DNA from: Mesoaciditoga sp.
GTDB taxonomy: Bacteria; Thermotogota; Thermotogae; Mesoaciditogales; Mesoaciditogaceae
NCBI GenBank assembly: GCA_002878315.1
Contig: PNIW01000032.1
Span: 1 to 64,000 of the forward strand
Reading direction: 5' to 3'
Length of the DNA stretch: 64,000 bases
The notes beneath the pieces were generated by a model. It worked only from the letters and a program-made list of their open reading frames with translations. It ran no database searches and had not been told where the DNA came from. Positions within the stretch are counted from its first letter, which is position 1; the number at the start of each line of letters is the position of its first letter. The position numbers and the translations under genes were made by a program. This document shows, piece by piece, positions 1 to 64,000 of this stretch.

Positions 1-195
<195 letters not shown>

Positions 196-227
196 AAAGA
201 TTGCTGCCCGTTTTTGAGTGGACTAAA

Positions 228-301
<74 letters not shown>

Positions 302-302
302 C

Positions 303-374
303 GGGGATGTAGCTCAGTGGGAGAGCATCTGCTTTGCAAGCAGGGGGTCGTCGGTTCGAATCCGATCATCTCCA
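303..374 (+). tRNA. tRNA-Ala (TGC)
   Basis: Second spacer tRNA. The acceptor stem GGGGATG pairs with CATCTCC, with discriminator A at 374. The anticodon loop TTTGCAA has TGC at 335-337. CCA is not encoded. It is co-transcribed with the rRNAs. Confidence 0.98.
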
Positions 375-377
375 GCG

Positions 378-398
378 GTCATTGAAAACTGAATAGAG
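378..398 (+). other. 5' arm of the 23S rRNA processing stem
   Basis: Bases 378-398 are complementary to 3346-3366, downstream of 23S, apart from one mismatch. Together they can form a stem of about 21 bp that loops out the whole 23S rRNA, the usual RNase III substrate. The inner 23S ends also pair (GGTTAAGG at 404-411 with CCTTAACC at 3333-3340), which supports the 23S boundaries given here. Confidence 0.85.
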
Positions 399-403
399 AG
401 TAA

Positions 404-3340
<2,937 letters not shown>

Positions 3341-3372
3341 TGAAACTCTATTCAGTTTTGAATGACTGTTAT

Positions 3373-3491
3373 GCCGGGTGAGGATACCGGACTGGGAAAC
3401 ACCCGTTCCCATTCCGAATACGGCCGTTAAGCCAGTCCGGGCCGATGGTAGTAAGGGGGCGACCCTTTGCAAGAGTAGGTCATTGCCCGGC
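3373..3491 (+). rRNA. 5S ribosomal RNA
   Basis: A molecule of about 119 nt directly after 23S. The terminal helix is GCCGGG (3373-3378) with CCCGGC (3486-3491). The internal loop sequence CCCATTCCGAATACGG near 3408 is the usual 5S loop B/C region. It is the last gene of the rRNA operon and is followed by a terminator. Confidence 0.96.
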
Positions 3492-3500
3492 TTATATATA

Positions 3501-3530
3501 ACGGGACCAATCAGGTCCCGTTTGTTTTTC
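3501..3530 (+). terminator. rRNA operon terminator
   Basis: The inverted repeat ACGGGACC (3501-3508) and GGTCCCGT (3514-3521) encloses a five-base loop. It is followed by a T-rich tail to 3529, as expected for an intrinsic terminator on the plus strand. It also separates the rRNA operon from the convergent arginine deiminase gene. Confidence 0.93.
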
Positions 3531-3544
3531 TTGTAATTTTGATT

Positions 3545-4756
3545 TTATATCTCTTCTCTTACAATTGGCATCGTCATGCATCTTGGGCCGCCACGGCCTC
3601 TTGATAGTTCGCTTGACGGTATTTCTATGACTTCTATGCCTGCCTTTCTTAACAACTTGTTTGTCACGTAATTTCTTGAGTAGGTTATAACTGTGCCCGG
3701 ACATATCGCAAAGACATTTGACCCGTCGCTCCATTGCTCTCTGTCTTGGACTATAGGATCTTCTCCCCCACACTTTACGAGTTCTACGGCACTCAATTTA
3801 AGGTGTTTTTTGAGAATGTTGGAAAGTTTTCCGTTCTCAGATTCTATTTTTAGATCTCCTTTAACGTTCTTTATTGAGAAGATCTCTATGTTGTCTGTCA
3901 ATTTGGGATGAATAACGAATTTATCTACGTCCATCATCGTAAAAATTGTATCTAAATGCATAAAAGCCCGCGTTTGCGGTATCACAAAGGCAAGTATCGT
4001 TTCAAATCTTTCTTTAGATGCGAAGATCCTTTTTGATATCAACTCAACGGCCTCCGGTTCTGTTCTTTCCGAAATGCCGATGGCAAGTACTTTTGAACTT
4101 AGAATAAGTATGTCTCCGCCTTCTATAAAGAAGGGATCGCTTAAATTGTAATACCTCGGAATTTCCTCGTCTTTAAAAAGGGGATGGTATTTATAAACGT
4201 AATCCATGAGAAGGGCCTCTCGTCTTCTCGCACCGGTAGACATTCTGTTGATCGAAACTCCTCTTCCTATAGTTGCAACGGGATCGCGCTGAAAATAAAG
4301 ATTGACCATTGGTTTGATGAAAAAAGGGAATTCTTTTCTTACCTGTGCCGAGAGGGAAGAATTTTGCATATCTATTTCGTTCGATCTGAGGCCACAAATC
4401 ATCTTTTCAATGAATTTTTCGTGATCCAAATTCAGAAAGAATTTTCTTATATTTTGCGCAAGTTCAAAACTATTTATGTTGTTGAAGATTATGAACTCAT
4501 CCAAAAATTTTTCTTTTACTTCCTTATCTTTGAGGACTGTGGAGATGAGATCTTCAACGTACAAAACCTGAACTTCCCTGCTTTTTAAGACCGATGCCAT
4601 TACATCGTGCTCACTCTGCGCGACTGTAAGGTATGGTATGTCATCAAATAAAAGATCTTGCAAAGAAGAAGGAGTCAGATTTTCTATTTCCTTTCCCGGT
4701 CTGTGCAGTAAGACTGCTTTCAATTTTCCGACTTCATTGTATACGTATGGTTTCAA
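3545..4756 (-). CDS. arcA: Arginine deiminase
   Basis: Predicted cytosolic enzyme hydrolysing L-arginine to citrulline and ammonium. The 403-residue protein has the normal ADI length. It opens with the family signature (VLLHRPGKE near residue 16) and keeps all catalytic positions of Pseudomonas ADI by spacing: Asp158 in RDP, Glu212 in EGGD, His267 and Asp269 in MHLDT, and nucleophile Cys393 in CMTMP. The start is TTG at 4756, behind AGGAGG. It is the last gene of an apparent operon, 9 bp after ahcY. No arcB (ornithine carbamoyltransferase) or arcC (carbamate kinase) is adjacent, so energy yield from citrulline would need genes elsewhere. Confidence 0.95.
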   Translation of the reverse strand: MKPYVYNEVGKLKAVLLHRPGKEIENLTPSSLQDLLFDDIPYLTVAQSEHDVMASVLKSREVQVLYVEDLISTVLKDKEVKEKFLDEFIIFNNINSFELAQNIRKFFLNLDHEKFIEKMICGLRSNEIDMQNSSLSAQVRKEFPFFIKPMVNLYFQRDPVATIGRGVSINRMSTGARRREALLMDYVYKYHPLFKDEEIPRYYNLSDPFFIEGGDILILSSKVLAIGISERTEPEAVELISKRIFASKERFETILAFVIPQTRAFMHLDTIFTMMDVDKFVIHPKLTDNIEIFSIKNVKGDLKIESENGKLSNILKKHLKLSAVELVKCGGEDPIVQDREQWSDGSNVFAICPGTVITYSRNYVTNKLLRKAGIEVIEIPSSELSRGRGGPRCMTMPIVREEI

Positions 4757-4765
4757 TGCATCCTC

Positions 4766-5974
4766 CTATATACTTTTTAGGTATTTGCGTTGTTTTTCTG
4801 TCAGTGAATCTATCTTTATTCCAAGCAACTCGAGTTTTGTCCGTGCTATTTCGTAATCTATTTCCTGTGGAACGGCATAGACCCTGTTTTCCATTTTTTT
4901 ATGATCCTTTGCTATTTTTATTGCACTTAATAACTGAACCGAAAATGAAAGATCCATTATTTCTACCGGGTGCCCGTCTGCGGCCGCAAGGTTTACGAGT
5001 CTTCCATCGGCGATAAGGTAAAGATGTCTTCCATTCACCTCGTATTCTGTTATGTTGGGACGAGCTTCCCGTTTTGAAGTTGATATGCTTTCAAGATCTT
5101 TTACAGATACTTCAACATCAAAGTGGCCGGCATTTGAAAGTATGGCGCCGTCTTTCATCACTTCGAAATGCTCCTTCCTTATGACATCCGTATCACCAGT
5201 TGTCGTCACAAAGATATCTCCGATCTTTGCCGCCTCCTTCATTTCCATAACGTCAAATCCATCCATGATGGCTTCGAGAGCCTTTATGGGATCTACCTCT
5301 GTAACGATAACCCTTGCGCCAAGGCCTTTTGCTCTCATCGCAACGCCTTTTCCGCACCAGCCGTAACCGGCGACAACGACTCTCTTTTCGGCGATATTCA
5401 AATTGGTATTTCTCATTATTGAATCCCACACGGATTGACCGGTACCATATCTGTTATCAAAGAGATATTTGGTCTGGGCATCATTGACGGCTATGGCTGG
5501 AACCATTAACTTTTTTTCATTCTCAAGGGCTCTGAGCCTTTTAACGCCGGTTGTAGTCTCCTCGCAAACTCCCCATAAATCTTTTAAAATTTCTTTTCTT
5601 TCCTGATGAATTGTTACTGTCAGATCGGCTCCATCGTCTATTATTATGTTAGGCTTTGAATCCAAAGTTAATTGAAGATTCTTTTTGTAAAGATCCACAT
5701 CATGGGTTCGCTGGGCATTAACAGTTAATCCTCTATGCCTTAACTCGCTAACTATCTCGTCCTGAGTGCTTAATGGATTTGATCCTGTTACAACGACCTC
5801 ACCGCCGAGTTTCGCAAGGGATAGGGCTAAATATCCCGTCTTTGCTTCGAGATGGATAGATACGGCGATTCTTATTCCCTTTAAAGGGCTTTCTGGTTGG
5901 TATCTGTCGACGAGTTTGTTTATAACCTTCATTCTACTGGCTACCCACTCTAATTTTGCGCTTCCTATCTCCAT
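4766..5974 (-). CDS. ahcY: Adenosylhomocysteinase (short form)
   Basis: Predicted NAD-dependent enzyme splitting S-adenosylhomocysteine into homocysteine and adenosine, removing the product inhibitor of methyltransferases. The NAD-binding motif GYGWCGKG is followed by the conserved ARVIVTEVDP. At 402 residues it is the shorter form found in archaea and Thermotoga, lacking the insert of about 40 residues seen in many bacterial and eukaryotic enzymes. The start is ATG behind AAGGAGG. It lies 11 bp after the ABC ATPase and 9 bp before arcA, so the four genes are probably co-transcribed. Some short-form relatives act on S-inosylhomocysteine, so the exact substrate is not settled by sequence. Confidence 0.95.
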   Translation of the reverse strand: MEIGSAKLEWVASRMKVINKLVDRYQPESPLKGIRIAVSIHLEAKTGYLALSLAKLGGEVVVTGSNPLSTQDEIVSELRHRGLTVNAQRTHDVDLYKKNLQLTLDSKPNIIIDDGADLTVTIHQERKEILKDLWGVCEETTTGVKRLRALENEKKLMVPAIAVNDAQTKYLFDNRYGTGQSVWDSIMRNTNLNIAEKRVVVAGYGWCGKGVAMRAKGLGARVIVTEVDPIKALEAIMDGFDVMEMKEAAKIGDIFVTTTGDTDVIRKEHFEVMKDGAILSNAGHFDVEVSVKDLESISTSKREARPNITEYEVNGRHLYLIADGRLVNLAAADGHPVEIMDLSFSVQLLSAIKIAKDHKKMENRVYAVPQEIDYEIARTKLELLGIKIDSLTEKQRKYLKSI

Positions 5975-5985
5975 TTTTTACCTCC

Positions 5986-7266
5986 TTAAACTTTTTGAGA
6001 TATGAGAGAGATCTCTTCATCTCTTGAATCGTAATCCAGGACTTCCGCGTACATTGCAAAGTTTATGATTGTGTCGAAGAGTTCTTCCGGATTTTCATTT
6101 GGGAATTTTTCAGAAAGAAACTCTTCAAGTTCTTCACGCGTTATGACTCCATTTTCACTTTTTACTATCATATCAAAGATGATCTTTATGAGCGGTATCT
6201 TCAATATCTGCTCTTTGAAGATCAATTTTCTTTCGTTAACATCGGCATCGAGAAATCTTTTGCCGAGTTTTGTGAAGATCACATCATGACTTGGGGTTTC
6301 AACAAAACCCAACATTTCAGCGGCAAGCGCTATAGATATAGTCGTTCCAAAATCTCTTTTTATCTCGTCCGACAGATCAAAAAGATCGAGTTGGCCTTTA
6401 TTATCGTCTAACACCTCGAGAAGCCCTATGATTTCGCTTACGCCGGCGTGCGGTATCGGGGACAGTTTTTCCTTTTCCGACGGTATTTCAGGAATATCTG
6501 GCATTATATTTGCAGTTAGAACGTTGTAGATGGTATCAACGGTTTTAAGAAAGGCTGAAGATTTCTGATCTCTTGGAAAGGGTAAAGAGTTATGATATAT
6601 GGCCTTTATGCTGCCCGGATTTGAAGTGAGTATTACTATGTCGTCTGCCATGTAGACAGCCTCATTTATGTTGTGGGTGACGATTATAACATTCGTAAGG
6701 CCCGAAATGCCCTTTGACCAGATATCCAAAATTTCTTCTCTTAAATTTTCGGCCGTTAAAGCATCGAGAGCGCTGAACGGCTCATCCATACATAAAACCT
6801 CGGGCTTTGAAACAAGCGCCCTTGCAAATCCTACCCTCTGCTTCATTCCTCCAGATAATTCTCGCGGATAGACATCTTCAAATCCTTCAAGGCCTATCAT
6901 GTCTATGACATTTGCTATCAATTTTTTCTTTTCCTCGGGATCTATATCTTCTTTTATTCCTAAGGCTATATTCTCACTGACGGTTTTCCACGGAAAAAGC
7001 GCGAAATTCTGAAAGACCATGGCCATGTGTTCGTTAACGCCTAACTGTAACTTTCCCTTGTAGTAAACGCTTCCAGAGGTAGGCTTTAGAAGGCCTGTTA
7101 TGATCCTTAAAAGCGTTGATTTGCCGGCACCAGATGGTCCAAGAATGGCAACTATCTTTCCGGGATCTATTTTTAGGTTTATAGATTCAAGGCCCACGAA
7201 GTAGGCTCCCCCACTCATTCTGAATTTGACGGAAACATCTTTTAATTCTATTATCGGTACACCCAT
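5986..7266 (-). CDS. Anion-type ABC transporter ATPase with C-terminal extension
   Basis: ATPase of a nitrate/sulfonate/taurine-type importer. The first ~240 residues form the ABC domain: Walker A GPSGAGKST, signature LSGGMKQRV, Walker B VLCMDEPFSALDA and the following switch histidine. The last ~180 residues form the AAA-associated extension known from a subset of these ATPases, probably regulatory. The start was placed at ATG 7266 because GGAGG lies seven bases upstream; an in-frame upstream codon at 7284 has no such site. It follows the permease gene with a 14-bp gap. No binding protein is encoded nearby, so the transported anion cannot be named. Confidence 0.9.
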   Translation of the reverse strand: MGVPIIELKDVSVKFRMSGGAYFVGLESINLKIDPGKIVAILGPSGAGKSTLLRIITGLLKPTSGSVYYKGKLQLGVNEHMAMVFQNFALFPWKTVSENIALGIKEDIDPEEKKKLIANVIDMIGLEGFEDVYPRELSGGMKQRVGFARALVSKPEVLCMDEPFSALDALTAENLREEILDIWSKGISGLTNVIIVTHNINEAVYMADDIVILTSNPGSIKAIYHNSLPFPRDQKSSAFLKTVDTIYNVLTANIMPDIPEIPSEKEKLSPIPHAGVSEIIGLLEVLDDNKGQLDLFDLSDEIKRDFGTTISIALAAEMLGFVETPSHDVIFTKLGKRFLDADVNERKLIFKEQILKIPLIKIIFDMIVKSENGVITREELEEFLSEKFPNENPEELFDTIINFAMYAEVLDYDSRDEEISLISQKV

Positions 7267-7280
7267 ATTTAGACCTCCTT

Positions 7281-8960
7281 TCAATCAAACTTGAACTTTT
7301 CTGTTGACCATCTTTGAAGAGGTCTCCACATCAATTTGTTTATTATCACAACTCCCATTGACATCACTATAACAGATAGGGCAAGCAAATTCATCTGATT
7401 GTTGTTTGTGAAGACATTTATAAGATATCCTATTCCCGTAGCGGTGTAAGTGTGGCCTCCTACAACCATATATTCGGCAACAATACTGGCATTCCATGCT
7501 CCTCCGGCTGCCGTTATCATGCCCGTTATGAGATAGGGCAGAACTGACGGAATGTATAGATTAAGCCACAATTCTTTTTTTGTGAATTTAAGCATTTTCG
7601 AGGCTTCTTTTAATTGATTTGGTATGGCAGATGCGCCCGCTATTACGTTGAAAAGAATGTACCACTGGGTTCCAAGTAGCATTAAAATTATTGAACTCCA
7701 TTGAAGATTGGGAAATAACAAAACAAACCATGGATATATCATTGGAGCCGGGAAGGACGCAATCATCTGAACAACTGGCTGCAGCCTTTTCGATAATTTC
7801 ATGTTCTTTCCTATTATTATGCCGACTGGCAATGCCCAAAGTGATATGGCAACGGCCGTGTATACACGCAAACCCGTTACTCCATCGGCAAGAAGAATAG
7901 TTAAAAATTCGGATCCTTTGATATTCGAAAAGAAAGAGATCAATTTCCATATGCCTAAGAAGAAGATCAGACCAACGATGGAATAAAAGAGAATATTTCC
8001 CCATTTGCTTTCATCTTTTTGGTAATCGCCGGATATCACCTTTGGCCTTAATTTTGGAGTAAACCTTTTTAAAGTTGCGAGTTCCCTAAAAAACATGAGT
8101 GCGTGAGAACTTTTTAGCACTTTTAAAATAAAAGATTTTGGCTCATCTTCTGAAGCAACTTCGTCCATTTTGAATTTGTCTGCCCATGCAACTATTGGTC
8201 TCCAGAAGAAGAAATCTATCGCTAAGATCATGAGCATCATCGCTATTATCGCGTAGATTTCTCCGGGAACGTATCCTTTGTCCATGGCAACTCCCATGTA
8301 GGATCCAACACCAGGAAGGATAAAGGTTTTGTCTCCAAGAGAAAAATATTCGGATACCACAAGAAAGAACCATCCTCCGGCCATAGACATCATGCTGTTC
8401 CACACAAGGCCGGGCATCGAATATGACACTTCAACATTCCAGAAGATCTTCCACTTTGAGAATCCGTAGATCTTCGATGCTTCTATCAGATCCCGCGGAA
8501 TGGATTTTAAAGACTGGTAAAAACTGAAGGTCATATTCCATACCTGTCCTGTGAAGATCATGATTATTGAGGCAAGTTCAAGTCCTGTATTGCTATGCGG
8601 GAAGATGGCTATCATTGCGAGTAAGACTCCGGGGAGAAATCCTAAAACCGGCACAGATTGTAGGATATCAAGAAGAGGGATTAAAAGACGTTCTGCGTAT
8701 CTGTTACGGGCGGCAGCGTAACCGTAGGTAAGGGTAAAGATCAAAGAAAAACCATAGGCTATAAAGCCTCTCGACATTGAGAGAAGAGTATAGCCTATCA
8801 AGGCAACCGGCGACATAGAGATTGTCGCTTGCTCGACAATAGTGCCCGTCCATCTTGTGGCAAGTTCTATAACTCCCCATGTTAAAACCGCAAGAATCGC
8901 TACTACCACTGCATCGTAAATTGAAAAGTGGAGGATCTTCTTCTCGATCGCACGAACCAT
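7281..8960 (-). CDS. ABC anion transporter, duplicated permease
   Basis: A 559-residue integral membrane protein with two tandem binding-protein-dependent permease domains in one chain. Each half carries an EAA loop (LIEASKIYGFSKWKIF in the first, LKEASKMLKFTKKELW in the second) and each ends with a WRP motif (FFWRPIVAW and LMWRPLQRW). This matches the family of duplicated anion permeases, which replaces the usual homodimer. GGAG lies ten bases before the ATG. It is the first gene of the permease-ATPase-ahcY-arcA run. Neighbours give only a weak hint at substrate. Confidence 0.9.
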   Translation of the reverse strand: MVRAIEKKILHFSIYDAVVVAILAVLTWGVIELATRWTGTIVEQATISMSPVALIGYTLLSMSRGFIAYGFSLIFTLTYGYAAARNRYAERLLIPLLDILQSVPVLGFLPGVLLAMIAIFPHSNTGLELASIIMIFTGQVWNMTFSFYQSLKSIPRDLIEASKIYGFSKWKIFWNVEVSYSMPGLVWNSMMSMAGGWFFLVVSEYFSLGDKTFILPGVGSYMGVAMDKGYVPGEIYAIIAMMLMILAIDFFFWRPIVAWADKFKMDEVASEDEPKSFILKVLKSSHALMFFRELATLKRFTPKLRPKVISGDYQKDESKWGNILFYSIVGLIFFLGIWKLISFFSNIKGSEFLTILLADGVTGLRVYTAVAISLWALPVGIIIGKNMKLSKRLQPVVQMIASFPAPMIYPWFVLLFPNLQWSSIILMLLGTQWYILFNVIAGASAIPNQLKEASKMLKFTKKELWLNLYIPSVLPYLITGMITAAGGAWNASIVAEYMVVGGHTYTATGIGYLINVFTNNNQMNLLALSVIVMSMGVVIINKLMWRPLQRWSTEKFKFD

Positions 8961-8993
8961 TGTCGATCATCTCCAGCACCTCCTGCTGACGGT

Positions 8994-9018
8994 AAAAAAA
9001 TGCTAACACATCGTGTGT
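8994..9018 (-). terminator. Weak intrinsic terminator candidate
   Basis: On the minus strand ACACA, a CGA loop and TGTGT form a short hairpin, followed after a few bases by a run of seven T. It sits about 45 nt downstream of the metallo-hydrolase stop and just upstream of the permease ribosome binding site. It could separate the two minus-strand operons. The stem is only five base pairs, so support is modest. Confidence 0.4.
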
Positions 9019-9061
9019 GAAAGTATTTAGGCATGAATGTTGAATATTGAGTAAATTGATT

Positions 9062-9886
9062 CTAAATTCTTGCCCACTTTCCGTAAGCGATATTTGAAAT
9101 CTCGCCCTTTTCTTCTAAATACGAAAGTACCGCGCTTTCAAAGGACCTGAAAAGGTAAAATGTACCGGAATTTAGAGGCACATTTATTTCAAAACAGATC
9201 TCCTCAACACTTTTTGGAGTATTTAAAAGATCAAAGGTCATATTTATAAAATCATTCAGTGCATTCTTCGTCGCATTTATGTCGTGAGACGGATCTGGCG
9301 ATGGCTTACCGTGAGAAGGAATGTACAGATCCATATCTGAATTTTCTATCTTTTGAATTGAATCAATGAATTCTCTAACGTTTATAAGGTAAGGGTAAAG
9401 GTATTTCTTTATTATCTCCTCTCCAAAATAAGCATCCCCGCAAAAGAGTACGTTTCCAAACTTTATACCTGTCATGCCAACCGAATGACCGGGAAGAGGC
9501 ACGAATTCAAAACCTGGCAATTCGAAATCATCAAAACTTTTCAACGGCGATCCCTTTGCCTCAAAAAAAGATCTCTTCAGGGCCTTTGGAGGATTGGCTC
9601 CGTAAAGGTAAAATGATTCCATAAAAGGATTTTCTATGAAAAATTTTTCTTTTTTATCCGCGTAAATATTTGCGCCTTTTAGGGCAAAAAAGCGATTTCC
9701 CTGAATATGGTCGGCATGCGAATGCGTGTTAAAAACAAAGTCGATCCTTCCGGTTTGCTCAAAGATCTCCTTTGCGAATTTCTCATTCGATCCTGTGTCT
9801 ATTAGATACTTTTTCCCCTCATATTCTATCACACCCACATTTGTATTTCCTATTTTTACAGAAAGAAAATCATTTATTCTTTCCAT
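9062..9886 (-). CDS. MBL-fold metallo-hydrolase
   Basis: Predicted soluble 274-residue hydrolase of the metallo-beta-lactamase fold. The metal-binding HxHxDH motif is HSHADH at residues ~56-61. It is followed by the glyoxalase-II-like LPGHSVG (third ligand), the FCGDAYF aspartate and the SHGKP histidine. The C-terminal ~70 residues resemble the small helical extension of other MBL hydrolases. The substrate cannot be told from sequence. The gene follows the pseudouridine synthase by 9 bp in a three-gene minus-strand operon. Its ribosome binding site is weak, so translational coupling is possible. Confidence 0.85.
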   Translation of the reverse strand: MERINDFLSVKIGNTNVGVIEYEGKKYLIDTGSNEKFAKEIFEQTGRIDFVFNTHSHADHIQGNRFFALKGANIYADKKEKFFIENPFMESFYLYGANPPKALKRSFFEAKGSPLKSFDDFELPGFEFVPLPGHSVGMTGIKFGNVLFCGDAYFGEEIIKKYLYPYLINVREFIDSIQKIENSDMDLYIPSHGKPSPDPSHDINATKNALNDFINMTFDLLNTPKSVEEICFEINVPLNSGTFYLFRSFESAVLSYLEEKGEISNIAYGKWARI

Positions 9887-9895
9887 ATTGATCTC

Positions 9896-10783
9896 TCACT
9901 GCCTAAGTTTTGCAAGAATCTCGGCCTTTTCTTTATCAAGTGGAGATTTAACAGTGATTTTGAAATTTTTCTTTGGATGAATTAAAGAGATCTCTGCGCA
10001 GTGGAGAAAGTATCCTTTGAGTTTATAAGTGTTTCTAAATCTTTTGTTGTCTTCTCTATCGCCGTAAAGATCATCTCCAACTACTGGAAAATTTATCGAT
10101 GAAAGATGCCTTCTTATTTGATGCTTTCGCCCTGTCAGGATGTCCGCCTCGACAAGTGTGTATCCTGTAAAGAAATCCACCGGTTTTACATGGGTGAAAG
10201 CCATTTTTCCATCAATCGGTTCGTTTATCTCTTTCTCTTCCCTTAAAATTCCCTTGACAAGCGCGACGTATTTTTTGTCTACCTGATGGGAAGAGATCAT
10301 GTAAGAGAGTTTCTTTGCCGTATCGTAATTCTTTGCGACAATTATTATACCGGATGTATACTTATCGAGTCTATGAACAAAGAAAAATTCTTTCATTTTT
10401 CCGATTAAAACATTGTAAAGAGATTTTTCAACGTGGGTACCTGGCTGGACCGATAAGCCCGAAGGCTTGTTTAAGACTAAAATATCATTATCTTCGTATA
10501 GCGTTTCTATGTCCATTTTGACGGGAAGATGGGTAGGCGCATGCCTACCGTATCTTTCCATTATCTCACCTTCGCTGCCCCTTAACTTTATGAGTATTCT
10601 CTGTCCCTTTTTGATTCTCTCGGCACCATTTTTTATCCTTTTCCCATCGACTGTGACTTTTCCAGATCTTATGAAGCTTTGAAGGGCCGATAACCTTATC
10701 GACGGGTACCTTCTTCTTAAAAATTTATCGAGTCTTTCTTCGTCCCTCTCTTCGATTATCTCGGTGAAGAAGAGATCGTTCAT
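9896..10783 (-). CDS. RluA/RluD-family 23S rRNA pseudouridine synthase
   Basis: A 295-residue enzyme that isomerises uridine in RNA. An N-terminal S4 RNA-binding domain (residues ~15-75, with RLDKFLRR and SGKVTVDGKRIKNG) precedes the catalytic domain. The active-site motif is FVHRLDKYTSGIIIVAK, in which the aspartate of RLD is the catalytic residue; the later GRKHQIRRHL is also conserved. The ATG overlaps the PAP2 stop by four bases (ATGA). The domain order fits the RluC/RluD branch, but which uridines are modified cannot be read from sequence. Confidence 0.92.
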   Translation of the reverse strand: MNDLFFTEIIEERDEERLDKFLRRRYPSIRLSALQSFIRSGKVTVDGKRIKNGAERIKKGQRILIKLRGSEGEIMERYGRHAPTHLPVKMDIETLYEDNDILVLNKPSGLSVQPGTHVEKSLYNVLIGKMKEFFFVHRLDKYTSGIIIVAKNYDTAKKLSYMISSHQVDKKYVALVKGILREEKEINEPIDGKMAFTHVKPVDFFTGYTLVEADILTGRKHQIRRHLSSINFPVVGDDLYGDREDNKRFRNTYKLKGYFLHCAEISLIHPKKNFKITVKSPLDKEKAEILAKLRQ

Positions 10784-11409
10784 GCCTTTTTCGGCTCCTT
10801 TATACTTTTGACTATGCCAATGGCGATTATCATGCAGGCGATTCCTATAGAAGCCCCGCTGACCACGTCGAGTAACCAGTGAACGCCAACGTAGAGTCTA
10901 TCGTAAAGGATAGATAAGATGAAAAGAGAAATTATGATCGATATAGTCCATGAAACGGCCTTCGGCAATTTCGATTTTAAGACAAAATAAGCGATCATGC
11001 CATAAAGCGCGAATGCGCCGACACTATGGCCGCTCGGAAATGAATAGGATGTTTCCGGAACGAGTTGGGACAGATCAGGACGTGGGATGGCGTAAATGTA
11101 CTTAAAACTTTCAATTAAAATTCCCGCCAAAGTCAAAGATATAAAGAGCATAAGTGGTTCTCTCCATTTTTTAAGCAAGGAAAGTATCACAACCACGACA
11201 AGCCCTATAACGATGTCGTATATGGTGTCTGCGTACTTGGCAACGGCTATAAAATATGGATTCAGAATGTGATGCCTCATTCCTATGACGGCTTTTTCGA
11301 CGAAAAGATTGAGACCATTTGCAAATCCAAATTTTTCGATCAGTCCCAACAAGATACCTATTCCCAAAAATATCACAAACCACGAGAAGTACCACCAAAA
11401 TTTTCTCAA
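10780..11409 (-). CDS. PAP2-family membrane phosphatase
   Basis: Integral membrane phosphatase of about 209 residues. It has the three PAP2 motifs: KX6RP (KYIYAIPRP), PSGH (YSFPSGHSVG), and the R-X5-H-X3-D element (RLYVGVHWLLD). Several hydrophobic segments surround them. Likely substrates are lipid phosphates such as undecaprenyl pyrophosphate or phosphatidylglycerol phosphate; the sequence does not decide. The start is placed at TTG 11409, which has GGAG eight bases upstream. The in-frame TTG at 11442 lacks a site and lies in the divergent hrcA promoter. It is the first gene of the PAP2-rluD-MBL operon. Confidence 0.88.
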   Translation of the reverse strand: MRKFWWYFSWFVIFLGIGILLGLIEKFGFANGLNLFVEKAVIGMRHHILNPYFIAVAKYADTIYDIVIGLVVVVILSLLKKWREPLMLFISLTLAGILIESFKYIYAIPRPDLSQLVPETSYSFPSGHSVGAFALYGMIAYFVLKSKLPKAVSWTISIIISLFILSILYDRLYVGVHWLLDVVSGASIGIACMIIAIGIVKSIKEPKKA

Positions 11410-11425
11410 ACAAAACACTCCTTCC

Positions 11426-11454
11426 TTGACATTTGTTTTCAAATGTAGTACTAT
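11426..11454 (+). promoter_or_regulatory. hrcA operon promoter
   Basis: A -35 TTGACA (11426-11431), a 17-bp spacer and a -10 TACTAT (11449-11454) form a good housekeeping-type promoter. The expected transcription start at about 11461 falls inside the CIRCE operator, so bound HrcA would block initiation directly. Confidence 0.85.
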
Positions 11455-11458
11455 ATAT

Positions 11459-11485
11459 TTAGCACTCGGTTTAATAGAGTGCTAA
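11459..11485 (+). promoter_or_regulatory. CIRCE operator
   Basis: A perfect match to the CIRCE consensus: TTAGCACTC at 11459-11467, nine spacer bases, GAGTGCTAA at 11477-11485. This is the HrcA binding site of bacterial heat-shock operons. It lies between promoter and hrcA, implying autoregulation of hrcA-grpE-dnaJ. Confidence 0.98.
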
Positions 11486-11494
11486 GGTGATCGG

Positions 11495-12535
11495 ATGGAA
11501 TTAAATGAAAGGCAAAAAAAGGTACTTTTTTGTGTTGTAAATGAATACATAAAAACCAAAAAGCCTGTCAGTTCGGAAAGGGTAATCGAGAGTACGAATA
11601 TTTCTCACAGCAGCGCAACTGTGAGAAACGATCTGAGAAAGCTTGAGTATCTCGATTACGTTAAACATATCCACACGTCTTCCGGAAGGGTTCCTACGGA
11701 TAAGGGATATCGTTTTTACGTTGATTCTATCTTCGAAATATCTCAAGACATTAAAACTTCGAAAGATATGGAGATCTTTCCAAATTATCCTCAGGGCAAC
11801 TTCGATCAGGTCATAAATAGAGTTTCTACCTTACTCGTCAGAACCGTTCCGGTAATGATCATAATAACAAAGCCCGTTTCAGACAGGATAAAGATAAAGG
11901 CCATAAAAATTCACAGAACCTTTGAAGATTATATCACAGTCGTACTTTTTACAGAACTTGGAATGATCAAAAATCAGACTATACCCAAAAGGTTAACGGA
12001 TGAAAATGTCAGAGAAATAGAGAGAATTTTAAACACGGCAATAGTCGGAAGAACTATAGATGAAATACGTGCAAATATAATCGGATCTCGATTTGAAGAG
12101 GACAGATGGCACGGTACAAATGTTGAGAGTACTATAGAGATTCTCAAAAACCTTATAGAGGATTCTGGAGAGGACAAGTATATAATAAGAGGAATAGAAA
12201 ATCTTATAGACGATGAAAGTATAGATCAAAATGTCCTGAGAAATCTTTTGAGCACTCTTGAGACGCCAAACAAATTTTACAAGTTTTTGGAAGATTACGG
12301 AAAGGTCGAAGACATAAAGATCTTCATAGGAAGTGAGCATCCGCAACCAAACATGGAATCTTTCGCGTCTTTTATAGTTCCTTACAAGGTTTTTAACGAA
12401 GAGATAGGTTATGTCATATCTATAGGCACGAAATCGATAGATTATCAAAGAATAATAAAACTCACGTGGTACATTGGAAATAGGTTAACGGAATTGCTGA
12501 CCTTTCTTTCGAGAATAAATGAAACAAAGAGGTGA
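11495..12535 (+). CDS. hrcA: Heat-inducible transcription repressor HrcA
   Basis: A 346-residue repressor that binds CIRCE and shuts off chaperone genes under normal conditions. The N-terminal winged helix (residues ~1-80) contains VNEYIKTKKPVSSE and the conserved segment SSATVRNDLRKLE, followed by HTSSGRVPTDKGYR, a hallmark of HrcA. The larger C-terminal domain is typical in length. The ATG follows the perfect CIRCE element by nine bases. It is the first gene of the hrcA-grpE-dnaJ-DUF155 operon; dnaK is not present here. Confidence 0.97.
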   Translation: MELNERQKKVLFCVVNEYIKTKKPVSSERVIESTNISHSSATVRNDLRKLEYLDYVKHIHTSSGRVPTDKGYRFYVDSIFEISQDIKTSKDMEIFPNYPQGNFDQVINRVSTLLVRTVPVMIIITKPVSDRIKIKAIKIHRTFEDYITVVLFTELGMIKNQTIPKRLTDENVREIERILNTAIVGRTIDEIRANIIGSRFEEDRWHGTNVESTIEILKNLIEDSGEDKYIIRGIENLIDDESIDQNVLRNLLSTLETPNKFYKFLEDYGKVEDIKIFIGSEHPQPNMESFASFIVPYKVFNEEIGYVISIGTKSIDYQRIIKLTWYIGNRLTELLTFLSRINETKR

Positions 12536-12540
12536 TAATG

Positions 12541-13071
12541 ATGGAAGAAAAGAATGAGAACAGTTCAGAAATAAATGAAAATAAGAATGAAAGTGAAAAT
12601 AAAAATCAGATCATAGAAGAGTATGAAAAGAGAAATAAAGAACTTGAAGAGTATGCCAAAAGAATGAAGGCGTCTCTTGAAAATCTGAGGAGAGAAAAAG
12701 AAGAAGAGGTAAATTACGCCATAAGTTATGCGAATCAAAAACTCGTCGAAAAACTCGTGGAGGTGCTCGACGAAATGGAAAGACTTTTAAACAATTTCAG
12801 CAATAAAGATTCGCTCGATTACGTGGCGCTTCAGATGATGTACAAAAAATTCAAAAATACCCTCGAAGCCGAAGGATTGAAGAAGATAGAAACGAATGGT
12901 AAATTCGATCCATTTGAACACGATGCCATCGAACGCGTCGAAAGTCCGAATCATGAAGACTGGGACATAGTGGAAGTGACGCAAAATGGCTACAAATTCA
13001 GAAACAAAGTTATAAGACCCGCAAAGGTAAAGGTAGCCATGCATAATTCTTCAAATTCGAATGAGGGATGA
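12541..13071 (+). CDS. grpE: Nucleotide exchange factor GrpE
   Basis: Co-chaperone that releases ADP from DnaK. The protein of about 176 residues has a charged N-terminus, a long helix (residues ~20-90) and the C-terminal beta domain with IETNGKFDPFEHDAI and the GYKFRNKVIRPAKVKV ending typical of GrpE. The start was set at ATG 12541, five bases after GAGGTGA. In-frame ATG 12538 and GTG 12532 lie too close to that site. The gene is translationally coupled to hrcA, whose stop lies within the ribosome binding site. Confidence 0.96.
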   Translation: MEEKNENSSEINENKNESENKNQIIEEYEKRNKELEEYAKRMKASLENLRREKEEEVNYAISYANQKLVEKLVEVLDEMERLLNNFSNKDSLDYVALQMMYKKFKNTLEAEGLKKIETNGKFDPFEHDAIERVESPNHEDWDIVEVTQNGYKFRNKVIRPAKVKVAMHNSSNSNEG

Positions 13072-13076
13072 TCGTT

Positions 13077-14195
13077 TTGGCAAAAAAAGATTATTACGAG
13101 ATTCTTGGTGTTTCTAAAGACGCCTCTACCGATGACATAAAAAAGGCATACAAAGATCTTGTCAAAAAATGGCACCCCGATCTTCATCCCGAAAACAAAG
13201 AAGAGGCTGAGGCGAAGTTCAAAGAGATACATGAGGCCTACGAAGTTCTCTCCGATCCCCAAAAAAGGGCGCAGTATGATAGATTCGGATATGTCGGCCA
13301 GCCACAGGAAAATGTTGGTGGAGCGTCAGGACAGCCTTTCAATCAGGAAGATTTATTCGGAGGATTTGAGGATATATTTAACATGTTCTTTGGCCAAGGG
13401 ATGCGCCGTGAAGAGAATGTTTCGAGAAGCCTCAGAGGAGAGGATATTTATCTAACGATTCAAATAGACGTAAGAGATGTGCTTTACGGTGCCGAGAAAG
13501 AGATAGAATACACAAGGTATGAAACCTGTCAGGCATGTCACGGCACCGGCGCAAAGGACGGAACATCTTTCAAAACCTGCCCGAAATGTCACGGAACGGG
13601 AGTAGTGCGTGTCCAGCAAAGGACATTTTTCGGTGTCGTAACAACGCAGACAACGTGCGATATGTGTGGGGGAAGCGGAAAGATAATAACTGAAAAATGT
13701 CCCGTGTGCGGTGGGCGCGGGAAGGTTATCGTCAAAAAGAAGATAAAGGTAAGAATACCTCCAGGCGTTGATGATGGAGGAAGATTGAGAGTTCCAAATG
13801 GAGGCCATGCCGGAGACAATGGTGGCCCTTACGGAGATCTCTTCGTCATTTTGAGGGTCAGGGATATACCTGGAATAAAAAGAGAGGGACGGGACGTTTA
13901 CAGCGAGGTCGACATAGACTTTGCTCAGGCGGCTTTGGGAACAGAAATAGAGATAGATGGCCTTGAGGGCAAGGAAATACTTTCGATTCCTGCCGGTACA
14001 CAGCCGAATACCATTCTTAAATTAAGAGGGAAAGGCTTCCCATCGCCCAATGGCGGTCCTCGTGGAGATCATATTGTGAAGGTAAATGTGGTTATACCAA
14101 AAAGGCTTTCCAAAGATCAGGAGGAACTCCTGAGGCGGTACGCAGAAATTTCTCACACCGGAGTAAACAGTAAAAAGCACGGTTTCTTCAGGTAA
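13077..14195 (+). CDS. dnaJ: Chaperone DnaJ
   Basis: Hsp40 co-chaperone that stimulates DnaK ATPase and delivers substrates. The J domain carries HPD at residues ~33-35. A G/F-rich linker, four zinc-binding CxxCxGxG repeats (CQACHGTG, CPKCHGTG, CDMCGGSG, CPVCGGRG) and the C-terminal substrate-binding domains follow. The start is placed at TTG 13077, which yields the canonical MAKKDYYEILGV beginning and has GAGGG nine bases upstream. An in-frame ATG at 13068 abuts the site and adds three residues. The gene begins immediately after grpE. Confidence 0.97.
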   Translation: MAKKDYYEILGVSKDASTDDIKKAYKDLVKKWHPDLHPENKEEAEAKFKEIHEAYEVLSDPQKRAQYDRFGYVGQPQENVGGASGQPFNQEDLFGGFEDIFNMFFGQGMRREENVSRSLRGEDIYLTIQIDVRDVLYGAEKEIEYTRYETCQACHGTGAKDGTSFKTCPKCHGTGVVRVQQRTFFGVVTTQTTCDMCGGSGKIITEKCPVCGGRGKVIVKKKIKVRIPPGVDDGGRLRVPNGGHAGDNGGPYGDLFVILRVRDIPGIKREGRDVYSEVDIDFAQAALGTEIEIDGLEGKEILSIPAGTQPNTILKLRGKGFPSPNGGPRGDHIVKVNVVIPKRLSKDQEELLRRYAEISHTGVNSKKHGFFR

Positions 14196-14208
14196 GGGTG
14201 AAGGACCT

Positions 14209-15318
14209 ATGGATGAATTAAAAATAAAAAAGGCGAGGATATATTATTACAAAATTTACAACATCGCCGATTCTGCAGATCTCGAAAAGGTAATTTCCCT
14301 TTCTTCTAATTTCAAGGGTATAAAAAAAATGAGATTTGAGAGAGTTGGATCGGATGTTATAGAAATCCAGAATCCTCCCATCCATCTTTACATAGATGAA
14401 TATCCGCTCAAAATCGATGGGAACGATGTAAAAGTAACCGTTAAACTCGAAATAAATGAACTTGGTACGATGACGGTTATCGTTCAGATAGACGTAGAGG
14501 GGGATATTTCCACTTCCTTTTTCACGAAAATCCAAAAAGAATATCTTTCCAATCCGGCTGAGAGTTTTAAAGTGGAAGAGTATTTTAAAAATGGAATAAA
14601 CATTCTAAGTCCGGTTTTCAAGGGAAAATATGAAAATTTCTCTCCGACTCTCGAGCATATAATATACTACGTGGAAAATTTTGATGGGCCCATAAAGGCA
14701 AGAGAACTTTTGAGCGAATACAAAGATTTGCCGGAGTTGTTGCACAAAAGCGATAAAAAACTCAGCATTCAGGTGAAAAACAGAACTTTCAGACATGCGT
14801 TTTCTTACTATGCGGATGATCTTGTGGTCATAACGAATGACAGTTCATTTGTCTACGATCCCGAAGGAAGCGATGATATAATAGATATCCTTGACTTTTT
14901 GAACACGCAACTCGTAACCATAAGGTACTATGACGAATTGCTCGATAGAAGAATGCGTGAAATAAACAAATCTTTGATCGATAAACCCAACAATTCACTC
15001 ATGGAGATCTTCAAAATAAGAAAGCACAACAATGCAAGCAAAAGACTTATTGCCTTAAATGTGGAAGTTAAATCGGCCGTCGAACATGCCAAAAACGCTA
15101 TTCATGTAACCGAAGATGTTTACTACGCGAGAGTATATATGAACGCAAGGCAGATCTTTGGACTGAATTTGTGGGAAGAAAGCGTGGAAAGAAAACTCGA
15201 AGTGGTTAACGATACATACAACATGATCCAGTACAACCTTTCCCACGCCTTCGATAATTTTCTCGAAATAGTAGTTATAGTGTTGATCTTCATAGAACTT
15301 TTAGCATTCTTCAGATGA
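14209..15318 (+). CDS. DUF155 (RMD1/YagE-family) membrane-anchored protein
   Basis: A 369-residue protein with features of the RMD1/YagE (DUF155) family: the central HAFSYYADDLVVI segment, the FVYDPEG motif, a long helical stretch with LDRRMREINKSL, and one C-terminal membrane helix (LEIVVIVLIFIELLAFF). The bulk would face the cytosol, anchored at its C-terminus. Eukaryotic relatives act in mitochondrial or sporulation contexts; no bacterial biochemical function is established to my knowledge. It lies 13 bp after dnaJ, so it is probably heat-inducible with the chaperone genes. Confidence 0.75.
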   Translation: MDELKIKKARIYYYKIYNIADSADLEKVISLSSNFKGIKKMRFERVGSDVIEIQNPPIHLYIDEYPLKIDGNDVKVTVKLEINELGTMTVIVQIDVEGDISTSFFTKIQKEYLSNPAESFKVEEYFKNGINILSPVFKGKYENFSPTLEHIIYYVENFDGPIKARELLSEYKDLPELLHKSDKKLSIQVKNRTFRHAFSYYADDLVVITNDSSFVYDPEGSDDIIDILDFLNTQLVTIRYYDELLDRRMREINKSLIDKPNNSLMEIFKIRKHNNASKRLIALNVEVKSAVEHAKNAIHVTEDVYYARVYMNARQIFGLNLWEESVERKLEVVNDTYNMIQYNLSHAFDNFLEIVVIVLIFIELLAFFR

Positions 15319-15373
15319 AATTTCATAGGAAGGTGCCAAAACAGCACGTAGCGAGCAGCACGTAGAGTGTAAG

Positions 15374-15405
15374 AATTGCCAATTGAAAACTTTCAATTGG
15401 CAATT
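15374..15405. terminator. Bidirectional hairpin between convergent operons
   Basis: A near-perfect inverted repeat (arms of about 13-15 bp, ATTGCCAATTGAAA and its complement, tight loop at 15388-15391) lies between the convergent DUF155 and NuoF genes. There is no long T tract on either side. It may work as a bidirectional terminator or as an mRNA 3' end stabiliser. Confidence 0.65.
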
Positions 15406-15447
15406 TAAATAGCCCTTTACTCACCACTATGTATGGATATTCGATTT

Positions 15448-17031
15448 TTAAATCAAATTACTTGTATTTTTGGATTTTGCTTTGACAAGTTCTAAGAATT
15501 CATCTTTGAAATTATCGTAAAGACTTACAAGTGGCAGGTTTATAGACTGTCCAAGGCCGCAAAAAGAAGAATCGCTTATTTCCATAGAAAGCGTTCTTAT
15601 CCTTTCGATGTCCTCTTTCTTTCCGATCCCTTTTGAAATTCTATCTAACAATATGTAAAGGTCTCTTGTTCCTTCCCTGCATGGAGTGCACTTTCCGCAC
15701 GATTCATGCATGTAAAATTTGACGGCTTTTTTTGCTATATCGATCGCTTTATTTTGATCATCGATAACAAGAATCGATCCCGATCCCAAAGATATGCCAT
15801 CTTTTATAGATTCATAATCTATGGGCAGATCAAGTTTGTCAGGCTTTACAAAGGTTCCGGCCGTTCCTCCGGTTTGGACCATCTTCAAAGTTCTTCCCTT
15901 TGCAACTCCTCCGCCAAAGCCGTATATGAGTTCTCTGAGAGTGCATCCCATCGGAAGTTCAACGATGCCTCTGTTTACAACATTTCCAACGAGCGAAAAG
16001 ACCTTCGTTCCTTTTGATTTTTCCGTGCCATATCTTCTGAACGCGCCTGGACCATTTAAAATTATCCATGGAACATTCGCAAAAGTTTCGACATTATTTA
16101 TAAGTGTAGGTTTTCCGTAAAGTCCGTGCTCTGTCGGGTAAGGAGGCTTAAGTCTTGGCCTGCCGGCCTTTCCCTCGAGTGATTCCATAAGTGCAGTCTC
16201 GTCTCCGACCACATAAGATCCGGCGCCCGGCCTTATGGCTATATCAAAAGAAAAATCGCTTCCAAAGATGTTATTTCCAAGCAGTCCATATTCTTTAGCG
16301 TCATTTATCGCCTTTTGGACTTTTTTTATCGAATTGTAATATTCACCCCTTATGTAAATGTATCCTGTATCCGCGCCTATTGAGTATCCGGCTATTGCCA
16401 TGGCCTCTATGACAGAATGCGGATCTCCCTCAAGTATCAATCTATCTTTGAAAGTACCAGGCTCACCTTCATCGGCATTACAAAGTACGTATTTTTTACC
16501 GTCCTTTGCCTTAAAGGTCATTTCCCATTTTAGCCCCGTTGGAAAGCCCGCTCCACCTCTTCCTCTCAGGCCCGAGGCCTTTATCATTTCTATGACATCC
16601 ATCTGTTTCATTCTCAAAACGTTGTAAAGCGCTTTGTATCCGTCTCTCGCAATGTATTCTTCTATATTTTCAGGATCTATAATGCCGGCATTTCGAAGGA
16701 CGATCCTTGTTTCTTTTAATTCTGTCCTTTTTGCTGGTTTTATCTTTTCTTTCTCCACAAGAAACTTGGAAACAATTCTGCCCTTTAGAACATGTTCGTT
16801 GAATATCTCTTTCAAATCATCGACGGAAGAGACCGAATAATAAATGTCTTCGGGAAAGACTTGAAATAAAACGCCTTTTCCGTAAAATCCAAAGGTACCT
16901 GTTTCTACAACATCCACCATTTTGGAAAGGTTGTATTCTTTGACCAGATCTTTCATAGTCTGTGCGTAAGATCTTGAACCGTTGAGTAAACTATTGGAAT
17001 CCGTCGAAAACAAAATGGTCATTGACTTCAT
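15448..17031 (-). CDS. nuoF: NuoF/HydB-like NAD(H)-binding flavoprotein subunit
   Basis: A 527-residue subunit of the 51-kDa complex I/hydrogenase family that passes electrons between NAD(H), FMN and Fe-S clusters. The FMN loop is GRGGAGFPTG at residues ~157-166, and the NAD-binding segment NADEGEPGTFKDR follows at ~185. The [4Fe-4S] cysteines are Cys445, Cys448, Cys451 and Cys491. The N-terminal ~95 residues contain no cysteine, so they hold no cluster. The C-terminal two-cluster ferredoxin domain of bifurcating HydB/HndC is absent. It overlaps nuoE by four bases. No catalytic hydrogenase or NuoG gene is adjacent. Confidence 0.93.
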   Translation of the reverse strand: MKSMTILFSTDSNSLLNGSRSYAQTMKDLVKEYNLSKMVDVVETGTFGFYGKGVLFQVFPEDIYYSVSSVDDLKEIFNEHVLKGRIVSKFLVEKEKIKPAKRTELKETRIVLRNAGIIDPENIEEYIARDGYKALYNVLRMKQMDVIEMIKASGLRGRGGAGFPTGLKWEMTFKAKDGKKYVLCNADEGEPGTFKDRLILEGDPHSVIEAMAIAGYSIGADTGYIYIRGEYYNSIKKVQKAINDAKEYGLLGNNIFGSDFSFDIAIRPGAGSYVVGDETALMESLEGKAGRPRLKPPYPTEHGLYGKPTLINNVETFANVPWIILNGPGAFRRYGTEKSKGTKVFSLVGNVVNRGIVELPMGCTLRELIYGFGGGVAKGRTLKMVQTGGTAGTFVKPDKLDLPIDYESIKDGISLGSGSILVIDDQNKAIDIAKKAVKFYMHESCGKCTPCREGTRDLYILLDRISKGIGKKEDIERIRTLSMEISDSSFCGLGQSINLPLVSLYDNFKDEFLELVKAKSKNTSNLI

Positions 17032-17510
17032 TTTCTATCACCCCTGTACTTCTCGATTATCCCCTCGATCGATTCGACTGTAAGATTTCCATACGCATCA
17101 CCATCTATCATCATAACGGGGCCAACTCCGCATATTCCAAGGCATGAAGTTTGTTCGAGTGTGAAAAGACCATCCTTTGTTGTTTGGCCAAAATCGATTT
17201 TCAAAATATCCTTTAACTTTTGTTCTATTTGTGGGCCTTCGACCACATGACAGGGAAGACTTTCGCACAATCTTATAAGATGCTTTCCACGAGGTTTGGT
17301 TGAGTACATGCTGTAAAAGGTTGCAATTTCGTAAATTCTTTCTATCTTCACATCTAATTCTTCCGCCATAGCCTCGGCCGCTTCGAGGGGGATCGAATTT
17401 TCGAACAATTCCTGGGCTAAATGAAGTGAACTTAAGATCATATCCCCTTTTTCGACTTGTTTCGATTTCACTTCTTTTATTCTGCTCCTCAAAATCTCAA
17501 CCTTTTCCAT
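17028..17510 (-). CDS. nuoE: NuoE/HydC-like [2Fe-2S] subunit
   Basis: A 160-residue thioredoxin-like ferredoxin of the 24-kDa complex I subunit family. Four cluster ligands are in place: Cys82 and Cys87 (CESLPC), Cys123 and Cys127 (CLGIC). The N-terminal helical part is typical. It is the partner of NuoF, receiving electrons from FMN. The gene has GAGGGG upstream of its ATG and overlaps nuoF. The same pair occurs in NADH dehydrogenases, NAD-linked formate dehydrogenases and bifurcating hydrogenases, so the complex it serves is open. Confidence 0.93.
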   Translation of the reverse strand: MEKVEILRSRIKEVKSKQVEKGDMILSSLHLAQELFENSIPLEAAEAMAEELDVKIERIYEIATFYSMYSTKPRGKHLIRLCESLPCHVVEGPQIEQKLKDILKIDFGQTTKDGLFTLEQTSCLGICGVGPVMMIDGDAYGNLTVESIEGIIEKYRGDRK

Positions 17511-17560
17511 GGCACCCCTCCATTAGTGATTTTTTTAACAAGATCGACTTTACTAAATGG

Positions 17561-17645
17561 CGGAGGTGCTGGGACTCGAACCCAGAAGGCACTTAGTGCC
17601 ACCGGTTTTCAAGACCGGCCCCTTAGCCGATTCGGGCACACCTCC
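17561..17645 (-). tRNA. tRNA-Ser (TGA)
   Basis: Class II tRNA on the minus strand with a long variable arm (GGCACTAAGTGCC on the RNA). The acceptor stem GGAGGTG pairs with CACCTCC, with discriminator G. The anticodon loop reads CTTGAAA, anticodon TGA. CCA is not encoded. It lies between the MalK-type ATPase and nuoE. Confidence 0.97.
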
Positions 17646-17687
17646 GTCTTCTTTGTTATTTTAACATCTTTCGATTCAAAAAAGCAA

Positions 17688-18878
17688 TTATTTTCCTTGC
17701 GCTACCTGATTCTTTCCGTTTTCAAGTTTGGCAGTCTTGCTCGCATTCATTCCGTGCATCAATTTTTCCTTTGTTATTATGGCTTTTTGCGTTTGAGGAT
17801 CAAATGCCCTCATCATCGACATGTCAAAGACTAAATCTATCGATTGATCGATCTGAGCCTCGGTTTTTGGATCGACTGCGGCGACTATTACCTCGTCTCC
17901 AATCCTTGCATGAAGCATTGTCTGGTTTCCAAGAGGCTCTATAACGTCTACCTTAACATTTACGGTGTTTTCAGGCGTTGCGGCCACGGCAAACATCTTA
18001 TCGTAAATGTCTTCGGGTCTTATTCCGAAGATTATTTCTTTGTCCTTGTAATCTCCAAGTTCTTCCTCGTAGATTTTTGGCACCTTAACAAGGGCTCCAT
18101 TTGAAAGTTTGACCCACATTGATCCGTCCTTCCACAAGACATTTGCCTTCAAGAAGTTCATCGAAGGAGATCCGATGAATCCTGCGACAAAGACATTGTC
18201 CGGATAGTGGTAAATATCGAATGGCGTTCCTATTTGCTGGATCACGCCTGTGCTCATGACAACTATCTTGTCCGCCATCGTCATGGCCTCGACCTGGTCG
18301 TGTGTGACATATATCATAGTCGCATTAAGTCTTAGGTGCAATTTTTTGAGTTCGGATCTCATCTGGACCCTTAACTTTGCGTCGAGGTTTGAAAGAGGCT
18401 CGTCGAAGAGGAATACCTTCGGGTTTCTAACAATCGCACGGCCGACCGCGACACGCTGCCTTTGACCTCCGGAAAGTTGCTTTGGTTTTCTGTCGAGAAA
18501 TTCTTCTATTCCGAGAATTTTCGCCGCTTCTTTTACCCTTCTGTCTATCTCATCTTTTGGAAAGTGTCTTAACTTGAGTCCAAAAGACATGTTCTGGTAA
18601 ACATTCATGTGAGGATAAAGCGCGTAATTCTGGAAGACCATCGCTATGTCTCTATCCTTTGGTTCGACGTCATTTACAATCTTGTCTCCGATCTTGATGG
18701 TCCCCTTCGTTATCTCCTCAAGACCCGCGATCATCCTCAAAGTTGTTGTCTTTCCGCATCCCGAAGGGCCGACGAGAACACAAAATTCTTTGTCTGCGAC
18801 GTTTAAATTTGCATCTTTGACTGCCTCTACCTTTTTTTCGTAAATTTTCCACACATGTTCCAAAATTACATCTGCCAT
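17688..18878 (-). CDS. Sugar ABC transporter ATPase (UgpC/MsmX/MalK type)
   Basis: A 396-residue cytosolic ATPase for CUT1-family sugar importers. The ABC domain has Walker A GPSGCGKTT, signature LSGGQRQRVAVGRA, Walker B FLFDEPLSNLDAKLR and a switch histidine in YVTHDQ. The ~150-residue C-terminal part is the TOBE/OB regulatory domain of MalK-type proteins. No permease gene is beside it, so it may serve several transporters, including the ATPase-less sugar system at 49372-52440. It lies two bases after a Phd/YefM-type antitoxin gene, behind whose promoter it is probably expressed. Confidence 0.93.
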   Translation of the reverse strand: MADVILEHVWKIYEKKVEAVKDANLNVADKEFCVLVGPSGCGKTTTLRMIAGLEEITKGTIKIGDKIVNDVEPKDRDIAMVFQNYALYPHMNVYQNMSFGLKLRHFPKDEIDRRVKEAAKILGIEEFLDRKPKQLSGGQRQRVAVGRAIVRNPKVFLFDEPLSNLDAKLRVQMRSELKKLHLRLNATMIYVTHDQVEAMTMADKIVVMSTGVIQQIGTPFDIYHYPDNVFVAGFIGSPSMNFLKANVLWKDGSMWVKLSNGALVKVPKIYEEELGDYKDKEIIFGIRPEDIYDKMFAVAATPENTVNVKVDVIEPLGNQTMLHARIGDEVIVAAVDPKTEAQIDQSIDLVFDMSMMRAFDPQTQKAIITKEKLMHGMNASKTAKLENGKNQVAQGK

Positions 18879-18880
18879 CC

Positions 18881-19144
18881 TTACACCTCCTGATCATCCT
18901 GATCGTCTTCAAGCATCTTATCGACCGGATCTTCCGGCACGCCGGTGCCAACATCGAGCGTGTATATGTCCTTTACTTGCTCTAAAAAATCCATTATTTT
19001 GGCGTATCTCTCGTAATTTATAACACTCACTTCCGGAACACCATTTTTTGTTATGACTATGTCCTGATTTTTGGCCTCGGAAATCAATTTGGAAAGGCTC
19101 GCCTTGGCATCGGCAACATTGTAAAACTTTAATTTATTAAGCAT
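18881..19144 (-). CDS. Phd/YefM-family antitoxin-like DNA-binding protein, no toxin partner
   Basis: An 87-residue protein. Its first ~55 residues match the Phd/YefM fold (YNVADAKASLSKLISEAK, then DIVITKNGVPEVSVINYERY), which dimerises and binds palindromic operators. The last ~25 residues are acidic (ending with several Asp and Glu), where antitoxins usually hold a toxin-binding tail. No RelE-, Doc- or PIN-like toxin is encoded beside it; the next gene, two bases downstream, is the sugar ABC ATPase. The ribosome binding site AAGGTGA precedes ATG. It may be a domesticated repressor of the ATPase gene. Confidence 0.85.
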   Translation of the reverse strand: MLNKLKFYNVADAKASLSKLISEAKNQDIVITKNGVPEVSVINYERYAKIMDFLEQVKDIYTLDVGTGVPEDPVDKMLEDDQDDQEV

Positions 19145-19154
19145 ACGATCACCT

Positions 19155-19191
19155 TGACTATGATTATAGTCATATTTCGAATTAAAGTCAA
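19155..19191 (-). promoter_or_regulatory. Antitoxin-ATPase promoter with embedded operator
   Basis: On the minus strand the -35 TTGACT (19186-19191), 17-bp spacer and -10 TATAAT (19163-19168) form a strong promoter. The -10 lies within a perfect inverted repeat TGACTAT-GATT-ATAGTCA (19155-19172). The half-site TGACT also occurs in the -35. This is the arrangement expected for autorepression by the downstream Phd/YefM protein. Confidence 0.85.
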
Positions 19192-19269
19192 GTTAAGTTC
19201 TTAAAAAATGGAATTTGAAGTCCTTTTAAGAAAGAATCCTCCACATTTTTAGTAGAAAGATATCGCAAC

Positions 19270-19298
19270 TTGACTTTTAGAGCCAAAGAGTATATATT
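19270..19298 (+). promoter_or_regulatory. Promoter of the small membrane protein gene
   Basis: TTGACT (19270-19275), a 17-bp spacer and TATATT (19293-19298), placed 26 bp before the start codon of the 71-residue ORF. It supports that ORF being a real gene. Confidence 0.65.
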
Positions 19299-19323
19299 TG
19301 AATAAATATTTTGAAGGTGGACA

Positions 19324-19539
19324 ATGGTAGAGTTGATATTCAGCCTGATGGGAATTATTTCCTACATATATCTTGGAATAAGAATAATTCCAATGAGGAT
19401 AAAGTTTGCCGCTTTTCTTTACCTCCTCTTTTTGTTTATCTTTCTTGTGGCTTTAGTTATAATGAATCCTTATTTTTTGATATCATGGTCTATTTTTACA
19501 CTTTTTCTTGGAATAATCGTTTTTATTCTTGTAAGATGA
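19324..19539 (+). CDS. Small hydrophobic membrane protein, function unknown
   Basis: A 71-residue protein that is almost wholly hydrophobic. Two or three membrane segments can be placed (residues ~2-20, ~27-48, ~50-69), with a short basic turn around residues 20-27. AAGGTGG precedes the ATG by four bases, and a promoter lies upstream. I do not recognise a family. It sits between two strong promoters and is not in an operon with the aminotransferase, which has its own promoter. The coding potential rests on the ribosome binding site, promoter and clean reading frame. Confidence 0.6.
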   Translation: MVELIFSLMGIISYIYLGIRIIPMRIKFAAFLYLLFLFIFLVALVIMNPYFLISWSIFTLFLGIIVFILVR

Positions 19540-19550
19540 AAATTTCTCTA

Positions 19551-19579
19551 TTGACATTTCAAAATTAAAGTATTATAAT
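19551..19579 (+). promoter_or_regulatory. Consensus promoter of the UDP-sugar operon
   Basis: Perfect consensus elements: TTGACA (19551-19556), 17-bp spacer, TATAAT (19574-19579). It is followed 30 bp later by the aminotransferase start, so strong constitutive expression is expected. Confidence 0.9.
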
Positions 19580-19609
19580 TAAGTAAGTTAATTAATGGAG
19601 GCGGACACT

Positions 19610-20731
19610 GTGAAGATCCCCCTTTTTGATTTGACAAGACAGTACAAAGAATTAAGGAATGAAATGATCAAAAAGATAGACGAGACGATATCGAGCGGCG
19701 TTGTGATAATGGGCCAAAATGTCGAAGAAATAGAAGAAAGAATCGCAAATTATATCGGAGTCAAGCACGCCGTGGCGGTGGGAAATGGCAGCGATGCTCT
19801 TGTCTTAGCACTCCAATCGATGGGAATAGGAAAAGGTGATAAGGTTATCACCACCCCTTACACATTTTTCTCAACGGCAAGCGCAATAACAAGGCTTGGT
19901 GGAATACCGATTTTCGTCGATGTCGGAGAAGACTTCAACATAAATGTGGATCTTGTGGAAAAAAAGATAAAATCAGACAAATCAATTAAGGCTGTTATCC
20001 CCGTTCATTTATTCGGGAAAAGCGTCAATATGGAATATCTTAAATCAGTTTGTGATAGGTATGGAGTTAAAATTTTAGAAGATGCCGCCCAATCTATAGG
20101 GTCAGAAGTATCTGTCGGTGGGAAACGTGTAAAGACTGCCTCTATAGGAGATGCCGGTATTCTTTCTTTTTTCCCCACCAAAAATCTCGGAGCGTATGGA
20201 GATGCGGGAATGGTGCTTACGAATTCGGACGAAATCGCAGACAAGGTAAAGATTTTAAGAGTTCACGGATCGCATCAAAAGTATGTTCACGAAGAGATAG
20301 GCTACAATTCTCGGATGGACGAGATGCAGGCCGCCATACTGAATGTCAAATTTCCCCATCTTGACGAGTGGATAGATAAGAGAATAAACGCGGCATCAAA
20401 ATATTCAGAACTCCTTGGAGATGCGGTCGTCTGTCCTGCCGTTCCAAAGGATAGAACGCATGTTTTTCACCAATACGTTGTAAGAACCGAAAGAAGAGAA
20501 GAACTTAGAGAATATCTTACAAATGAAGGCGTCGGCACGGCGATATACTATCCTATCCCACTGCATTTACAGCAATGCTTTTCCTTTCTAAATTACAAAC
20601 CGGGAGATTTCCCCGTTGCCGAAAAACTTTCTAAAGAGTCTCTTGCCATTCCGATGTTTCCGGAAATCACATTTGAAGAGCAGAAATATGTTGCAAACAC
20701 GATAAAGAAATTCATGGAGGAAAGATCATGA
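19610..20731 (+). CDS. DegT/DnrJ/EryC1 sugar aminotransferase (WbpE-like)
   Basis: PLP-dependent nucleotide-sugar aminotransferase of about 373 residues. Conserved features are GNGSDALVLAL near the N-terminus, the EDAAQSIG segment, and the Schiff-base lysine in SFFPTKNLGAYGDAG (about residue 191). The start was placed at GTG 19610 because GGAGGCGG ends five bases upstream; the in-frame ATG at 19595 overlaps that site. It overlaps the dehydrogenase gene by four bases. With the next two genes it fits the WbpE step, amination of UDP-3-keto-GlcNAcA, in the diaminouronate pathway. The substrate is inferred from context. Confidence 0.9.
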   Translation: MKIPLFDLTRQYKELRNEMIKKIDETISSGVVIMGQNVEEIEERIANYIGVKHAVAVGNGSDALVLALQSMGIGKGDKVITTPYTFFSTASAITRLGGIPIFVDVGEDFNINVDLVEKKIKSDKSIKAVIPVHLFGKSVNMEYLKSVCDRYGVKILEDAAQSIGSEVSVGGKRVKTASIGDAGILSFFPTKNLGAYGDAGMVLTNSDEIADKVKILRVHGSHQKYVHEEIGYNSRMDEMQAAILNVKFPHLDEWIDKRINAASKYSELLGDAVVCPAVPKDRTHVFHQYVVRTERREELREYLTNEGVGTAIYYPIPLHLQQCFSFLNYKPGDFPVAEKLSKESLAIPMFPEITFEEQKYVANTIKKFMEERS

Positions 20732-22041
20732 CTTTGATGGAAAAGATAATTTCAAGAAAGGCAACTGTAGGAGTTTTGGGACTTGGGTACGTCGGTCTTC
20801 CGCTTGCCGTCGAAAAGGCCAAGGCCGGTTTTAACGTTATCGGCTTTGATATACAAAAGAGCAAGGTAGACATGGTAAATGCCGGACACAATTATATAGG
20901 AGACGTTGTCGACTCGGACCTTGAAAAACTCGTCAAGGATAAAAAATTAAGGGCAACAACGGATTACGATGAAATAAACAACTGCGATGTCATAACGATA
21001 TGTGTGCCAACGCCACTTGACAAATTCAAACAACCGGATTTAACGTATATAGTTGAAAGCACAAAGCAAATAAAAACGCGCCTTCACAAGAATATGCTTG
21101 TAACACTCGAGTCCACTACTTATCCTGGCACAACGAATGAGGTTGTTCTTCCAATACTCGAAGAAACGGGCCTTAAGGTTGGAAAGGATTTTTTCCTTGC
21201 TTTCAGTCCCGAACGGGTAGATCCCGGAAACCTCATTTACAAAACCAAGAATACCCCAAAGATAGTCGGTGGAGTTACTCCTGAATGTACCAAGCATGCC
21301 AAAGCGATGTACGAGGCTATACTGGACGCTCCAGTCAAAGTTGTATCTTCGCCACGTGAGGCAGAAATGGCCAAAATACTTGAAAATACATTCAGAATAG
21401 TCAATATCGCGCTTGCAAATGAGATGGCACTTGTATCGCACAGAATGGGTATAAATTACTGGGAAGTCATTGATGCCGCTGCAACAAAACCTTTTGGATT
21501 TATGCCATTTTATCCGGGTCCAGGCGTTGGAGGGCACTGTATCCCGATAGATCCGTTTTATCTGACCTACAAGGCGAGGGAGTACGATTACCACACAAGA
21601 TTGATAGAATTGGCCGGAGAGATCAACGACTCCATGTCTGAATACGTCGTAGAAAGGCTTTCAGATCTTTTGAATGATAGAAAGAAATGCATGAACGGAT
21701 CGAAAATACTCGTTATGGGTGTTGCGTACAAAGGAGACATAGACGATATAAGAGAATCTCCGGCGCTTAAGGTTATCGAGCATCTCGAAAAGAAGGGATC
21801 GGTTGTGATATACCATGATCCTTACATACCAAAATTCGTCCATAACAACAAAAGATATGAAAGTGTCCCTATAACAAAAGAACTTTTGAATTCGATCGAT
21901 GGCGTAATAATAACCACCGCACACAAAAAGCACGTTGATTATCAATTCTTAATCGAAAATGCGCCTCTCGTCTTCGATACAAAGAATGTAACGAAGGATA
22001 TTTCTCTCCAGGGGAAGTACCCGAATCTATATATTCTATAA
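20728..22041 (+). CDS. UDP-N-acetylglucosamine 6-dehydrogenase (WbpA-like)
   Basis: A 437-residue NAD-dependent UDP-sugar 6-dehydrogenase. The N-terminal Rossmann motif is GVLGLGYVGLPLA, followed by the family segment AFSPERVDPGN. The catalytic cysteine is about residue 271 in VGGHCIPIDPFYL. The C-terminal UDP-binding domain contains ILVMGVAYKGDIDDIRESPA. It oxidises C6 of a UDP-sugar to a carboxylate; the neighbouring aminotransferase and Gfo/Idh oxidoreductase favour UDP-GlcNAc over UDP-ManNAc or UDP-glucose. ATGA overlap with the gene upstream. Confidence 0.9.
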   Translation: MTLMEKIISRKATVGVLGLGYVGLPLAVEKAKAGFNVIGFDIQKSKVDMVNAGHNYIGDVVDSDLEKLVKDKKLRATTDYDEINNCDVITICVPTPLDKFKQPDLTYIVESTKQIKTRLHKNMLVTLESTTYPGTTNEVVLPILEETGLKVGKDFFLAFSPERVDPGNLIYKTKNTPKIVGGVTPECTKHAKAMYEAILDAPVKVVSSPREAEMAKILENTFRIVNIALANEMALVSHRMGINYWEVIDAAATKPFGFMPFYPGPGVGGHCIPIDPFYLTYKAREYDYHTRLIELAGEINDSMSEYVVERLSDLLNDRKKCMNGSKILVMGVAYKGDIDDIRESPALKVIEHLEKKGSVVIYHDPYIPKFVHNNKRYESVPITKELLNSIDGVIITTAHKKHVDYQFLIENAPLVFDTKNVTKDISLQGKYPNLYIL

Positions 22042-22050
22042 GGTGAGATT

Positions 22051-23127
22051 ATGAAAATAAAGGGTGGTCTTATTGGCTGTGGAAGGATAGGAACTCAAAA
22101 ACATATTGAGGCGGCCATTAAAAATTCTGAGATCTTCGAATTTGAAGCCGTCTGTGATCCTGTCGCAGAGAGGGCAGAAAATGCCGCTATGATTCTTGAG
22201 CGTGCCGGCCTAAAAAAGCCAAAAGTTTACACAGATCACAGGAAAATGTTGGAAGAAAAACTCGATTTCGTTGCCATAGCGACAGAGTCGGGAAAACATA
22301 AAGATATAACTGTGGACGCTTTGAAATCGGGAAAGCACGTACTTGTCGAGAAGCCTATGGCTCTGTCCATAAAAGACGCAAAAGAGATGTGTGATGTTGC
22401 GAAAGATCGTAAATTAAACCTCGGCGTTTGCTTTCAAAACAGATTCAATCCAGCCGTTCAGGAATTGAGAAAAAAGATCGAAAGCGGTGCTTTTGGAAGG
22501 TTATTTCATGCCCATATAGCGGTAAGATGGAATAGAAATAAAGCATACTACGATCAGGCTCCGTGGAGAGGAACATGGGCGATGGATGGCGGGGTCCTTT
22601 CAAACCAGTCAACGCACGGTATAGACCTTCTTCAATGGATGCTTGGCGGCGAGATGGAAGAAGTTTACGGCTACATCGCTAACCTTAACCATCCTTACAT
22701 AGAGGCAGAGGATCTCGGAACAGGCATTGTTAAGTTCAAAAATGGATCTGTTGGGATCGTCGAAGGAACTTCCAACGTTTATCCTCGAAATTTAGAAGAA
22801 GTTTTCTCGATCTTTGGAGAGCGCGGTACGGCTGTAATAGGAGGCATCGCAACGAACAAAATTCTTACATGGAGATTTGAAAATGAAGAACGACACCCAT
22901 TCATGGATTTACCGGATCCCGAAACTGTCTACGGATCGGGCCATATACCCCTTTACAAAGATTTTATCGATTCAATAAAGAACGGACATCCTCCTTACAT
23001 CACCGGTGAAGAGGGGATGAAAGCACTCGAGATAATTTTGGGCATTTATCAGTCCTCTCTTTACGGGCGACCGGTGAGTTTTCCGATAGACTTTTCAACA
23101 AATCTCATGTCCCCCCTTCGAAGGTAA
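22051..23127 (+). CDS. Gfo/Idh/MocA oxidoreductase (WbpB-like)
   Basis: A 358-residue NAD(P)-dependent sugar oxidoreductase. It has the N-terminal Rossmann motif GLIGCGRIGTQKH, the EKPMALS motif of this family at residues ~108-114, and a C-terminal alpha/beta domain with an active-site histidine in NQSTHGIDLLQWM. The place after WbpA- and WbpE-like genes suggests it oxidises C3 of UDP-GlcNAcA, the WbpB step. Family members act on many sugars, so context carries the assignment. It is last in the operon and followed by a terminator. Confidence 0.85.
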   Translation: MKIKGGLIGCGRIGTQKHIEAAIKNSEIFEFEAVCDPVAERAENAAMILERAGLKKPKVYTDHRKMLEEKLDFVAIATESGKHKDITVDALKSGKHVLVEKPMALSIKDAKEMCDVAKDRKLNLGVCFQNRFNPAVQELRKKIESGAFGRLFHAHIAVRWNRNKAYYDQAPWRGTWAMDGGVLSNQSTHGIDLLQWMLGGEMEEVYGYIANLNHPYIEAEDLGTGIVKFKNGSVGIVEGTSNVYPRNLEEVFSIFGERGTAVIGGIATNKILTWRFENEERHPFMDLPDPETVYGSGHIPLYKDFIDSIKNGHPPYITGEEGMKALEIILGIYQSSLYGRPVSFPIDFSTNLMSPLRR

Positions 23128-23157
23128 GAAGCACGGATATCCCGCGCTTCTTTTTTT
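23128..23157 (+). terminator. Terminator of the UDP-sugar operon
   Basis: GAAGCACGG (23128-23136) and CCGCGCTTC (23142-23150) pair with one mismatch around a five-base loop, followed by seven T. This is a clear intrinsic terminator starting just after the oxidoreductase stop. The HD gene start lies 13 bp beyond. Confidence 0.88.
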
Positions 23158-23170
23158 ATTGGAGGATAAA

Positions 23171-23746
23171 ATGATCGAAAAAATAATTGAATTTACAAAG
23201 AAAAAGATGGAAGGATCTCACGATTTTGATCATGTCCTGAGAGTGGTAAGATTTTGCGAAATCATAGGCCAAAATGAAAATGCGAAGATGGATATCTTGA
23301 TTCCAGCCGCATATCTTCACGATATTGCCAGATCTCTTGAGGAAAAAGATAAATCTGTAGATCACGCAATCGCGGGATCCAAGATCGCACTTGATTTTTT
23401 AAAAAGTATCGGGCATCCATATGCCGAAGAAATATCCTATGTCATATCGGTTCACAGATTTTCAAGAGGCCTTGTTCCGCAAAAACTTGAGGCAAAGATT
23501 TTGCAGGACGCAGATAGGCTCGACGCCATCGGCGCGATTGGAATATACAGAGCGATAATGTATTCAGCGCTTAACGGCAGGAATATTCAAGATACGATAT
23601 CGCATTTTGAGAGTAAGATTTTGAACCTTAAGGATTTGATGCACACCGATACGGCAAAAAAGATGGCCGAAAAACGCCATCAGATAGTCTTTGAATTTGT
23701 CAAATCTCTTAAGGAAGATCTCATGCAAATTGAGAAACAAATCTGA
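23171..23746 (+). CDS. HD-domain phosphohydrolase
   Basis: A soluble protein of about 191 residues with the HD-superfamily metal site: an early His (SHDFDHVLRV), the HD pair in AAYLHDIAR, and the later Asp in QDADRLDAIGAIG. This matches the small uncharacterised HD hydrolases related to YedJ-type proteins, which act on nucleotides or other phosphoesters; the substrate is unknown. The start was placed at ATG 23171, with GGAGG five bases upstream. Its 3' end overlaps the convergent glutamine-type ABC ATPase gene by 26 bp. It follows the terminator of the UDP-sugar operon. Confidence 0.85.
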   Translation: MIEKIIEFTKKKMEGSHDFDHVLRVVRFCEIIGQNENAKMDILIPAAYLHDIARSLEEKDKSVDHAIAGSKIALDFLKSIGHPYAEEISYVISVHRFSRGLVPQKLEAKILQDADRLDAIGAIGIYRAIMYSALNGRNIQDTISHFESKILNLKDLMHTDTAKKMAEKRHQIVFEFVKSLKEDLMQIEKQI

Positions 23747-24452
23747 CTGCCTGAGGCGTTTTGGGCATTTTGAAAAATTCATATGGTGTTGTATCTTCGA
23801 GTATGTATCCGTTACTCATGAATAGAATCCTATCGGATACCTCTCTTGCAAATCTCATTTCGTGAGTCACTATTATCATCGTGACGCCTTTTGAGGCGAG
23901 TTCTTTCATAACATTTAAAACTTCAACTGTCATTTCAGGATCAAGAGCCGATGTGGGTTCATCGAATAAAATGAGATCCGGCTCCATTGCCATTGCACGA
24001 GCGATAGCAACTCTTTGTTGCTGGCCACCCGAAAGTTGTGAAGGGTAACTGTTTAATTTTTCTCCAAGTCCTACACGCTTAAGCCATAAAGTTGCGATCT
24101 CTTTCGATCTATCCTTTCCGATCTTTCTTATCTTGACAAGGGGATACATGACATTTTTGAGCGCATTCATGTGCGGAAAGAGATTGTAACTTTGAGAAAC
24201 AAAGGCCATTTTCATCCTTGCCGCTCTTACAACCGAAGGCTCTGCGGTAAGAAGTTGACCTTTGAAAAAGATTTTGCCAGAATCGTATCTTTCCAAAAAA
24301 TTTATACTTCTAAGCAGTGTGGATTTCCCCGTTCCAGAAGGGCCCATTATAACTACAACCTCTTTTTCGTTAACGCTCATGGAGATGTCTTTGAGGACGA
24401 CATTTTCTCCAAAGGATTTTTTTAAATTTTCTATTCTTAGTATCTCGCTCAA
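23721..24452 (-). CDS. Polar amino-acid ABC transporter ATPase (GlnQ type)
   Basis: A 243-residue ATPase of the PAAT family. It has Walker A GPSGTGKST, signature LSGGQQQRVAIARA, Walker B LILFDEPTSALDPEM and the family motif TMIIVTHEMRFAREVSDR. The start is TTG, overlapping the permease stop (TTGA); a GGAGG lies 11 bases upstream. It is last in the binding protein-permease-ATPase operon. Amino-acid specificity cannot be taken from the ATPase. Confidence 0.93.
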   Translation of the reverse strand: MSEILRIENLKKSFGENVVLKDISMSVNEKEVVVIMGPSGTGKSTLLRSINFLERYDSGKIFFKGQLLTAEPSVVRAARMKMAFVSQSYNLFPHMNALKNVMYPLVKIRKIGKDRSKEIATLWLKRVGLGEKLNSYPSQLSGGQQQRVAIARAMAMEPDLILFDEPTSALDPEMTVEVLNVMKELASKGVTMIIVTHEMRFAREVSDRILFMSNGYILEDTTPYEFFKMPKTPQAVRFVSQFA

Positions 24453-25183
24453 GGTATTGCAAACCTCCTCTCAATTATTTTACTTGCATAACTTAAAACG
24501 TAAGTCAGGGTAAAATACATTAGCGCGACGGTTATATAACTTTCGAATGATGCCAAGGCCATCGTTGCAACTTCATTCCCTCTTTGGGTTAATTCTTCTA
24601 TCGCTATTACAGACGCAAGAGAACTGTCCTTTATGAGACTTATAAACTGGCCTGTCAGTGAAGGGAGAGCATTTCTGAAGGCCTGTGGAAGGATTATATC
24701 GAAGAATTTTTGGCTTTCGCTAAGGCCGAGCGCATCTGCGGTTTCAAATTGCGCTTTTGGAATTGACTGGATTCCGCCTCTTATTATTTCAACTATGTAG
24801 GCCCCCTCAAATGTTGAAAGCGCTATAACGGCGGCCCAGAATCTTGGAAAATCGAAGATAGTGCCTATTCCGTAATAGACAAGAAGTATTATCACAAGCA
24901 ATGGAATGTTGCGAAAAATGGTAACGTAAACGCCGGTAAGATCTCTAAGGGTTTCGCTTTTGGAAACCCTCGCTATGCCTCCAAGTACTCCTATAACAAA
25001 AGAAAGTAAAATACTGAATATTGAAATTTGAAGGGTTATAAGCATTCCCATCAGATAGAGTTTTAGGTAATCAAAGGGCACAATATTCCAGTGAAATGGA
25101 TATTGCAAGGAAATAAGATAATACATACCTCCAAAGACCACGATCAGTATGATCGCGGTAGATAATTTTCGAAACCATCTCAT
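24449..25183 (-). CDS. Polar amino-acid ABC transporter permease
   Basis: A 244-residue inner-membrane permease of the His/Glu/Gln/Arg/opine family. It has an N-terminal membrane helix (residues ~7-27), then the five-helix permease core with the EAA-type loop FETADALGLSESQKFFDIILPQAFRNALPS (conserved positions FETA, ALG, LPQA). It overlaps the ATPase gene by four bases and lies nine bases after the binding-protein gene. It probably works as a homodimer. Confidence 0.93.
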   Translation of the reverse strand: MRWFRKLSTAIILIVVFGGMYYLISLQYPFHWNIVPFDYLKLYLMGMLITLQISIFSILLSFVIGVLGGIARVSKSETLRDLTGVYVTIFRNIPLLVIILLVYYGIGTIFDFPRFWAAVIALSTFEGAYIVEIIRGGIQSIPKAQFETADALGLSESQKFFDIILPQAFRNALPSLTGQFISLIKDSSLASVIAIEELTQRGNEVATMALASFESYITVALMYFTLTYVLSYASKIIERRFAIP

Positions 25184-25192
25184 TCACATCAC

Positions 25193-25969
25193 CTATGAAT
25201 TTGGTTTGTAATTAACAAACCATTTGTCGTAAAGTTCCTGCCATTGGCCGCTTGCCTTTATGTATGTTATGAAGGTATTTATCCAATTAAGAAGTTCCTG
25301 TTCATTTTTCTTTATCGCTATTCCATAATTTTCGTTTGTAAGCGTCTCATCTACTGTGGCAAGTTGATTATATTTTTCTACCATATATCCGACGTAAGTT
25401 GAATCTGCAACGGCAATGTCGGCCTTTTTCATCGCAACCTGCAATGCGGCTTCGTCCATTGTATTGAATTCAAGTATTTTTGCATTTGGGAAGATTTTCT
25501 TTGCCGCATCTTCACCTGTTGTTCCTATCTCGACGGCCACCGTTAAATTTTTCTGATCTTGAAGGCTTTTAACGGTCGGATTAGTATAAACTGATTTGTT
25601 GTAGAGGATCTTCTGCCCTATTGTAAAGTAAGGGATAGAGAAATCGACCATCAGCGCTCTTTTTGGAGTTATCGTCATCGCCGATATTATCATGTCGAAC
25701 TTTCCGGAGACAAGAGACGGAAGAATTCCAGACCATTGTGTTGGAACTATTCTGAGTTTGACTCCAAGTTCATTCGCCATTAACTGAGCCATATCGACAT
25801 CAAATCCTACGTAATTGCCGTTTGAATCCACACCCTCAAATGGCATGTAATGTACATCCATTCCCACTGTCAGATAACCCGAAGAGATTATCTTGTCAAG
25901 TGTGTCCGCCCCTACCACCACTGTTAGAATGACAAGAGAAAGGACAAATAACGCAAAAGTTTTACCCAT
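25193..25969 (-). CDS. Polar amino-acid ABC substrate-binding protein
   Basis: A family 3 solute-binding protein of about 258 residues. A signal peptide spans residues 1-20 (FALFVLSLVILTVV) with no lipobox cysteine, so it is secreted or membrane-retained by other means. Binding-domain signatures are YVGFDVDMAQ, the ligand-arginine region MTITPKRALMVDFSIPY, and VEIGTTGEDAA. The start was placed at ATG 25969, with GGAGGTG four bases upstream; an in-frame codon at 26011 lies in the leader terminator. The gene is preceded by a structured leader (25998-26110) that probably controls the operon. Confidence 0.92.
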   Translation of the reverse strand: MGKTFALFVLSLVILTVVVGADTLDKIISSGYLTVGMDVHYMPFEGVDSNGNYVGFDVDMAQLMANELGVKLRIVPTQWSGILPSLVSGKFDMIISAMTITPKRALMVDFSIPYFTIGQKILYNKSVYTNPTVKSLQDQKNLTVAVEIGTTGEDAAKKIFPNAKILEFNTMDEAALQVAMKKADIAVADSTYVGYMVEKYNQLATVDETLTNENYGIAIKKNEQELLNWINTFITYIKASGQWQELYDKWFVNYKPNS

Positions 25970-25997
25970 ACAGCACCTCCCTAAGATTTTTGAATAT

Positions 25998-26110
25998 AAA
26001 AAAGGCCACATCTTTGATGTGAAACCTTCTCATGCACGATCAAGAAGCCGCTTCACCGGGCGGTTGCTTGACGTGCTTTCTATTTTCAATTATTGAAAAT
26101 TTTTTCACAT
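25998..26110 (-). promoter_or_regulatory. Candidate riboswitch/attenuator leader, class not recognised
   Basis: Minus-strand leader RNA of the amino-acid transporter operon. A closing helix P1 pairs ATGTGAAA (26103-26110 on the RNA) with TTTCACAT (26017-26024). It encloses a perfect hairpin (26082-26100) and a long hairpin whose arms GCACG-TCAAG/CTTGA-T-CGTGC (26034-26076) are topped by CCGC/GCGG. The 3' strand of P1 overlaps the 5' strand of a terminator hairpin, CACATC/GATGTG (26007-26021), followed by six T. The helices exclude each other, as in transcription-terminating riboswitches. I know no class with this junction. Confidence 0.6.
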
Positions 26111-26137
26111 TTCCCCCTTAATTCAAAGGTTTGAAAT

Positions 26138-26167
26138 ATCTTATCATTGATATTTGATCAATGTCAA
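26138..26167 (-). promoter_or_regulatory. Promoter of the amino-acid transporter leader
   Basis: On the minus strand TTGACA (26162-26167), an 18-bp spacer and TAAGAT (26138-26143). The predicted start near 26131 would give a leader of about 160 nt ahead of the binding-protein gene, enough to include the whole proposed riboswitch. Confidence 0.65.
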
Positions 26168-26316
26168 TTAAAAAAACATTAAATTTTGTTTTCTTATTTT
26201 TTTTACAGCAAATATAATCCAATTTGATTTTAAATAATGAAGTATTTTGGTTTGAAATCAGGTAAAATCATACTTGGTTTGAAATATTTTGACGGGATGA
26301 TTCCTTAACATAAGAA

Positions 26317-26380
26317 GCGTGGAGATTGACAATCTTCGATTGAAATCGCCATGCATGAGCGACTTATTATCAGTTTTTTT
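26317..26380 (+). ncRNA. Possible structured RNA (three-way junction) in the intergenic region
   Basis: GCGTGG (26317-26322) pairs with CCATGC (26349-26354). Exactly between them lie two hairpins, AGATT-GAC-AATCT and CGATT-GA-AATCG, joined by one base. A run of seven T (26374-26380) follows 20 bases later. A TATAAT at 26213-26218 could start a plus-strand transcript, but its -35 is poor. It could be a small RNA, or a leader of the 26467 operon. Only the base pairing supports it. Confidence 0.35.
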
Positions 26381-26410
26381 CATTCTTGATATTACACAGG
26401 CGGGGTGCCT

Positions 26411-26440
26411 TTGGCGATCTTTTCTATGTTATAATATAAT
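26411..26440 (+). promoter_or_regulatory. Promoter upstream of the coiled-coil/tilS/ftsH operon
   Basis: TATAAT at 26435-26440 (a second copy at 26430-26435) with a weak -35 TTGGCG at 26411-26416, 18 bp away. The predicted start lies just before the GAGGAGG ribosome binding site of the 26467 gene. The rest of 26101-26410 is AT-rich and holds three GGTTTGAAAT repeats and the possible structured RNA. Confidence 0.6.
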
Positions 26441-26466
26441 GAATTAACATTGAGGAGGTCTTAAAT

Positions 26467-26790
26467 TTGGAAGTAGAGGATACCGTTAAGAAACTTATTC
26501 TTTCAGAAAAAGATGCCCGTGCCATTGTTGACAGTGCTAAAGATAAGGCAAAAAAGATACTTTCAAAGGCAAATGAAGAGGGGGAATCCCTTCTTGAGAG
26601 TAAAAAATTAGAAGCGAAAAGGGTTTCTGAAGAGATGATCCGGAAAGCCGAGGAAGAAGCCCGGGCGAAATCAAAGGAAATCATTCAAAAAGCCTTGAAT
26701 TCAGTTGAGAATCTTAAGAATCAATACGCATCGATAAGAGAAGATTTCACTTCTGAGTTTGTTAAAAAATCTTTGAATTTAAAGGTTTAA
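26467..26790 (+). CDS. Coiled-coil protein resembling V-type ATPase subunit G/H
   Basis: A 107-residue, strongly charged, Ala/Lys/Glu-rich protein predicted to form one long helix from residue ~10 to ~95. The pattern (DARAIVDSAKDKAKKIL, EEARAKSKEIIQKAL) resembles peripheral-stalk subunits G/H of V-type or A-type ATPases and FoF1 b-like helices. No other ATPase subunit is encoded nearby, so that identity is only a resemblance. The start is TTG behind GAGGAGG. It precedes tilS by 2 bp, and the two are probably co-transcribed. Confidence 0.6.
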   Translation: MEVEDTVKKLILSEKDARAIVDSAKDKAKKILSKANEEGESLLESKKLEAKRVSEEMIRKAEEEARAKSKEIIQKALNSVENLKNQYASIREDFTSEFVKKSLNLKV

Positions 26791-26792
26791 AC

Positions 26793-28166
26793 TTGAAACT
26801 GGATGAATTTGAATACGATCTTTTGAAATTCGTAAAAAAAGAGTCTTTGATAAAAGATGGTGATTTTGTCCTGTTAGCCGTTTCGGGTGGCGCAGACTCG
26901 ATGGCAATGATGCATGCCTTTTCCAAAATAAGAGATCATCTTAGTGCCGATTTTCTCGTCGCGCATCTAAATCACATGATAAGAAAGGAAGCTGAAATCG
27001 AGGGAAAAGGCGTTAGCGATTTTGCAAAGAGTTTGGGATTCGAATGCGTTGTCGAATCGAGAAATGTCCCGGAATACCTTAAAACTCACAAGGGCCTTTC
27101 AATTGAAGAAGGAGCGAGAGTCGTAAGATACGATTTTTTTGAAGCAGTTGCTTCGAAATACGGCGCGAATAAAATAGCAACAGCGCATCATCTTTCGGAT
27201 CTGACTGAAAATTTCTTCCTCAGACTTTTTAGAGGAAGCGGAGTAGGCGGACTTATAGGAATGAGCCCGGCGAGAGGCAAGTATATAAAGCCCTTTTTGA
27301 TCTTTGATGAACAGAGAATAAGGAATTATGTTAAAATTTATAGAATACCTTTTTTTGAAGACAAAACAAATTTTGATACAAGATATTTGCGAAATAGGAT
27401 AAGGCATCTCTTAATTCCGGAAATAAAAAAGGATTTTTGCCCTCAGATTGAAAAGATGGTTTTTAACATTTCAACAATCCTTAGAATGTATCAGGATCAT
27501 CTGGGCAAAGAGATATCGGAAAAATTCGATCTTAACATTGTAAATGACAGGATATGTTTGAAACTCGAAGACTTAAGAAAAGAAGACGATCTCGTTCTTT
27601 CAGAACTTTTCAAAATGATTTTAAATGAAATGGGAGTAAATATATCGCATAGAAAGATAGATTCATGTGTTAAGATCGTAAAAGATAGCCGATATCATGA
27701 GTTAAACCTCGGCCAAGGCGTTTACGTGATAAAGGATAAAGACGTTTGCGTAGGAAAAAAGAAAGAAGAGATTTTCTGGAGTCCATTAGAACTTTTAGTG
27801 CCAGGGTCAGTCCAAATAAAGGAATTATCTATTAAGATATATTCTGAATTTGAAGAAGGAGAGATAAAATTAGGGGATTCTAAAAATTGCGTAACCATTG
27901 ATGCTGGGAAGATAACCTTTCCACTGGTTGTTAGACCTGCGAAGGATGAAAGGATCATTCCATTTGGAATGAAGGAAGAGGTAAGAGTGAAAGATATTTT
28001 GAAAAAAAGAGGAGTTTCTGCCGAGATGAGAAGGATATTTCCTGTTGTTGCTCAAAAAGATGGTAAAATCATCTGGATAGTGGGAATAACTTTTTCAGAT
28101 GATTTGAAAGTCACAAAAAATACGCGTAAAATTTTAACGTTAATACGGGAAGGAGGCGCTTTTTGA
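26793..28166 (+). CDS. tilS: tRNA(Ile)-lysidine synthase TilS
   Basis: Modifies C34 of the CAT-anticodon tRNA-Ile to lysidine so that it reads AUA. The 457-residue protein has the N-type ATP pyrophosphatase P-loop SGGADS at residues 31-36. Conserved tRNA/ATP-site segments follow (AHLNHMIRKEAE, ATAHHLSDLTENFFLRLFRGSG). The C-terminal part contains the TilS substrate-binding domains. The start is TTG, two bases after the coiled-coil gene. The tilS-ftsH adjacency is widespread in bacteria. It overlaps the ftsH start. Confidence 0.93.
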   Translation: MKLDEFEYDLLKFVKKESLIKDGDFVLLAVSGGADSMAMMHAFSKIRDHLSADFLVAHLNHMIRKEAEIEGKGVSDFAKSLGFECVVESRNVPEYLKTHKGLSIEEGARVVRYDFFEAVASKYGANKIATAHHLSDLTENFFLRLFRGSGVGGLIGMSPARGKYIKPFLIFDEQRIRNYVKIYRIPFFEDKTNFDTRYLRNRIRHLLIPEIKKDFCPQIEKMVFNISTILRMYQDHLGKEISEKFDLNIVNDRICLKLEDLRKEDDLVLSELFKMILNEMGVNISHRKIDSCVKIVKDSRYHELNLGQGVYVIKDKDVCVGKKKEEIFWSPLELLVPGSVQIKELSIKIYSEFEEGEIKLGDSKNCVTIDAGKITFPLVVRPAKDERIIPFGMKEEVRVKDILKKRGVSAEMRRIFPVVAQKDGKIIWIVGITFSDDLKVTKNTRKILTLIREGGAF

Positions 28167-30070
28167 TGCCGGCACCGAATTATACAAAGCAAACAGGCCC
28201 AAATTGGAGAACCATACTGATATATTTTCTTGTCATAGTCATGTTCTTTTTACTGATAAGACTTATGTGGCCTCCAACCAATCCTGTTACACAGATAAGT
28301 TTTACCAATTTTCTCTCAATGGTAAACCAAGATCCCACTCCGATCGCTTCCGTTGTGGTTGATTCGAGTGGTAATACGACTGTAACGACAAAAAATGGTA
28401 CTATATATAATCTTTATGCTCCATGGCTTCTTACAAGCAACTCTTTGGTAGAGACGATGTCTTCAAAGGGAATCAGCGTTGTGGCAAAACCTGCCACGGA
28501 TTCGAGCGTGTGGATAAATGCGATATTTTACTTCGTCCTGCCTTTGGTCATCTTGATGATCTTCTGGTGGTGGATGATGAGAAGGATGGGTAGCGCTAAT
28601 TCGCAGGCCTTCAGTTTTACAAAGAGTCCGGCTAAGGTTTACAAGCCTTCCGACAAGAGAGTAACCTTTAAAGATGTTGCTGGAGTTGATGAGGCAAAGG
28701 AAGAATTAAAATCTATAGTTGATTTTTTAAAAGATCCTCAATCTTTTAATGTCCTCGGAGCGAGAATGCCAAAGGGTGTTTTGCTTGTTGGACCTCCAGG
28801 AACTGGAAAGACTCTCATAGCAAGAGCCGTTGCTGGAGAAGCCAATGTTCCCTTCTTTCACATGAGCGGATCTGATTTCGTTGAACTGTTTGTCGGTGTG
28901 GGTGCTGCAAGGGTAAGAGAACTCTTCAATCAGGCAAAGCAAAATGCACCTTCCATAATATTCATAGACGAAATAGATGCCGTTGGCCGTCAGAGAGGAG
29001 CGGGACTGGGCGGTGGTCACGATGAAAGGGAGCAGACTTTAAACCAACTGTTAGTTGAGATGGATGGGTTTGACAATCAAACGGCCGTCATAGTCATGGC
29101 CGCAACGAATAGGCCGGATATTCTCGATAGCGCTTTACTTAGACCTGGAAGATTCGACAAAAAGGTTATTCTCGATCCGCCCGACATAAAGGGGCGCGAG
29201 GAGATCCTGAAAGTTCACATGAGAGGAAAGCCTATCGATCCAAATGTTGATGTTAGTGTTCTTGCAAGAAGGACTCCCGGATTTGTCGGGGCAGATCTTG
29301 AAAATCTTATAAATGAAGCGGCATTGCTCGCGGCCCAGAGAAAAAAGAAACAGATAACAATGGAAGAACTCGAGGAAGGAATAGACAGAGTCATAGCGGG
29401 TCCAGAAAGAAGATCGAGAGTTGTAAGTGAGGAAGAAAGAAAGGTCGTTGCCTATCACGAAATAGGACACGCCGTTGTTGGAGCCGTTTTGCCAAATGCC
29501 GATCCTGTCCACAAAATTTCGATTGTTCCAAGAGGAATGCATGCTCTCGGTTTTACCCTTCAACTTCCAACGAGGGACAAGTATTTGATGTCAAAAGACG
29601 AAATGCTTGACAGGCTTGCAGGAATGCTTGGAGGAAGAGCGGCAGAAGAACTCGTATTTCACCAGATAACCACGGGAGCGGCAAATGATTTGGAAGTCGC
29701 GACCAAACTTGCAAAGGATATGGTTTGCAAATACGGTATGAGCGAGACGATAGGGCCAGTTTCATGGGGAGAAGAAGGTGGCGAGGTCTTCCTTGGAAAG
29801 CAACTTGGAAGAATGCCTAATTACAGTGAAGAAACGGCTGCAAAGATAGATTATGAAGTAAAGAGGATAATTGAAGAAAGTTACAAACGTGCGATGGACA
29901 TCTTAAAGAAATACAGAGAAAAACTCGATGAAATAGCCAAAATATTGCTTGAGAAGGAAACCATAGAAGGAGAAGAACTCGATAAACTCTTAAAGGGCGA
30001 ACTTAATTTAGATCATAACGGTAACGATTCATATTCAAAGACAAAAGAGGTTGCAAGAGAAAATAACTGA
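28166..30070 (+). CDS. ftsH: ATP-dependent zinc metalloprotease FtsH
   Basis: Membrane-bound AAA+ protease that degrades misfolded membrane proteins and some regulators. Membrane helices at residues ~17-35 and ~116-138 flank an extracytoplasmic domain. The AAA domain has Walker A GPPGTGKT (~209-216), Walker [10 protein letters not shown] and the second-region-of-homology segment [17 protein letters not shown]. The zinc site is HEIGH (~431-435). The start was placed at ATG 28166, eight bases after GGAGG; an in-frame TTG at 28163 is also possible. The length of about 634 residues is normal. Confidence 0.97.
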
Positions 30071-31520
30071 AATATTTTTAAGAAAGAAGAATAGTGGCGG
30101 CATACCGGTGGCTCTTATCTTCCCAAATGAATATGCCGCCGCAATTTCAAATTTAGGTTTTAACGCTGCTTTCGCGGCGTTTGAGGATCATGGTTTTTCA
30201 TGTGAACGTTTTTTTTATTCGAATGGAGAAACAAGGTCTTTGAGTGGTAAGCGCCTCAGAGATTTCAAAATATGGGCCTTTTCGATCTCATTCGAAATGG
30301 ATGTTCTAAATATTTTTGATATTTTCTCACATGAAAATGTTGAGATCCTTGCCGAGAGAAGAAAGGGAAATCCACTTGTTATTTTTGGTGGAGCGATGAC
30401 TTTTTTTAATCCAAATTCTTTCTGGCACGTCGCGGATCTCATCTTTCATGGCGAGATAGAAGGAATGGGAAATATCCTTGAAGATTTAAGAGAAAGTTTA
30501 AGAGTACAATGGCCTGAGATCCTTGAAAAAATGAGCAAATTTCCGAATGTCTCTGTCCCTGTACTCGGCAAAAAAAATGTTAATCTTTCCAAATTAAGAA
30601 ATCTTTCGGCATCTTTAGGAAGTTCTGTTTTCCTTTCCGAAGAAGGGGTCTTTGGGAAGACTTATCTGATAGAGATAGAAAGGGGATGCATTCACCGGTG
30701 TAGTTTTTGTGTGGCCTCGAAGATATACAATATCGTGCGTTTTATGCCTCTTGAAGAGATTAAAGAGAGAATCTCCATGGCCACTGTACAAACAGACAAA
30801 GTTGGTCTCGTCGCATCGAGTGTTTCTGATTATCCTCATTTGATGGACTTGCTTTTCTGGCTAAAGGAGAGGGTGAAGTTTTTAAGTGTCTCTTCTTTAA
30901 GGCTTGATGCAATAAGCGTGGAACTTGTGAAGGTTCTCGAATCGATGGGAGATAGAGAGATAACGCTTGCGCCTGAGGCTGGAACACAAAAAATGAGAAA
31001 TTTGCTTAACAAAGAGATCGATGAAGAAGACATAAAAAGAGCCATTCAAAATGTCAAGGTAGCGGGCCTTAAACGCGTCAAGATGTATTTCATATACGGC
31101 TTGCCGGAAGAAGACCAGAGCGATTTAAATGGTATAATCGACGTAGTCAAAATGGTCAAAGAGGAAGGAATCATCCCATATGTGAGCCTTAATCCTTTGA
31201 TACCAAAACCGTTTACGAACTTTGAAAATTTTCAAATGCGTTCTTCTAAAGATTTAAAAGAAAGGGAGAGATATCTTCAATCAAGTCTCGGGAAGATCGG
31301 AGTCAAGAGTAAGTTTGAAAGCATAAGGCTTTCAAGAATTCAATGGGTCCTTGCTACGGCAAACGCGGAGATCTCTTATGAACTTGCGCGTAGAGATGAA
31401 AGAATGAAATTTATTCACGGTATAGAAAGGGAATGGCAAGCCGAACCATCATGGAGGTATATCGATATTTCATGGAAAAATTCAGAATTTGGAGAGTTGA
31501 AAATTTTAAAGGAGGGATAA
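30051..31520 (+). CDS. Radical SAM protein with N-terminal B12-binding-like domain
   Basis: A 489-residue protein. The radical SAM cluster motif CxxxCxxC is CIHRCSFC at residues ~212-219. An N-terminal ~170-residue region (beginning GGIPVALIFPNEYAAAISNLG) resembles the B12-binding/YgiQ-like domain that precedes the radical core in a family of uncharacterised proteins. The later segments EAGTQKMRNLLNK and VKMYFIYGLPEE are typical of the TIM-barrel core. The substrate is unknown. The start is TTG 30051, inside the end of ftsH (20-bp overlap), so it is translationally coupled to ftsH. Confidence 0.8.
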   Translation: MQEKITEIFLRKKNSGGIPVALIFPNEYAAAISNLGFNAAFAAFEDHGFSCERFFYSNGETRSLSGKRLRDFKIWAFSISFEMDVLNIFDIFSHENVEILAERRKGNPLVIFGGAMTFFNPNSFWHVADLIFHGEIEGMGNILEDLRESLRVQWPEILEKMSKFPNVSVPVLGKKNVNLSKLRNLSASLGSSVFLSEEGVFGKTYLIEIERGCIHRCSFCVASKIYNIVRFMPLEEIKERISMATVQTDKVGLVASSVSDYPHLMDLLFWLKERVKFLSVSSLRLDAISVELVKVLESMGDREITLAPEAGTQKMRNLLNKEIDEEDIKRAIQNVKVAGLKRVKMYFIYGLPEEDQSDLNGIIDVVKMVKEEGIIPYVSLNPLIPKPFTNFENFQMRSSKDLKERERYLQSSLGKIGVKSKFESIRLSRIQWVLATANAEISYELARRDERMKFIHGIEREWQAEPSWRYIDISWKNSEFGELKILKEG

Positions 31521-31523
31521 TTA

Positions 31524-32243
31524 ATGTTAAAAAAGCGGATACTCGTCGTTGATGATGAACCTTCGATAGTAGAACTCGTAAGTTACAACCTGAAAAAAGA
31601 AGGGTATGACGTGCTTAAAGCGTACGATGCAGAAAAGGCTCTCGAGATAATAAAGGAAGAGGAAATAGATTTATTCATCATCGACGTCATGTTGCCCGGG
31701 ATGGATGGCTTTGAACTCGTTAGAACCTTAAGGAGCGGGGATAAGAATAGGGATAAGCCTGTTATATTCTTGACTGCAAAAGGTGAAGAATTCGATAGAG
31801 TGCTTGGTCTCGAACTTGGAGCAGATGACTACATAACAAAACCCTTCAGCGTAAGAGAATTGCTTGCAAGGATAAAGGCTATCTTCAGGAGAACGGATCA
31901 GGCTCTGACCAAGGTGGAAGAAAAGCCCAAAAAGATTTCTGCAAAGGATCTCGACATAGATCTTGAAAAGTATGAAGTTAAGGTTAGAGGAAAACCTGTT
32001 GGTTTGACACCTCTCGAGTTTGATCTTCTGAGATTTCTTGCCGAGAATGCCGGAAAGGTCTTCAGCAGGGACGTTTTGCTTGACACGTTGTGGGGATACG
32101 ACTATTACGGTGATACAAGAACTGTGGATGTTCACATAAGAAGGCTTAGAACAAAAATAGAAGAGGATCCTTCAAATCCCAAGTACATAGTCACGGTAAG
32201 GGGAAAAGGCTACAAATTCAAGGATCCGGGTAGCGAGGATTAA
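31524..32243 (+). CDS. OmpR/PhoB-family response regulator
   Basis: A 239-residue DNA-binding response regulator. The receiver domain has the acidic pair in LVVDDEP, the phospho-acceptor aspartate in LFIIDVMLPGMDG (about residue 53) and the conserved lysine in ITKPFSVREL. The winged-helix domain is marked by GLTPLEFDLLRFLAEN and RTVDVHIRRLRTKIEEDP. ATG follows AGGAGGG. It is paired with the histidine kinase two bases downstream. It resembles PhoB and faces the phosphate-permease operon, which makes phosphate control plausible but unproven. Confidence 0.92.
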   Translation: MLKKRILVVDDEPSIVELVSYNLKKEGYDVLKAYDAEKALEIIKEEEIDLFIIDVMLPGMDGFELVRTLRSGDKNRDKPVIFLTAKGEEFDRVLGLELGADDYITKPFSVRELLARIKAIFRRTDQALTKVEEKPKKISAKDLDIDLEKYEVKVRGKPVGLTPLEFDLLRFLAENAGKVFSRDVLLDTLWGYDYYGDTRTVDVHIRRLRTKIEEDPSNPKYIVTVRGKGYKFKDPGSED

Positions 32244-32245
32244 CT

Positions 32246-33532
32246 TTGGAAGTTTTGACGATCTTTTTTGGAATTCTTTCTGTTGTTTTTTTTGGGCTTT
32301 TCATTTTCTTTTACTTCATCCATAAGAGAAATTTAAGGATATTAAACAGTATATCCCATATAGTTTCCAACTCCAAAGACGACGTACCGGTCATAAGATT
32401 GATAGATGCCTTGAAAGAGATGAAGGAAGATCTCGAATTAAGGTATTCGGAAGCAACAAAAAGTAAAGAAAACATGAGGATAATTTTGGAAAATGTCAAT
32501 GACGGTATAGTAATAGTCAATGGAGAAGGAAAGATTATGCTGAGCAATTCCAGCGTGTGTAAGTTTATGGGAATAGAAAATTGCTCTTTGGAAGGCAAGA
32601 AGATCGTCGAAGTCTTTGAGAATTACGACATTCTTAACTTCGTCGATAAGAACCTTAAAAATTTCACGACGGATTCATCTGAATTCGCTCTCGTTTATCC
32701 ACAAAAGCGTTATCTTAAGTGCGATGCGATACCAGTCATTTTGAAAGAAAATGAGAAAGCACTGATAATAGTCATAAAAGATGTTACAAACGAGAGAGAA
32801 CTTGACAATTTCAGAAGAGAGTTCATTTCCAATGTCTCTCACGAGTTAAAAACTCCTCTGACATCTATTCATGGATATGCCGAGACTCTTATGGATGATG
32901 ATTTTAAAGATGTCGAGATGGTCAGGAAATTTCTTGGGATCATAGAAAATGAATCCGCAAGAATGAGCAGATTGATAAACGATCTGCTTGATCTTCAGAA
33001 ATTGGAAGAGGGAAAGGCCGAATTCAAATTCGAAGAACTCGATCTTTCAAGAGTTGTAAATTACGTTTCAAGAATAGTCAAGCCAATGACAGAATCTCTC
33101 AATGTCGATCTTAGAATATCGTGCGAGGATCACATAAAGGTTTACGGTGATTTTGACAGGCTTGTTCAGGCCGTTTTGAATCTCACAGATAACGCCATAA
33201 AGTATACTTCCCAAAAGGAAAACGGGACAAAATTAGTTGAAGTCATATGCGAAAAGATCGATGATAAGAGTTGTCAGATAAGGGTAAGAGATACAGGCAT
33301 CGGCATACCTGCCGATGCCTTATCCCGTTTATTTGAGAGATTTTACAGGGTCGATAAAGCGAGATCAAGAAAGGTGGGAGGTACAGGCCTTGGCCTATCA
33401 ATAGTTAAAATGATAGTTGAAGCCCATAAGGGAAAGGTAGAAGTATCGAGCGAGGTTGGAAAAGGGAGCGAGTTCAGAATAATTCTACCCCTTTCCGAAA
33501 ATGTAAATGATAGCGATTCTATCCCTGCCTGA
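32246..33532 (+). CDS. PhoR-like sensor histidine kinase
   Basis: A 428-residue kinase with one N-terminal membrane helix (residues ~4-27) and almost no external domain. A PAS domain (~80-185, with ILENVNDGIVIVNGEG), the HisKA dimerisation helix with the phospho-histidine in SNVSHELKTPLTSI (about residue 200), and the HATPase domain (NLTDNAIKYT, VRDTGIGIP, VGGTGLGLSI) follow. The architecture matches PhoR-like kinases that sense through membrane partners. The start is TTG behind GAGG. Its 3' end overlaps the convergent prmC gene by 48 bp. Confidence 0.92.
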   Translation: MEVLTIFFGILSVVFFGLFIFFYFIHKRNLRILNSISHIVSNSKDDVPVIRLIDALKEMKEDLELRYSEATKSKENMRIILENVNDGIVIVNGEGKIMLSNSSVCKFMGIENCSLEGKKIVEVFENYDILNFVDKNLKNFTTDSSEFALVYPQKRYLKCDAIPVILKENEKALIIVIKDVTNERELDNFRREFISNVSHELKTPLTSIHGYAETLMDDDFKDVEMVRKFLGIIENESARMSRLINDLLDLQKLEEGKAEFKFEELDLSRVVNYVSRIVKPMTESLNVDLRISCEDHIKVYGDFDRLVQAVLNLTDNAIKYTSQKENGTKLVEVICEKIDDKSCQIRVRDTGIGIPADALSRLFERFYRVDKARSRKVGGTGLGLSIVKMIVEAHKGKVEVSSEVGKGSEFRIILPLSENVNDSDSIPA

Positions 33533-34285
33533 TATGTCCTTTAATATTTCGTATCTTCCAAACCTTTCAAAGATTTCTTTCAAAGATTTTCTGAATGGAT
33601 GTGCTATTTCGAAGTAAAATCTGCAAGCCTTGTAATTTTTTAGAACATCAATGTAAATTTCATTTCCGCTTTCTCCGCCCACAAGTGCCTCGTATGGTTC
33701 ATGCAGATCTGAACTTTTCCATTCGTCTATTGTAAGGTAGGGGGGATTTGAGACAACGGCATCGAATTCATTTTCTTCTGAAATGTGAATCCTCTCGTAA
33801 ACTCCTAATTTTTTGGCGTTAGAAAGGGCCAATTTTATGGCCTCTGCATTTATGTCCTTTATCCATACGTGCGCGTCGGGGAGAAATTTAGCGATAGAAA
33901 TCGCTATGGCTCCGCTTCCCGTTCCAAAATCGAGAAATTTTTTCCATCCTTCAATTTTGGCATCTTTTATAACCTTCTCGACTAATTCCTCTGTTTCGGG
34001 ACGCGGAACGAGTACATTCTCGTTGATATCGAATTCAAGTCCCATGAACTCCTTTTTTCCCGTAAGATAGGCGATAGGCACTCCCTGAGATCTTTTTTCT
34101 ATCAGGGATCTGTACATTTCAAAGGTTTTTTCGTCTACTTTGAAATCAAGATGGGAATATATCCAGTTTCTTTTCTTTGAAATCGCAAAACACAAAAGCA
34201 TCTCCGCGTCTAAACGCGGAGATAAGGATTTATCCTTTAAATATTTTGTTGAAAAATCTAAAATACTTTTGATGTCAAATTCCAA
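33485..34285 (-). CDS. prmC: Release factor glutamine methyltransferase PrmC
   Basis: SAM-dependent enzyme methylating the GGQ glutamine of release factors. The 266-residue protein has the N-terminal helical domain with PLAYLTG-like IAYLTGKKEFMGLEF, SAM motif I FLDFGTGSGAIAIS, and the catalytic NPPY in VVSNPPYLTIDEW. The ATG overlaps the end of the upstream DUF59 gene by 11 bp. The C-terminal end overlaps the convergent histidine kinase gene by 48 bp. It is last in the minus-strand operon beginning with the phosphate permease. Confidence 0.94.
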   Translation of the reverse strand: MEFDIKSILDFSTKYLKDKSLSPRLDAEMLLCFAISKKRNWIYSHLDFKVDEKTFEMYRSLIEKRSQGVPIAYLTGKKEFMGLEFDINENVLVPRPETEELVEKVIKDAKIEGWKKFLDFGTGSGAIAISIAKFLPDAHVWIKDINAEAIKLALSNAKKLGVYERIHISEENEFDAVVSNPPYLTIDEWKSSDLHEPYEALVGGESGNEIYIDVLKNYKACRFYFEIAHPFRKSLKEIFERFGRYEILKDISGRDRIAIIYIFGKG

Positions 34286-34574
34286 GTTTGGCCCTCAGTT
34301 CAGGATCGATCATATCTGGCGTCCATGGCGGATCCCACACTATCTCAACGTTAACAGATTTCACGTCTTTAACGGTCTGGATTGCATACTTGGCATCTTC
34401 TGTTATCATCGCCGTAAGAGGACAACCCATAAAGGTCATCGTCATTTTAACGTTAACATCACCATCTTCGGAAACATCCACCCCGTAAACAAGTCCCAAA
34501 CTCACAACATCAATTCCTATTTCGGGATCTATAACTCCCTTCAAGGCTTCCAAGATATCTTCTTTCTTTACCAT
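34275..34574 (-). CDS. MIP18/SufT-family (DUF59) protein
   Basis: A 99-residue protein of the MIP18/SufT family, involved in iron-sulfur cluster maturation. The conserved elements are DPEIGIDVVSLGLVYGV near the N-terminus and the single cysteine in MTFMGCPLTAMI, followed by the VEIVWDPPWTPDMI ending. A stand-alone DUF59 protein can act as an Fe-S assembly or carrier factor. No suf genes are adjacent. The gene lies in a housekeeping operon, 10 bp after the SurA-like gene. Confidence 0.9.
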   Translation of the reverse strand: MVKKEDILEALKGVIDPEIGIDVVSLGLVYGVDVSEDGDVNVKMTMTFMGCPLTAMITEDAKYAIQTVKDVKSVNVEIVWDPPWTPDMIDPELRAKLGI

Positions 34575-34584
34575 CTTGCACCTG

Positions 34585-35634
34585 CTATATCATTATCTTT
34601 ATGTTGCTGCTGTTTTTGAATGGCTGGAAAACATTTTGTAGCCAGTTAGCCCATATCTGGGACTGTTTTTGAGAAAGCAACTGCTGGACTATCTGGGATT
34701 GAACCTCAGCAAAGCTCTGGACAGAAGGTCCTTTTTTGCCTATGACTTTGAAGAGTTCCCATGAATTATTTACCTGAACCGGTCCTATGATGTCTCCTAT
34801 GTTGGCTCCAAAGAGTTTAACTTCAAAATCTGGCATATTTGGAGATTGTGGAATCCATCCGAGATCTCCATTTTCATTCTTAGTATTTGTATCGAGCGAG
34901 TATTTGGCCGCCGCCGATTCAAAGGTTATCTTTCCGGATTTGATGAGCGCAAGCACGCTTGCCGCCGTTGACTGGCTGCTTAAGGATATATGCTCGACAT
35001 CTATCTCTGGAGGATTCTGGAAGGAGTTGATATTTGAATTGTAATACTGCTGGGCCTCGGCCGTTGTAACAGTCGCCGAACTTGTGACTACCTTCTTCAA
35101 TTGATCGAGAGTCATTGAAAATTTCATCGTAAATAGTGAATCCTGCTCGAACTGATTTATATCTCCATATCCCTGTGACTGGAGATACTGGGAGAACTGA
35201 TCTTCAGTTATGTTGTATGCGCTAAGCATCTGGGCCACCTGTGCCTTTACCTGTGCGAGAGCCTGGGCATCTGTAACAACTATGTTGTACTTTTGTTTTG
35301 CCAACTGCTCCATCAAAACGGAATCAATAAGGTTATTCAGAACGCTTCTATTGTAGGCGGCAAGGAAGTTAAATCCGTCCTTTGTTGTCGTCATGAAGTT
35401 GTACATCTGGGGATTTATGTTTTTCAACTGGGCAAGTGTCGGAGCGACGTTTGAGGCCATATTGAGTATATTTGCGTATATGGGTTCACCGTTAACGATT
35501 GCTACAACTGTCGTTGTTGAAGAAGAACCCAAAAGCAAAGATGTCGACGGCGCTGTCGTCGGGGTTGCATCAACTGCAAATACCGCAAGTGATGCGAAAA
35601 TTGCGATTACAAAAAACAAAACTACTTTTTTCAA
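34585..35634 (-). CDS. SurA/PrsA-type peptidyl-prolyl isomerase, exported
   Basis: A 349-residue exported foldase. It has an N-terminal signal sequence (residues ~1-20), a SurA_N-like chaperone domain (VVAIVNGEPIYANIL onward), and a parvulin domain at ~210-300 with VEHISL, SLDTNTKNENGDLGWI and IGPVQVNNSWELFKV. No lipobox cysteine is seen. It probably helps fold outer-envelope proteins in the periplasm. The start is TTG behind GGAGAG. It lies six bases after mazG, inside the phosphate-permease operon. Confidence 0.9.
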   Translation of the reverse strand: MKKVVLFFVIAIFASLAVFAVDATPTTAPSTSLLLGSSSTTTVVAIVNGEPIYANILNMASNVAPTLAQLKNINPQMYNFMTTTKDGFNFLAAYNRSVLNNLIDSVLMEQLAKQKYNIVVTDAQALAQVKAQVAQMLSAYNITEDQFSQYLQSQGYGDINQFEQDSLFTMKFSMTLDQLKKVVTSSATVTTAEAQQYYNSNINSFQNPPEIDVEHISLSSQSTAASVLALIKSGKITFESAAAKYSLDTNTKNENGDLGWIPQSPNMPDFEVKLFGANIGDIIGPVQVNNSWELFKVIGKKGPSVQSFAEVQSQIVQQLLSQKQSQIWANWLQNVFQPFKNSSNIKIMI

Positions 35635-35640
35635 AACTTT

Positions 35641-36396
35641 TCACTCTCCTTCTTTGGATTTGTTCCAAAAATCTTCCATTACATCAAGTGGCTGGGTTTT
35701 TAAATCTATGCCTTTATTTTCTGCCATTTTATTCATCTTTTCAAATCGATTAACGAACTTTGCTGTGGATTTTCTCAGAGCGCTTTCCGAATCTATTCCA
35801 AGATGCCTTGCAAGGTTTACAACCGCAAACAAAAGATCTCCTATCTCTTCTTCTTTTTCAGAAAGACTCTTTGCATTCTTTACCTCTTCGATCTCTTCGT
35901 AGACTTTATCGTAGACTGGATCCACATCTTTCCAGTCGAAGCCGTACTCGGCCGCATTTTCTTGGATTCTTCTTGCCATCGAGAGGGCAGGGATAACGGG
36001 ATTTATCTCTCCAAGTTTTGTTTTTGGCTTGCCCTTCTCCTTGGATTTTATCTCCTCCCACTTTTCGTAAGAATAACCCTTTTCGGAACCGAAAATGTGT
36101 GGATGCCTCCGTATCAATTTTTCGTTTAAATTTTCAACCACATCATAGAAATCAAAACTCTTCTCTTCTTCAGAAATTATCGCCTGAAAGACGATCTGAA
36201 GCAAAAGATCCCCAAGTTCTTCTTTGAGTTTCCCTTGATCACCCGAATCTACTGCCTCGACAACCTCAAAACTCTCCTCGACTATGTAAGGCTTAAGCGA
36301 AAGATGTGTCTGAGCTTTGTCCCATTCGCATCCATTCTTTGATCTCAAAATTCTCATTGTTTTTAGAAGTTCTTCGATTGCATTTGAATTTCCCAT
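35641..36396 (-). CDS. mazG: Nucleoside triphosphate pyrophosphohydrolase MazG
   Basis: House-cleaning enzyme that converts NTPs to NMP and pyrophosphate. The ~251-residue protein has two MazG domains. The first carries the metal-binding glutamates in EESFEVVEAVDS and LKEELGDLLLQIVF, the second EKEEEIGDLLFAVVNLARHLG. This is the two-domain E. coli-type length. The start is ATG 36396, overlapping the stop of the DUF47 gene; an in-frame GTG lies one codon upstream. Coupled translation is likely since no strong ribosome binding site is visible. Confidence 0.94.
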   Translation of the reverse strand: MGNSNAIEELLKTMRILRSKNGCEWDKAQTHLSLKPYIVEESFEVVEAVDSGDQGKLKEELGDLLLQIVFQAIISEEEKSFDFYDVVENLNEKLIRRHPHIFGSEKGYSYEKWEEIKSKEKGKPKTKLGEINPVIPALSMARRIQENAAEYGFDWKDVDPVYDKVYEEIEEVKNAKSLSEKEEEIGDLLFAVVNLARHLGIDSESALRKSTAKFVNRFEKMNKMAENKGIDLKTQPLDVMEDFWNKSKEGE

Positions 36397-37034
36397 CACG
36401 CGCTCATCTTCAAAATTATTATCTCTATTCTGTCAGATGCGTCTTCGGCCCTGTCTGCTATGTCTCCTATCTGCAGTGCCAGTTCCCTTAATTGGATTTT
36501 ACGCGCGAGTTCAATGTTCAAAGTAAAGACTTCTTTTATAAGAGATCTTTCTATTCCATCGCCGGTATTTTCCCATCTCTCAACTTCTAAGACGGCATTT
36601 TTAGATTTGTCTACGTCTTCAAAGAGATTTTCCACGGCAGTTGCGAGTGCTTTAAAGGATTCAACGGAACACTCATACTCTTTTATGTATTTGTCTCTGA
36701 GGGAATCTGGTATTTTAAGGCTTTGGAGGTATATAACATCCGCGACAGTTTCGGCCTTATTTGCAACCTTATCGACAGCCTCTATGAGTCCTAACATATC
36801 ACCTCTTGACTGGGCAAGAAAGGCTCCAGAATACATTAAAGTTTCGGCATTTCTGCGTATCGAGTCTGCTTCGCTTTCTTTTTGCCTGACATTCTTGACT
36901 ATATCTGTGCAATCTTCGTCGCAAGATAATTTTATTATTTTAAAAGTTTCATCTATAACCTGTCCGACCATATCGAGGTGATTCTTGAATAAACTGATAA
37001 CCTCATTCTCCTTTTTACCAAAGATCAAAGACAT
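36396..37034 (-). CDS. DUF47/PhoU-like protein
   Basis: A 212-residue, mostly helical protein of the DUF47 family, distantly related to PhoU. Conserved features are the N-terminal FGKKENEVISLFKNHL, a central D-R-x-x-x segment (LIEAVDKVANKAETVADVIYL) and the C-terminal DIADRAEDASDRIEIIILK. These proteins are usually encoded next to PiT phosphate permeases and are thought to regulate them. That is the case here, with three bases between the genes. Confidence 0.9.
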   Translation of the reverse strand: MSLIFGKKENEVISLFKNHLDMVGQVIDETFKIIKLSCDEDCTDIVKNVRQKESEADSIRRNAETLMYSGAFLAQSRGDMLGLIEAVDKVANKAETVADVIYLQSLKIPDSLRDKYIKEYECSVESFKALATAVENLFEDVDKSKNAVLEVERWENTGDGIERSLIKEVFTLNIELARKIQLRELALQIGDIADRAEDASDRIEIIILKMSA

Positions 37035-37037
37035 TTT

Positions 37038-37979
37038 TTACCCCCAAACTTTCATTATCATGTATATTATAACAGCAATGGTACCTGTTATAAAAGGGGT
37101 AATAAGCCATCCGTTTACGATTTTCACAATCGTTTTTAAACTCACGGTTTTAAGGCCTTTTACAAGCCCGACGCCGGCCGTTGAACCCACCGACGCCTGT
37201 GCGCTCGATATCGGTATTCCTAAAAATGAAAAGATCAAAAGGGAGGTACCTTCCCCAAAGATCGCTATCGAAGAATCAAATGGCTCCATAATGGTAATAT
37301 CCTTTCCAACAGTTCTTATGACCTTTTTGCTTGCCGTCAAAAATCCCAAAGCCATCGCCAAGCCTCCGATTAAAAGTGCTTCTTCGTGACCGAAGAGCCC
37401 CTTCCCGACGAATGGACCTGTTATATTCGCAAGGTTATTTGCTCCCAAAGAATAGGACGCGTATATACTGAACGAAAATGACATTAACCTGACCATCGTT
37501 CCCCTGATCCTTAGAGATTTTAGACGGTTGTAGAAAAGTGATATTACAATGTATGAAAAAATGGCTATCACCAAAGCACCAAATGGAGTTATGATCCACG
37601 AAGCTGCCACCTTTCCAACGATCCACCAATTAACATCGTGCTCGACAAGTCCCACGCCAACGAGGGCACCTATAATTCCCTGCGTTATCGAGGTGGGTAA
37701 TGAGTAATGTGTCATTATCAGCACAACAATTGCCGTACCGAGGGCAGCGCTCACGGAAATATCGAATGTAACATGCGTTACGGAATTCATCGTCGATATT
37801 CCCGAATTCCCACCGATGAAGGCTCCTAAAAATATGAAAATTGCCCCTGCGATGGTGGCCGTTCTATACTTTATTATGTCGGACATTATGAGAGGGCCGA
37901 AGATCGTTGCCATGTTGTTGTAGCCTAAAGACCACCCCAAAAGCATGGCCGTTGCAATCATCAAAAGATCACGTAACAC
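37038..37979 (-). CDS. PiT-family inorganic phosphate transporter
   Basis: A 313-residue integral membrane protein of the PiT family, importing phosphate with a cation. The family signature GANNLANITGP is in the second half; the N-terminal half has the matching GYNNMATIFGP, showing the internal repeat. About eight to ten membrane helices are visible. The length matches the shorter bacterial forms lacking the long central loop. The start is GTG behind AAGGGG. It is first in its operon, behind a good promoter, and is followed by its DUF47 partner. Confidence 0.93.
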   Translation of the reverse strand: MLRDLLMIATAMLLGWSLGYNNMATIFGPLIMSDIIKYRTATIAGAIFIFLGAFIGGNSGISTMNSVTHVTFDISVSAALGTAIVVLIMTHYSLPTSITQGIIGALVGVGLVEHDVNWWIVGKVAASWIITPFGALVIAIFSYIVISLFYNRLKSLRIRGTMVRLMSFSFSIYASYSLGANNLANITGPFVGKGLFGHEEALLIGGLAMALGFLTASKKVIRTVGKDITIMEPFDSSIAIFGEGTSLLIFSFLGIPISSAQASVGSTAGVGLVKGLKTVSLKTIVKIVNGWLITPFITGTIAVIIYMIMKVWG

Positions 37980-38029
37980 GTGCTTCCCCTTCTTTTAGTT
38001 TTAAACTTTCTCTACTGCATTAACTTAAA

Positions 38030-38058
38030 AGTATACTCCAAAAGATCGATTTGTTCAA
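38030..38058 (-). promoter_or_regulatory. Promoter of the phosphate-permease operon
   Basis: On the minus strand TTGAAC (38053-38058), a 17-bp spacer and TATACT (38030-38035). The predicted start near 38023 gives a 5' leader of about 44 nt before the GTG. No clear pho-box repeat was found around it. Confidence 0.75.
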
Positions 38059-38115
38059 TATAGATAGAATTCTAAACTTATCTTTTAAATTTCCGTCTAA
38101 ATACAGGAGGCTAAA

Positions 38116-38201
38116 ATGAACATAGTGGAGTTGCTTTTGCGATTTTAATAGGACTTGGTTTGGTTGGCATTATGGTCGCGAGAAAAGATTCTCATAGATA
38201 A
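38116..38201 (+). pseudogene. Possible frameshifted tiny membrane peptide
   Basis: An excellent ribosome binding site AGGAGG (38105-38110) precedes ATG 38116, but that frame stops after ten codons. A neighbouring frame then reads on without a stop to TAA 38199-38201, giving a hydrophobic stretch (AILIGLGLVGIMVA) and a basic tail (RKDSH). This looks like a single-pass peptide of about 30 residues split by a one-base shift. It overlaps the convergent MutS-like gene by ten bases. Chance cannot be excluded. Confidence 0.25.
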
Positions 38202-39688
38202 TCTTCCAGTTTTTTTAAGGCTTCATCGGTTATTTCAGAGGGAAAGCCAAAGATAGAAGCGATCTTTATGGCATCTCCATATTTGACGCTGAAATCTTTT
38301 GTAAGATGGTGATCTATTTTTGAATTGATATTTTTGGCGTTTATTTCCTCGTCAAAATTTATCTTTCCTATCATGTATTTGGGGCAATTCGTCTTTTCTA
38401 TTACGCGTTTGAAATGCGTGACCATGATGGAAAAATGATTCCTGTGTGAGAGGTATTCCGCAAGAGACTGAGCAAGTGCCTCCCCCTCGTAAGGGTTTGT
38501 GCCGGCACCGAACTCATCTATGAGAATAATGCCATTCCCGTCCATTTTCAATACTTCAGAGACATTTTCTATCTGATTTGCAAAAGATGACAGATCTGTA
38601 TGATTTGAGGACATGCCTATATATCTTATCCAGTCTACTTTGGGCAACTTTGCGTATTTTGCAGGGACTAAAAATCCGTAAGTCCCGAGAGCGCAGGAAA
38701 GCGCTATAGTCTTTAAAACCGTTGTTTTTCCTCCCATATTCGGGCCAAATATGATCGTCAAGCCACCGGTAAAAGAGCCGTCTAAAGGTGTATAATTTTG
38801 GACATTCTTTGCAATTACCGGATGGAAGGCCTTTGAAAGTTCTATACGATCTCCAAAATCTGGAAATGTGTAGCCGTCATTTATTGCCTTTACCTTTGAA
38901 AAGGCGAGATCGAATTTCGAGATTTTCGATATCTCTTCTTTAACGGACGGAATCCATTTCTTTATTTCGGAAGATAACCTTTTTATTTCTCTTTCTCTTT
39001 CATCTTTTAATTTTTCTTCGAGATCTGACATTTCATTCTGAAGTGAGATTATCTCTTCCGTTGGTCTGACCGAAAGCGTGTAGGTTTTTGTTCCTTCTCT
39101 TTCTATCATTACAAGGTTGGAATTTACAAGTGGGATTCCCTTTTCCTTTTCTATTACAAACCTTTTGTCATCGATTCGGATTCCAAACCTTCGCGCTATC
39201 AATTCTATCTGCATTCTGTAAAGGCCGTCTATTTTTTTTCCTAAATCCGTGTACTTTTTTTCCATCTCTTCTATCATTGAATTTCGAGGAGCAAATGAAA
39301 AGGAACCTGTATTTTGGGGATCGATCAGAATCCAAAGTTCCTCAAAAGATCCAAAAAAATCTTTAAGGCAAGATGCATTTTTGAGCAGCCTGTGGTAATA
39401 TATAAATCTTTTTATTTCGAATATGTCTATTTCTGTTGCCATATCGTGTTCGATATTCGATATTGTCGTCGTAATCTCATGAAAATCCCGCAAAAGACTT
39501 TCTATTCTTGTCCTTTGTTTTTCACATTCTCTCACCTTTGAAAGGAATGAGAAATAAGAAATCATCTCTTCTTTCAAAGGTGAGAGATTGGCAAAAAGAT
39601 TCTTTCCGAATACGCTTACAGGCTTGTAAAGATCTATGACTTTGTCGAAGAGACAAAAATTTTTTGTACTTTCATCTATGAATTCCAT
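38192..39688 (-). CDS. MutS-family ATPase lacking mismatch and Smr domains
   Basis: A 498-residue protein whose C-terminal ~230 residues are a MutS-type ABC ATPase: Walker A GPNMGGKTT, Walker B GIILIDEFGAGTNP, and the MVTHFK histidine. The N-terminal half is helical (core/clamp-like) and lacks the MutS mismatch-recognition domain. No MutS2 Smr nuclease domain follows. It resembles the MutS-related ATPases found in amino-acid fermentation clusters, where they are proposed to reactivate aminomutases; no aminomutase is seen here. Last gene of the eight-gene operon, overlapping the carboxypeptidase gene by 17 bp. Confidence 0.8.
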   Translation of the reverse strand: MEFIDESTKNFCLFDKVIDLYKPVSVFGKNLFANLSPLKEEMISYFSFLSKVRECEKQRTRIESLLRDFHEITTTISNIEHDMATEIDIFEIKRFIYYHRLLKNASCLKDFFGSFEELWILIDPQNTGSFSFAPRNSMIEEMEKKYTDLGKKIDGLYRMQIELIARRFGIRIDDKRFVIEKEKGIPLVNSNLVMIEREGTKTYTLSVRPTEEIISLQNEMSDLEEKLKDEREREIKRLSSEIKKWIPSVKEEISKISKFDLAFSKVKAINDGYTFPDFGDRIELSKAFHPVIAKNVQNYTPLDGSFTGGLTIIFGPNMGGKTTVLKTIALSCALGTYGFLVPAKYAKLPKVDWIRYIGMSSNHTDLSSFANQIENVSEVLKMDGNGIILIDEFGAGTNPYEGEALAQSLAEYLSHRNHFSIMVTHFKRVIEKTNCPKYMIGKINFDEEINAKNINSKIDHHLTKDFSVKYGDAIKIASIFGFPSEITDEALKKLEDYL

Positions 39689-41171
39689 AGATCTTCGAAA
39701 ACTTCTCTTTTATGTAATTCACAAAATATTTGTGATTCAAAGGTTCACCGCTTACTCTCACGATCAAATCCTTCGGATCGTACATGGCACCAAATTTATG
39801 TATCTTTTCCCTTTGCCATTCTCTAAAAATCTTCAAGTTTCCATTTGAGATTTGAGATTCAAGATCGTGAATTTCTTTCTTTGCGGCAGAGAAAAATTGA
39901 GAAGCATAGAGATTTCCTAACATGTAAGACGGAAAATATCCAAACTGGCCGCCAGACCAGTGAACATCTTGCAAAACACCGTGGGCTTCATCTGGCACAT
40001 CTACGTTTAGATACTCTTTCATCTTTTGATTCCATACATCTGGCAAATCTTCAACCTTTATTCTATCATTTATGAGTGATTCTTCTATTTCAAACCTTAC
40101 CATTATGTGAAGGTTGTACGTTACCTCATCGGCCTCTATTCTTATAAGAGAAGGCTTTGTGATGTTAATGGCTTTGTAAAATTCTTCAGGCGTTATTTTT
40201 TTAAATTGTGGAAAGATTTCGGAGAGTTTGGGAAAGAAGAATTTCCAAAATTCATAAGATCTACCAACAAGATTTTCCCATGTTCTCGATTGAGACTCGT
40301 GTATTCCCATCGAAGCGCCGGTGTGGACTGGCATCCATTTGTATTCTTCGGAAATACCCTGTTCGTAGAGCGCGTGCCCTCCTTCGTGCATCGTCGAAAA
40401 TAGAGCAGATGTCATATCGTCTAAATGATAATTCGTCGTGATCCTGACATCTCCATTTCCGATTCCCGTTGTGAAAGGATGGACCGTCTCGTCTATACGG
40501 CCAGATTGAAAGTCGTATCCCATCAACTCTAAAACCTCGCGAGATAACCTTTCTTGAGAGGCTTTATCAAAGGTTCCCTTTAAAATAGAATCGTCAGGCT
40601 TTTTTCCGCTGGATAATTCTTTTATGAACGGGACAAGTTCAGATTTAAGACCTTCTATTATCCTTTTGATCTCTTCAGTTGTCGTTGAAGGTTCGTACCC
40701 TTCGAGAAGGGCATCATATTTGTTTTTTTCGTATCCGTAATATTCAACGAATTCTTTTAAATATCCGACTATCTCTTCAAGATACGGGCGGAATTTTTTA
40801 AAATTCGATTCGGCCTTTGCTTCCTGCCAGACACTTTCTCCTTTTGAACAGGCTATCGTGAATTTTTCGAACTTTTCAGGTGGGATCGAAGAGGCTCGCC
40901 TGTACTCTTTGGTCGTAAGGTAGATATTTCTTCTATCGACCTCATTCAGTTTTTCGTTTATGCGGGGCCTGTTGAAATATTCAACAAAAGCGGCCATCTT
41001 CTCAGATGTGATCATTTCAAAGATGGTTCTTGCGAGTTTACCTGCAACTTCGGCCCTGTCCATTGCCGCCTTCGGCGGCATCTTGGTTCTCATATCCCAT
41101 TCAACAAGGGCATATGCGCTCGAATATTTCGCAATTTCAGCGTAGTAATTGTAAAATTCTTTTATCTCCAC
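39672..41171 (-). CDS. M32-family (thermostable) carboxypeptidase
   Basis: A 499-residue zinc metallocarboxypeptidase of family M32. The zinc-binding HExxH is HEGGH in TMHEGGHALYEQG at about residue 265, and the third-ligand region GIHESQSRTWENLVGRS follows at about 290. The protein opens with the family-typical helical region (SSAYALVEWDMRTKMPPKA). It releases C-terminal amino acids broadly except proline. The start is GTG behind AGGAGGG. It directly abuts the upstream deaminase gene with no gap, within the presumed purine-catabolic operon. Confidence 0.94.
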   Translation of the reverse strand: MEIKEFYNYYAEIAKYSSAYALVEWDMRTKMPPKAAMDRAEVAGKLARTIFEMITSEKMAAFVEYFNRPRINEKLNEVDRRNIYLTTKEYRRASSIPPEKFEKFTIACSKGESVWQEAKAESNFKKFRPYLEEIVGYLKEFVEYYGYEKNKYDALLEGYEPSTTTEEIKRIIEGLKSELVPFIKELSSGKKPDDSILKGTFDKASQERLSREVLELMGYDFQSGRIDETVHPFTTGIGNGDVRITTNYHLDDMTSALFSTMHEGGHALYEQGISEEYKWMPVHTGASMGIHESQSRTWENLVGRSYEFWKFFFPKLSEIFPQFKKITPEEFYKAINITKPSLIRIEADEVTYNLHIMVRFEIEESLINDRIKVEDLPDVWNQKMKEYLNVDVPDEAHGVLQDVHWSGGQFGYFPSYMLGNLYASQFFSAAKKEIHDLESQISNGNLKIFREWQREKIHKFGAMYDPKDLIVRVSGEPLNHKYFVNYIKEKFSKIYGIHR

Positions 41172-42524
41172 TTAAATCCCTCCTCTGATCAATTTTCGAG
41201 AGATCTCATTTTGCTTCCTGACAAGGTAATCGATGTCCGGAACGTTAAGATGGCCATCTCTGACGATGAATTTGCCGTTGACGATGTTAAAATCGACTGA
41301 TTTCGCATCGCACATAAGCACGGCAGAGATCGGGTCATCAAGGCCGCCGGCAAATTCTATTTTTCCCATGTCAAAACCTATTATATCGGCCGCCTTTCCA
41401 GCCTCTATCGATCCTATGTAATCATCCATCCTCAAAACCCTTGCACCTCCGATCGACGCCATTTCAAGTGCCTTCTTCGGACTTATTGCATTCGCGCCGT
41501 ATTTTACCCTCTGCAAAAGCATCGCATTTCTTGCCTCTAATATCATGTTAGAAGTGTCATTTGAAGCGCTGCCGTCTATTCCCAAAGATATTCTGAGCCC
41601 TTCCATCTTTGAGATGGGCGCTATTCCTGATCCAAGTCTCATGTTGGAAGTTGGACAATGAGAAATTCCAACATCGTTTTTGCGCATCTTCTCTATATCC
41701 GCCTCATTCACGTGAACGGTGTGAGCAAACCATACCCTCGGATTTAGCCATCCAATTTTTTCCATATAATCAACAGGCCTGAGACCAAATTTATCGATGC
41801 AGAATTTTTCTTCATCTTCTGTCTCGGCAAGATGGGTATGGATAAGCACATCATGATTTTGCGCGAACTCGAGAGTCTTTACCATTAGAGATTCGGTAAC
41901 CGAAAACGGCGAGCAGGGAGCGAGGGCTATTCTAACCATTGCGTATCGGGATCTGTCATGATATTTTGAAACAGTTCTTTCGTATTCTGAAAGAATCTCA
42001 TCTTCGCTTTGCACTACAGAATCGGGAGGAAGTCCTCCATCTTTTTTTGACATTGACATTGCGCCACGCGTCGGATGAAATCTGAGGCCGACGTGTGAAA
42101 CGCCTCTTATCTCTTCATCGAAGATCGAATTTTTGTTTTTGGGATAAAGATAAAGCATATCGCTCGAGGTCGTAACCCCGCTTAACGCCATTTCCGATGC
42201 GGCAATAGCGGCGCTTACATAAGATGCCTCTTCGTCTATGTTTTTCCATATCTCGTAAAGGGCAACAAGCCAGTCAAAAAGTTTAGCGCTCTGGACGGAT
42301 TTAACATTTCGTGTAAGTGTCTGATAAAAATGATGATGGGTGTTAACAAAGCCCGGAAGAACAATTTTGTTGGAGCAATCTATTGTCTCGTCGAATTTTC
42401 CTTCAGGTTTTGTCTTTCCAACATAGGTTATCACATTCCCATCTATCGCAATGTATCCATCTTCGATCTGACCGTCTCTTGAAAAGGTCTCCATTGCCCC
42501 TATATGACTTAGAAGATATCTCAA
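41172..42524 (-). CDS. Amidohydrolase, 8-oxoguanine deaminase-like
   Basis: A 450-residue metal-dependent deaminase of the amidohydrolase superfamily. Metal ligands are in FVNTHHHFYQTLTR (about residue 60), IHTHLAETEDEE, WFAHTVHVN and the catalytic Asp of GIDGSASNDTSN. The extended NTHHHFYQTLTR and SHCPTSNMRLGSGIAP segments match 8-oxoguanine deaminase and hydroxyatrazine-type enzymes better than SAH/MTA deaminases. That fits the adenine deaminase and molybdenum hydroxylase in the same operon. The start is TTG with AGGAGGG six bases upstream. The exact purine substrate is inferred. Confidence 0.85.
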   Translation of the reverse strand: MRYLLSHIGAMETFSRDGQIEDGYIAIDGNVITYVGKTKPEGKFDETIDCSNKIVLPGFVNTHHHFYQTLTRNVKSVQSAKLFDWLVALYEIWKNIDEEASYVSAAIAASEMALSGVTTSSDMLYLYPKNKNSIFDEEIRGVSHVGLRFHPTRGAMSMSKKDGGLPPDSVVQSEDEILSEYERTVSKYHDRSRYAMVRIALAPCSPFSVTESLMVKTLEFAQNHDVLIHTHLAETEDEEKFCIDKFGLRPVDYMEKIGWLNPRVWFAHTVHVNEADIEKMRKNDVGISHCPTSNMRLGSGIAPISKMEGLRISLGIDGSASNDTSNMILEARNAMLLQRVKYGANAISPKKALEMASIGGARVLRMDDYIGSIEAGKAADIIGFDMGKIEFAGGLDDPISAVLMCDAKSVDFNIVNGKFIVRDGHLNVPDIDYLVRKQNEISRKLIRGGI

Positions 42525-43912
42525 TCATATCCCTCCTTCTTTCTGTAATCATAGATGAGTTTGTCCGTTTCCTTAACAATCGCCTGCTGTTTTTCCCAGT
42601 ACGAGAGATTCATCTGTTCATTGAGCTCTTCAACGCTTTTGCCCTGTTGTTCTACCCACGTGTAGTACTTGAGGTTGTGCCATCTTCTCCTGTTCTCAAG
42701 GGTTCCTTCGAAGAACCAATCGGTCTTTACGCCCATGAAGATAGAATTGAATCTCGATTTTGCCTCGGATAGATCCATCTTTCCGAACTGTCTGTCGAGA
42801 TCTGCCATGACCGAATGGTATCTATCTATAGTGTCAGTTGCTATCGTTATGATGTTATCGTTGGGGCCGAATTTGTACTGCTTTGCAACCTTTATCGCGC
42901 CTAAAACATTTGCAACGCCGGATATTCCGAAAATCGTTGAAATTTCATCTACGGCCTTTGGCTCGATAAAGTCTTTGAGAAATCTTTTTCCAACCTCGTC
43001 CGTTAGAAGTTGAAGACCCTTTTTTGATTCCATGTCATCGACCGCGACGACGGCATCTGAATTCATCACGTTGTGAATCCATGTAACGTGTTTGTCTCCT
43101 ATGCCCTGAATATCGTGCGATCCGTATCCATTCATCGAAATGGTCGGACACTGTATAGGCTCAAGCGTCACAACCTTCGCATCGCTGAAGACTTGCTTTA
43201 TTCTGTCTCCGCACGCTATCGTTCCAGCCGATCCTACGCCTGAAACCACCGCGGCAATTCTGCCATTTCCTATCTTTTCATTTTGAACAAGTTCAATCAT
43301 AGTGTTACCCGTTACGTAGTAGTGAAATCTGTAATTTCCAAATTCGCTGAATTGGTTTAGTATTCGGACTTTTTCAGGATTCTGAGACCATATTTCTTTT
43401 GATTTATCGTAAATCTCTTTGACATTTGATTCGGATCCGGGCGTCGCGATAACTCTCGCACCGTAAGAGTTTATAATTTCGAATCTTTCTTTGCTCATCC
43501 CCTCCGGTAATATTACTATCGTATCGAATTTCATTCTGCATCCAACCCAGGCACCGCCTATTCCGTAATTTCCGGTCGATGGCCATATAAGCGTGTGATA
43601 CGAAGGATCTACCTCATTTCTTATAACCTTTTCGACGAGTATCGAATAGGTTGCGCCAACTTTATGGCTGCCGGTGGGAAAATCGCGTCCATACATAACT
43701 ATTATATTTGCGTCCACGCCAGTTAATTTTTTTGGAAGAACAACATATTTTATTTTGTTGTCCGGGCCTCGCCATGTTATGTTGAAAAAGTTTATCGGAT
43801 CTAAGGGATCCTCCTTCATCTTTTCAAGGGCAATCTTTCTTATCTTTGGATCGATTTTGTCGGGATGGAGCATTTCCTCAAAGGTAGGACCTATTATCTT
43901 TTTTGAATTCAT
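42521..43912 (-). CDS. PLP-dependent fold-type II enzyme, substrate unknown
   Basis: A 463-residue enzyme of the cysteine synthase/tryptophan synthase-beta fold. The PLP lysine is Lys84 in TGSHKVGATYS, a phosphate-cup glycine loop lies in SGVGSAGTIACG, and STGNYGIGGAWVGCRM is the substrate-loop motif. The C-terminal ~100 residues extend beyond standard cysteine synthases. It is not diaminopropionate ammonia-lyase by obvious motif. The gene overlaps its neighbours on both sides by four bases, tying it to the purine operon. A lyase for a purine ring-fragment amino acid is one possibility, but this is speculation. Confidence 0.8.
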   Translation of the reverse strand: MNSKKIIGPTFEEMLHPDKIDPKIRKIALEKMKEDPLDPINFFNITWRGPDNKIKYVVLPKKLTGVDANIIVMYGRDFPTGSHKVGATYSILVEKVIRNEVDPSYHTLIWPSTGNYGIGGAWVGCRMKFDTIVILPEGMSKERFEIINSYGARVIATPGSESNVKEIYDKSKEIWSQNPEKVRILNQFSEFGNYRFHYYVTGNTMIELVQNEKIGNGRIAAVVSGVGSAGTIACGDRIKQVFSDAKVVTLEPIQCPTISMNGYGSHDIQGIGDKHVTWIHNVMNSDAVVAVDDMESKKGLQLLTDEVGKRFLKDFIEPKAVDEISTIFGISGVANVLGAIKVAKQYKFGPNDNIITIATDTIDRYHSVMADLDRQFGKMDLSEAKSRFNSIFMGVKTDWFFEGTLENRRRWHNLKYYTWVEQQGKSVEELNEQMNLSYWEKQQAIVKETDKLIYDYRKKEGYD

Positions 43913-46215
43913 AATTTATCCTCTCCTTTTTCTATCAGATCAAGCACGTATTCTTGTGTTGCCGGTATTTTTTTTACCCGTCTATTTATGGCATTAGATA
44001 TTCCATTCGCTATTGCCGCGGGGGCAGGCATCAATGATGGCTCTCCTATACCCTTGGCACCGAAAGGTCCTTCGGAAAATTCGTCTTCGACGAAATCTAT
44101 CTTTATATTTTGCGGGATATCATTTATTGTAGGAATTATGTAAGTGTTGAAATTATCTGTCAAAATTCTTCCGTCTTTCATCTTTATCTCTTCGTAAATC
44201 GCATATCCCATTCCCTGAACAAAACCTCCCTCAACCTGTCCGACAAGTCCAACTGGATTTAACGCCTTTCCCACATCGTGGGAGGTGAAGACATCGATCA
44301 CGGTCGACTTCCCAGTCAGCATATCAACCTCTACAACCACGATTTGTGTGGCGTAAGAGTATGTAAGATAAGCCTCTCCGAGTCCTGTCTTTGGATCCCA
44401 GTTTAATTTTGGCGATTTAAACCATCCATTTGCTATAAGATCGACATTGGAAGAATAGCAAATATTTGCCAGATCACCAAAATTCATCTCTTCTTTGCCA
44501 CCTCTTACCAAACCAGAACTTATAACCACATCCTCTTTTTCCACGTTTTTAATCTTTGAAAAAGTTGAGATCATTTTCTCCTTTATCTTTTCGCACGCCT
44601 CTTTTACAGCATTCCCGCTAAAAAGCGTTGCACGAGATGCCACCGTAGGGCCACTGTCTTGAACATATGAAGTATCGGCATTTTCAACTCTTATCCTGTC
44701 TATATTTTGTCCGAGTGTTTCGGACGCAATCATCGCGAGGACCGTCTTCATACCCTGGCCCATCTCTGTATTTCCAACATGGACAGTTACGCTTCCATCT
44801 CTGTGGACCTGAACAAGAGCGCCGGCCGCGTCAAGGGCCTGTCCCGCGGCACCGAGCGCTACGCCATAGATTATGTGGGAGACACCTATGCCTCTTTTTT
44901 TGAACCTGTTCTTTGAATTGAAGTCACGGACAGACCTCTTCAGATTTTCATAATCGGAGATCTTTACAGCATTCATTATCGTTTCAACGGCTCCGACAGA
45001 TTCTGTCAGAAGATGATCCGTCGGGGTACGGCTTCCGATCCTGAGGACATTTTTTAGCCTTATGTCCACAGGATCTATTCCAAGTTTCAAAGCGGCCTCA
45101 TCCATTATTGACTCAATGGCAAAAAGCACTTGCGGACTTCCAAACCCTCTGAAGGCACCGCATGGCACTTTGTTCGTATAAACTCCATCTATATCCACAC
45201 TGACATTCGGCACATCGTAAGCTCCGGCAGCGTGGACAAGGCTTCTGTACATGACTATAGGAGAAAGCGTTGCATATGCCCCCATATCCATGTGAGCGTT
45301 AACCTCTATTGCTACGAGTTTCCCGTCTTTTTTAAATCCGGCTCTGTAATGGGATTTTATAGGGTGTCTTTTGCTTGTGAATTGAATATCCACCTCTCTC
45401 GAATAGGAAAGTAAGACCGGCCTTTTTGTGTGATACGCAAGCAATGCGCACTGCGCGGCAACGTAAGACGGCACATCTTCCTTCCCTCCAAAAGCACCAC
45501 CGGTATCGGCCTGAACGATTTTAACGCTGTTATGGGGGATTCCGAGTACTCTCGAGACGGCATTTTGCACGTAATACGGGCATTGCATCGAGCCGTATAT
45601 CGTCATGCCGGTTGAATCAGGGATCGCGAATATTCCCTGTGTTTCAAGATAGGCATGCTCCTGGTAATCTGCAAAGAAATCGTCTTCGATTATAAGATCT
45701 GCACTGGCAAAACCTTCCTCTATTTTCCCTTTTCTTATTCTTTTGGATGTAAGGATATTTCCGCTTTCATGGACCTTTATCTCATTTTTAAGGGATTCTT
45801 CTATAGAAAGGACAGCCGGCAATTCCTCATATTCTACTTGTACAAGGCCGGAAGCCATGTTGGCTATCTTCTGACTTTCGGCCGCAACAACGGCCACGAC
45901 ATCTCCGTAATACTTTGCTTCTTTTCCCACCGGTACAAGACATGGCATATCCTCAACGACTTCTCCGAGTTGATTTTCTCCCGGAATATCTAAATATGTA
46001 AGGATCGCTTTTACGCCCTTTAATTCCTTTGCCTTGCCCGTATCTATGCTTTTCACAAGTGCTCTCGCGTGTTTTGAAAAAACAACAGCGCCATAGAGCA
46101 TATTTTTGAATTCATAATCCGCAACGAATTTGTTCATGCCTTTGACCTTTTCAATGGCGTCTACCCTTTTTACTTTTTTGCCTATTACGTTCATCCTGGT
46201 ATTTTCAACCTTCAC
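43909..46215 (-). CDS. Molybdenum hydroxylase large subunit (xanthine dehydrogenase family)
   Basis: A ~768-residue molybdopterin-binding subunit. An N-terminal aldehyde-oxidase a/b-hammerhead domain (residues ~15-120) precedes the Moco-binding domain. Signature loops are TGGAFGGKEDVPSYVAAQ, CGAFRGFGSPQVLFAIES, NTEMGQGMKT, and GAKGIGEPSLMPAPAAIA, whose glutamate is the catalytic base in this family. No FAD subunit or [2Fe-2S] subunit gene is adjacent. The start was placed at GTG 46215, nine bases after GAGGGGG; an in-frame codon at 46233 lies before that site. Substrate is probably a purine, by operon context. Confidence 0.9.
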   Translation of the reverse strand: MKVENTRMNVIGKKVKRVDAIEKVKGMNKFVADYEFKNMLYGAVVFSKHARALVKSIDTGKAKELKGVKAILTYLDIPGENQLGEVVEDMPCLVPVGKEAKYYGDVVAVVAAESQKIANMASGLVQVEYEELPAVLSIEESLKNEIKVHESGNILTSKRIRKGKIEEGFASADLIIEDDFFADYQEHAYLETQGIFAIPDSTGMTIYGSMQCPYYVQNAVSRVLGIPHNSVKIVQADTGGAFGGKEDVPSYVAAQCALLAYHTKRPVLLSYSREVDIQFTSKRHPIKSHYRAGFKKDGKLVAIEVNAHMDMGAYATLSPIVMYRSLVHAAGAYDVPNVSVDIDGVYTNKVPCGAFRGFGSPQVLFAIESIMDEAALKLGIDPVDIRLKNVLRIGSRTPTDHLLTESVGAVETIMNAVKISDYENLKRSVRDFNSKNRFKKRGIGVSHIIYGVALGAAGQALDAAGALVQVHRDGSVTVHVGNTEMGQGMKTVLAMIASETLGQNIDRIRVENADTSYVQDSGPTVASRATLFSGNAVKEACEKIKEKMISTFSKIKNVEKEDVVISSGLVRGGKEEMNFGDLANICYSSNVDLIANGWFKSPKLNWDPKTGLGEAYLTYSYATQIVVVEVDMLTGKSTVIDVFTSHDVGKALNPVGLVGQVEGGFVQGMGYAIYEEIKMKDGRILTDNFNTYIIPTINDIPQNIKIDFVEDEFSEGPFGAKGIGEPSLMPAPAAIANGISNAINRRVKKIPATQEYVLDLIEKGEDKL

Positions 46216-46229
46216 GGGATCACACCCCC

Positions 46230-47939
46230 TCAAACAACATCAACGAACGCACCCTTTGTAACGTCAACAAGTCCCAGATTTGTTATCCTGATCTTTGGAA
46301 TAACCGCAAGTTGAACAAAAGAAAGTACCATAAATGGATCATTTATTATACACCCAAAATCCCTTGCTATGCACTTCAATTCTTTTATCTTTTCAACGAC
46401 CTTTTCCATCGGAAGTTCGGACATAAGGCCGCCTATCGAAAGTGGAAGTTCAGAAACTATTTTTCCATCTTTCGCGATGACAATGCCGCCCTTTATTCTC
46501 AAAATCTCATTGACAGCCACTACCATATCCGTGTCATTTGTTCCGATGACTGAAATGTTGTGAGAATCATGGCCAACGGAGGTTGCTATCGAACCTTTCT
46601 TTAAGCCAAAGCCTGTGACGGCGGCCGAAAATATGGATTTTTTGGTCGAATATCTCGATACGACGGAAATTTTAATCAAATCGTTTTTTAAATCTGGCAC
46701 TTTTGATGGAGGTATATCGAAGATTTCTTCTTCTGTATAAATGCTATCGTTAAAGACGCGAATGGCCCTCGTCCTTTTACCGTCTGAAAGAATCCTTAAA
46801 TCCTCCGGTTCTATGAATGGAACTCTGAAGTTTCCTTCCATTTTTCGCTGAACTTTATTTCCCATGATCTCGGTCTGTAATTTACCGTTCCGGGCGACGA
46901 TCTTTGAGTCTTTTATGACAATCTTGGGAAAGAATTTTTCAAGAGATTCGGTTACTACCATATCGGCTTTGTATGAAGGGGCTATCGCACCCATGCTTCT
47001 TAGACCATAAAACTGAGCCGAATTTATCGTCGCCATTCTTATCGCGATTATCGGATCAACTCCTTTTTCAATGGAACGTCTTACCATGTTGTCTATGTGA
47101 CCATCTCTTTCTATGTCATCTGGATGGCGATCGTCGGTACAAAAAGAGAAGAATCTCTCGTTGTATGGCGTAACCGCGCCTATGAGATCGTCCAGATTTT
47201 TGGCAACGCTGCCTTCCCTTATCAGAACCTGCATTCCGCGTGAAATTTTTTCAAGAGCCTCTTTTTCTGTGGAACATTCATGATCCGATCTTATGAAGGC
47301 AGAAATGTAGGCATTCAAAGATTTACCGGCTAAATTTGGAGCGTGGCCATCTATCTTTTTGTAAAGATGTCTTGTTATTTCTATCTTTGTCATCAGATCT
47401 CTATCCGCGTTTATAACGGCCGGATAATTCATGACCTCTCCAAGTCCAAGGACGCGCGGATATTTCGTGATCAATCCTATTGTATCTGTGGCATCTATCG
47501 TCGCTCCATTTGTTTCCATATTGGTGGCCGGAACACATGAAGGTATCATCATGTAGATGTTAAGGGGGATTCCTTCGGTGTACTGAAGCATGTATTCTAT
47601 GCCTTCTGTCCCGAGAACGTTTGCTATCTCGTGTGGATCCGCTATTATAGTCGTTGTTCCTCTCGGCAGTATGGATCGCGCAAATTCAACCGGATCTACC
47701 ATTGAACTTTCGATATGAACATGGGCATCTATCAAGCCCGGCACTACGTAGTTCCCATCGAGATCTATTACCTCTTTTGCTTGTGTGTAATCTCCTATAC
47801 CCGCTATTCTTTTTCTGAATAGCGCTATATTTCCCTCTTCTATTTTCCCGGTAAAAACGTTGACTATTTTGCAATTTTTAAGGAGAAGATCTGCAGGCAC
47901 ACTTCCTAACGATACGGGAATTATATTTTCGATTTTCAT
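46230..47939 (-). CDS. ade: Adenine deaminase
   Basis: Hydrolyses adenine to hypoxanthine and ammonia. The 569-residue length and domain order are typical: an N-terminal beta-sandwich part, the metal-dependent barrel with GLIDAHVHIESSM and ADPHEIANVLG, KIDGHAPNL, SFCTDDRHPDDI, and the C-terminal adenine-deaminase domain with SVGHDSHNISVIG. ATG follows AAGGAG and overlaps the thioesterase stop. It would feed hypoxanthine to the molybdenum hydroxylase encoded directly downstream. Confidence 0.95.
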   Translation of the reverse strand: MKIENIIPVSLGSVPADLLLKNCKIVNVFTGKIEEGNIALFRKRIAGIGDYTQAKEVIDLDGNYVVPGLIDAHVHIESSMVDPVEFARSILPRGTTTIIADPHEIANVLGTEGIEYMLQYTEGIPLNIYMMIPSCVPATNMETNGATIDATDTIGLITKYPRVLGLGEVMNYPAVINADRDLMTKIEITRHLYKKIDGHAPNLAGKSLNAYISAFIRSDHECSTEKEALEKISRGMQVLIREGSVAKNLDDLIGAVTPYNERFFSFCTDDRHPDDIERDGHIDNMVRRSIEKGVDPIIAIRMATINSAQFYGLRSMGAIAPSYKADMVVTESLEKFFPKIVIKDSKIVARNGKLQTEIMGNKVQRKMEGNFRVPFIEPEDLRILSDGKRTRAIRVFNDSIYTEEEIFDIPPSKVPDLKNDLIKISVVSRYSTKKSIFSAAVTGFGLKKGSIATSVGHDSHNISVIGTNDTDMVVAVNEILRIKGGIVIAKDGKIVSELPLSIGGLMSELPMEKVVEKIKELKCIARDFGCIINDPFMVLSFVQLAVIPKIRITNLGLVDVTKGAFVDVV

Positions 47940-48289
47940 TTTTTAAACTTCTCCTTTTTAACGGCAACCCTTACATGATCGGCCTTTGCTATGAGTTTAT
48001 CCCCGGATTTCACCTCAATTTTGAAGACGAATTTTCTGCCTGTTTTATCGACAAGTTTTGCCTTTATTTCCACTTTTTCCCCCGTCCACGCCGGGGCAAG
48101 GTGATCTAAAGTTACATGGGCTCCAACTGTTATTTCATCTTCATTTAAAAATCTTTGAGCAAGTTCGGTGGCCGTTTCTTCCATCCACGCAAGAACGGTG
48201 GGAGTTGATAGCACATCGGCGTTGCCGCTTCTTAATGAAGATGCCAGATTGGAATCTGTAACTACCTTTTCCTTTACCATCTCTTCCAT
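47936..48289 (-). CDS. FlK-family hotdog thioesterase
   Basis: A 117-residue single hotdog-fold protein resembling fluoroacetyl-CoA thioesterase FlK and its many relatives. Readable family segments are VLSTPTVLAWMEETA, which carries the helix with the catalytic Thr/Glu region, and TVGAHVTLDHLAPAWTGEKV with the active-site histidine. The usual substrate of such relatives is an acyl-CoA of unknown identity. One base separates it from degV, and ATGA links it to ade. Its place in a purine operon is unexplained. Confidence 0.85.
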   Translation of the reverse strand: MEEMVKEKVVTDSNLASSLRSGNADVLSTPTVLAWMEETATELAQRFLNEDEITVGAHVTLDHLAPAWTGEKVEIKAKLVDKTGRKFVFKIEVKSGDKLIAKADHVRVAVKKEKFKK

Positions 48290-48290
48290 C

Positions 48291-49148
48291 TCACATCGCC
48301 TCTATTCCAAAGCCACACATCCCCGGACCAACGTGAGTCGTTATAACCTTCCCTGTCATATGAAAGGATGCGTCAAGCACCTTATATTTTTCTTTTAATC
48401 TTTCAAGCAATTCTTTCGCATCATTTTCCGCATTTGCGTGGATCATACAGATCATCACGTTAGATCCAAACGGAATGTATTTTCCGGATTGTTCGATAAG
48501 CATATCGTAGGCATGAGATCTCCCCCTTGCCCTTCCAAACGGGATCATCTCGCCTTCTTCATTTATCCATACCCCTACCTTGAACTTCAACACGGTTCCA
48601 AAAAATCCTTGTATCTTCGAAACCCTGCCGCCTTTGACTAAAAATGAAAAATCAGATACGTAAAAGATCGCCTGGAATTTGTTATTTTTCCTGTCTTTTT
48701 CAAGCTGTTCAACGATCTTTTTCGGATCCAATCCTTTTTCTGCAAGTTCTCTTGCCCTTCTTGCAACAAGCGGTATAACGGAAGAAGCGAGTTTTGTATC
48801 GAAGATCTCGACAGGGATCTTCGCTTCCTTTGCTGCGGTTGCGGCAGAATTAGCCGTTCCAGACATCTTTGAAGATAAAGTAAGTACCACTATCCCCTCA
48901 TATCCCGATTGCTCTGCATTCCTGTACTTTTGTAAAAACTCAAAAACCGTAGGTTGAGAAGTCTTGGGCAATTCTGAAGCGTTCGATATCTTTTCGTAAA
49001 ATTTCATTAAATCCGCAGGATCTCTTGTATCATTTTCCTCTGTACCATCAGGCCATATAACCTTTAAAGGTACCATATCGGCATCTAATTTCTCAAACCA
49101 TTCCGGAGCCATGTCTGCCGTGCTGTCCACAAATATCTTTATCCGCAA
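48291..49148 (-). CDS. DegV-family fatty-acid-binding protein
   Basis: A protein of about 285 residues that binds a fatty acid between two domains. Family motifs are IFVDSTADMAPEWF at the N-terminus, the serine-rich TSQPTVFEF, VVLTLSSKMSGTANSA, and the C-terminal THVGPGMCGFG. DegV/FakB proteins present fatty acids to a kinase; no fakA is adjacent. The start is placed at TTG 49148, five bases after GGAGGTGG; the in-frame ATG at 49163 overlaps that site. First gene of the eight-gene operon. Confidence 0.92.
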   Translation of the reverse strand: MRIKIFVDSTADMAPEWFEKLDADMVPLKVIWPDGTEENDTRDPADLMKFYEKISNASELPKTSQPTVFEFLQKYRNAEQSGYEGIVVLTLSSKMSGTANSAATAAKEAKIPVEIFDTKLASSVIPLVARRARELAEKGLDPKKIVEQLEKDRKNNKFQAIFYVSDFSFLVKGGRVSKIQGFFGTVLKFKVGVWINEEGEMIPFGRARGRSHAYDMLIEQSGKYIPFGSNVMICMIHANAENDAKELLERLKEKYKVLDASFHMTGKVITTHVGPGMCGFGIEAM

Positions 49149-49190
49149 GCGGTCCACCTCCATTCATCGAAAGTTCTTATCGTTGTTTGT

Positions 49191-49220
49191 ATTATATAGC
49201 ATTTTTGGCCAGAGTGCTAA
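49191..49220 (-). promoter_or_regulatory. Promoter of the degV-purine operon
   Basis: On the minus strand TTAGCA (49215-49220), an 18-bp spacer and TATAAT (49191-49196). The predicted start near 49184 gives a leader of about 36 nt. The -35 hexamer overlaps a TTAGCACTC sequence equal to one CIRCE half, but the second half is lacking. Confidence 0.65.
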
Positions 49221-49259
49221 TTTTGAATTAAATGTTCGTTTTTTGATCTGCTTTTAGAG

Positions 49260-49265
49260 TATAAT
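49260..49265 (+). promoter_or_regulatory. Possible -10 element of the sugar transporter operon
   Basis: TATAAT at 49260-49265, about 107 bp before the binding-protein start codon. No good -35 hexamer is found at the usual distance, so the promoter may depend on an activator. The rest of the 49164-49371 gap is AT-rich, without a recognisable gene. Confidence 0.4.
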
Positions 49266-49371
49266 TATCATGGTAACTTTGCACGCTTTAAATTAAATTA
49301 ATCTGGGGATATAAAACAGGAAAATTATAAATATTAAGATTATCACGCATTGTAAAAAGGGAGGGGTTTAA

Positions 49372-50694
49372 ATGAGGAAGGTATTTCTCTTTTCGGTATT
49401 GACGGTTTTGGCCGTTGCAATTTTTGCTGCTCCTGTGACGATTCAGTTCTGGCACGCAATGGGGGGAACAGACAGAATACAACTTTTGCAAAACTTAGCG
49501 AATGAATTCATGCAACAAAATCCAGACATAAAAGTTGATGTTCAGTACACGGGATCTTACACGGACACGATGACCAAGATGATAGCGGCCGTCAGGGCGG
49601 GTAATCCTCCGGATCTTGTCATGATATACGATATAGGAACACAGATGATGATAGACAGCGGTGTCATAATTCCAATTCAAAATATGATAGACAAGGATCC
49701 TTCTTTTGACATCAACACACTTGTGCCCGCCTCGAGAGGATATTACACGGTAGGTGGTAAACTTTACAGCATGCCATTCAACTCGTCGAATCCAGTTATC
49801 TTCTACAATAAAACGCTTTTTGAAAAAGCAGGTCTTGATCCAAATAATCCGCCAAACACATTTGAAGAATTCATAGAGTATGCAAAGAAACTCACCGTCA
49901 AAGATGCCAATGGCAATACAATCCAGTATGGCTTTACCTTCGGAAGCGGAGAGCCCCTCGCGTGGTTTTTCGAACAGTTCATGGCCGTTCAAAATGCATT
50001 GCTTTTGAACAACAACAACGGTCGTGATGGAAGGGCAACAAAGGCTGTCTTTGCGAATGAAGCCGGATTGAGAATTTTCAACTTTTTCAACGAGATGATT
50101 CAAAATGGATCTGCGATAAACGCAGGACCGGGATGGGACAACGCGAGGCAGATCTTCATCTCTCAAAGGGCTGCGATGCTTATAACCTCAACTTCAGACG
50201 TGAACATGATGGTCAAGGCGGCCCAGTCCGGCAACTTTTCACTTGGCGTGATGTTCCTTCCGCATCCTTCTGGCGTGCCTTACGGTGGCGTCATAGTTGG
50301 CGGTGCGAGTTTGTGGATGGTAAATACGAATAATGCCCAAAGGGAAGAGGCGACATGGAAATTCCTCAAATTCCTCGAAAGTACCGATGCCCAGATTCAA
50401 TGGAGCACCGGAACGGGATATTTCCCTGTCAACAAAAATGCGATAATAAAGCTCCTTTACGAAGGATATTACGCGAAAAATCCTCCTTACCTTGTTACAG
50501 TATTACAACTTCTCATGTCAAATGTTACTCCGGCAACACGCGGCGGGGCAACGGGAGCATTTCCTCAGATAAGAACTGCCGTCGACACGGCATTTGGAAA
50601 GATGTTTACGAAGGCTATGACTCCTCAGCAAGCGCTCCAATGGGCGCAGGAACAGGCAAATCAGGCAATAGCAAACTACAATTCAATGTATTGA
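49372..50694 (+). CDS. Sugar ABC transporter substrate-binding protein (family 1, UgpB-like)
   Basis: A 440-residue extracytoplasmic binding protein. The signal peptide covers residues 1-19 (VFLFSVLTVLAVAIFA) with a signal-peptidase-I-type AIFA-AP site and no lipobox. The mature part starts VTIQFWHAMGG, followed by NPPDLVMIYDIG and YSMPFNSSNPVIFYNK, typical of UgpB/MalE-like family 1 proteins. GGGAGGGG precedes the ATG. It is separated from the permease genes by a 10-bp hairpin. The substrate could be a glycerol phosphate or an oligosaccharide; sequence alone does not decide. Confidence 0.92.
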   Translation: MRKVFLFSVLTVLAVAIFAAPVTIQFWHAMGGTDRIQLLQNLANEFMQQNPDIKVDVQYTGSYTDTMTKMIAAVRAGNPPDLVMIYDIGTQMMIDSGVIIPIQNMIDKDPSFDINTLVPASRGYYTVGGKLYSMPFNSSNPVIFYNKTLFEKAGLDPNNPPNTFEEFIEYAKKLTVKDANGNTIQYGFTFGSGEPLAWFFEQFMAVQNALLLNNNNGRDGRATKAVFANEAGLRIFNFFNEMIQNGSAINAGPGWDNARQIFISQRAAMLITSTSDVNMMVKAAQSGNFSLGVMFLPHPSGVPYGGVIVGGASLWMVNTNNAQREEATWKFLKFLESTDAQIQWSTGTGYFPVNKNAIIKLLYEGYYAKNPPYLVTVLQLLMSNVTPATRGGATGAFPQIRTAVDTAFGKMFTKAMTPQQALQWAQEQANQAIANYNSMY

Positions 50695-50700
50695 AATCGT

Positions 50701-50723
50701 GAGGGCATCCCATGGATGCCCTC
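50701..50723 (+). terminator. Intercistronic hairpin after the binding-protein gene
   Basis: A perfect 10-bp stem, GAGGGCATCC with GGATGCCCTC, and a three-base loop, located between the binding-protein stop and the first permease. The following T run is short, so it is more likely a leaky terminator or an mRNA stabiliser that raises binding-protein over permease expression. Confidence 0.75.
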
Positions 50724-50740
50724 TCTTTAAGGGGTGAATT

Positions 50741-51610
50741 ATGGCCAAGAAGATCTTTCCTTACCTTTTACTTGTTCCCACATTTATAATAATCGCCATT
50801 TTCATATATTATCCGGCCTTTCAGACCTTTAAATTGAGTTTTTACAGGATGTCTCCATTTGGGAACAGATTGTTCTTCGTTGGATTCCAAAATTTTTGGT
50901 CTCTCTTTACCTCCGGCCAGTACATTCAGTCAGCCTTAACAACGCTTATATTCGTAACTGTCACCGTTATTGGGGGACTTATCATATCTTTGCTTCTCGC
51001 ATTGTTGCTTAACGAAAGAGTACCGGGAATAGGCATATTCAGAACGCTTATCTTTGCTCCATACGCTATTTCTCCTGCGGTTGCCGGAACCTTATGGGCC
51101 TTCCTTCTAAGCCCGGTGGCAGGATACGTCAGTTATCTATTTTTAATTCTTTTTAAAGCACAACCTCAGTGGCTTACAACATATCCGCTTGCGCTCATAG
51201 CCATAATGATAGCCACGATATGGAAAAATCTTGGCTTTAACGTTATTTTCTTCCTTGCAGGTCTCCAGTCGATTCCACAGAGTTATTACGAGGCCGCAAC
51301 GATAGATGGGGCAAATTCAGTTCACAGGCTTTTAAGAATAACTATTCCTCTGCTTTCGCCGATAACATTTTATCTTATCGTTATGAACGTCACGTTCACG
51401 GCATTTTCAGCTTTTGCGACTATAGACGTTATGACGCAGGGAGGTCCAGCCAACACGACGTCGACTCTTATATATAAACTTTATCAAGATGGATTTGTTA
51501 ACTTCAACACCGGCTTTGCCTCTGCTGAGTCAGTGGTCTTGATACTCATAATGGCAATCTTTACGTACCTTTATTTCAAATTCGGTCAAAAGGCGGTATT
51601 CTACCAGTGA
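50741..51610 (+). CDS. Sugar ABC transporter permease 1 (UgpA/MalF-like)
   Basis: A 289-residue permease with about six membrane helices. The N-terminal helix (YLLLVPTFIIIAIFIYYPAF) is typical, and the EAA loop is YYEAATIDGANSVHRLLRITIPLL. It forms a heterodimer with the next gene product. GGGG lies before the ATG. It overlaps the second permease gene by four bases. Confidence 0.93.
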   Translation: MAKKIFPYLLLVPTFIIIAIFIYYPAFQTFKLSFYRMSPFGNRLFFVGFQNFWSLFTSGQYIQSALTTLIFVTVTVIGGLIISLLLALLLNERVPGIGIFRTLIFAPYAISPAVAGTLWAFLLSPVAGYVSYLFLILFKAQPQWLTTYPLALIAIMIATIWKNLGFNVIFFLAGLQSIPQSYYEAATIDGANSVHRLLRITIPLLSPITFYLIVMNVTFTAFSAFATIDVMTQGGPANTTSTLIYKLYQDGFVNFNTGFASAESVVLILIMAIFTYLYFKFGQKAVFYQ

Positions 51611-52440
51611 AAAAGAATAAGATGATTAGAACGATATTGATAGAGGCGCTTTTGATATTCGTTACGATCATAATATTACTTCCCCTATTTCTTGCCGTAA
51701 CTATGAGTTTGAAAAAACCATCTGAGGTTTTCGTTTATCCACCCACTATCTTTCCAAATTCATTCTACATTCAAAATTACATCAATGCCTTCAATTCAAT
51801 AAATCTTGGCAGATTGATGCTTAACAGTTTGATAATGAGCGTCGTCATAATGATCGGAAAAACGATCTTTGGAATTCTTTCAGGTTATGCCTTTTCCAAT
51901 TTCAGATTCAAAGGATCTTCTTTGCTTTTTGCCTTACTTTTTGTGACCCTTTTCATGCCGGCTGAATTGATAATGATAGTTCCGCTCTTTCAAATAATGC
52001 AGAGTCTTCACTGGGTCAACACTTACTGGGCATTAACCGTTCCATTTTTGGCGAGTGCAACGACGACATTTCTAATGAGACAACATTTTATGACTATTCC
52101 AAAAGAACTCGAAGATGCGGCCAAAATAGATGGCGCCGGACCAATGAGATTTCTTTTAGAAATCCTTATACCTCTTTCAAAATCGACAATAGGGGGAGTT
52201 GCGGTTATAAACTTCGTTTACGCATGGAATCTCTATCTTTGGCCTTTGGTTGTAACGAATTCAAACGAAATGGCAACGGCCCAAATCGGCTTAAAAATGC
52301 TCACAAACGTTGAATCAACAAGTAACTGGGGAGTTATAATGGCAGGCACTCTGATGGTGCTTGCGCCTACACTCATTCTCTTTTTCGCGGTTCAGAAACT
52401 CTTTGTCAGAGGGATAGTTACAACGGGCCTCAAAGAGTGA
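51607..52440 (+). CDS. Sugar ABC transporter permease 2 (UgpE/MalG-like)
   Basis: A 277-residue permease with six membrane helices. The EAA loop is ELEDAAKIDGAGPMRFLLEILIPLS, and the C-terminal end (FFAVQKLFVRGIVTTGLKE) matches the UgpE/MalG group, in which the tail reaches the ATPase dimer interface. The start is GTG, overlapping the stop of the first permease. No ATPase gene follows; the UgpC/MsmX-type protein at 17688-18878 is the only candidate in the window. The last 11 bp overlap the convergent tatD gene. Confidence 0.93.
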   Translation: MKKNKMIRTILIEALLIFVTIIILLPLFLAVTMSLKKPSEVFVYPPTIFPNSFYIQNYINAFNSINLGRLMLNSLIMSVVIMIGKTIFGILSGYAFSNFRFKGSSLLFALLFVTLFMPAELIMIVPLFQIMQSLHWVNTYWALTVPFLASATTTFLMRQHFMTIPKELEDAAKIDGAGPMRFLLEILIPLSKSTIGGVAVINFVYAWNLYLWPLVVTNSNEMATAQIGLKMLTNVESTSNWGVIMAGTLMVLAPTLILFFAVQKLFVRGIVTTGLKE

Positions 52441-53185
52441 TCCCGAACAAATTTTTTGCGTTCTGAGAGGTCATCGTCTCTATCTCTTCGAATGGGCGTT
52501 TGAATATCGTACAAAGATTTTCTATTGTAAATCTTACGTATTTTGGCTCATTTCTCTTTCCGCGTACAGGCTGGGGAGAAAGGTAGGGGCAATCGGTCTC
52601 TGTTAGAATTCTATCGAGAGGCGCAAAGGAAAGGATTTTTCTTAATTCCTCGTTCTTTTTGTAAGTCGACATTCCACCAACACCTATGTAAAATCCGACA
52701 TCCAAAAAATTTTTAAGATCTTCCATTTCTCCGTTAAAACTGTGAAGCACTCCTTTTATATCGAACATTTTTACGATTTCGTATGCGTCTTTGTAAGCAT
52801 CTCTTACATGGAGGATTACAGGCATCTTGTGCCTTTTTGCGATTTCGAGTTGGATTTCGAAATATTTTCTCTGCAAATCTCTTGGAGAAAGGTCTCTGTA
52901 ATAATCAAGCCCTATTTCTCCAACGGCAATTACTTTTTTTGATTCTAAAAGTTTTTCAATCTCTTTATCCCATTCGTCTTTGAGATCTTTGACATCGTGT
53001 GGGTGGACTCCTACCGAAGAGAAAACTCTTGAATGTTTTGATGAAAACTCGATACTCTTTTTGCTCGAGACTAGATCGAAGCCGATTTCGATGACAAACT
53101 CTATCCCGTCGCCTTTAAAATTTCTGACAATCTCTTCCCTGTCCGGGAACTCGTCCATTGTCAAATGCGTATGTGTATCTACCAT
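52430..53185 (-). CDS. tatD: TatD-family metal-dependent DNase
   Basis: A 251-residue hydrolase of the TatD family. Metal ligands are the HxH of VDTHTHLTMDEFP at residues ~4-6, the glutamate in AVGEIGLDYYRDLSP, and histidines in PVILHVRDA and GVLHSFNGEM. The closing Asp is in LTETDCPYL. These enzymes have 3'-5' exonuclease activity on DNA or RNA. The gene overlaps the murC stop by a few bases and may be translated from the same transcript as murC and comM. Confidence 0.94.
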   Translation of the reverse strand: MVDTHTHLTMDEFPDREEIVRNFKGDGIEFVIEIGFDLVSSKKSIEFSSKHSRVFSSVGVHPHDVKDLKDEWDKEIEKLLESKKVIAVGEIGLDYYRDLSPRDLQRKYFEIQLEIAKRHKMPVILHVRDAYKDAYEIVKMFDIKGVLHSFNGEMEDLKNFLDVGFYIGVGGMSTYKKNEELRKILSFAPLDRILTETDCPYLSPQPVRGKRNEPKYVRFTIENLCTIFKRPFEEIETMTSQNAKNLFGITL

Positions 53186-54450
53186 TTTATCGCCTTCGCA
53201 AATTCGTGTGCTTTGTATGTTATATTTCCAGCCCCCATAAAAAGATAAAGATCCCCATCGGTCTTTTTCAAAAGTTCTATTATTTCATCCATCTTAGAGA
53301 AGAAAGCCATTTTTCCACTTGCCTTAAGATCTTCTGCAAGTATTTTCGAATCGAGACCATTTTGATCTTCAAACGCACCAAATATCTCTGTGACGTATAT
53401 CTCATCCGCCATCGATAAAACCTCTGCGAATTGTGATCTGAATTTTGAGAATCTTGTATACCTGTGAGGTTCAAAGATCGCTATCACTTTTTTAAAATAT
53501 TTCCTTACCGAAGTAAGAGCGGATCTTATCTCATCGGGCGTGTGGGCGTAATCGTCTATCACAAAAGGATTCTTTTTTATAACTTCTAACCTTCTTTTAA
53601 GTCCTGGATAATCTTTCAAAGACTCAGCGCAATATTTTAAGGGAATCCCTAACAGGATTCCTCCGGCAATTGCCATGGTGGCATTTGACATCTGGTGAAC
53701 TCCGGCGATCGGAAGGGAAACGAAGGCCTCTTCGTTCATGTATTTAACTTTGAAATTTTGCGCGTTGAAAGTTGACTCGAGAGGTTCGTAGGACATCCTT
53801 TCACCCGGCCCTACCTTTATCGATGCGGGAAAATCAAAGTCGTAAGGCACAACCGTATATTTTGATCTTTTAAGAAAATTCGTGATCTTTTCTAATTGTA
53901 ATTGCTCGCTATTTTTGTACCTGTCGAGATGATCGTATCTGAGGTTTGTCAATATTCCTATCTCCGCGCTTATCTCTTCCATCTTTGGATCAGATTCGTC
54001 GACCTCAAGGATGACTCCGTTCTTTCCAAATCTAAATGTGCTATCAAAACCTATGGGAATTGCCCCACATATCATCGAAGAATCGATCCCATTTTTCGTC
54101 GCGATCCATTGTGACATGAAGGTTGTAGAACTTTTCCCGTCAGTGCCTGTGACTCCTACCGTCGCCTTTATGTTCGAAATCACAAAATCCATTCTCTCCA
54201 TTACGCGAAATCCTTTACTCTTGAATTCCGCGACATCCTTACTCGGAACGGCTGAAGAAACGACTACCAAATCGGGGCTATCTATTATCTCATTGCTTCC
54301 TATCTTGATCTTTATTCCGTTCTCGATCAAAGTCTCTATCATCGGTCCGTTCGAAAGGTCTGAACCCGTAACTTCATGCCCGTTAGATTTTGACCATAAA
54401 GCAAGAGCGCTCAATCCCATTCCACCTATGCCTACAAAATGTATCTTCAT
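53179..54450 (-). CDS. murC: UDP-N-acetylmuramate-L-alanine ligase MurC
   Basis: Adds L-alanine to UDP-MurNAc in peptidoglycan synthesis. The ~423-residue protein has the N-terminal UDP-binding motif HFVGIGGMGLSALA, the ATP-binding loop GVTGTDGKSSTT (Asp replaces the more common His), the ILTNLRYDHLDRY segment, and the C-terminal ligase domain with DDYAHTPDEIRSAL and FEPHRYTR. The start was placed at ATG 54450 behind AGGAG. The gene is outside any cell-division cluster, between tatD and comM. Somewhat short, but within the MurC range. Confidence 0.92.
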   Translation of the reverse strand: MKIHFVGIGGMGLSALALWSKSNGHEVTGSDLSNGPMIETLIENGIKIKIGSNEIIDSPDLVVVSSAVPSKDVAEFKSKGFRVMERMDFVISNIKATVGVTGTDGKSSTTFMSQWIATKNGIDSSMICGAIPIGFDSTFRFGKNGVILEVDESDPKMEEISAEIGILTNLRYDHLDRYKNSEQLQLEKITNFLKRSKYTVVPYDFDFPASIKVGPGERMSYEPLESTFNAQNFKVKYMNEEAFVSLPIAGVHQMSNATMAIAGGILLGIPLKYCAESLKDYPGLKRRLEVIKKNPFVIDDYAHTPDEIRSALTSVRKYFKKVIAIFEPHRYTRFSKFRSQFAEVLSMADEIYVTEIFGAFEDQNGLDSKILAEDLKASGKMAFFSKMDEIIELLKKTDGDLYLFMGAGNITYKAHEFAKAIKW

Positions 54451-54461
54451 CTCTGCTCCTC

Positions 54462-55958
54462 TCAAATGGAAAATGCTCTTTTTCTGTACTGCATCGCTTC
54501 TGCTATGTGGGAAATCTCTATCTTTTCTGATTTTGAAAGGTCTGCTATCGTTCTTGAGACCTTGAGTATTTTCTCCATTGTCCTTGCAGTCAGTCCTAAT
54601 TTTTTCGCGGCATTTTTGAAGAATTCTTCCTCTTTCGGCCCGAGCTTACAAAATTTTGTAACCTCTAAGGCATTCATCTTTCCATTTAACTTGCCAGCCC
54701 TCTTCATTTGAATCTCTGCCGCTTCCATAACCCTTTCTCTTATCTTTGAAGAAGATTCTGAAGGTTTCATCGAAGTGTATTTATCGTAATCTACCTTGGG
54801 AACATCGATGAAGATATCTATTCTGTCTTCTATCGGGCCAGAAATCTTCTTGTTATATCTCTCGATCTGCGGAATAGTGCATGTGCAATGATGGACTCCA
54901 TCCTCGACTCCGAACCAACCGCAAGCGCATGGATTCTGGGACGCGATTAGAATGAACCTTGCGGGATATGTATGCGTTTCTTTGATCCTCGATACCGTTA
55001 TAATGCCATCTTCGAGAGGCTGCCTGAGCGCCTCGAGGACATCCCTTCTGAACTCTGGAAGTTCATCCATGAAAATCACGCCGTTATGTGCAAGAGTTAC
55101 CTCTCCAGGCTTTGCGTTATTTCCACCTCCGACTATCGATGCGAGAGAGGCGCTGTGATGCGGCGTACGAAAAGGCCTTGACGTGATTGGCTTTCCGTCA
55201 AGAAGGCCGGCAATCGAGTATATCTTTGTTGATTCGAGTATTTCGTCAAATGTCATTTCAGGTAGAATTGTCGGAAATCTTCTTGCAAGCATTGTCTTTC
55301 CCGATCCCGGAGGACCTTTCATTAACACGTTGTGAAAACCACTTGCCGCGATTTCCAACGCACGTTTTGCGATCTCCTGGCCTCTTACCTCTGAAAAGTC
55401 GAGATCGTATTTAGCCTCTATTTTAAAATCTTTGAAAGAGATCTCCTTAAACTCTCTTTCTCCAGATATTATGCTCACAGCCGTTCTTAAATTATCCGCA
55501 GCGTATATGCCTTCTCCCCTTGTAAGAGAAACTTCGGGGATATTTTCTCGAGGAATTACAGCCTTTCCTTTTTTTGATATCATAATTGGCAATGCCCCGT
55601 CAACCCTTCTAATCGTGCCATCCAAGCCAAGTTCTCCTATCAAAAGCCATTCTCCTCTTATTTCTATCTTTCCGGCTGCCATAAGAATGGAGATGGCAAT
55701 TGGAAGATCAAGCAATGTGCCTTCCTTTTTCACGTCCCCCGGTGCAAGATTGACGGTTATATAACCGTGAGGCATTTCAAATCCTGAATTCTTTATCGCG
55801 CTTATGACCCTTTTCTTGCTTTCTTTTATTGCCGTGTCTCCAAGACCGACAATTTCTAAGTCCTGCCTTACAGATCTTGTATTCAAATCGGCCTCAACGT
55901 CTACTTCCAAAACGTCAAAACCTGACAGGACTGCACTTTTAACTTTTGAGTAATGCAA
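54462..55958 (-). CDS. comM: YifB/ComM-family Mg-chelatase-like AAA ATPase
   Basis: A ~498-residue protein. The N-terminal Lon-protease-like domain (SKVKSAVLSGFDVLEVDVEAD, EIVGLGDTAIKESKKRV) is followed by an AAA+ Mg-chelatase domain (Walker A GPPGSGKTMLA, Walker B FMDELPEF) and a C-terminal helical domain. ComM is a hexameric branch-migration helicase aiding DNA uptake recombination. The start was placed at TTG 55958, giving the usual family N-terminus, with GGGAGG six bases upstream; an in-frame ATG at 56000 adds 14 unrelated residues. Confidence 0.92.
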   Translation of the reverse strand: MHYSKVKSAVLSGFDVLEVDVEADLNTRSVRQDLEIVGLGDTAIKESKKRVISAIKNSGFEMPHGYITVNLAPGDVKKEGTLLDLPIAISILMAAGKIEIRGEWLLIGELGLDGTIRRVDGALPIMISKKGKAVIPRENIPEVSLTRGEGIYAADNLRTAVSIISGEREFKEISFKDFKIEAKYDLDFSEVRGQEIAKRALEIAASGFHNVLMKGPPGSGKTMLARRFPTILPEMTFDEILESTKIYSIAGLLDGKPITSRPFRTPHHSASLASIVGGGNNAKPGEVTLAHNGVIFMDELPEFRRDVLEALRQPLEDGIITVSRIKETHTYPARFILIASQNPCACGWFGVEDGVHHCTCTIPQIERYNKKISGPIEDRIDIFIDVPKVDYDKYTSMKPSESSSKIRERVMEAAEIQMKRAGKLNGKMNALEVTKFCKLGPKEEEFFKNAAKKLGLTARTMEKILKVSRTIADLSKSEKIEISHIAEAMQYRKRAFSI

Positions 55959-56012
55959 GTGAAACCTCCCCCTTTCTAAAAAATTATACACTATTATCAA
56001 GGAGGTGGCGTT

Positions 56013-56627
56013 GTGAATTATTTAAATTTTTTAGAAGCGGTAATAATAATGATTGCCGTTACTCTTCCACTCTTGATAGGAAAGAATAAAAAGAATGAGG
56101 AAAATCTCTTTTGGGCCTCAATGGTTTCCGTAGTTCTCGCGATTATCGCAACCTTTGTTACAGGAAATGCAAATATAGGCGTTCTTAACTTCTCAAATTT
56201 TTGGGCCATTTTGATTCCTTTCATCGCTGGATTCATAACGTATGGAATTTACGGTCTCAATTTTGAAATTCAGTATTCAAAAATTTCCCCGATCACATGG
56301 CTTATCTTTATACCGATAATAGATACTCTTATTTTCAGACATATAGGCATTTTATATACATCTGAAATGAACTTTAAGATTCAGGTACTCGCCTGGTTTT
56401 TCCCCGTTAATGTCTTTTTAATATCGATAATCGCTTCCTTGATTTATTTCTTTATTTATCTAAGAAATGGTGTCAAAGAAGCGATTGTGGATGCGGCCGT
56501 CTTTTTTGTGTTTGGAATGATAGCCGGATACATATATGTGAATTATGGAATTTTGACTGCCTTTGTGTCCGAACTTGTCTTCAATTTATGGAGGATAATC
56601 TTTGGAAGTATCAAATTTCAACGATAA
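56013..56627 (+). CDS. Membrane protein resembling CPBP (CAAX-protease-like) family, active site altered
   Basis: A 204-residue protein with about six membrane helices. IIDTLIFRHIGIL is placed like the CPBP motif EExxxR, but with Asp-Thr instead of the glutamates. FGMIAGYIYVNYG and SELVFNLW resemble the following motifs, with Glu in place of the usual His. This suggests a CPBP-fold protein without protease activity, but the resemblance is faint. The start is GTG behind GGAGGTGG. It overlaps a long in-frame extension of the next gene but not its true start. Function unknown. Confidence 0.6.
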   Translation: MNYLNFLEAVIIMIAVTLPLLIGKNKKNEENLFWASMVSVVLAIIATFVTGNANIGVLNFSNFWAILIPFIAGFITYGIYGLNFEIQYSKISPITWLIFIPIIDTLIFRHIGILYTSEMNFKIQVLAWFFPVNVFLISIIASLIYFFIYLRNGVKEAIVDAAVFFVFGMIAGYIYVNYGILTAFVSELVFNLWRIIFGSIKFQR

Positions 56628-56652
56628 ACGCATATGTTTGGAGGAGGATAAG

Positions 56653-57426
56653 ATGATATTTTTTCTGACAGACTGGGGGAACTCTTACTACGTTGGTGTT
56701 GCCAAAGGAGTCATCAATTCAATATCTCCCGACAGTAAGATCATAGACATTTCTCACAGCATAGATCTTTTTGATATAGAAGAAACTGCCCATATCATCG
56801 AAAGAGTCTTCAAAGATCTTCCACAAAGATCAACGTTACTTTGTGTCGTTGATCCGGGTGTTGGTTCGGAAAGAAAGGCGCTTGCGGTAGAGGCCAATGA
56901 AAGGTTCATCGTTGCGCCTGACAATGGCGTTTTGACAAGAATTTTAGATTTTTATGATGTAAAGGCCAGATCGATAGAAAATCCAAAATACATGTACAGA
57001 TATCCGCCGTCTAAAACATTCCATGGAAGAGATATCTTTGCCCCGGCCGCTGCTTACATAGAAAAAGGCGTCAGAATCGAGGAATTTGGTCCTGAGGTGG
57101 ATACATTTAAAAAAGTAGAAATCAAGCCTCCTTGTGTCTCGGTGGGAAAGATCGAGACATATGTCTCTTACGTGGACAGTTTTGGAAATTTAGAGACGAT
57201 CGTATCCATGAAGGATTTTTTGGATGCGGGCATTTCCGGGAAATACATTCTTTTAAACGGTAAAAGGGCGATCTTTACAGATAATTACGCCGATGGAAAG
57301 AAGGAATTCATTCTTGTTCATGTAGACAGTTCCGGATATTTTGAGATCTCCTCTTCAACCGGAAAGGCTTCCGAGATCCTCGGGTTGAAAAAAAGAGACA
57401 AAATAACTTTTGAAAATTTCGATTGA
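56653..57426 (+). CDS. S-adenosyl-L-methionine hydrolase (adenosine-forming), DUF62 family
   Basis: A ~257-residue enzyme of the SAM hydroxide adenosyltransferase family, hydrolysing SAM to adenosine and methionine. Family motifs are FLTDWGNSYYVGVAKG at the N-terminus, VVDPGVGSERKALAVE, APDNGVLT and KTFHGRDIFAPAAA. Fluorinase/chlorinase relatives carry an insertion loop that is not evident here. The start was placed at ATG 56653, with GGAGGA seven bases upstream. It lies after the CPBP-like gene and may share its transcript. Its product adenosine is also made by the SAH hydrolase at 4766-5974. Confidence 0.92.
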   Translation: MIFFLTDWGNSYYVGVAKGVINSISPDSKIIDISHSIDLFDIEETAHIIERVFKDLPQRSTLLCVVDPGVGSERKALAVEANERFIVAPDNGVLTRILDFYDVKARSIENPKYMYRYPPSKTFHGRDIFAPAAAYIEKGVRIEEFGPEVDTFKKVEIKPPCVSVGKIETYVSYVDSFGNLETIVSMKDFLDAGISGKYILLNGKRAIFTDNYADGKKEFILVHVDSSGYFEISSSTGKASEILGLKKRDKITFENFD

Positions 57427-57447
57427 AGATTGAAAATTTGAATTTGA

Positions 57448-57453
57448 TATAAT
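57448..57453 (+). promoter_or_regulatory. Possible -10 element of the cytochrome b5-fusion gene
   Basis: TATAAT at 57448-57453, with a weak TTGAAG 19 bp upstream (57423-57428). It lies 36 bp before the chosen start codon. The promoter is plausible but not strong. Confidence 0.45.
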
Positions 57454-57488
57454 CGAAGGTGAGATTCAAACATTTAGGGGGAAAATAT

Positions 57489-58220
57489 ATGGAAGAGTTT
57501 GACGAGAAATCTCTTGCAAGGTACAACGGCAAGGACGAAAAGCGAATTTACATCGCCTACAAGGGAAAGGTTTACGATGTTACCGAAAGCAAATTGTGGA
57601 AGACCGGCACACATATGAACAGGCATTTTGCGGGGAAAGACCTTACAGATGAATTGCCGGCAGCGCCGCACGGGGAGGAAGTCTTTTCAAAATTCAAAAT
57701 TGTAGGCACATACAAAACCGGTACACACAAGACTCCATCCGATGAAAGAATCCCGAAATGGCTTTCCGATCTTATCGAAAAATATCCCGCCCTTAAAAGG
57801 CATCCTCATCCCATTCTCGTTCACTTTCCGCTCGCGTTTATGATAGGCACGAGTCTTTTTGCCTTGCTTTACGCCATATTCGGCGTGAAGTCTTTTGATA
57901 CCACCGCCTTCGATCTTATGGTTGCAGGTTTGGTATTCAGCGTTTTTGCCATAGCGTCGGGATTTTTCACGTGGTATCTCAATTACATGTCAAAGCCAAT
58001 AAAGGCCGTAATCATCAAGATTGTCTTTTCATTTGTACTCGATGCCGATGCGATAATTTTGATCTGGTGGAGATCCGCTTATCCCAACATTCTTATAAAT
58101 GTAAGGAATTTTTCCTTTGACAGTTTGATCTTTTTCATTATGACCTTGTTGCTCGCCTTTTTCGCGATGATAATAGGATACTACGGCGGAGAACTCGTCT
58201 ATCCCACAGGCAAGAAGTGA
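57489..58220 (+). CDS. Cytochrome b5-like domain fused to a DUF2231 membrane domain
   Basis: A ~243-residue fusion. Residues ~1-75 form a cytochrome b5-like heme or ligand domain (KRIYIAYKGKVYDVT, LWKTGTHMNRHFAGKDLT, PHGEEVFSKFKIVG) with several histidines. Residues ~105-240 carry four membrane helices in the DUF2231 pattern, beginning HPHPILVHFPLAF, a histidine-rich motif often linked to heme. The protein is probably a membrane heme-binding redox protein, cytosolic domain first. The start was set at ATG 57489 behind AGGGGG. No electron-transfer partner is adjacent. Confidence 0.82.
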   Translation: MEEFDEKSLARYNGKDEKRIYIAYKGKVYDVTESKLWKTGTHMNRHFAGKDLTDELPAAPHGEEVFSKFKIVGTYKTGTHKTPSDERIPKWLSDLIEKYPALKRHPHPILVHFPLAFMIGTSLFALLYAIFGVKSFDTTAFDLMVAGLVFSVFAIASGFFTWYLNYMSKPIKAVIIKIVFSFVLDADAIILIWWRSAYPNILINVRNFSFDSLIFFIMTLLLAFFAMIIGYYGGELVYPTGKK

Positions 58221-58233
58221 TCGATTTGTGCTA

Positions 58234-58263
58234 TTGACAAATTCTTTCAATATGTTGTAGAAT
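58234..58263 (+). promoter_or_regulatory. Promoter of the tRNA-rpmG-nusG block
   Basis: TTGACA (58234-58239), an 18-bp spacer and TAGAAT (58258-58263), directly before tRNA-Thr. A strong promoter for the stable-RNA and translation genes that follow. Confidence 0.88.
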
Positions 58264-58274
58264 ACACAAGGATT

Positions 58275-58347
58275 GCCAGCGTAGCTCAGTCGGTAGAGCA
58301 ACTGATTTGTAATCAGTTGGTCGGGGGTTCAAGTCCCTTCGCTGGCT
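58275..58347 (+). tRNA. tRNA-Thr (TGT)
   Basis: Complete cloverleaf with acceptor stem GCCAGCG/CGCTGGC and discriminator T. The anticodon loop TTTGTAA contains TGT. CCA is not encoded. It is followed four bases later by tRNA-Tyr. Confidence 0.97.
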
Positions 58348-58351
58348 GTTA

Positions 58352-58435
58352 GGAGAGGTGCCCGAGTGGCCAATGGGGACGGACTGTAAATCCGTTGGCG
58401 GATCGCCTTCGATGGTTCAAATCCATCCCTCTCCA
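58352..58435 (+). tRNA. tRNA-Tyr (GTA)
   Basis: Class II-like tRNA with an extended variable arm. The acceptor stem GGAGAGG pairs with CCTCTCC, with discriminator A at 435. The anticodon loop CTGTAAA contains GTA at 58386-58388. A genomic CCA follows at 58436-58438. rpmG begins 15 bp later. Confidence 0.97.
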
Positions 58436-58452
58436 CCATAGAGAGGTGGATC

Positions 58453-58611
58453 ATGGCAAAGAACACAAAAAACTTCGTTTCTCTTGAATGTACTGAATGC
58501 AAGTCAAGAAATTACGTTGTGAAAAAAAGCAGGGGACAAAAAGAAAAACTTGAATTGAGAAAGTATTGCCCTAAGTGCAAAAAGCATACGGTTCACAAGG
58601 AAGTCAAGTGA
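58453..58611 (+). CDS. rpmG: 50S ribosomal protein L33
   Basis: A 52-residue ribosomal protein, beginning [19 protein letters not shown] and containing two CxxC pairs (CTEC and CPKC) that bind zinc, so this is the zinc-type L33. AGAGGTG precedes the ATG. The gene lies between tRNA-Tyr and tRNA-Trp upstream of secE-nusG, a widely conserved order. It is too short for many ORF searches. Confidence 0.97.
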
Positions 58612-58616
58612 AAAGT

Positions 58617-58689
58617 AGGCCCGTAGCTCAACTGGCAGAGCACCGGTCTCCAAAACCGGGGGTTGTGGGTTCGATCCCTACCGGGCCTG
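58617..58689 (+). tRNA. tRNA-Trp (CCA)
   Basis: Complete cloverleaf with acceptor stem AGGCCCG/CGGGCCT and discriminator G. The anticodon loop CTCCAAA contains CCA. Genomic CCA follows at 58690-58692. It lies between rpmG and secE, the usual position. Confidence 0.97.
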
Positions 58690-58710
58690 CCATATTTGTG
58701 AGGTGAAGAA

Positions 58711-58908
58711 ATGGCAGATGTAGGGAAATTTTTCAGAGAAGTCAAAAGTGAAGCCCAAAAAACGAACTGGCCTACGAGAAGCAAATTGTTCTCTTCGGCG
58801 GCCATCGTGCTTCTTATCCTTTTTGTTACCGGAGTTTACTTCTGGCTTCTTGATCTTGGTTTTTCAAACCTGACGAGTTGGATTTTGTCTGCCCTCGGAA
58901 TAAGATAA
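58711..58908 (+). CDS. secE: Protein translocase subunit SecE
   Basis: A 65-residue, single-spanning SecE. The conserved amphipathic segment KFFREVKSEAQKTNWPTR precedes the membrane helix (residues ~28-50). It stabilises SecY. GAGGTGA lies before the ATG. It is followed one base later by nusG, as in most bacteria. Confidence 0.96.
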   Translation: MADVGKFFREVKSEAQKTNWPTRSKLFSSAAIVLLILFVTGVYFWLLDLGFSNLTSWILSALGIR

Positions 58909-58909
58909 A

Positions 58910-59977
58910 ATGAAAAAATCATGGTACATAGTGCAGACCTACGCAGGTCTTGAGGAAACTGTTAAAGAGGCTATAGAACAAAAAAGAGATCAGTTGAATT
59001 TATCCGAATTCATCGGGAGAGTTTTTATACCCGAGGAAAAGGTTGTAGATATAAAGAGCGGTCCGGTTGAGAAGATAAGGATACCAGCGACGGCTAAATT
59101 TCATGTGAATTCCGGAGATGACGTTGTAAAAGATCAAATAATAGCCGAGTTACCGGAGGTCCATTCCAAACATGACGGCAGGGTTGTGGAAGTAAGGAAT
59201 ATGAGAAAGCTTGTCGTTGAATCCATAGACAGAAAAAACAGCAGAACATATTACATACCAGCCTCAACCGGAATAGAAAATGGCATAAGGCTTGGTGCTA
59301 AACTTACTGAAGGAATGCCGATATCCAAAGATAAATCTTTCTTTTGCGAAATAGACGGCAAAGTTGTCCAAAATGATAGAGTGAAAAAGATCGTAATTCA
59401 GCCGGAAGGAAATGAAGAACAGGATTTTTATTTTGTTCCGATTGAATGCTTTAACAAAGAGATAAAGGTAAACAAATACGTCCGTGTCGGCGAAAAAATA
59501 GCCGACAAAAAGGTCTTTCTCTCTCCAACTTCCGGTGTGGTCGAAATAGATGCTTTTGGCGCATACAAAGAGGTAAGAATCTCGAAGGTCATTTCAAAAA
59601 GACTCTTTCCTGGTTATGTTTTTGTCGAGATGTTTATGAACGAAGACAGTTGGGAAATAGTGAAAAATACCGAACATGTGATAAATTTTGTTTCGAATGC
59701 CGGACAGCCAATTCCTTTGAAGTCTCGAGATGTTAACGCTCTGCTTTCTTTGATGAATGAGAAGAAAACATCGAAGGCCACTGAAGAGATAAAGATAAAG
59801 ATCAATTTGGAAGTTGGTGAAAGGGTTAAGATAAAAAGTGGGCCTTTTGAAGGATTTTCTGGAACTGTAAAAGAAATTAAGCCCGATAAAAAAGAGGTTA
59901 CAGTCGCTGTAACGATCTTTGGAAGAGAAACGCCTGTTGTCTTGAATGTGGCCGAGGTTGAAAAATCTGTTTCTTGA
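58910..59977 (+). CDS. nusG: Transcription antitermination factor NusG, Thermotoga-type with inserted domain
   Basis: A 355-residue NusG, twice the usual ~180. The N-terminal NGN domain starts WYIVQTYAGLEETVKEAIEQ and resumes after a large insertion (residues ~50-225) with ISKRLFPGYVFVEMFM. The insertion includes the acetyl/lipoyl-like hammerhead pattern TSGVVEIDAFGAYKEV. The KOW domain (VGERVKIKSGPFEGFSGTV) is at the C-terminus. This architecture is known from Thermotoga, where the insert lies inside the NGN domain, and is the best lineage marker in the window. Confidence 0.97.
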   Translation: MKKSWYIVQTYAGLEETVKEAIEQKRDQLNLSEFIGRVFIPEEKVVDIKSGPVEKIRIPATAKFHVNSGDDVVKDQIIAELPEVHSKHDGRVVEVRNMRKLVVESIDRKNSRTYYIPASTGIENGIRLGAKLTEGMPISKDKSFFCEIDGKVVQNDRVKKIVIQPEGNEEQDFYFVPIECFNKEIKVNKYVRVGEKIADKKVFLSPTSGVVEIDAFGAYKEVRISKVISKRLFPGYVFVEMFMNEDSWEIVKNTEHVINFVSNAGQPIPLKSRDVNALLSLMNEKKTSKATEEIKIKINLEVGERVKIKSGPFEGFSGTVKEIKPDKKEVTVAVTIFGRETPVVLNVAEVEKSVS

Positions 59978-60026
59978 CGATAAAGTGGGAGGGTTAAACC
60001 CGAAATAACCACAAGGAGGTTTTTGT

Positions 60027-60455
60027 ATGGCAACTAAAAAGTTGATAAGACAGGTCAAATTGCAAATTCCGGCCGGAAAAGCAACCCCTGCTCCACCGGT
60101 AGGTCCTGCGCTTGGACAGCACGGTGTGAACATAATGGCCTTTTGCAAACAGTTCAACGCCGAAACGGCAAAACAAGCGGGAATGATTCTGCCAGTCGTA
60201 ATAAACATTTATGAAGACAGATCTTTCACGTTTGTAACGAAGACTCCACCTGCCGCCGTTCTTATAAAAAAGGCTGCCGGTATTGAAAGTGGATCTGGAG
60301 AACCGAACAAAAACAAGGTTGGAAAGATAACAAAAGCGCAACTGCTCGAAATAGCGAAGATAAAGATGCCAGATCTAAATGCCAACGATCTTGAGGCAGC
60401 CGCAAAAATAATCGCTGGAACGGCCAGAAGTATGGGCGTAGAAATAGTGGGGTAA
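60027..60455 (+). CDS. rplK: 50S ribosomal protein L11
   Basis: A 142-residue ribosomal protein of the GTPase-associated centre. It opens with [20 protein letters not shown] and continues [13 protein letters not shown]; the C-terminal rRNA-binding part contains [26 protein letters not shown] precedes the ATG. It is followed nine bases later by rplA. Confidence 0.98.
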
Positions 60456-60464
60456 GGTGAGAAT

Positions 60465-61163
60465 ATGCCAAAGCATTCAAAAAGATACAACGAAATAGTA
60501 AAAAAGGTAGAAAGAGAAAAGTTTTATTCCCTTGAAGAAGCCGTTAAATTGATAAAAGAGATTGCCAACGCGAAATTCAACGAAACGATAGAACTTTCTC
60601 TCAAGACGGGAATAGATCCGAAGAAAAATGAGCAACAGGTGAGAAGTACTATTTCTCTTCCTCATGGCACTGGTAAAAATGTCAGAGTACTTGTCTTTGC
60701 AGTTGGACCGAATGCCCAGGCCGCAAAAGAAGCGGGGGCAGATTACGTTGGAGGAGAAGAACTTGCCCAGAAGATACTTTCCGAGGGCTTTACTGATTTT
60801 GATGTCGCGATAGCCTCTCCGGATACTATGGGATTCGTTGGGAAGTTGGGTAAAGTGCTTGGCCCGAGAGGATTGATGCCTTCTCCAAAATCTGGAACCG
60901 TTACGTCCAACGTTGCAGAAGCGGTTAAGTCCTTCAAGGCTGGAAGAGTAGAGGTAAGGAATGATAAGACGGGTAACCTTCACTTGCCGGTCGGGAAAAG
61001 AGATTTTGATGCCGAAAAACTTGCGGAAAATATAAAGTCCGCGGTTCAGCAGATAAATTCTTTGAGGCCACAAGGAGTAAAGGGTAGATTTTTGCAAAAG
61101 ATAGTTGTGAGCCCGACGATGGGACCCGGTGTGAAACTCGATTTGAGCCAGTTTGAAATTTAA
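60465..61163 (+). CDS. rplA: 50S ribosomal protein L1
   Basis: A 232-residue protein of the L1 stalk, also a translational regulator of the L11 operon in many bacteria. Recognised by the two-domain fold with [35 protein letters not shown] and the C-terminal [17 protein letters not shown]. It lies in the standard rplK-rplA order. Confidence 0.98.
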
Positions 61164-61167
61164 CTCA

Positions 61168-61257
61168 CAGCCGAAGACAGCGGGTTTCTAAAATTTTCCC
61201 GCCGAGGCGCGTGATCTGATTTTTATAGATCAACGGCCTTATTGGGCCGTTTTTTTA
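61168..61257 (+). promoter_or_regulatory. L10 leader RNA with terminator
   Basis: Between rplA and rplJ lies the L10 leader: AGCCGAAGACAGCGGG near 61168, CCCGCCGAGGCGCG near 61199, matching the conserved leader bound by the L10(L12)4 complex. A hairpin GATCT/AGATC follows, then the terminator ACGGCC/GGCCGT (61233-61250) with seven T to 61256. L10 binding would stop its own operon. This is a known ribosomal-protein leader family. Confidence 0.85.
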
Positions 61258-61270
61258 AAGGAGGTATGTC

Positions 61271-61795
61271 ATGCTAAAACAGCAGAAGTTTGAAATAGTA
61301 GACAAACTTACATCTTCTCTTTCACAGTCAAATCTCATTCTTTTTACCGATTACAAAGGCATGAATGTTGAAACTATAAGCAAATTGAGAAGAGAACTTG
61401 CCAAAGCAAATGCCGAATACAAGGTTGTTAAGAACACTCTTTTGAAAATCTCCTTGAAGAATATGGGCCTTTACGTTGATTCCATCGACGATCATCTTCA
61501 AGGAACAACGGCAATACTCTACACATCGGGAGATCCGGTACTTGCGCTTAAGAGTTTTTACAAATTTTTGGACGAGAATGGCAACATTCCAGTTGTCAAA
61601 TCTGGATTTTTTGAGAAGAAGTTCATAACGGCGGAACAGGCAAAAGAATTCTCCAACTTGCCGCCGAAAGAGGTTTTACTGGCACAACTTGTCGGCCAGA
61701 TTCAGGCTCCTATTTATTCTTTGCATGCAGTATTGTCTGGAACTTTGAGAAAGTTGCTTTACGTTTTGGATGGAATAAAAGAAAAGAAATCTTGA
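61271..61795 (+). CDS. rplJ: 50S ribosomal protein L10
   Basis: A 174-residue protein that anchors L7/L12 dimers to the ribosome. The N-terminal rRNA-binding domain has LILFTDYKGMNVETISKLRR and the C-terminal helix binds L7/L12. GGAGG precedes the ATG. Regulated by the leader just upstream. Confidence 0.97.
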   Translation: MLKQQKFEIVDKLTSSLSQSNLILFTDYKGMNVETISKLRRELAKANAEYKVVKNTLLKISLKNMGLYVDSIDDHLQGTTAILYTSGDPVLALKSFYKFLDENGNIPVVKSGFFEKKFITAEQAKEFSNLPPKEVLLAQLVGQIQAPIYSLHAVLSGTLRKLLYVLDGIKEKKS

Positions 61796-61817
61796 AAATA
61801 TCATGGAGGTGTTTTGA

Positions 61818-62213
61818 ATGACTAACGAAGAAATAATAAAGGCTATCGAAGAGATGAGTGTGGGCGATCTTGCAAAACTTGTAAAAGCCCTTGAGGAAAA
61901 ATTTGGAGTGAGTGCAGCAGCTCCTGTTGCAGTTGCTGCAGTTGCGGCAGCACCGGCTGCGGACAATAAAGGCGCGGCCAAAGCCGAGGAAAAGACTGCT
62001 TTCAACGTATTGCTTAAGGAAGCTGGAGACAAGAAACTTCAGGTTATAAAGGTTGTAAGAGAGATAACAAACCTTGGACTCAAAGAGGCAAAAGATCTCG
62101 TTGACAAGGCCGGCGCCCCTGATGCTATAATCAAGCAAAATGCTACAAAAGAAGAAGCGGATCAGATAAAGGCCAAATTAGAAGAGGCAGGAGCAGTCGT
62201 AGAGTTAAAATAA
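61818..62213 (+). CDS. rplL: 50S ribosomal protein L7/L12
   Basis: A 131-residue stalk protein. An N-terminal dimerisation domain, an Ala-rich hinge ([16 protein letters not shown]) and the C-terminal factor-binding domain with [26 protein letters not shown] and LVDKAG are all present. GGAGG lies before the ATG, 22 bp after rplJ. Confidence 0.98.
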
Positions 62214-62262
62214 TTTGATCCCTTTCTTTCGTACAAAAAATCATATTCAAATTGAAACCTAA

Positions 62263-62300
62263 CCTCATCGGAATTGTAAATATTCTGATGGGGTAGTTTT
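62263..62300 (+). terminator. Attenuator hairpin between rplL and rpoB
   Basis: A 12-bp stem from CCTCATCGGAAT (62263-62274) and ATTCTGATGGGG (62282-62293), with two G-T pairs, followed by TAGTTTTG. It lies in the 137-bp gap between rplL and rpoB. The T run is short, so partial read-through fits the lower expression of rpoB than of rplL. Confidence 0.7.
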
Positions 62301-62350
62301 GCTTAAATATATTGAAGGGCATTTGCCTTTTAGAAAGGTCTGGTGAAAAG

Positions 62351-64000
62351 GTGGAAAAGAGAGAAAGATACTCTTACGGACGAATGAAAGACGCCATCGA
62401 AGTCCCTAACCTTATATCCGTTCAGTTAGATTCTTACAAGGATTTTGTCGAAAACGGGATAATGGAAGTGCTAAAGAAGTTTTCTCCAATAGAATCAAAA
62501 CCCCACAAGGCCGATGTTAAAAAGAGTGAAAAAGGTTTTAGACTGGAATTCGTAAGATCGAGAACAGGCGAGCCGAAATACACAGAGGAAGAGTGCAGGC
62601 TGAAAGACACAACTTACAGTGTGCCGCTCTACATAACCATTAGGATAAAGGACACGCATTCAAATGAAATAAAGGAAAGCGAAGCACTTTTTGGTTACCT
62701 TCCGATAATGACGGAACGTGGCACCTTTATAATAAATGGTGCCGAAAGAGTCGTCGTTCACCAACTCGTAAGATCGCCTGGCGTTTATTTCGTTCGCGAA
62801 TTTGAAGGTTCCGAAAGGATACCGACTTTTTTTGCCCATTTTCTTCCCGAAAAGGGTGCGTGGCTTGAGATCCTTCTAAACACGAAAAAAGGGCTGTTGC
62901 AGGCAAGGATCGATAGAAAGAAAAAGATAAAATTGCCGATTTTACTTAAAATCCTTGGATTTGTTACCCCAATGGAAATGCTTAAGATCTATCCAATAAT
63001 GGTAACGGCCGACGAAGATGAATTGATCTTTAGAAAAGATTCTATTATTCTTGAAGACATAAAGGATCAGTCGGGCAAGGTTATCGTGGAAGCAGGTCAG
63101 AAAATAAGCGAGGATATGATTCATTCCATCCTTGAGTCAAAGGTCCAAAATGTAACAATAGCCCATCCTTACATGCAAAAGACTTTTGAAAATTTGGACG
63201 ACAATGAAAAGAGCATGACCTCTGATGACGCGTACATAGAATTTTTCAGGAAATTAAGACCCGGTGAAATTCCGAGGATAAATGTGGCGAAAAGTTATTT
63301 TAACAGCCTTTATTTTGATCCAGAACATTACGATCTGACTGAAATCGGAAGGACGAAGATAAATGCCAAACTCGGCCTTAAGTTAGATTCGCGCGTTTTG
63401 ACAAAAGATGACATAATAACGGCGATAAAGTATTTAATCGATATAGAAAACCATGAAGAAAGGCTCGATACAAAAGATCACCTCGGAAACAAAAGAGTAA
63501 GAACGGCGGGAGAATTGTTAAAACTTGAGTTCGAAAGGGGTTTTTCGAGGGTTCAGAAGATGATAGAAGATAAACTCAACATGTACAATTCTCTCGACAA
63601 GATAAACATTCAAAGTCTCATAAATGTAAGAGCAGTTATGGCAACGCTGCAGCAATTCTTCGCCTCAAGCCAACTTTCGCAATTCATGGATCAGGTAAAT
63701 CCTCTTGCCGAATTGACCCATAAAAGAAGGATATCTGCCCTTGGTCCCGGCGGACTAAGAAGAGAAAGAGCAAGATTTGAAGTCAGAGACGTCCACCATT
63801 CTCACTACGGACGTATGTGCCCAATAGAAACTCCGGAAGGCGCCAACATAGGTCTTATAACTTCCATGTCTATCTTTGCTGAGATAGACAAATACGGATT
63901 TTTAAGGACACCTTATAGAAAGATCGAAAATGGCAGAATAACCAGTAAAATCGATTATCTCATGGCTGACGAAGAAAGCAATTACAACATAGCGCCGGTC
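62351..64000 (+). CDS. rpoB: RNA polymerase subunit beta (partial, 5' part)
   Basis: The first 550 codons of RpoB; the gene runs past the window end. The start is GTG 62351, with GGTGA just upstream, giving VEKRERYSYGRM. Conserved beta segments are ERGTFIINGAERVVVHQLVR and, around residue 440, the rifampicin region SQLSQFMDQVNPLAELTHKR with RRISALGPGGLRRERA after it. The usual resistance positions are wild type (Asp, His and Ser present). HHSHYGRMCPIETPEGANIGL follows. rpoC should be next. Confidence 0.97.
   Translation, partial: MEKRERYSYGRMKDAIEVPNLISVQLDSYKDFVENGIMEVLKKFSPIESKPHKADVKKSEKGFRLEFVRSRTGEPKYTEEECRLKDTTYSVPLYITIRIKDTHSNEIKESEALFGYLPIMTERGTFIINGAERVVVHQLVRSPGVYFVREFEGSERIPTFFAHFLPEKGAWLEILLNTKKGLLQARIDRKKKIKLPILLKILGFVTPMEMLKIYPIMVTADEDELIFRKDSIILEDIKDQSGKVIVEAGQKISEDMIHSILESKVQNVTIAHPYMQKTFENLDDNEKSMTSDDAYIEFFRKLRPGEIPRINVAKSYFNSLYFDPEHYDLTEIGRTKINAKLGLKLDSRVLTKDDIITAIKYLIDIENHEERLDTKDHLGNKRVRTAGELLKLEFERGFSRVQKMIEDKLNMYNSLDKINIQSLINVRAVMATLQQFFASSQLSQFMDQVNPLAELTHKRRISALGPGGLRRERARFEVRDVHHSHYGRMCPIETPEGANIGLITSMSIFAEIDKYGFLRTPYRKIENGRITSKIDYLMADEESNYNIAPV

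Follow-up and report, generated by a model that had tools for sequence, protein, structure and literature searches.

A probable ribosome-mediated attenuator upstream of an amino-acid transporter operon in Mesoaciditoga and related leaders in Thermotogota

Results

A leader with a short open reading frame precedes a polar amino-acid transporter operon

The window, a stretch of 64,000 nucleotides from Mesoaciditoga sp. (contig PNIW01000032.1), carries on its minus strand a three-gene operon of the polar amino-acid uptake type. Gene 1 (25193-25969, ATG at 25969) encodes a substrate-binding protein whose best NCBIfam match was the Lys/Arg/Orn-binding model TIGR01096, at 180 bits under the cut-off of 256. 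It is followed by a polar amino-acid ABC permease (gene 2, 24449-25183; TIGR01726, above cut-off) and by a GlnQ-like ABC ATPase (gene 3, 23721-24452). Elsewhere in the window, on the plus strand, we noted an rRNA operon (1-3491: the end of the 16S gene, two tRNAs, 23S and 5S) and an L10 leader (RF00557, 61153-61265; 46 bits against a gathering score of 44).

The leader features ahead of gene 1 all lie on the minus strand. A predicted promoter consists of TTGACA (26167-26162), an 18-nt spacer and TAAGAT (26143-26138), with 10 of 12 consensus positions. The earlier note on this DNA had suggested a promoter that fits this end of the leader. The match is no better than chance (2 found versus 1.5 ± 1.5 in shuffles); several relatives carry TTGACA boxes at a comparable position, as judged by eye. 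An inverted repeat, CATTGAT-CAAAT-ATCAATG (26162-26144), lies between the -35 and -10 boxes and is imperfect in L002, the nearest relative of this leader (CATTGAACAAACATCGATG). Downstream, an SD-like AAGGGGG (26113-26119) precedes a leader ORF overlooked in the earlier note, with a GTG start, 22 codons and a TGA stop (26040-26108; MKKFSIIENRKHVKQPPGEAAS), so that the short ORF and SD-like site of the leader-peptide class both stand ahead of the operon; translation of the ORF is predicted. The codons AGA AAG CAC GTC AAG (Arg-Lys-His-Val-Lys, 26067-26081), the putative control codons, are placed in the 5' arm of a bulged hairpin that spans the ORF (26034-26076; GCACGTCAAG/CTTGATCGTGC, inner CCGC/GCGG). 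The predicted antiterminator pairs GTGAAGC (26050-26056; GCCCGGTGGA or GCCCGGTGAA in most family elements) with GTTTCAC (26019-26025), and an intrinsic terminator, AAGG-TTT-CACATC-AAA-GATGTG-G-CCTT plus a U-tract of six T ending at 25998, occupies 25998-26028.

The 126-nt leader folds at -38.0 kcal/mol versus -24.9 ± 3.5 kcal/mol for shuffled sequences (z -3.75; 1 of 200 shuffles as stable), and the terminator is likewise above chance (1 found versus 0.0 ± 0.2 in shuffles).

Related leaders are widespread in the class, mostly without the proposed closing helix

A DNA search gave matches in 11 of 41 genomes, and the genome to which the window belongs contained additional copies. A covariance model of homologous leaders, which the earlier note had called for, was built from 13 copies (R1); at E <= 0.1 it matched 48 of the 103 genomes of the class and all 10 of the family (Athalassotoga, Mesoaciditoga and kin). 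From its 78 rows we curated 56 elements, 23 of them from the family. Left out were five rows judged to be unrelated terminators (G014, G057:1698908, G007:C62, G038, G004:C3), a hisZ leader with masked letters (G074), the oligopeptide-permease leader G012:C5, a citrate-synthase leader in which no start was found (G060), the rows G093, G096 and G098, two rows on the opposite strand of other matches (G060, G061), eight argJ-type rows (six without a clear leader peptide, together with G029 and G063) and the contig-end copy G000:C25. The last (L012) is a further leader in the window's genome, reading MNYVRLLENKKYVKQPPGGAEV by eye, with its downstream gene cut off by the contig end; it resembles the dapF leader L013 of Athalassotoga.

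The argJ leaders L039, L044, L047, L060, L067 and L078 form a set of their own. A conserved AGGAGGCGCC is accompanied by a GCCGGTGG hairpin, and the sequence that follows the SD can pair with the 5' strand of the terminator. They have no usable leader peptide, some reading ATG-TAG and others having no ATG, and are possibly an arginine-responsive leader of another kind in family f7.

The core pattern was found in 18 stretches of a named genome collection. Thirteen of these came from the family and its bins: four in Athalassotoga saccharophila and nine in bins named Mesoaciditoga, Mesoaciditogaceae, Thermotogae, Thermotoga sp. or just bacterium. The other five, from other phyla, showed no terminator by eye and were rejected. 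Across the 10 family genomes, the terminator hairpin GCCACAT-N-ATGTGGC was counted 19 times, always in an R1 row, whereas its reversed control gave no match. A scan of the window itself for the core pattern gave 8 matches versus 6.2 expected.

These relatives separated what is conserved in the leader from what is not. The earlier note had described an 8-bp closing helix between ATGTGAAA (26110-26103) and TTTCACAT (26024-26017) that encloses an AT-rich hairpin (26100-26082) and the bulged hairpin, and whose 3' strand is also the 5' strand of the terminator; all of these are found in the sequence at those coordinates. The bulged hairpin recurs in relatives, where a C-G, U-G, U-A series was seen by eye in L002, L013 and L015. 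Also recurrent are the terminator, with stems of the GGCCACATC/GATGTGGCC type, and the suggested pairing of the hairpin loop GTGAA with TTCAC, in which the loop pairs to the 5' side of the terminator. The AT-rich hairpin is present and identical in L002 but is missing from the other elements inspected by eye. The closing helix, for which the earlier note had proposed compensatory changes as a check, does not recur: its 5' strand is kept in 2 of the 23 family elements (L001 and L002). In the window's minimum-free-energy fold that strand, which is the start region of the leader ORF, pairs with the U-tract and not with TTTCACAT.

The leader reading frame is kept in the family

Leader ORFs were ranked on their SD match and on an ATG start, without regard to frame. 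The top-ranked ORF crosses the core in one frame in all 23 family elements, with 50 to 77 nt from start to core and 7, 16 or 19 nt from core to stop, all in phase, whereas the spacing from stop to terminator varies without phase. An SD match of at least 4 nt precedes the start in all 23 leaders, and the start codons are ATG, GTG or TTG. No synonymous excess was detected in 14 leader pairs by a crude count anchored at the stop codon (32 versus 99 codons, expected share 0.22), which indicates that the frame, its ends and the control codons are kept and not the whole peptide.

Control codons track the downstream gene

We then compared the residues encoded ahead of the antiterminator strand, the control zone, with the downstream genes in the 56 curated elements, testing every amino acid. 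Curated models served to name one gene of each group; argG, asnA, dapF, dapH and aspartate kinase scored above a cut-off and hisZ below its own. Zone p values are uncorrected and the leaders are related; the zone also depends on the position of the antiterminator strand and was misplaced for L032 and L069. With these limits, the hisZ group had 29 His in 10 zones (p 4.5e-29), most of them with HHH or HHHH, and the argG group 20 Arg in 6 zones (p 8e-14; RRRTRCR and the like). Five of nine residues were Asn in the single asnA leader (NNNNN, p 2e-5). Lys came first ahead of dapF (NKKYVK, p 3e-4), lysC (NKKQVK, p 2e-3) and dapH (KNAKKR, one leader, p 0.03). All six biosynthetic groups thus had the amino acid of their pathway as the top residue of the zone. 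Over the whole peptide it stayed on top in five of the six, with p 0.09 for lysC, while dapH lost its Lys signal. Aspartate kinase serves more than lysine, a point against the attenuation reading.

The transporter group to which the window's leader belongs had both 13 His (p 3e-10) and 20 Lys (p 6e-7) in 8 zones, in [RK]K(H)xVK-like peptides, whereas the Lys leaders of the lysC, dapF and dapH groups have a zone without His. The codons suggest that the window's transporter leader senses two or more basic amino acids, with Lys and His foremost; as signals for this group, the two are indistinguishable. Two transporter leaders of family f9 read KKHVK, with Cys as the top zone residue, and transporter leaders of family f7 read RHHSRC.

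Other genes are preceded by related leaders. Five elements (L004, L008, L052, L053 and L054) carry the same scaffold with Ile/Val/Leu codons (VVYIVLIL, IIxVVLIL) and precede a gene for an amidohydrolase resembling Xaa-Pro dipeptidase (NF051886, at 414 bits under the cut-off of 500). In L050, L051 and L055, ERRHHR, ERRDHR or NRRIK stands before oligopeptide transporter genes, named by eye, which suggests that peptide uptake may also be tied to basic amino-acid codons. In family f7, the citrate synthase leaders L033, L035, L041, L073, L075 and L081 encode NTLNNQPEPKVW-like peptides (NNQPEPK) with Asn as the top zone residue; Asn, Gln or Glu are candidate signals.

Predicted alternative pairing of the ORF core and the terminator

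In relatives, the ORF core CCCGGTGGA finds its partner in TCCACCGGG, a strand that shares nucleotides with the base of the terminator. The core common to the family, GCCCGGTGGA (PPGG codons), pairs with TCCACCGGGC, sharing 3-4 nt with the 5' strand of the terminator. When the best helix between ORF and preterminator region was compared with shuffles, 44 of 56 elements reached p <= 0.01 and 39 had a helix overlapping the terminator by at least 3 nt; 36 of the 56 combined the two, among them 21 of the 23 family elements. For L029, L030, L032, L034, L041 and L064, p was <= 0.01 but the chosen helix misses the terminator.

Covariation was assessed in 14 distinct rows, representing 22 family elements with L001 left out. 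Two of eight antiterminator pairs change on both sides through G-U-type intermediates, one as C-G, U-G and U-A and the other as G-C, G-U and A-U; one pair is A-C in 4 of the 14 rows and another is mismatched in L006. In the U-A rows, the closing pair of the terminator is A-U instead of G-C (AGCC/GGCT), such that the shared base keeps pace with both partners.

Ribosome positions were simulated by masking the ribosome footprint; stall residues were assigned after inspecting the leaders, and the antiterminator coordinates of L001 and L006 were set by hand. At 37 C and with no ribosome, antiterminator pairing was <= 0.02 in 14 of 16 Lys-type family leaders, while L015 and L021 formed the antiterminator on their own (0.71 and 0.68). 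A ribosome at the last but one Lys codon raised mean antiterminator pairing to at least 0.5 in 10 of the 16, the other six (L001, L005, L006, L010, L020 and L048) remaining below. Where the antiterminator formed, mean terminator pairing fell only to 0.82-0.94, because the antiterminator opens just the terminator base. Placing the ribosome at the last Lys codon left the terminator at 0.99-1.0 in all 16 (37 C). Outside the family, some hisZ leaders switched clearly (L037: antiterminator 0.89, terminator 0.27). The simulated switch failed there for asnA, for five of six citrate-synthase and for four of seven f7 transporter leaders, and in four of six argG leaders the helix found left the terminator undisturbed. 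Sequence evidence thus supports the attenuation mechanism well, folding only in part.

The window's own copy may be weakened

Relative to L002, 8 nt of the antiterminator strand (CGGGCCAC) and 3 nt of the terminator loop are absent from the window's copy. In equilibrium folding at both 37 and 60 C, its antiterminator pairing was 0.00-0.05 and its terminator pairing 0.87-0.99 in every simulated state. Since its antiterminator does not form in these folds, the family carries more weight than this copy in our conclusion on mechanism; the copy itself may be weakened or locked off. Three options could account for it: rescue by folding during transcription, a copy that is locked off, or a deletion that is an assembly error.

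One specific form of the last two options is that the family are attenuators while this copy has decayed through a deletion between CAC repeats, leaving a mostly constitutive terminator, or has been misassembled (the window's genome assembly is in 126 contigs). Compatible with attenuation in the family, this would explain both the absent nucleotides and the lack of a simulated switch. We nevertheless consider it somewhat unlikely: the 7-bp antiterminator GTGAAGC/GTTTCAC remains, overlaps the terminator by CAC and could be favoured by folding during transcription, and the G-run, the ORF (one codon off L002) and the U-tract are intact.

Known regulatory RNAs do not account for the leaders

At gathering score, neither the window's leader nor any of 14 related loci matched an Rfam family, His_leader and kin included, in keeping with the earlier statement that the core belongs to no known riboswitch class. 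At lax E-values there were six matches (best E 0.27), none near gathering score, and a known Rfam family was rejected.

The lysine riboswitch (RF00168, L-box) was detected in the Thermotoga maritima control and in 57 of the 103 genomes of the class, but neither in the window nor in the genome assembly from which it comes. Of the 13 genomes in which a Lys-type leader was found, none gave a match to it, versus 57 of the 90 others (Fisher p 1e-5, related genomes counted apart). We therefore rejected an L-box identity; the proposed attenuator occupies the place that the lysine riboswitch has in many other Thermotogota. A T-box, a match to which the earlier note had named as an outcome that would overturn its own reading, was also rejected: under strict filters, RF00230 matched neither the window nor any of the 103 genomes, in a search whose control detects 5 of 14 known genomes, 2 over cut-off.

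Discussion

We propose that the leader at 26130-25970 on the minus strand works, or worked before the deletion in the window's copy, as a ribosome-mediated transcription attenuator (probability about 0.8, judged from sequence and its comparison). Scarcity of charged tRNA would slow a translating ribosome at the Lys/His codons and thereby break the hairpin; the ORF core (CCCGGTGGA in relatives) would then be free to pair with TCCACCGGG, opening the base of the terminator. With ample Lys and His, the ribosome would reach the stop codon and leave, the hairpin would re-form, the terminator would stand and the transporter would be off. For this leader, Lys and His, perhaps also Arg, are the probable signals. 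The proposal retains a central element of the earlier note, a leader switch with a terminator that precedes amino-acid ABC transporter genes in a member of the Thermotogota, and replaces its sensor. As the closing helix is not conserved, the conserved hairpin lies within a kept frame and the codons track the downstream gene, the sensor would be a translating ribosome and not an RNA aptamer.

Could the peptide itself be the sensor? In ligand-dependent arrest peptides such as TnaC and SpeFL, the nascent chain stalls the ribosome, and a leader peptide with a conserved PPG(G) end might likewise stall on binding a free amino acid and so set the RNA switch. PPG, PPGG or PAGG near the stop indeed recurs in the family, and polyproline slows ribosomes. 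These PPGG codons, however, also form one antiterminator strand and vary in step with the opposite one (CCGGTGGA/TCCACCGG to CTGGTGGA/TCCACCAG), the peptide ends of other groups differ strongly (CRWVLNGA, GPAVSPPGV, CGLRLTP), and the crude count gave no synonymous excess. We consider arrest improbable.

Binding of a protein, either a repressor or an RNA-binding antiterminator, to the leader hairpin or to the inverted repeat in the promoter spacer is less probable again: the repeat would offer a site, but its imperfect form in L002 led us to reject it as an operator palindrome, and a bound protein leaves the match between codons and genes unexplained. Least probable of all is the ligand-binding riboswitch of the earlier note, in which an amino-acid-stabilised aptamer of unknown class would prevent the terminator. 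The stable fold, the terminator, the amino-acid transporter downstream and the absence of an Rfam match would suit it, but the 5' strand of the closing helix is kept in two of the 23 family elements, the conserved core runs in one open frame throughout the family, and the variable part is a codon zone that tracks the gene.

Returning to ribosome-mediated attenuation, the same scaffold carries other codons within the family (Ile/Val/Leu; Arg/His), and similarly arranged leaders in other members of the phylum have His, Arg or Lys codons; for these leaders, a common origin is only a candidate explanation. A broader proposal, to which we give slightly less than even odds, is that Thermotogota possess a modular attenuator cassette: one hairpin-antiterminator-terminator scaffold in which the codons have been exchanged (Lys, Lys plus His, Ile/Val/Leu and Arg/His, with His, Arg and Asn in relatives). 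Such a cassette would be a translation-based counterpart of the T-box where no T-box is found, and would have replaced the lysine riboswitch in Mesoaciditogaceae; the absence of that riboswitch from genomes with a Lys-type leader is consistent with the attenuator standing in its place. A scaffold common to several operons, with codons matched to each, would show how one attenuator is re-aimed, in a thermophilic phylum where we found no T-box. Dozens of leaders in these genomes gain a testable signal, and one riboswitch candidate is removed.

Comparison with known systems

Amino-acid leader peptides are textbook knowledge for Proteobacteria, where ribosome-mediated attenuators control trp, his, thr, leu, ilv and phe genes. 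The leaders described here resemble them in having a short leader ORF with control codons, a hairpin over these codons, an antiterminator opposed to a terminator and a cognate operon downstream. They differ in that Rfam, which was searched with the window's leader and 14 related loci, has no match at gathering score; in that the hairpin over the ORF end holds the antiterminator strand in its loop and inner stem, and the antiterminator overlaps only the terminator base; and in that one scaffold serves several amino acids within one family, including Lys, Arg and Asn versions.

Among the matches listed in our literature search, which covered titles and the beginnings of abstracts and left subscription literature mostly outside, including the comparative attenuation study by Lopatovskaya et al. 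(2010), which could mention Thermotogae, no paper dealt with leader-peptide attenuation in Thermotogota. As far as the cited literature was accessible, it places leader peptides in Proteobacteria, Actinobacteria and some Firmicutes. In 2010, according to the accessible part of one study, leader-peptide systems were known only from Proteobacteria and Actinobacteria, apart from ermC and a His leader of bacilli (PMC2965389). That His leader, upstream of hisZ and hisS* in bacilli, likewise places a His-codon peptide before hisZ, in another phylum (excerpts of PMC2965389). The uORFC motifs, described for cysS in Rhodobacterales and aroF in Acholeplasma, similarly combine a uORF with cognate codons and a terminator, but each is tied to one gene and they belong to other phyla; the genome set of that work included Thermotogae, and the part consulted names no such motif for them (PMC8632094). 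A count of leader genes by phylum calls its Thermotogae diagram not significant (PMC4833913, in part). From the portion of a further study available to us, the lysine riboswitch is present in most Thermotogales, and amino-acid attenuators may have arisen in gamma-proteobacteria (PMC3766115). The L-box also controls lysine genes, but we found it in none of the 13 genomes with a found Lys-type leader. Attenuation of this kind is therefore known; what is apparently new is the phylum, the Lys, Arg and Asn versions, and a single scaffold in which the control codons are exchanged.
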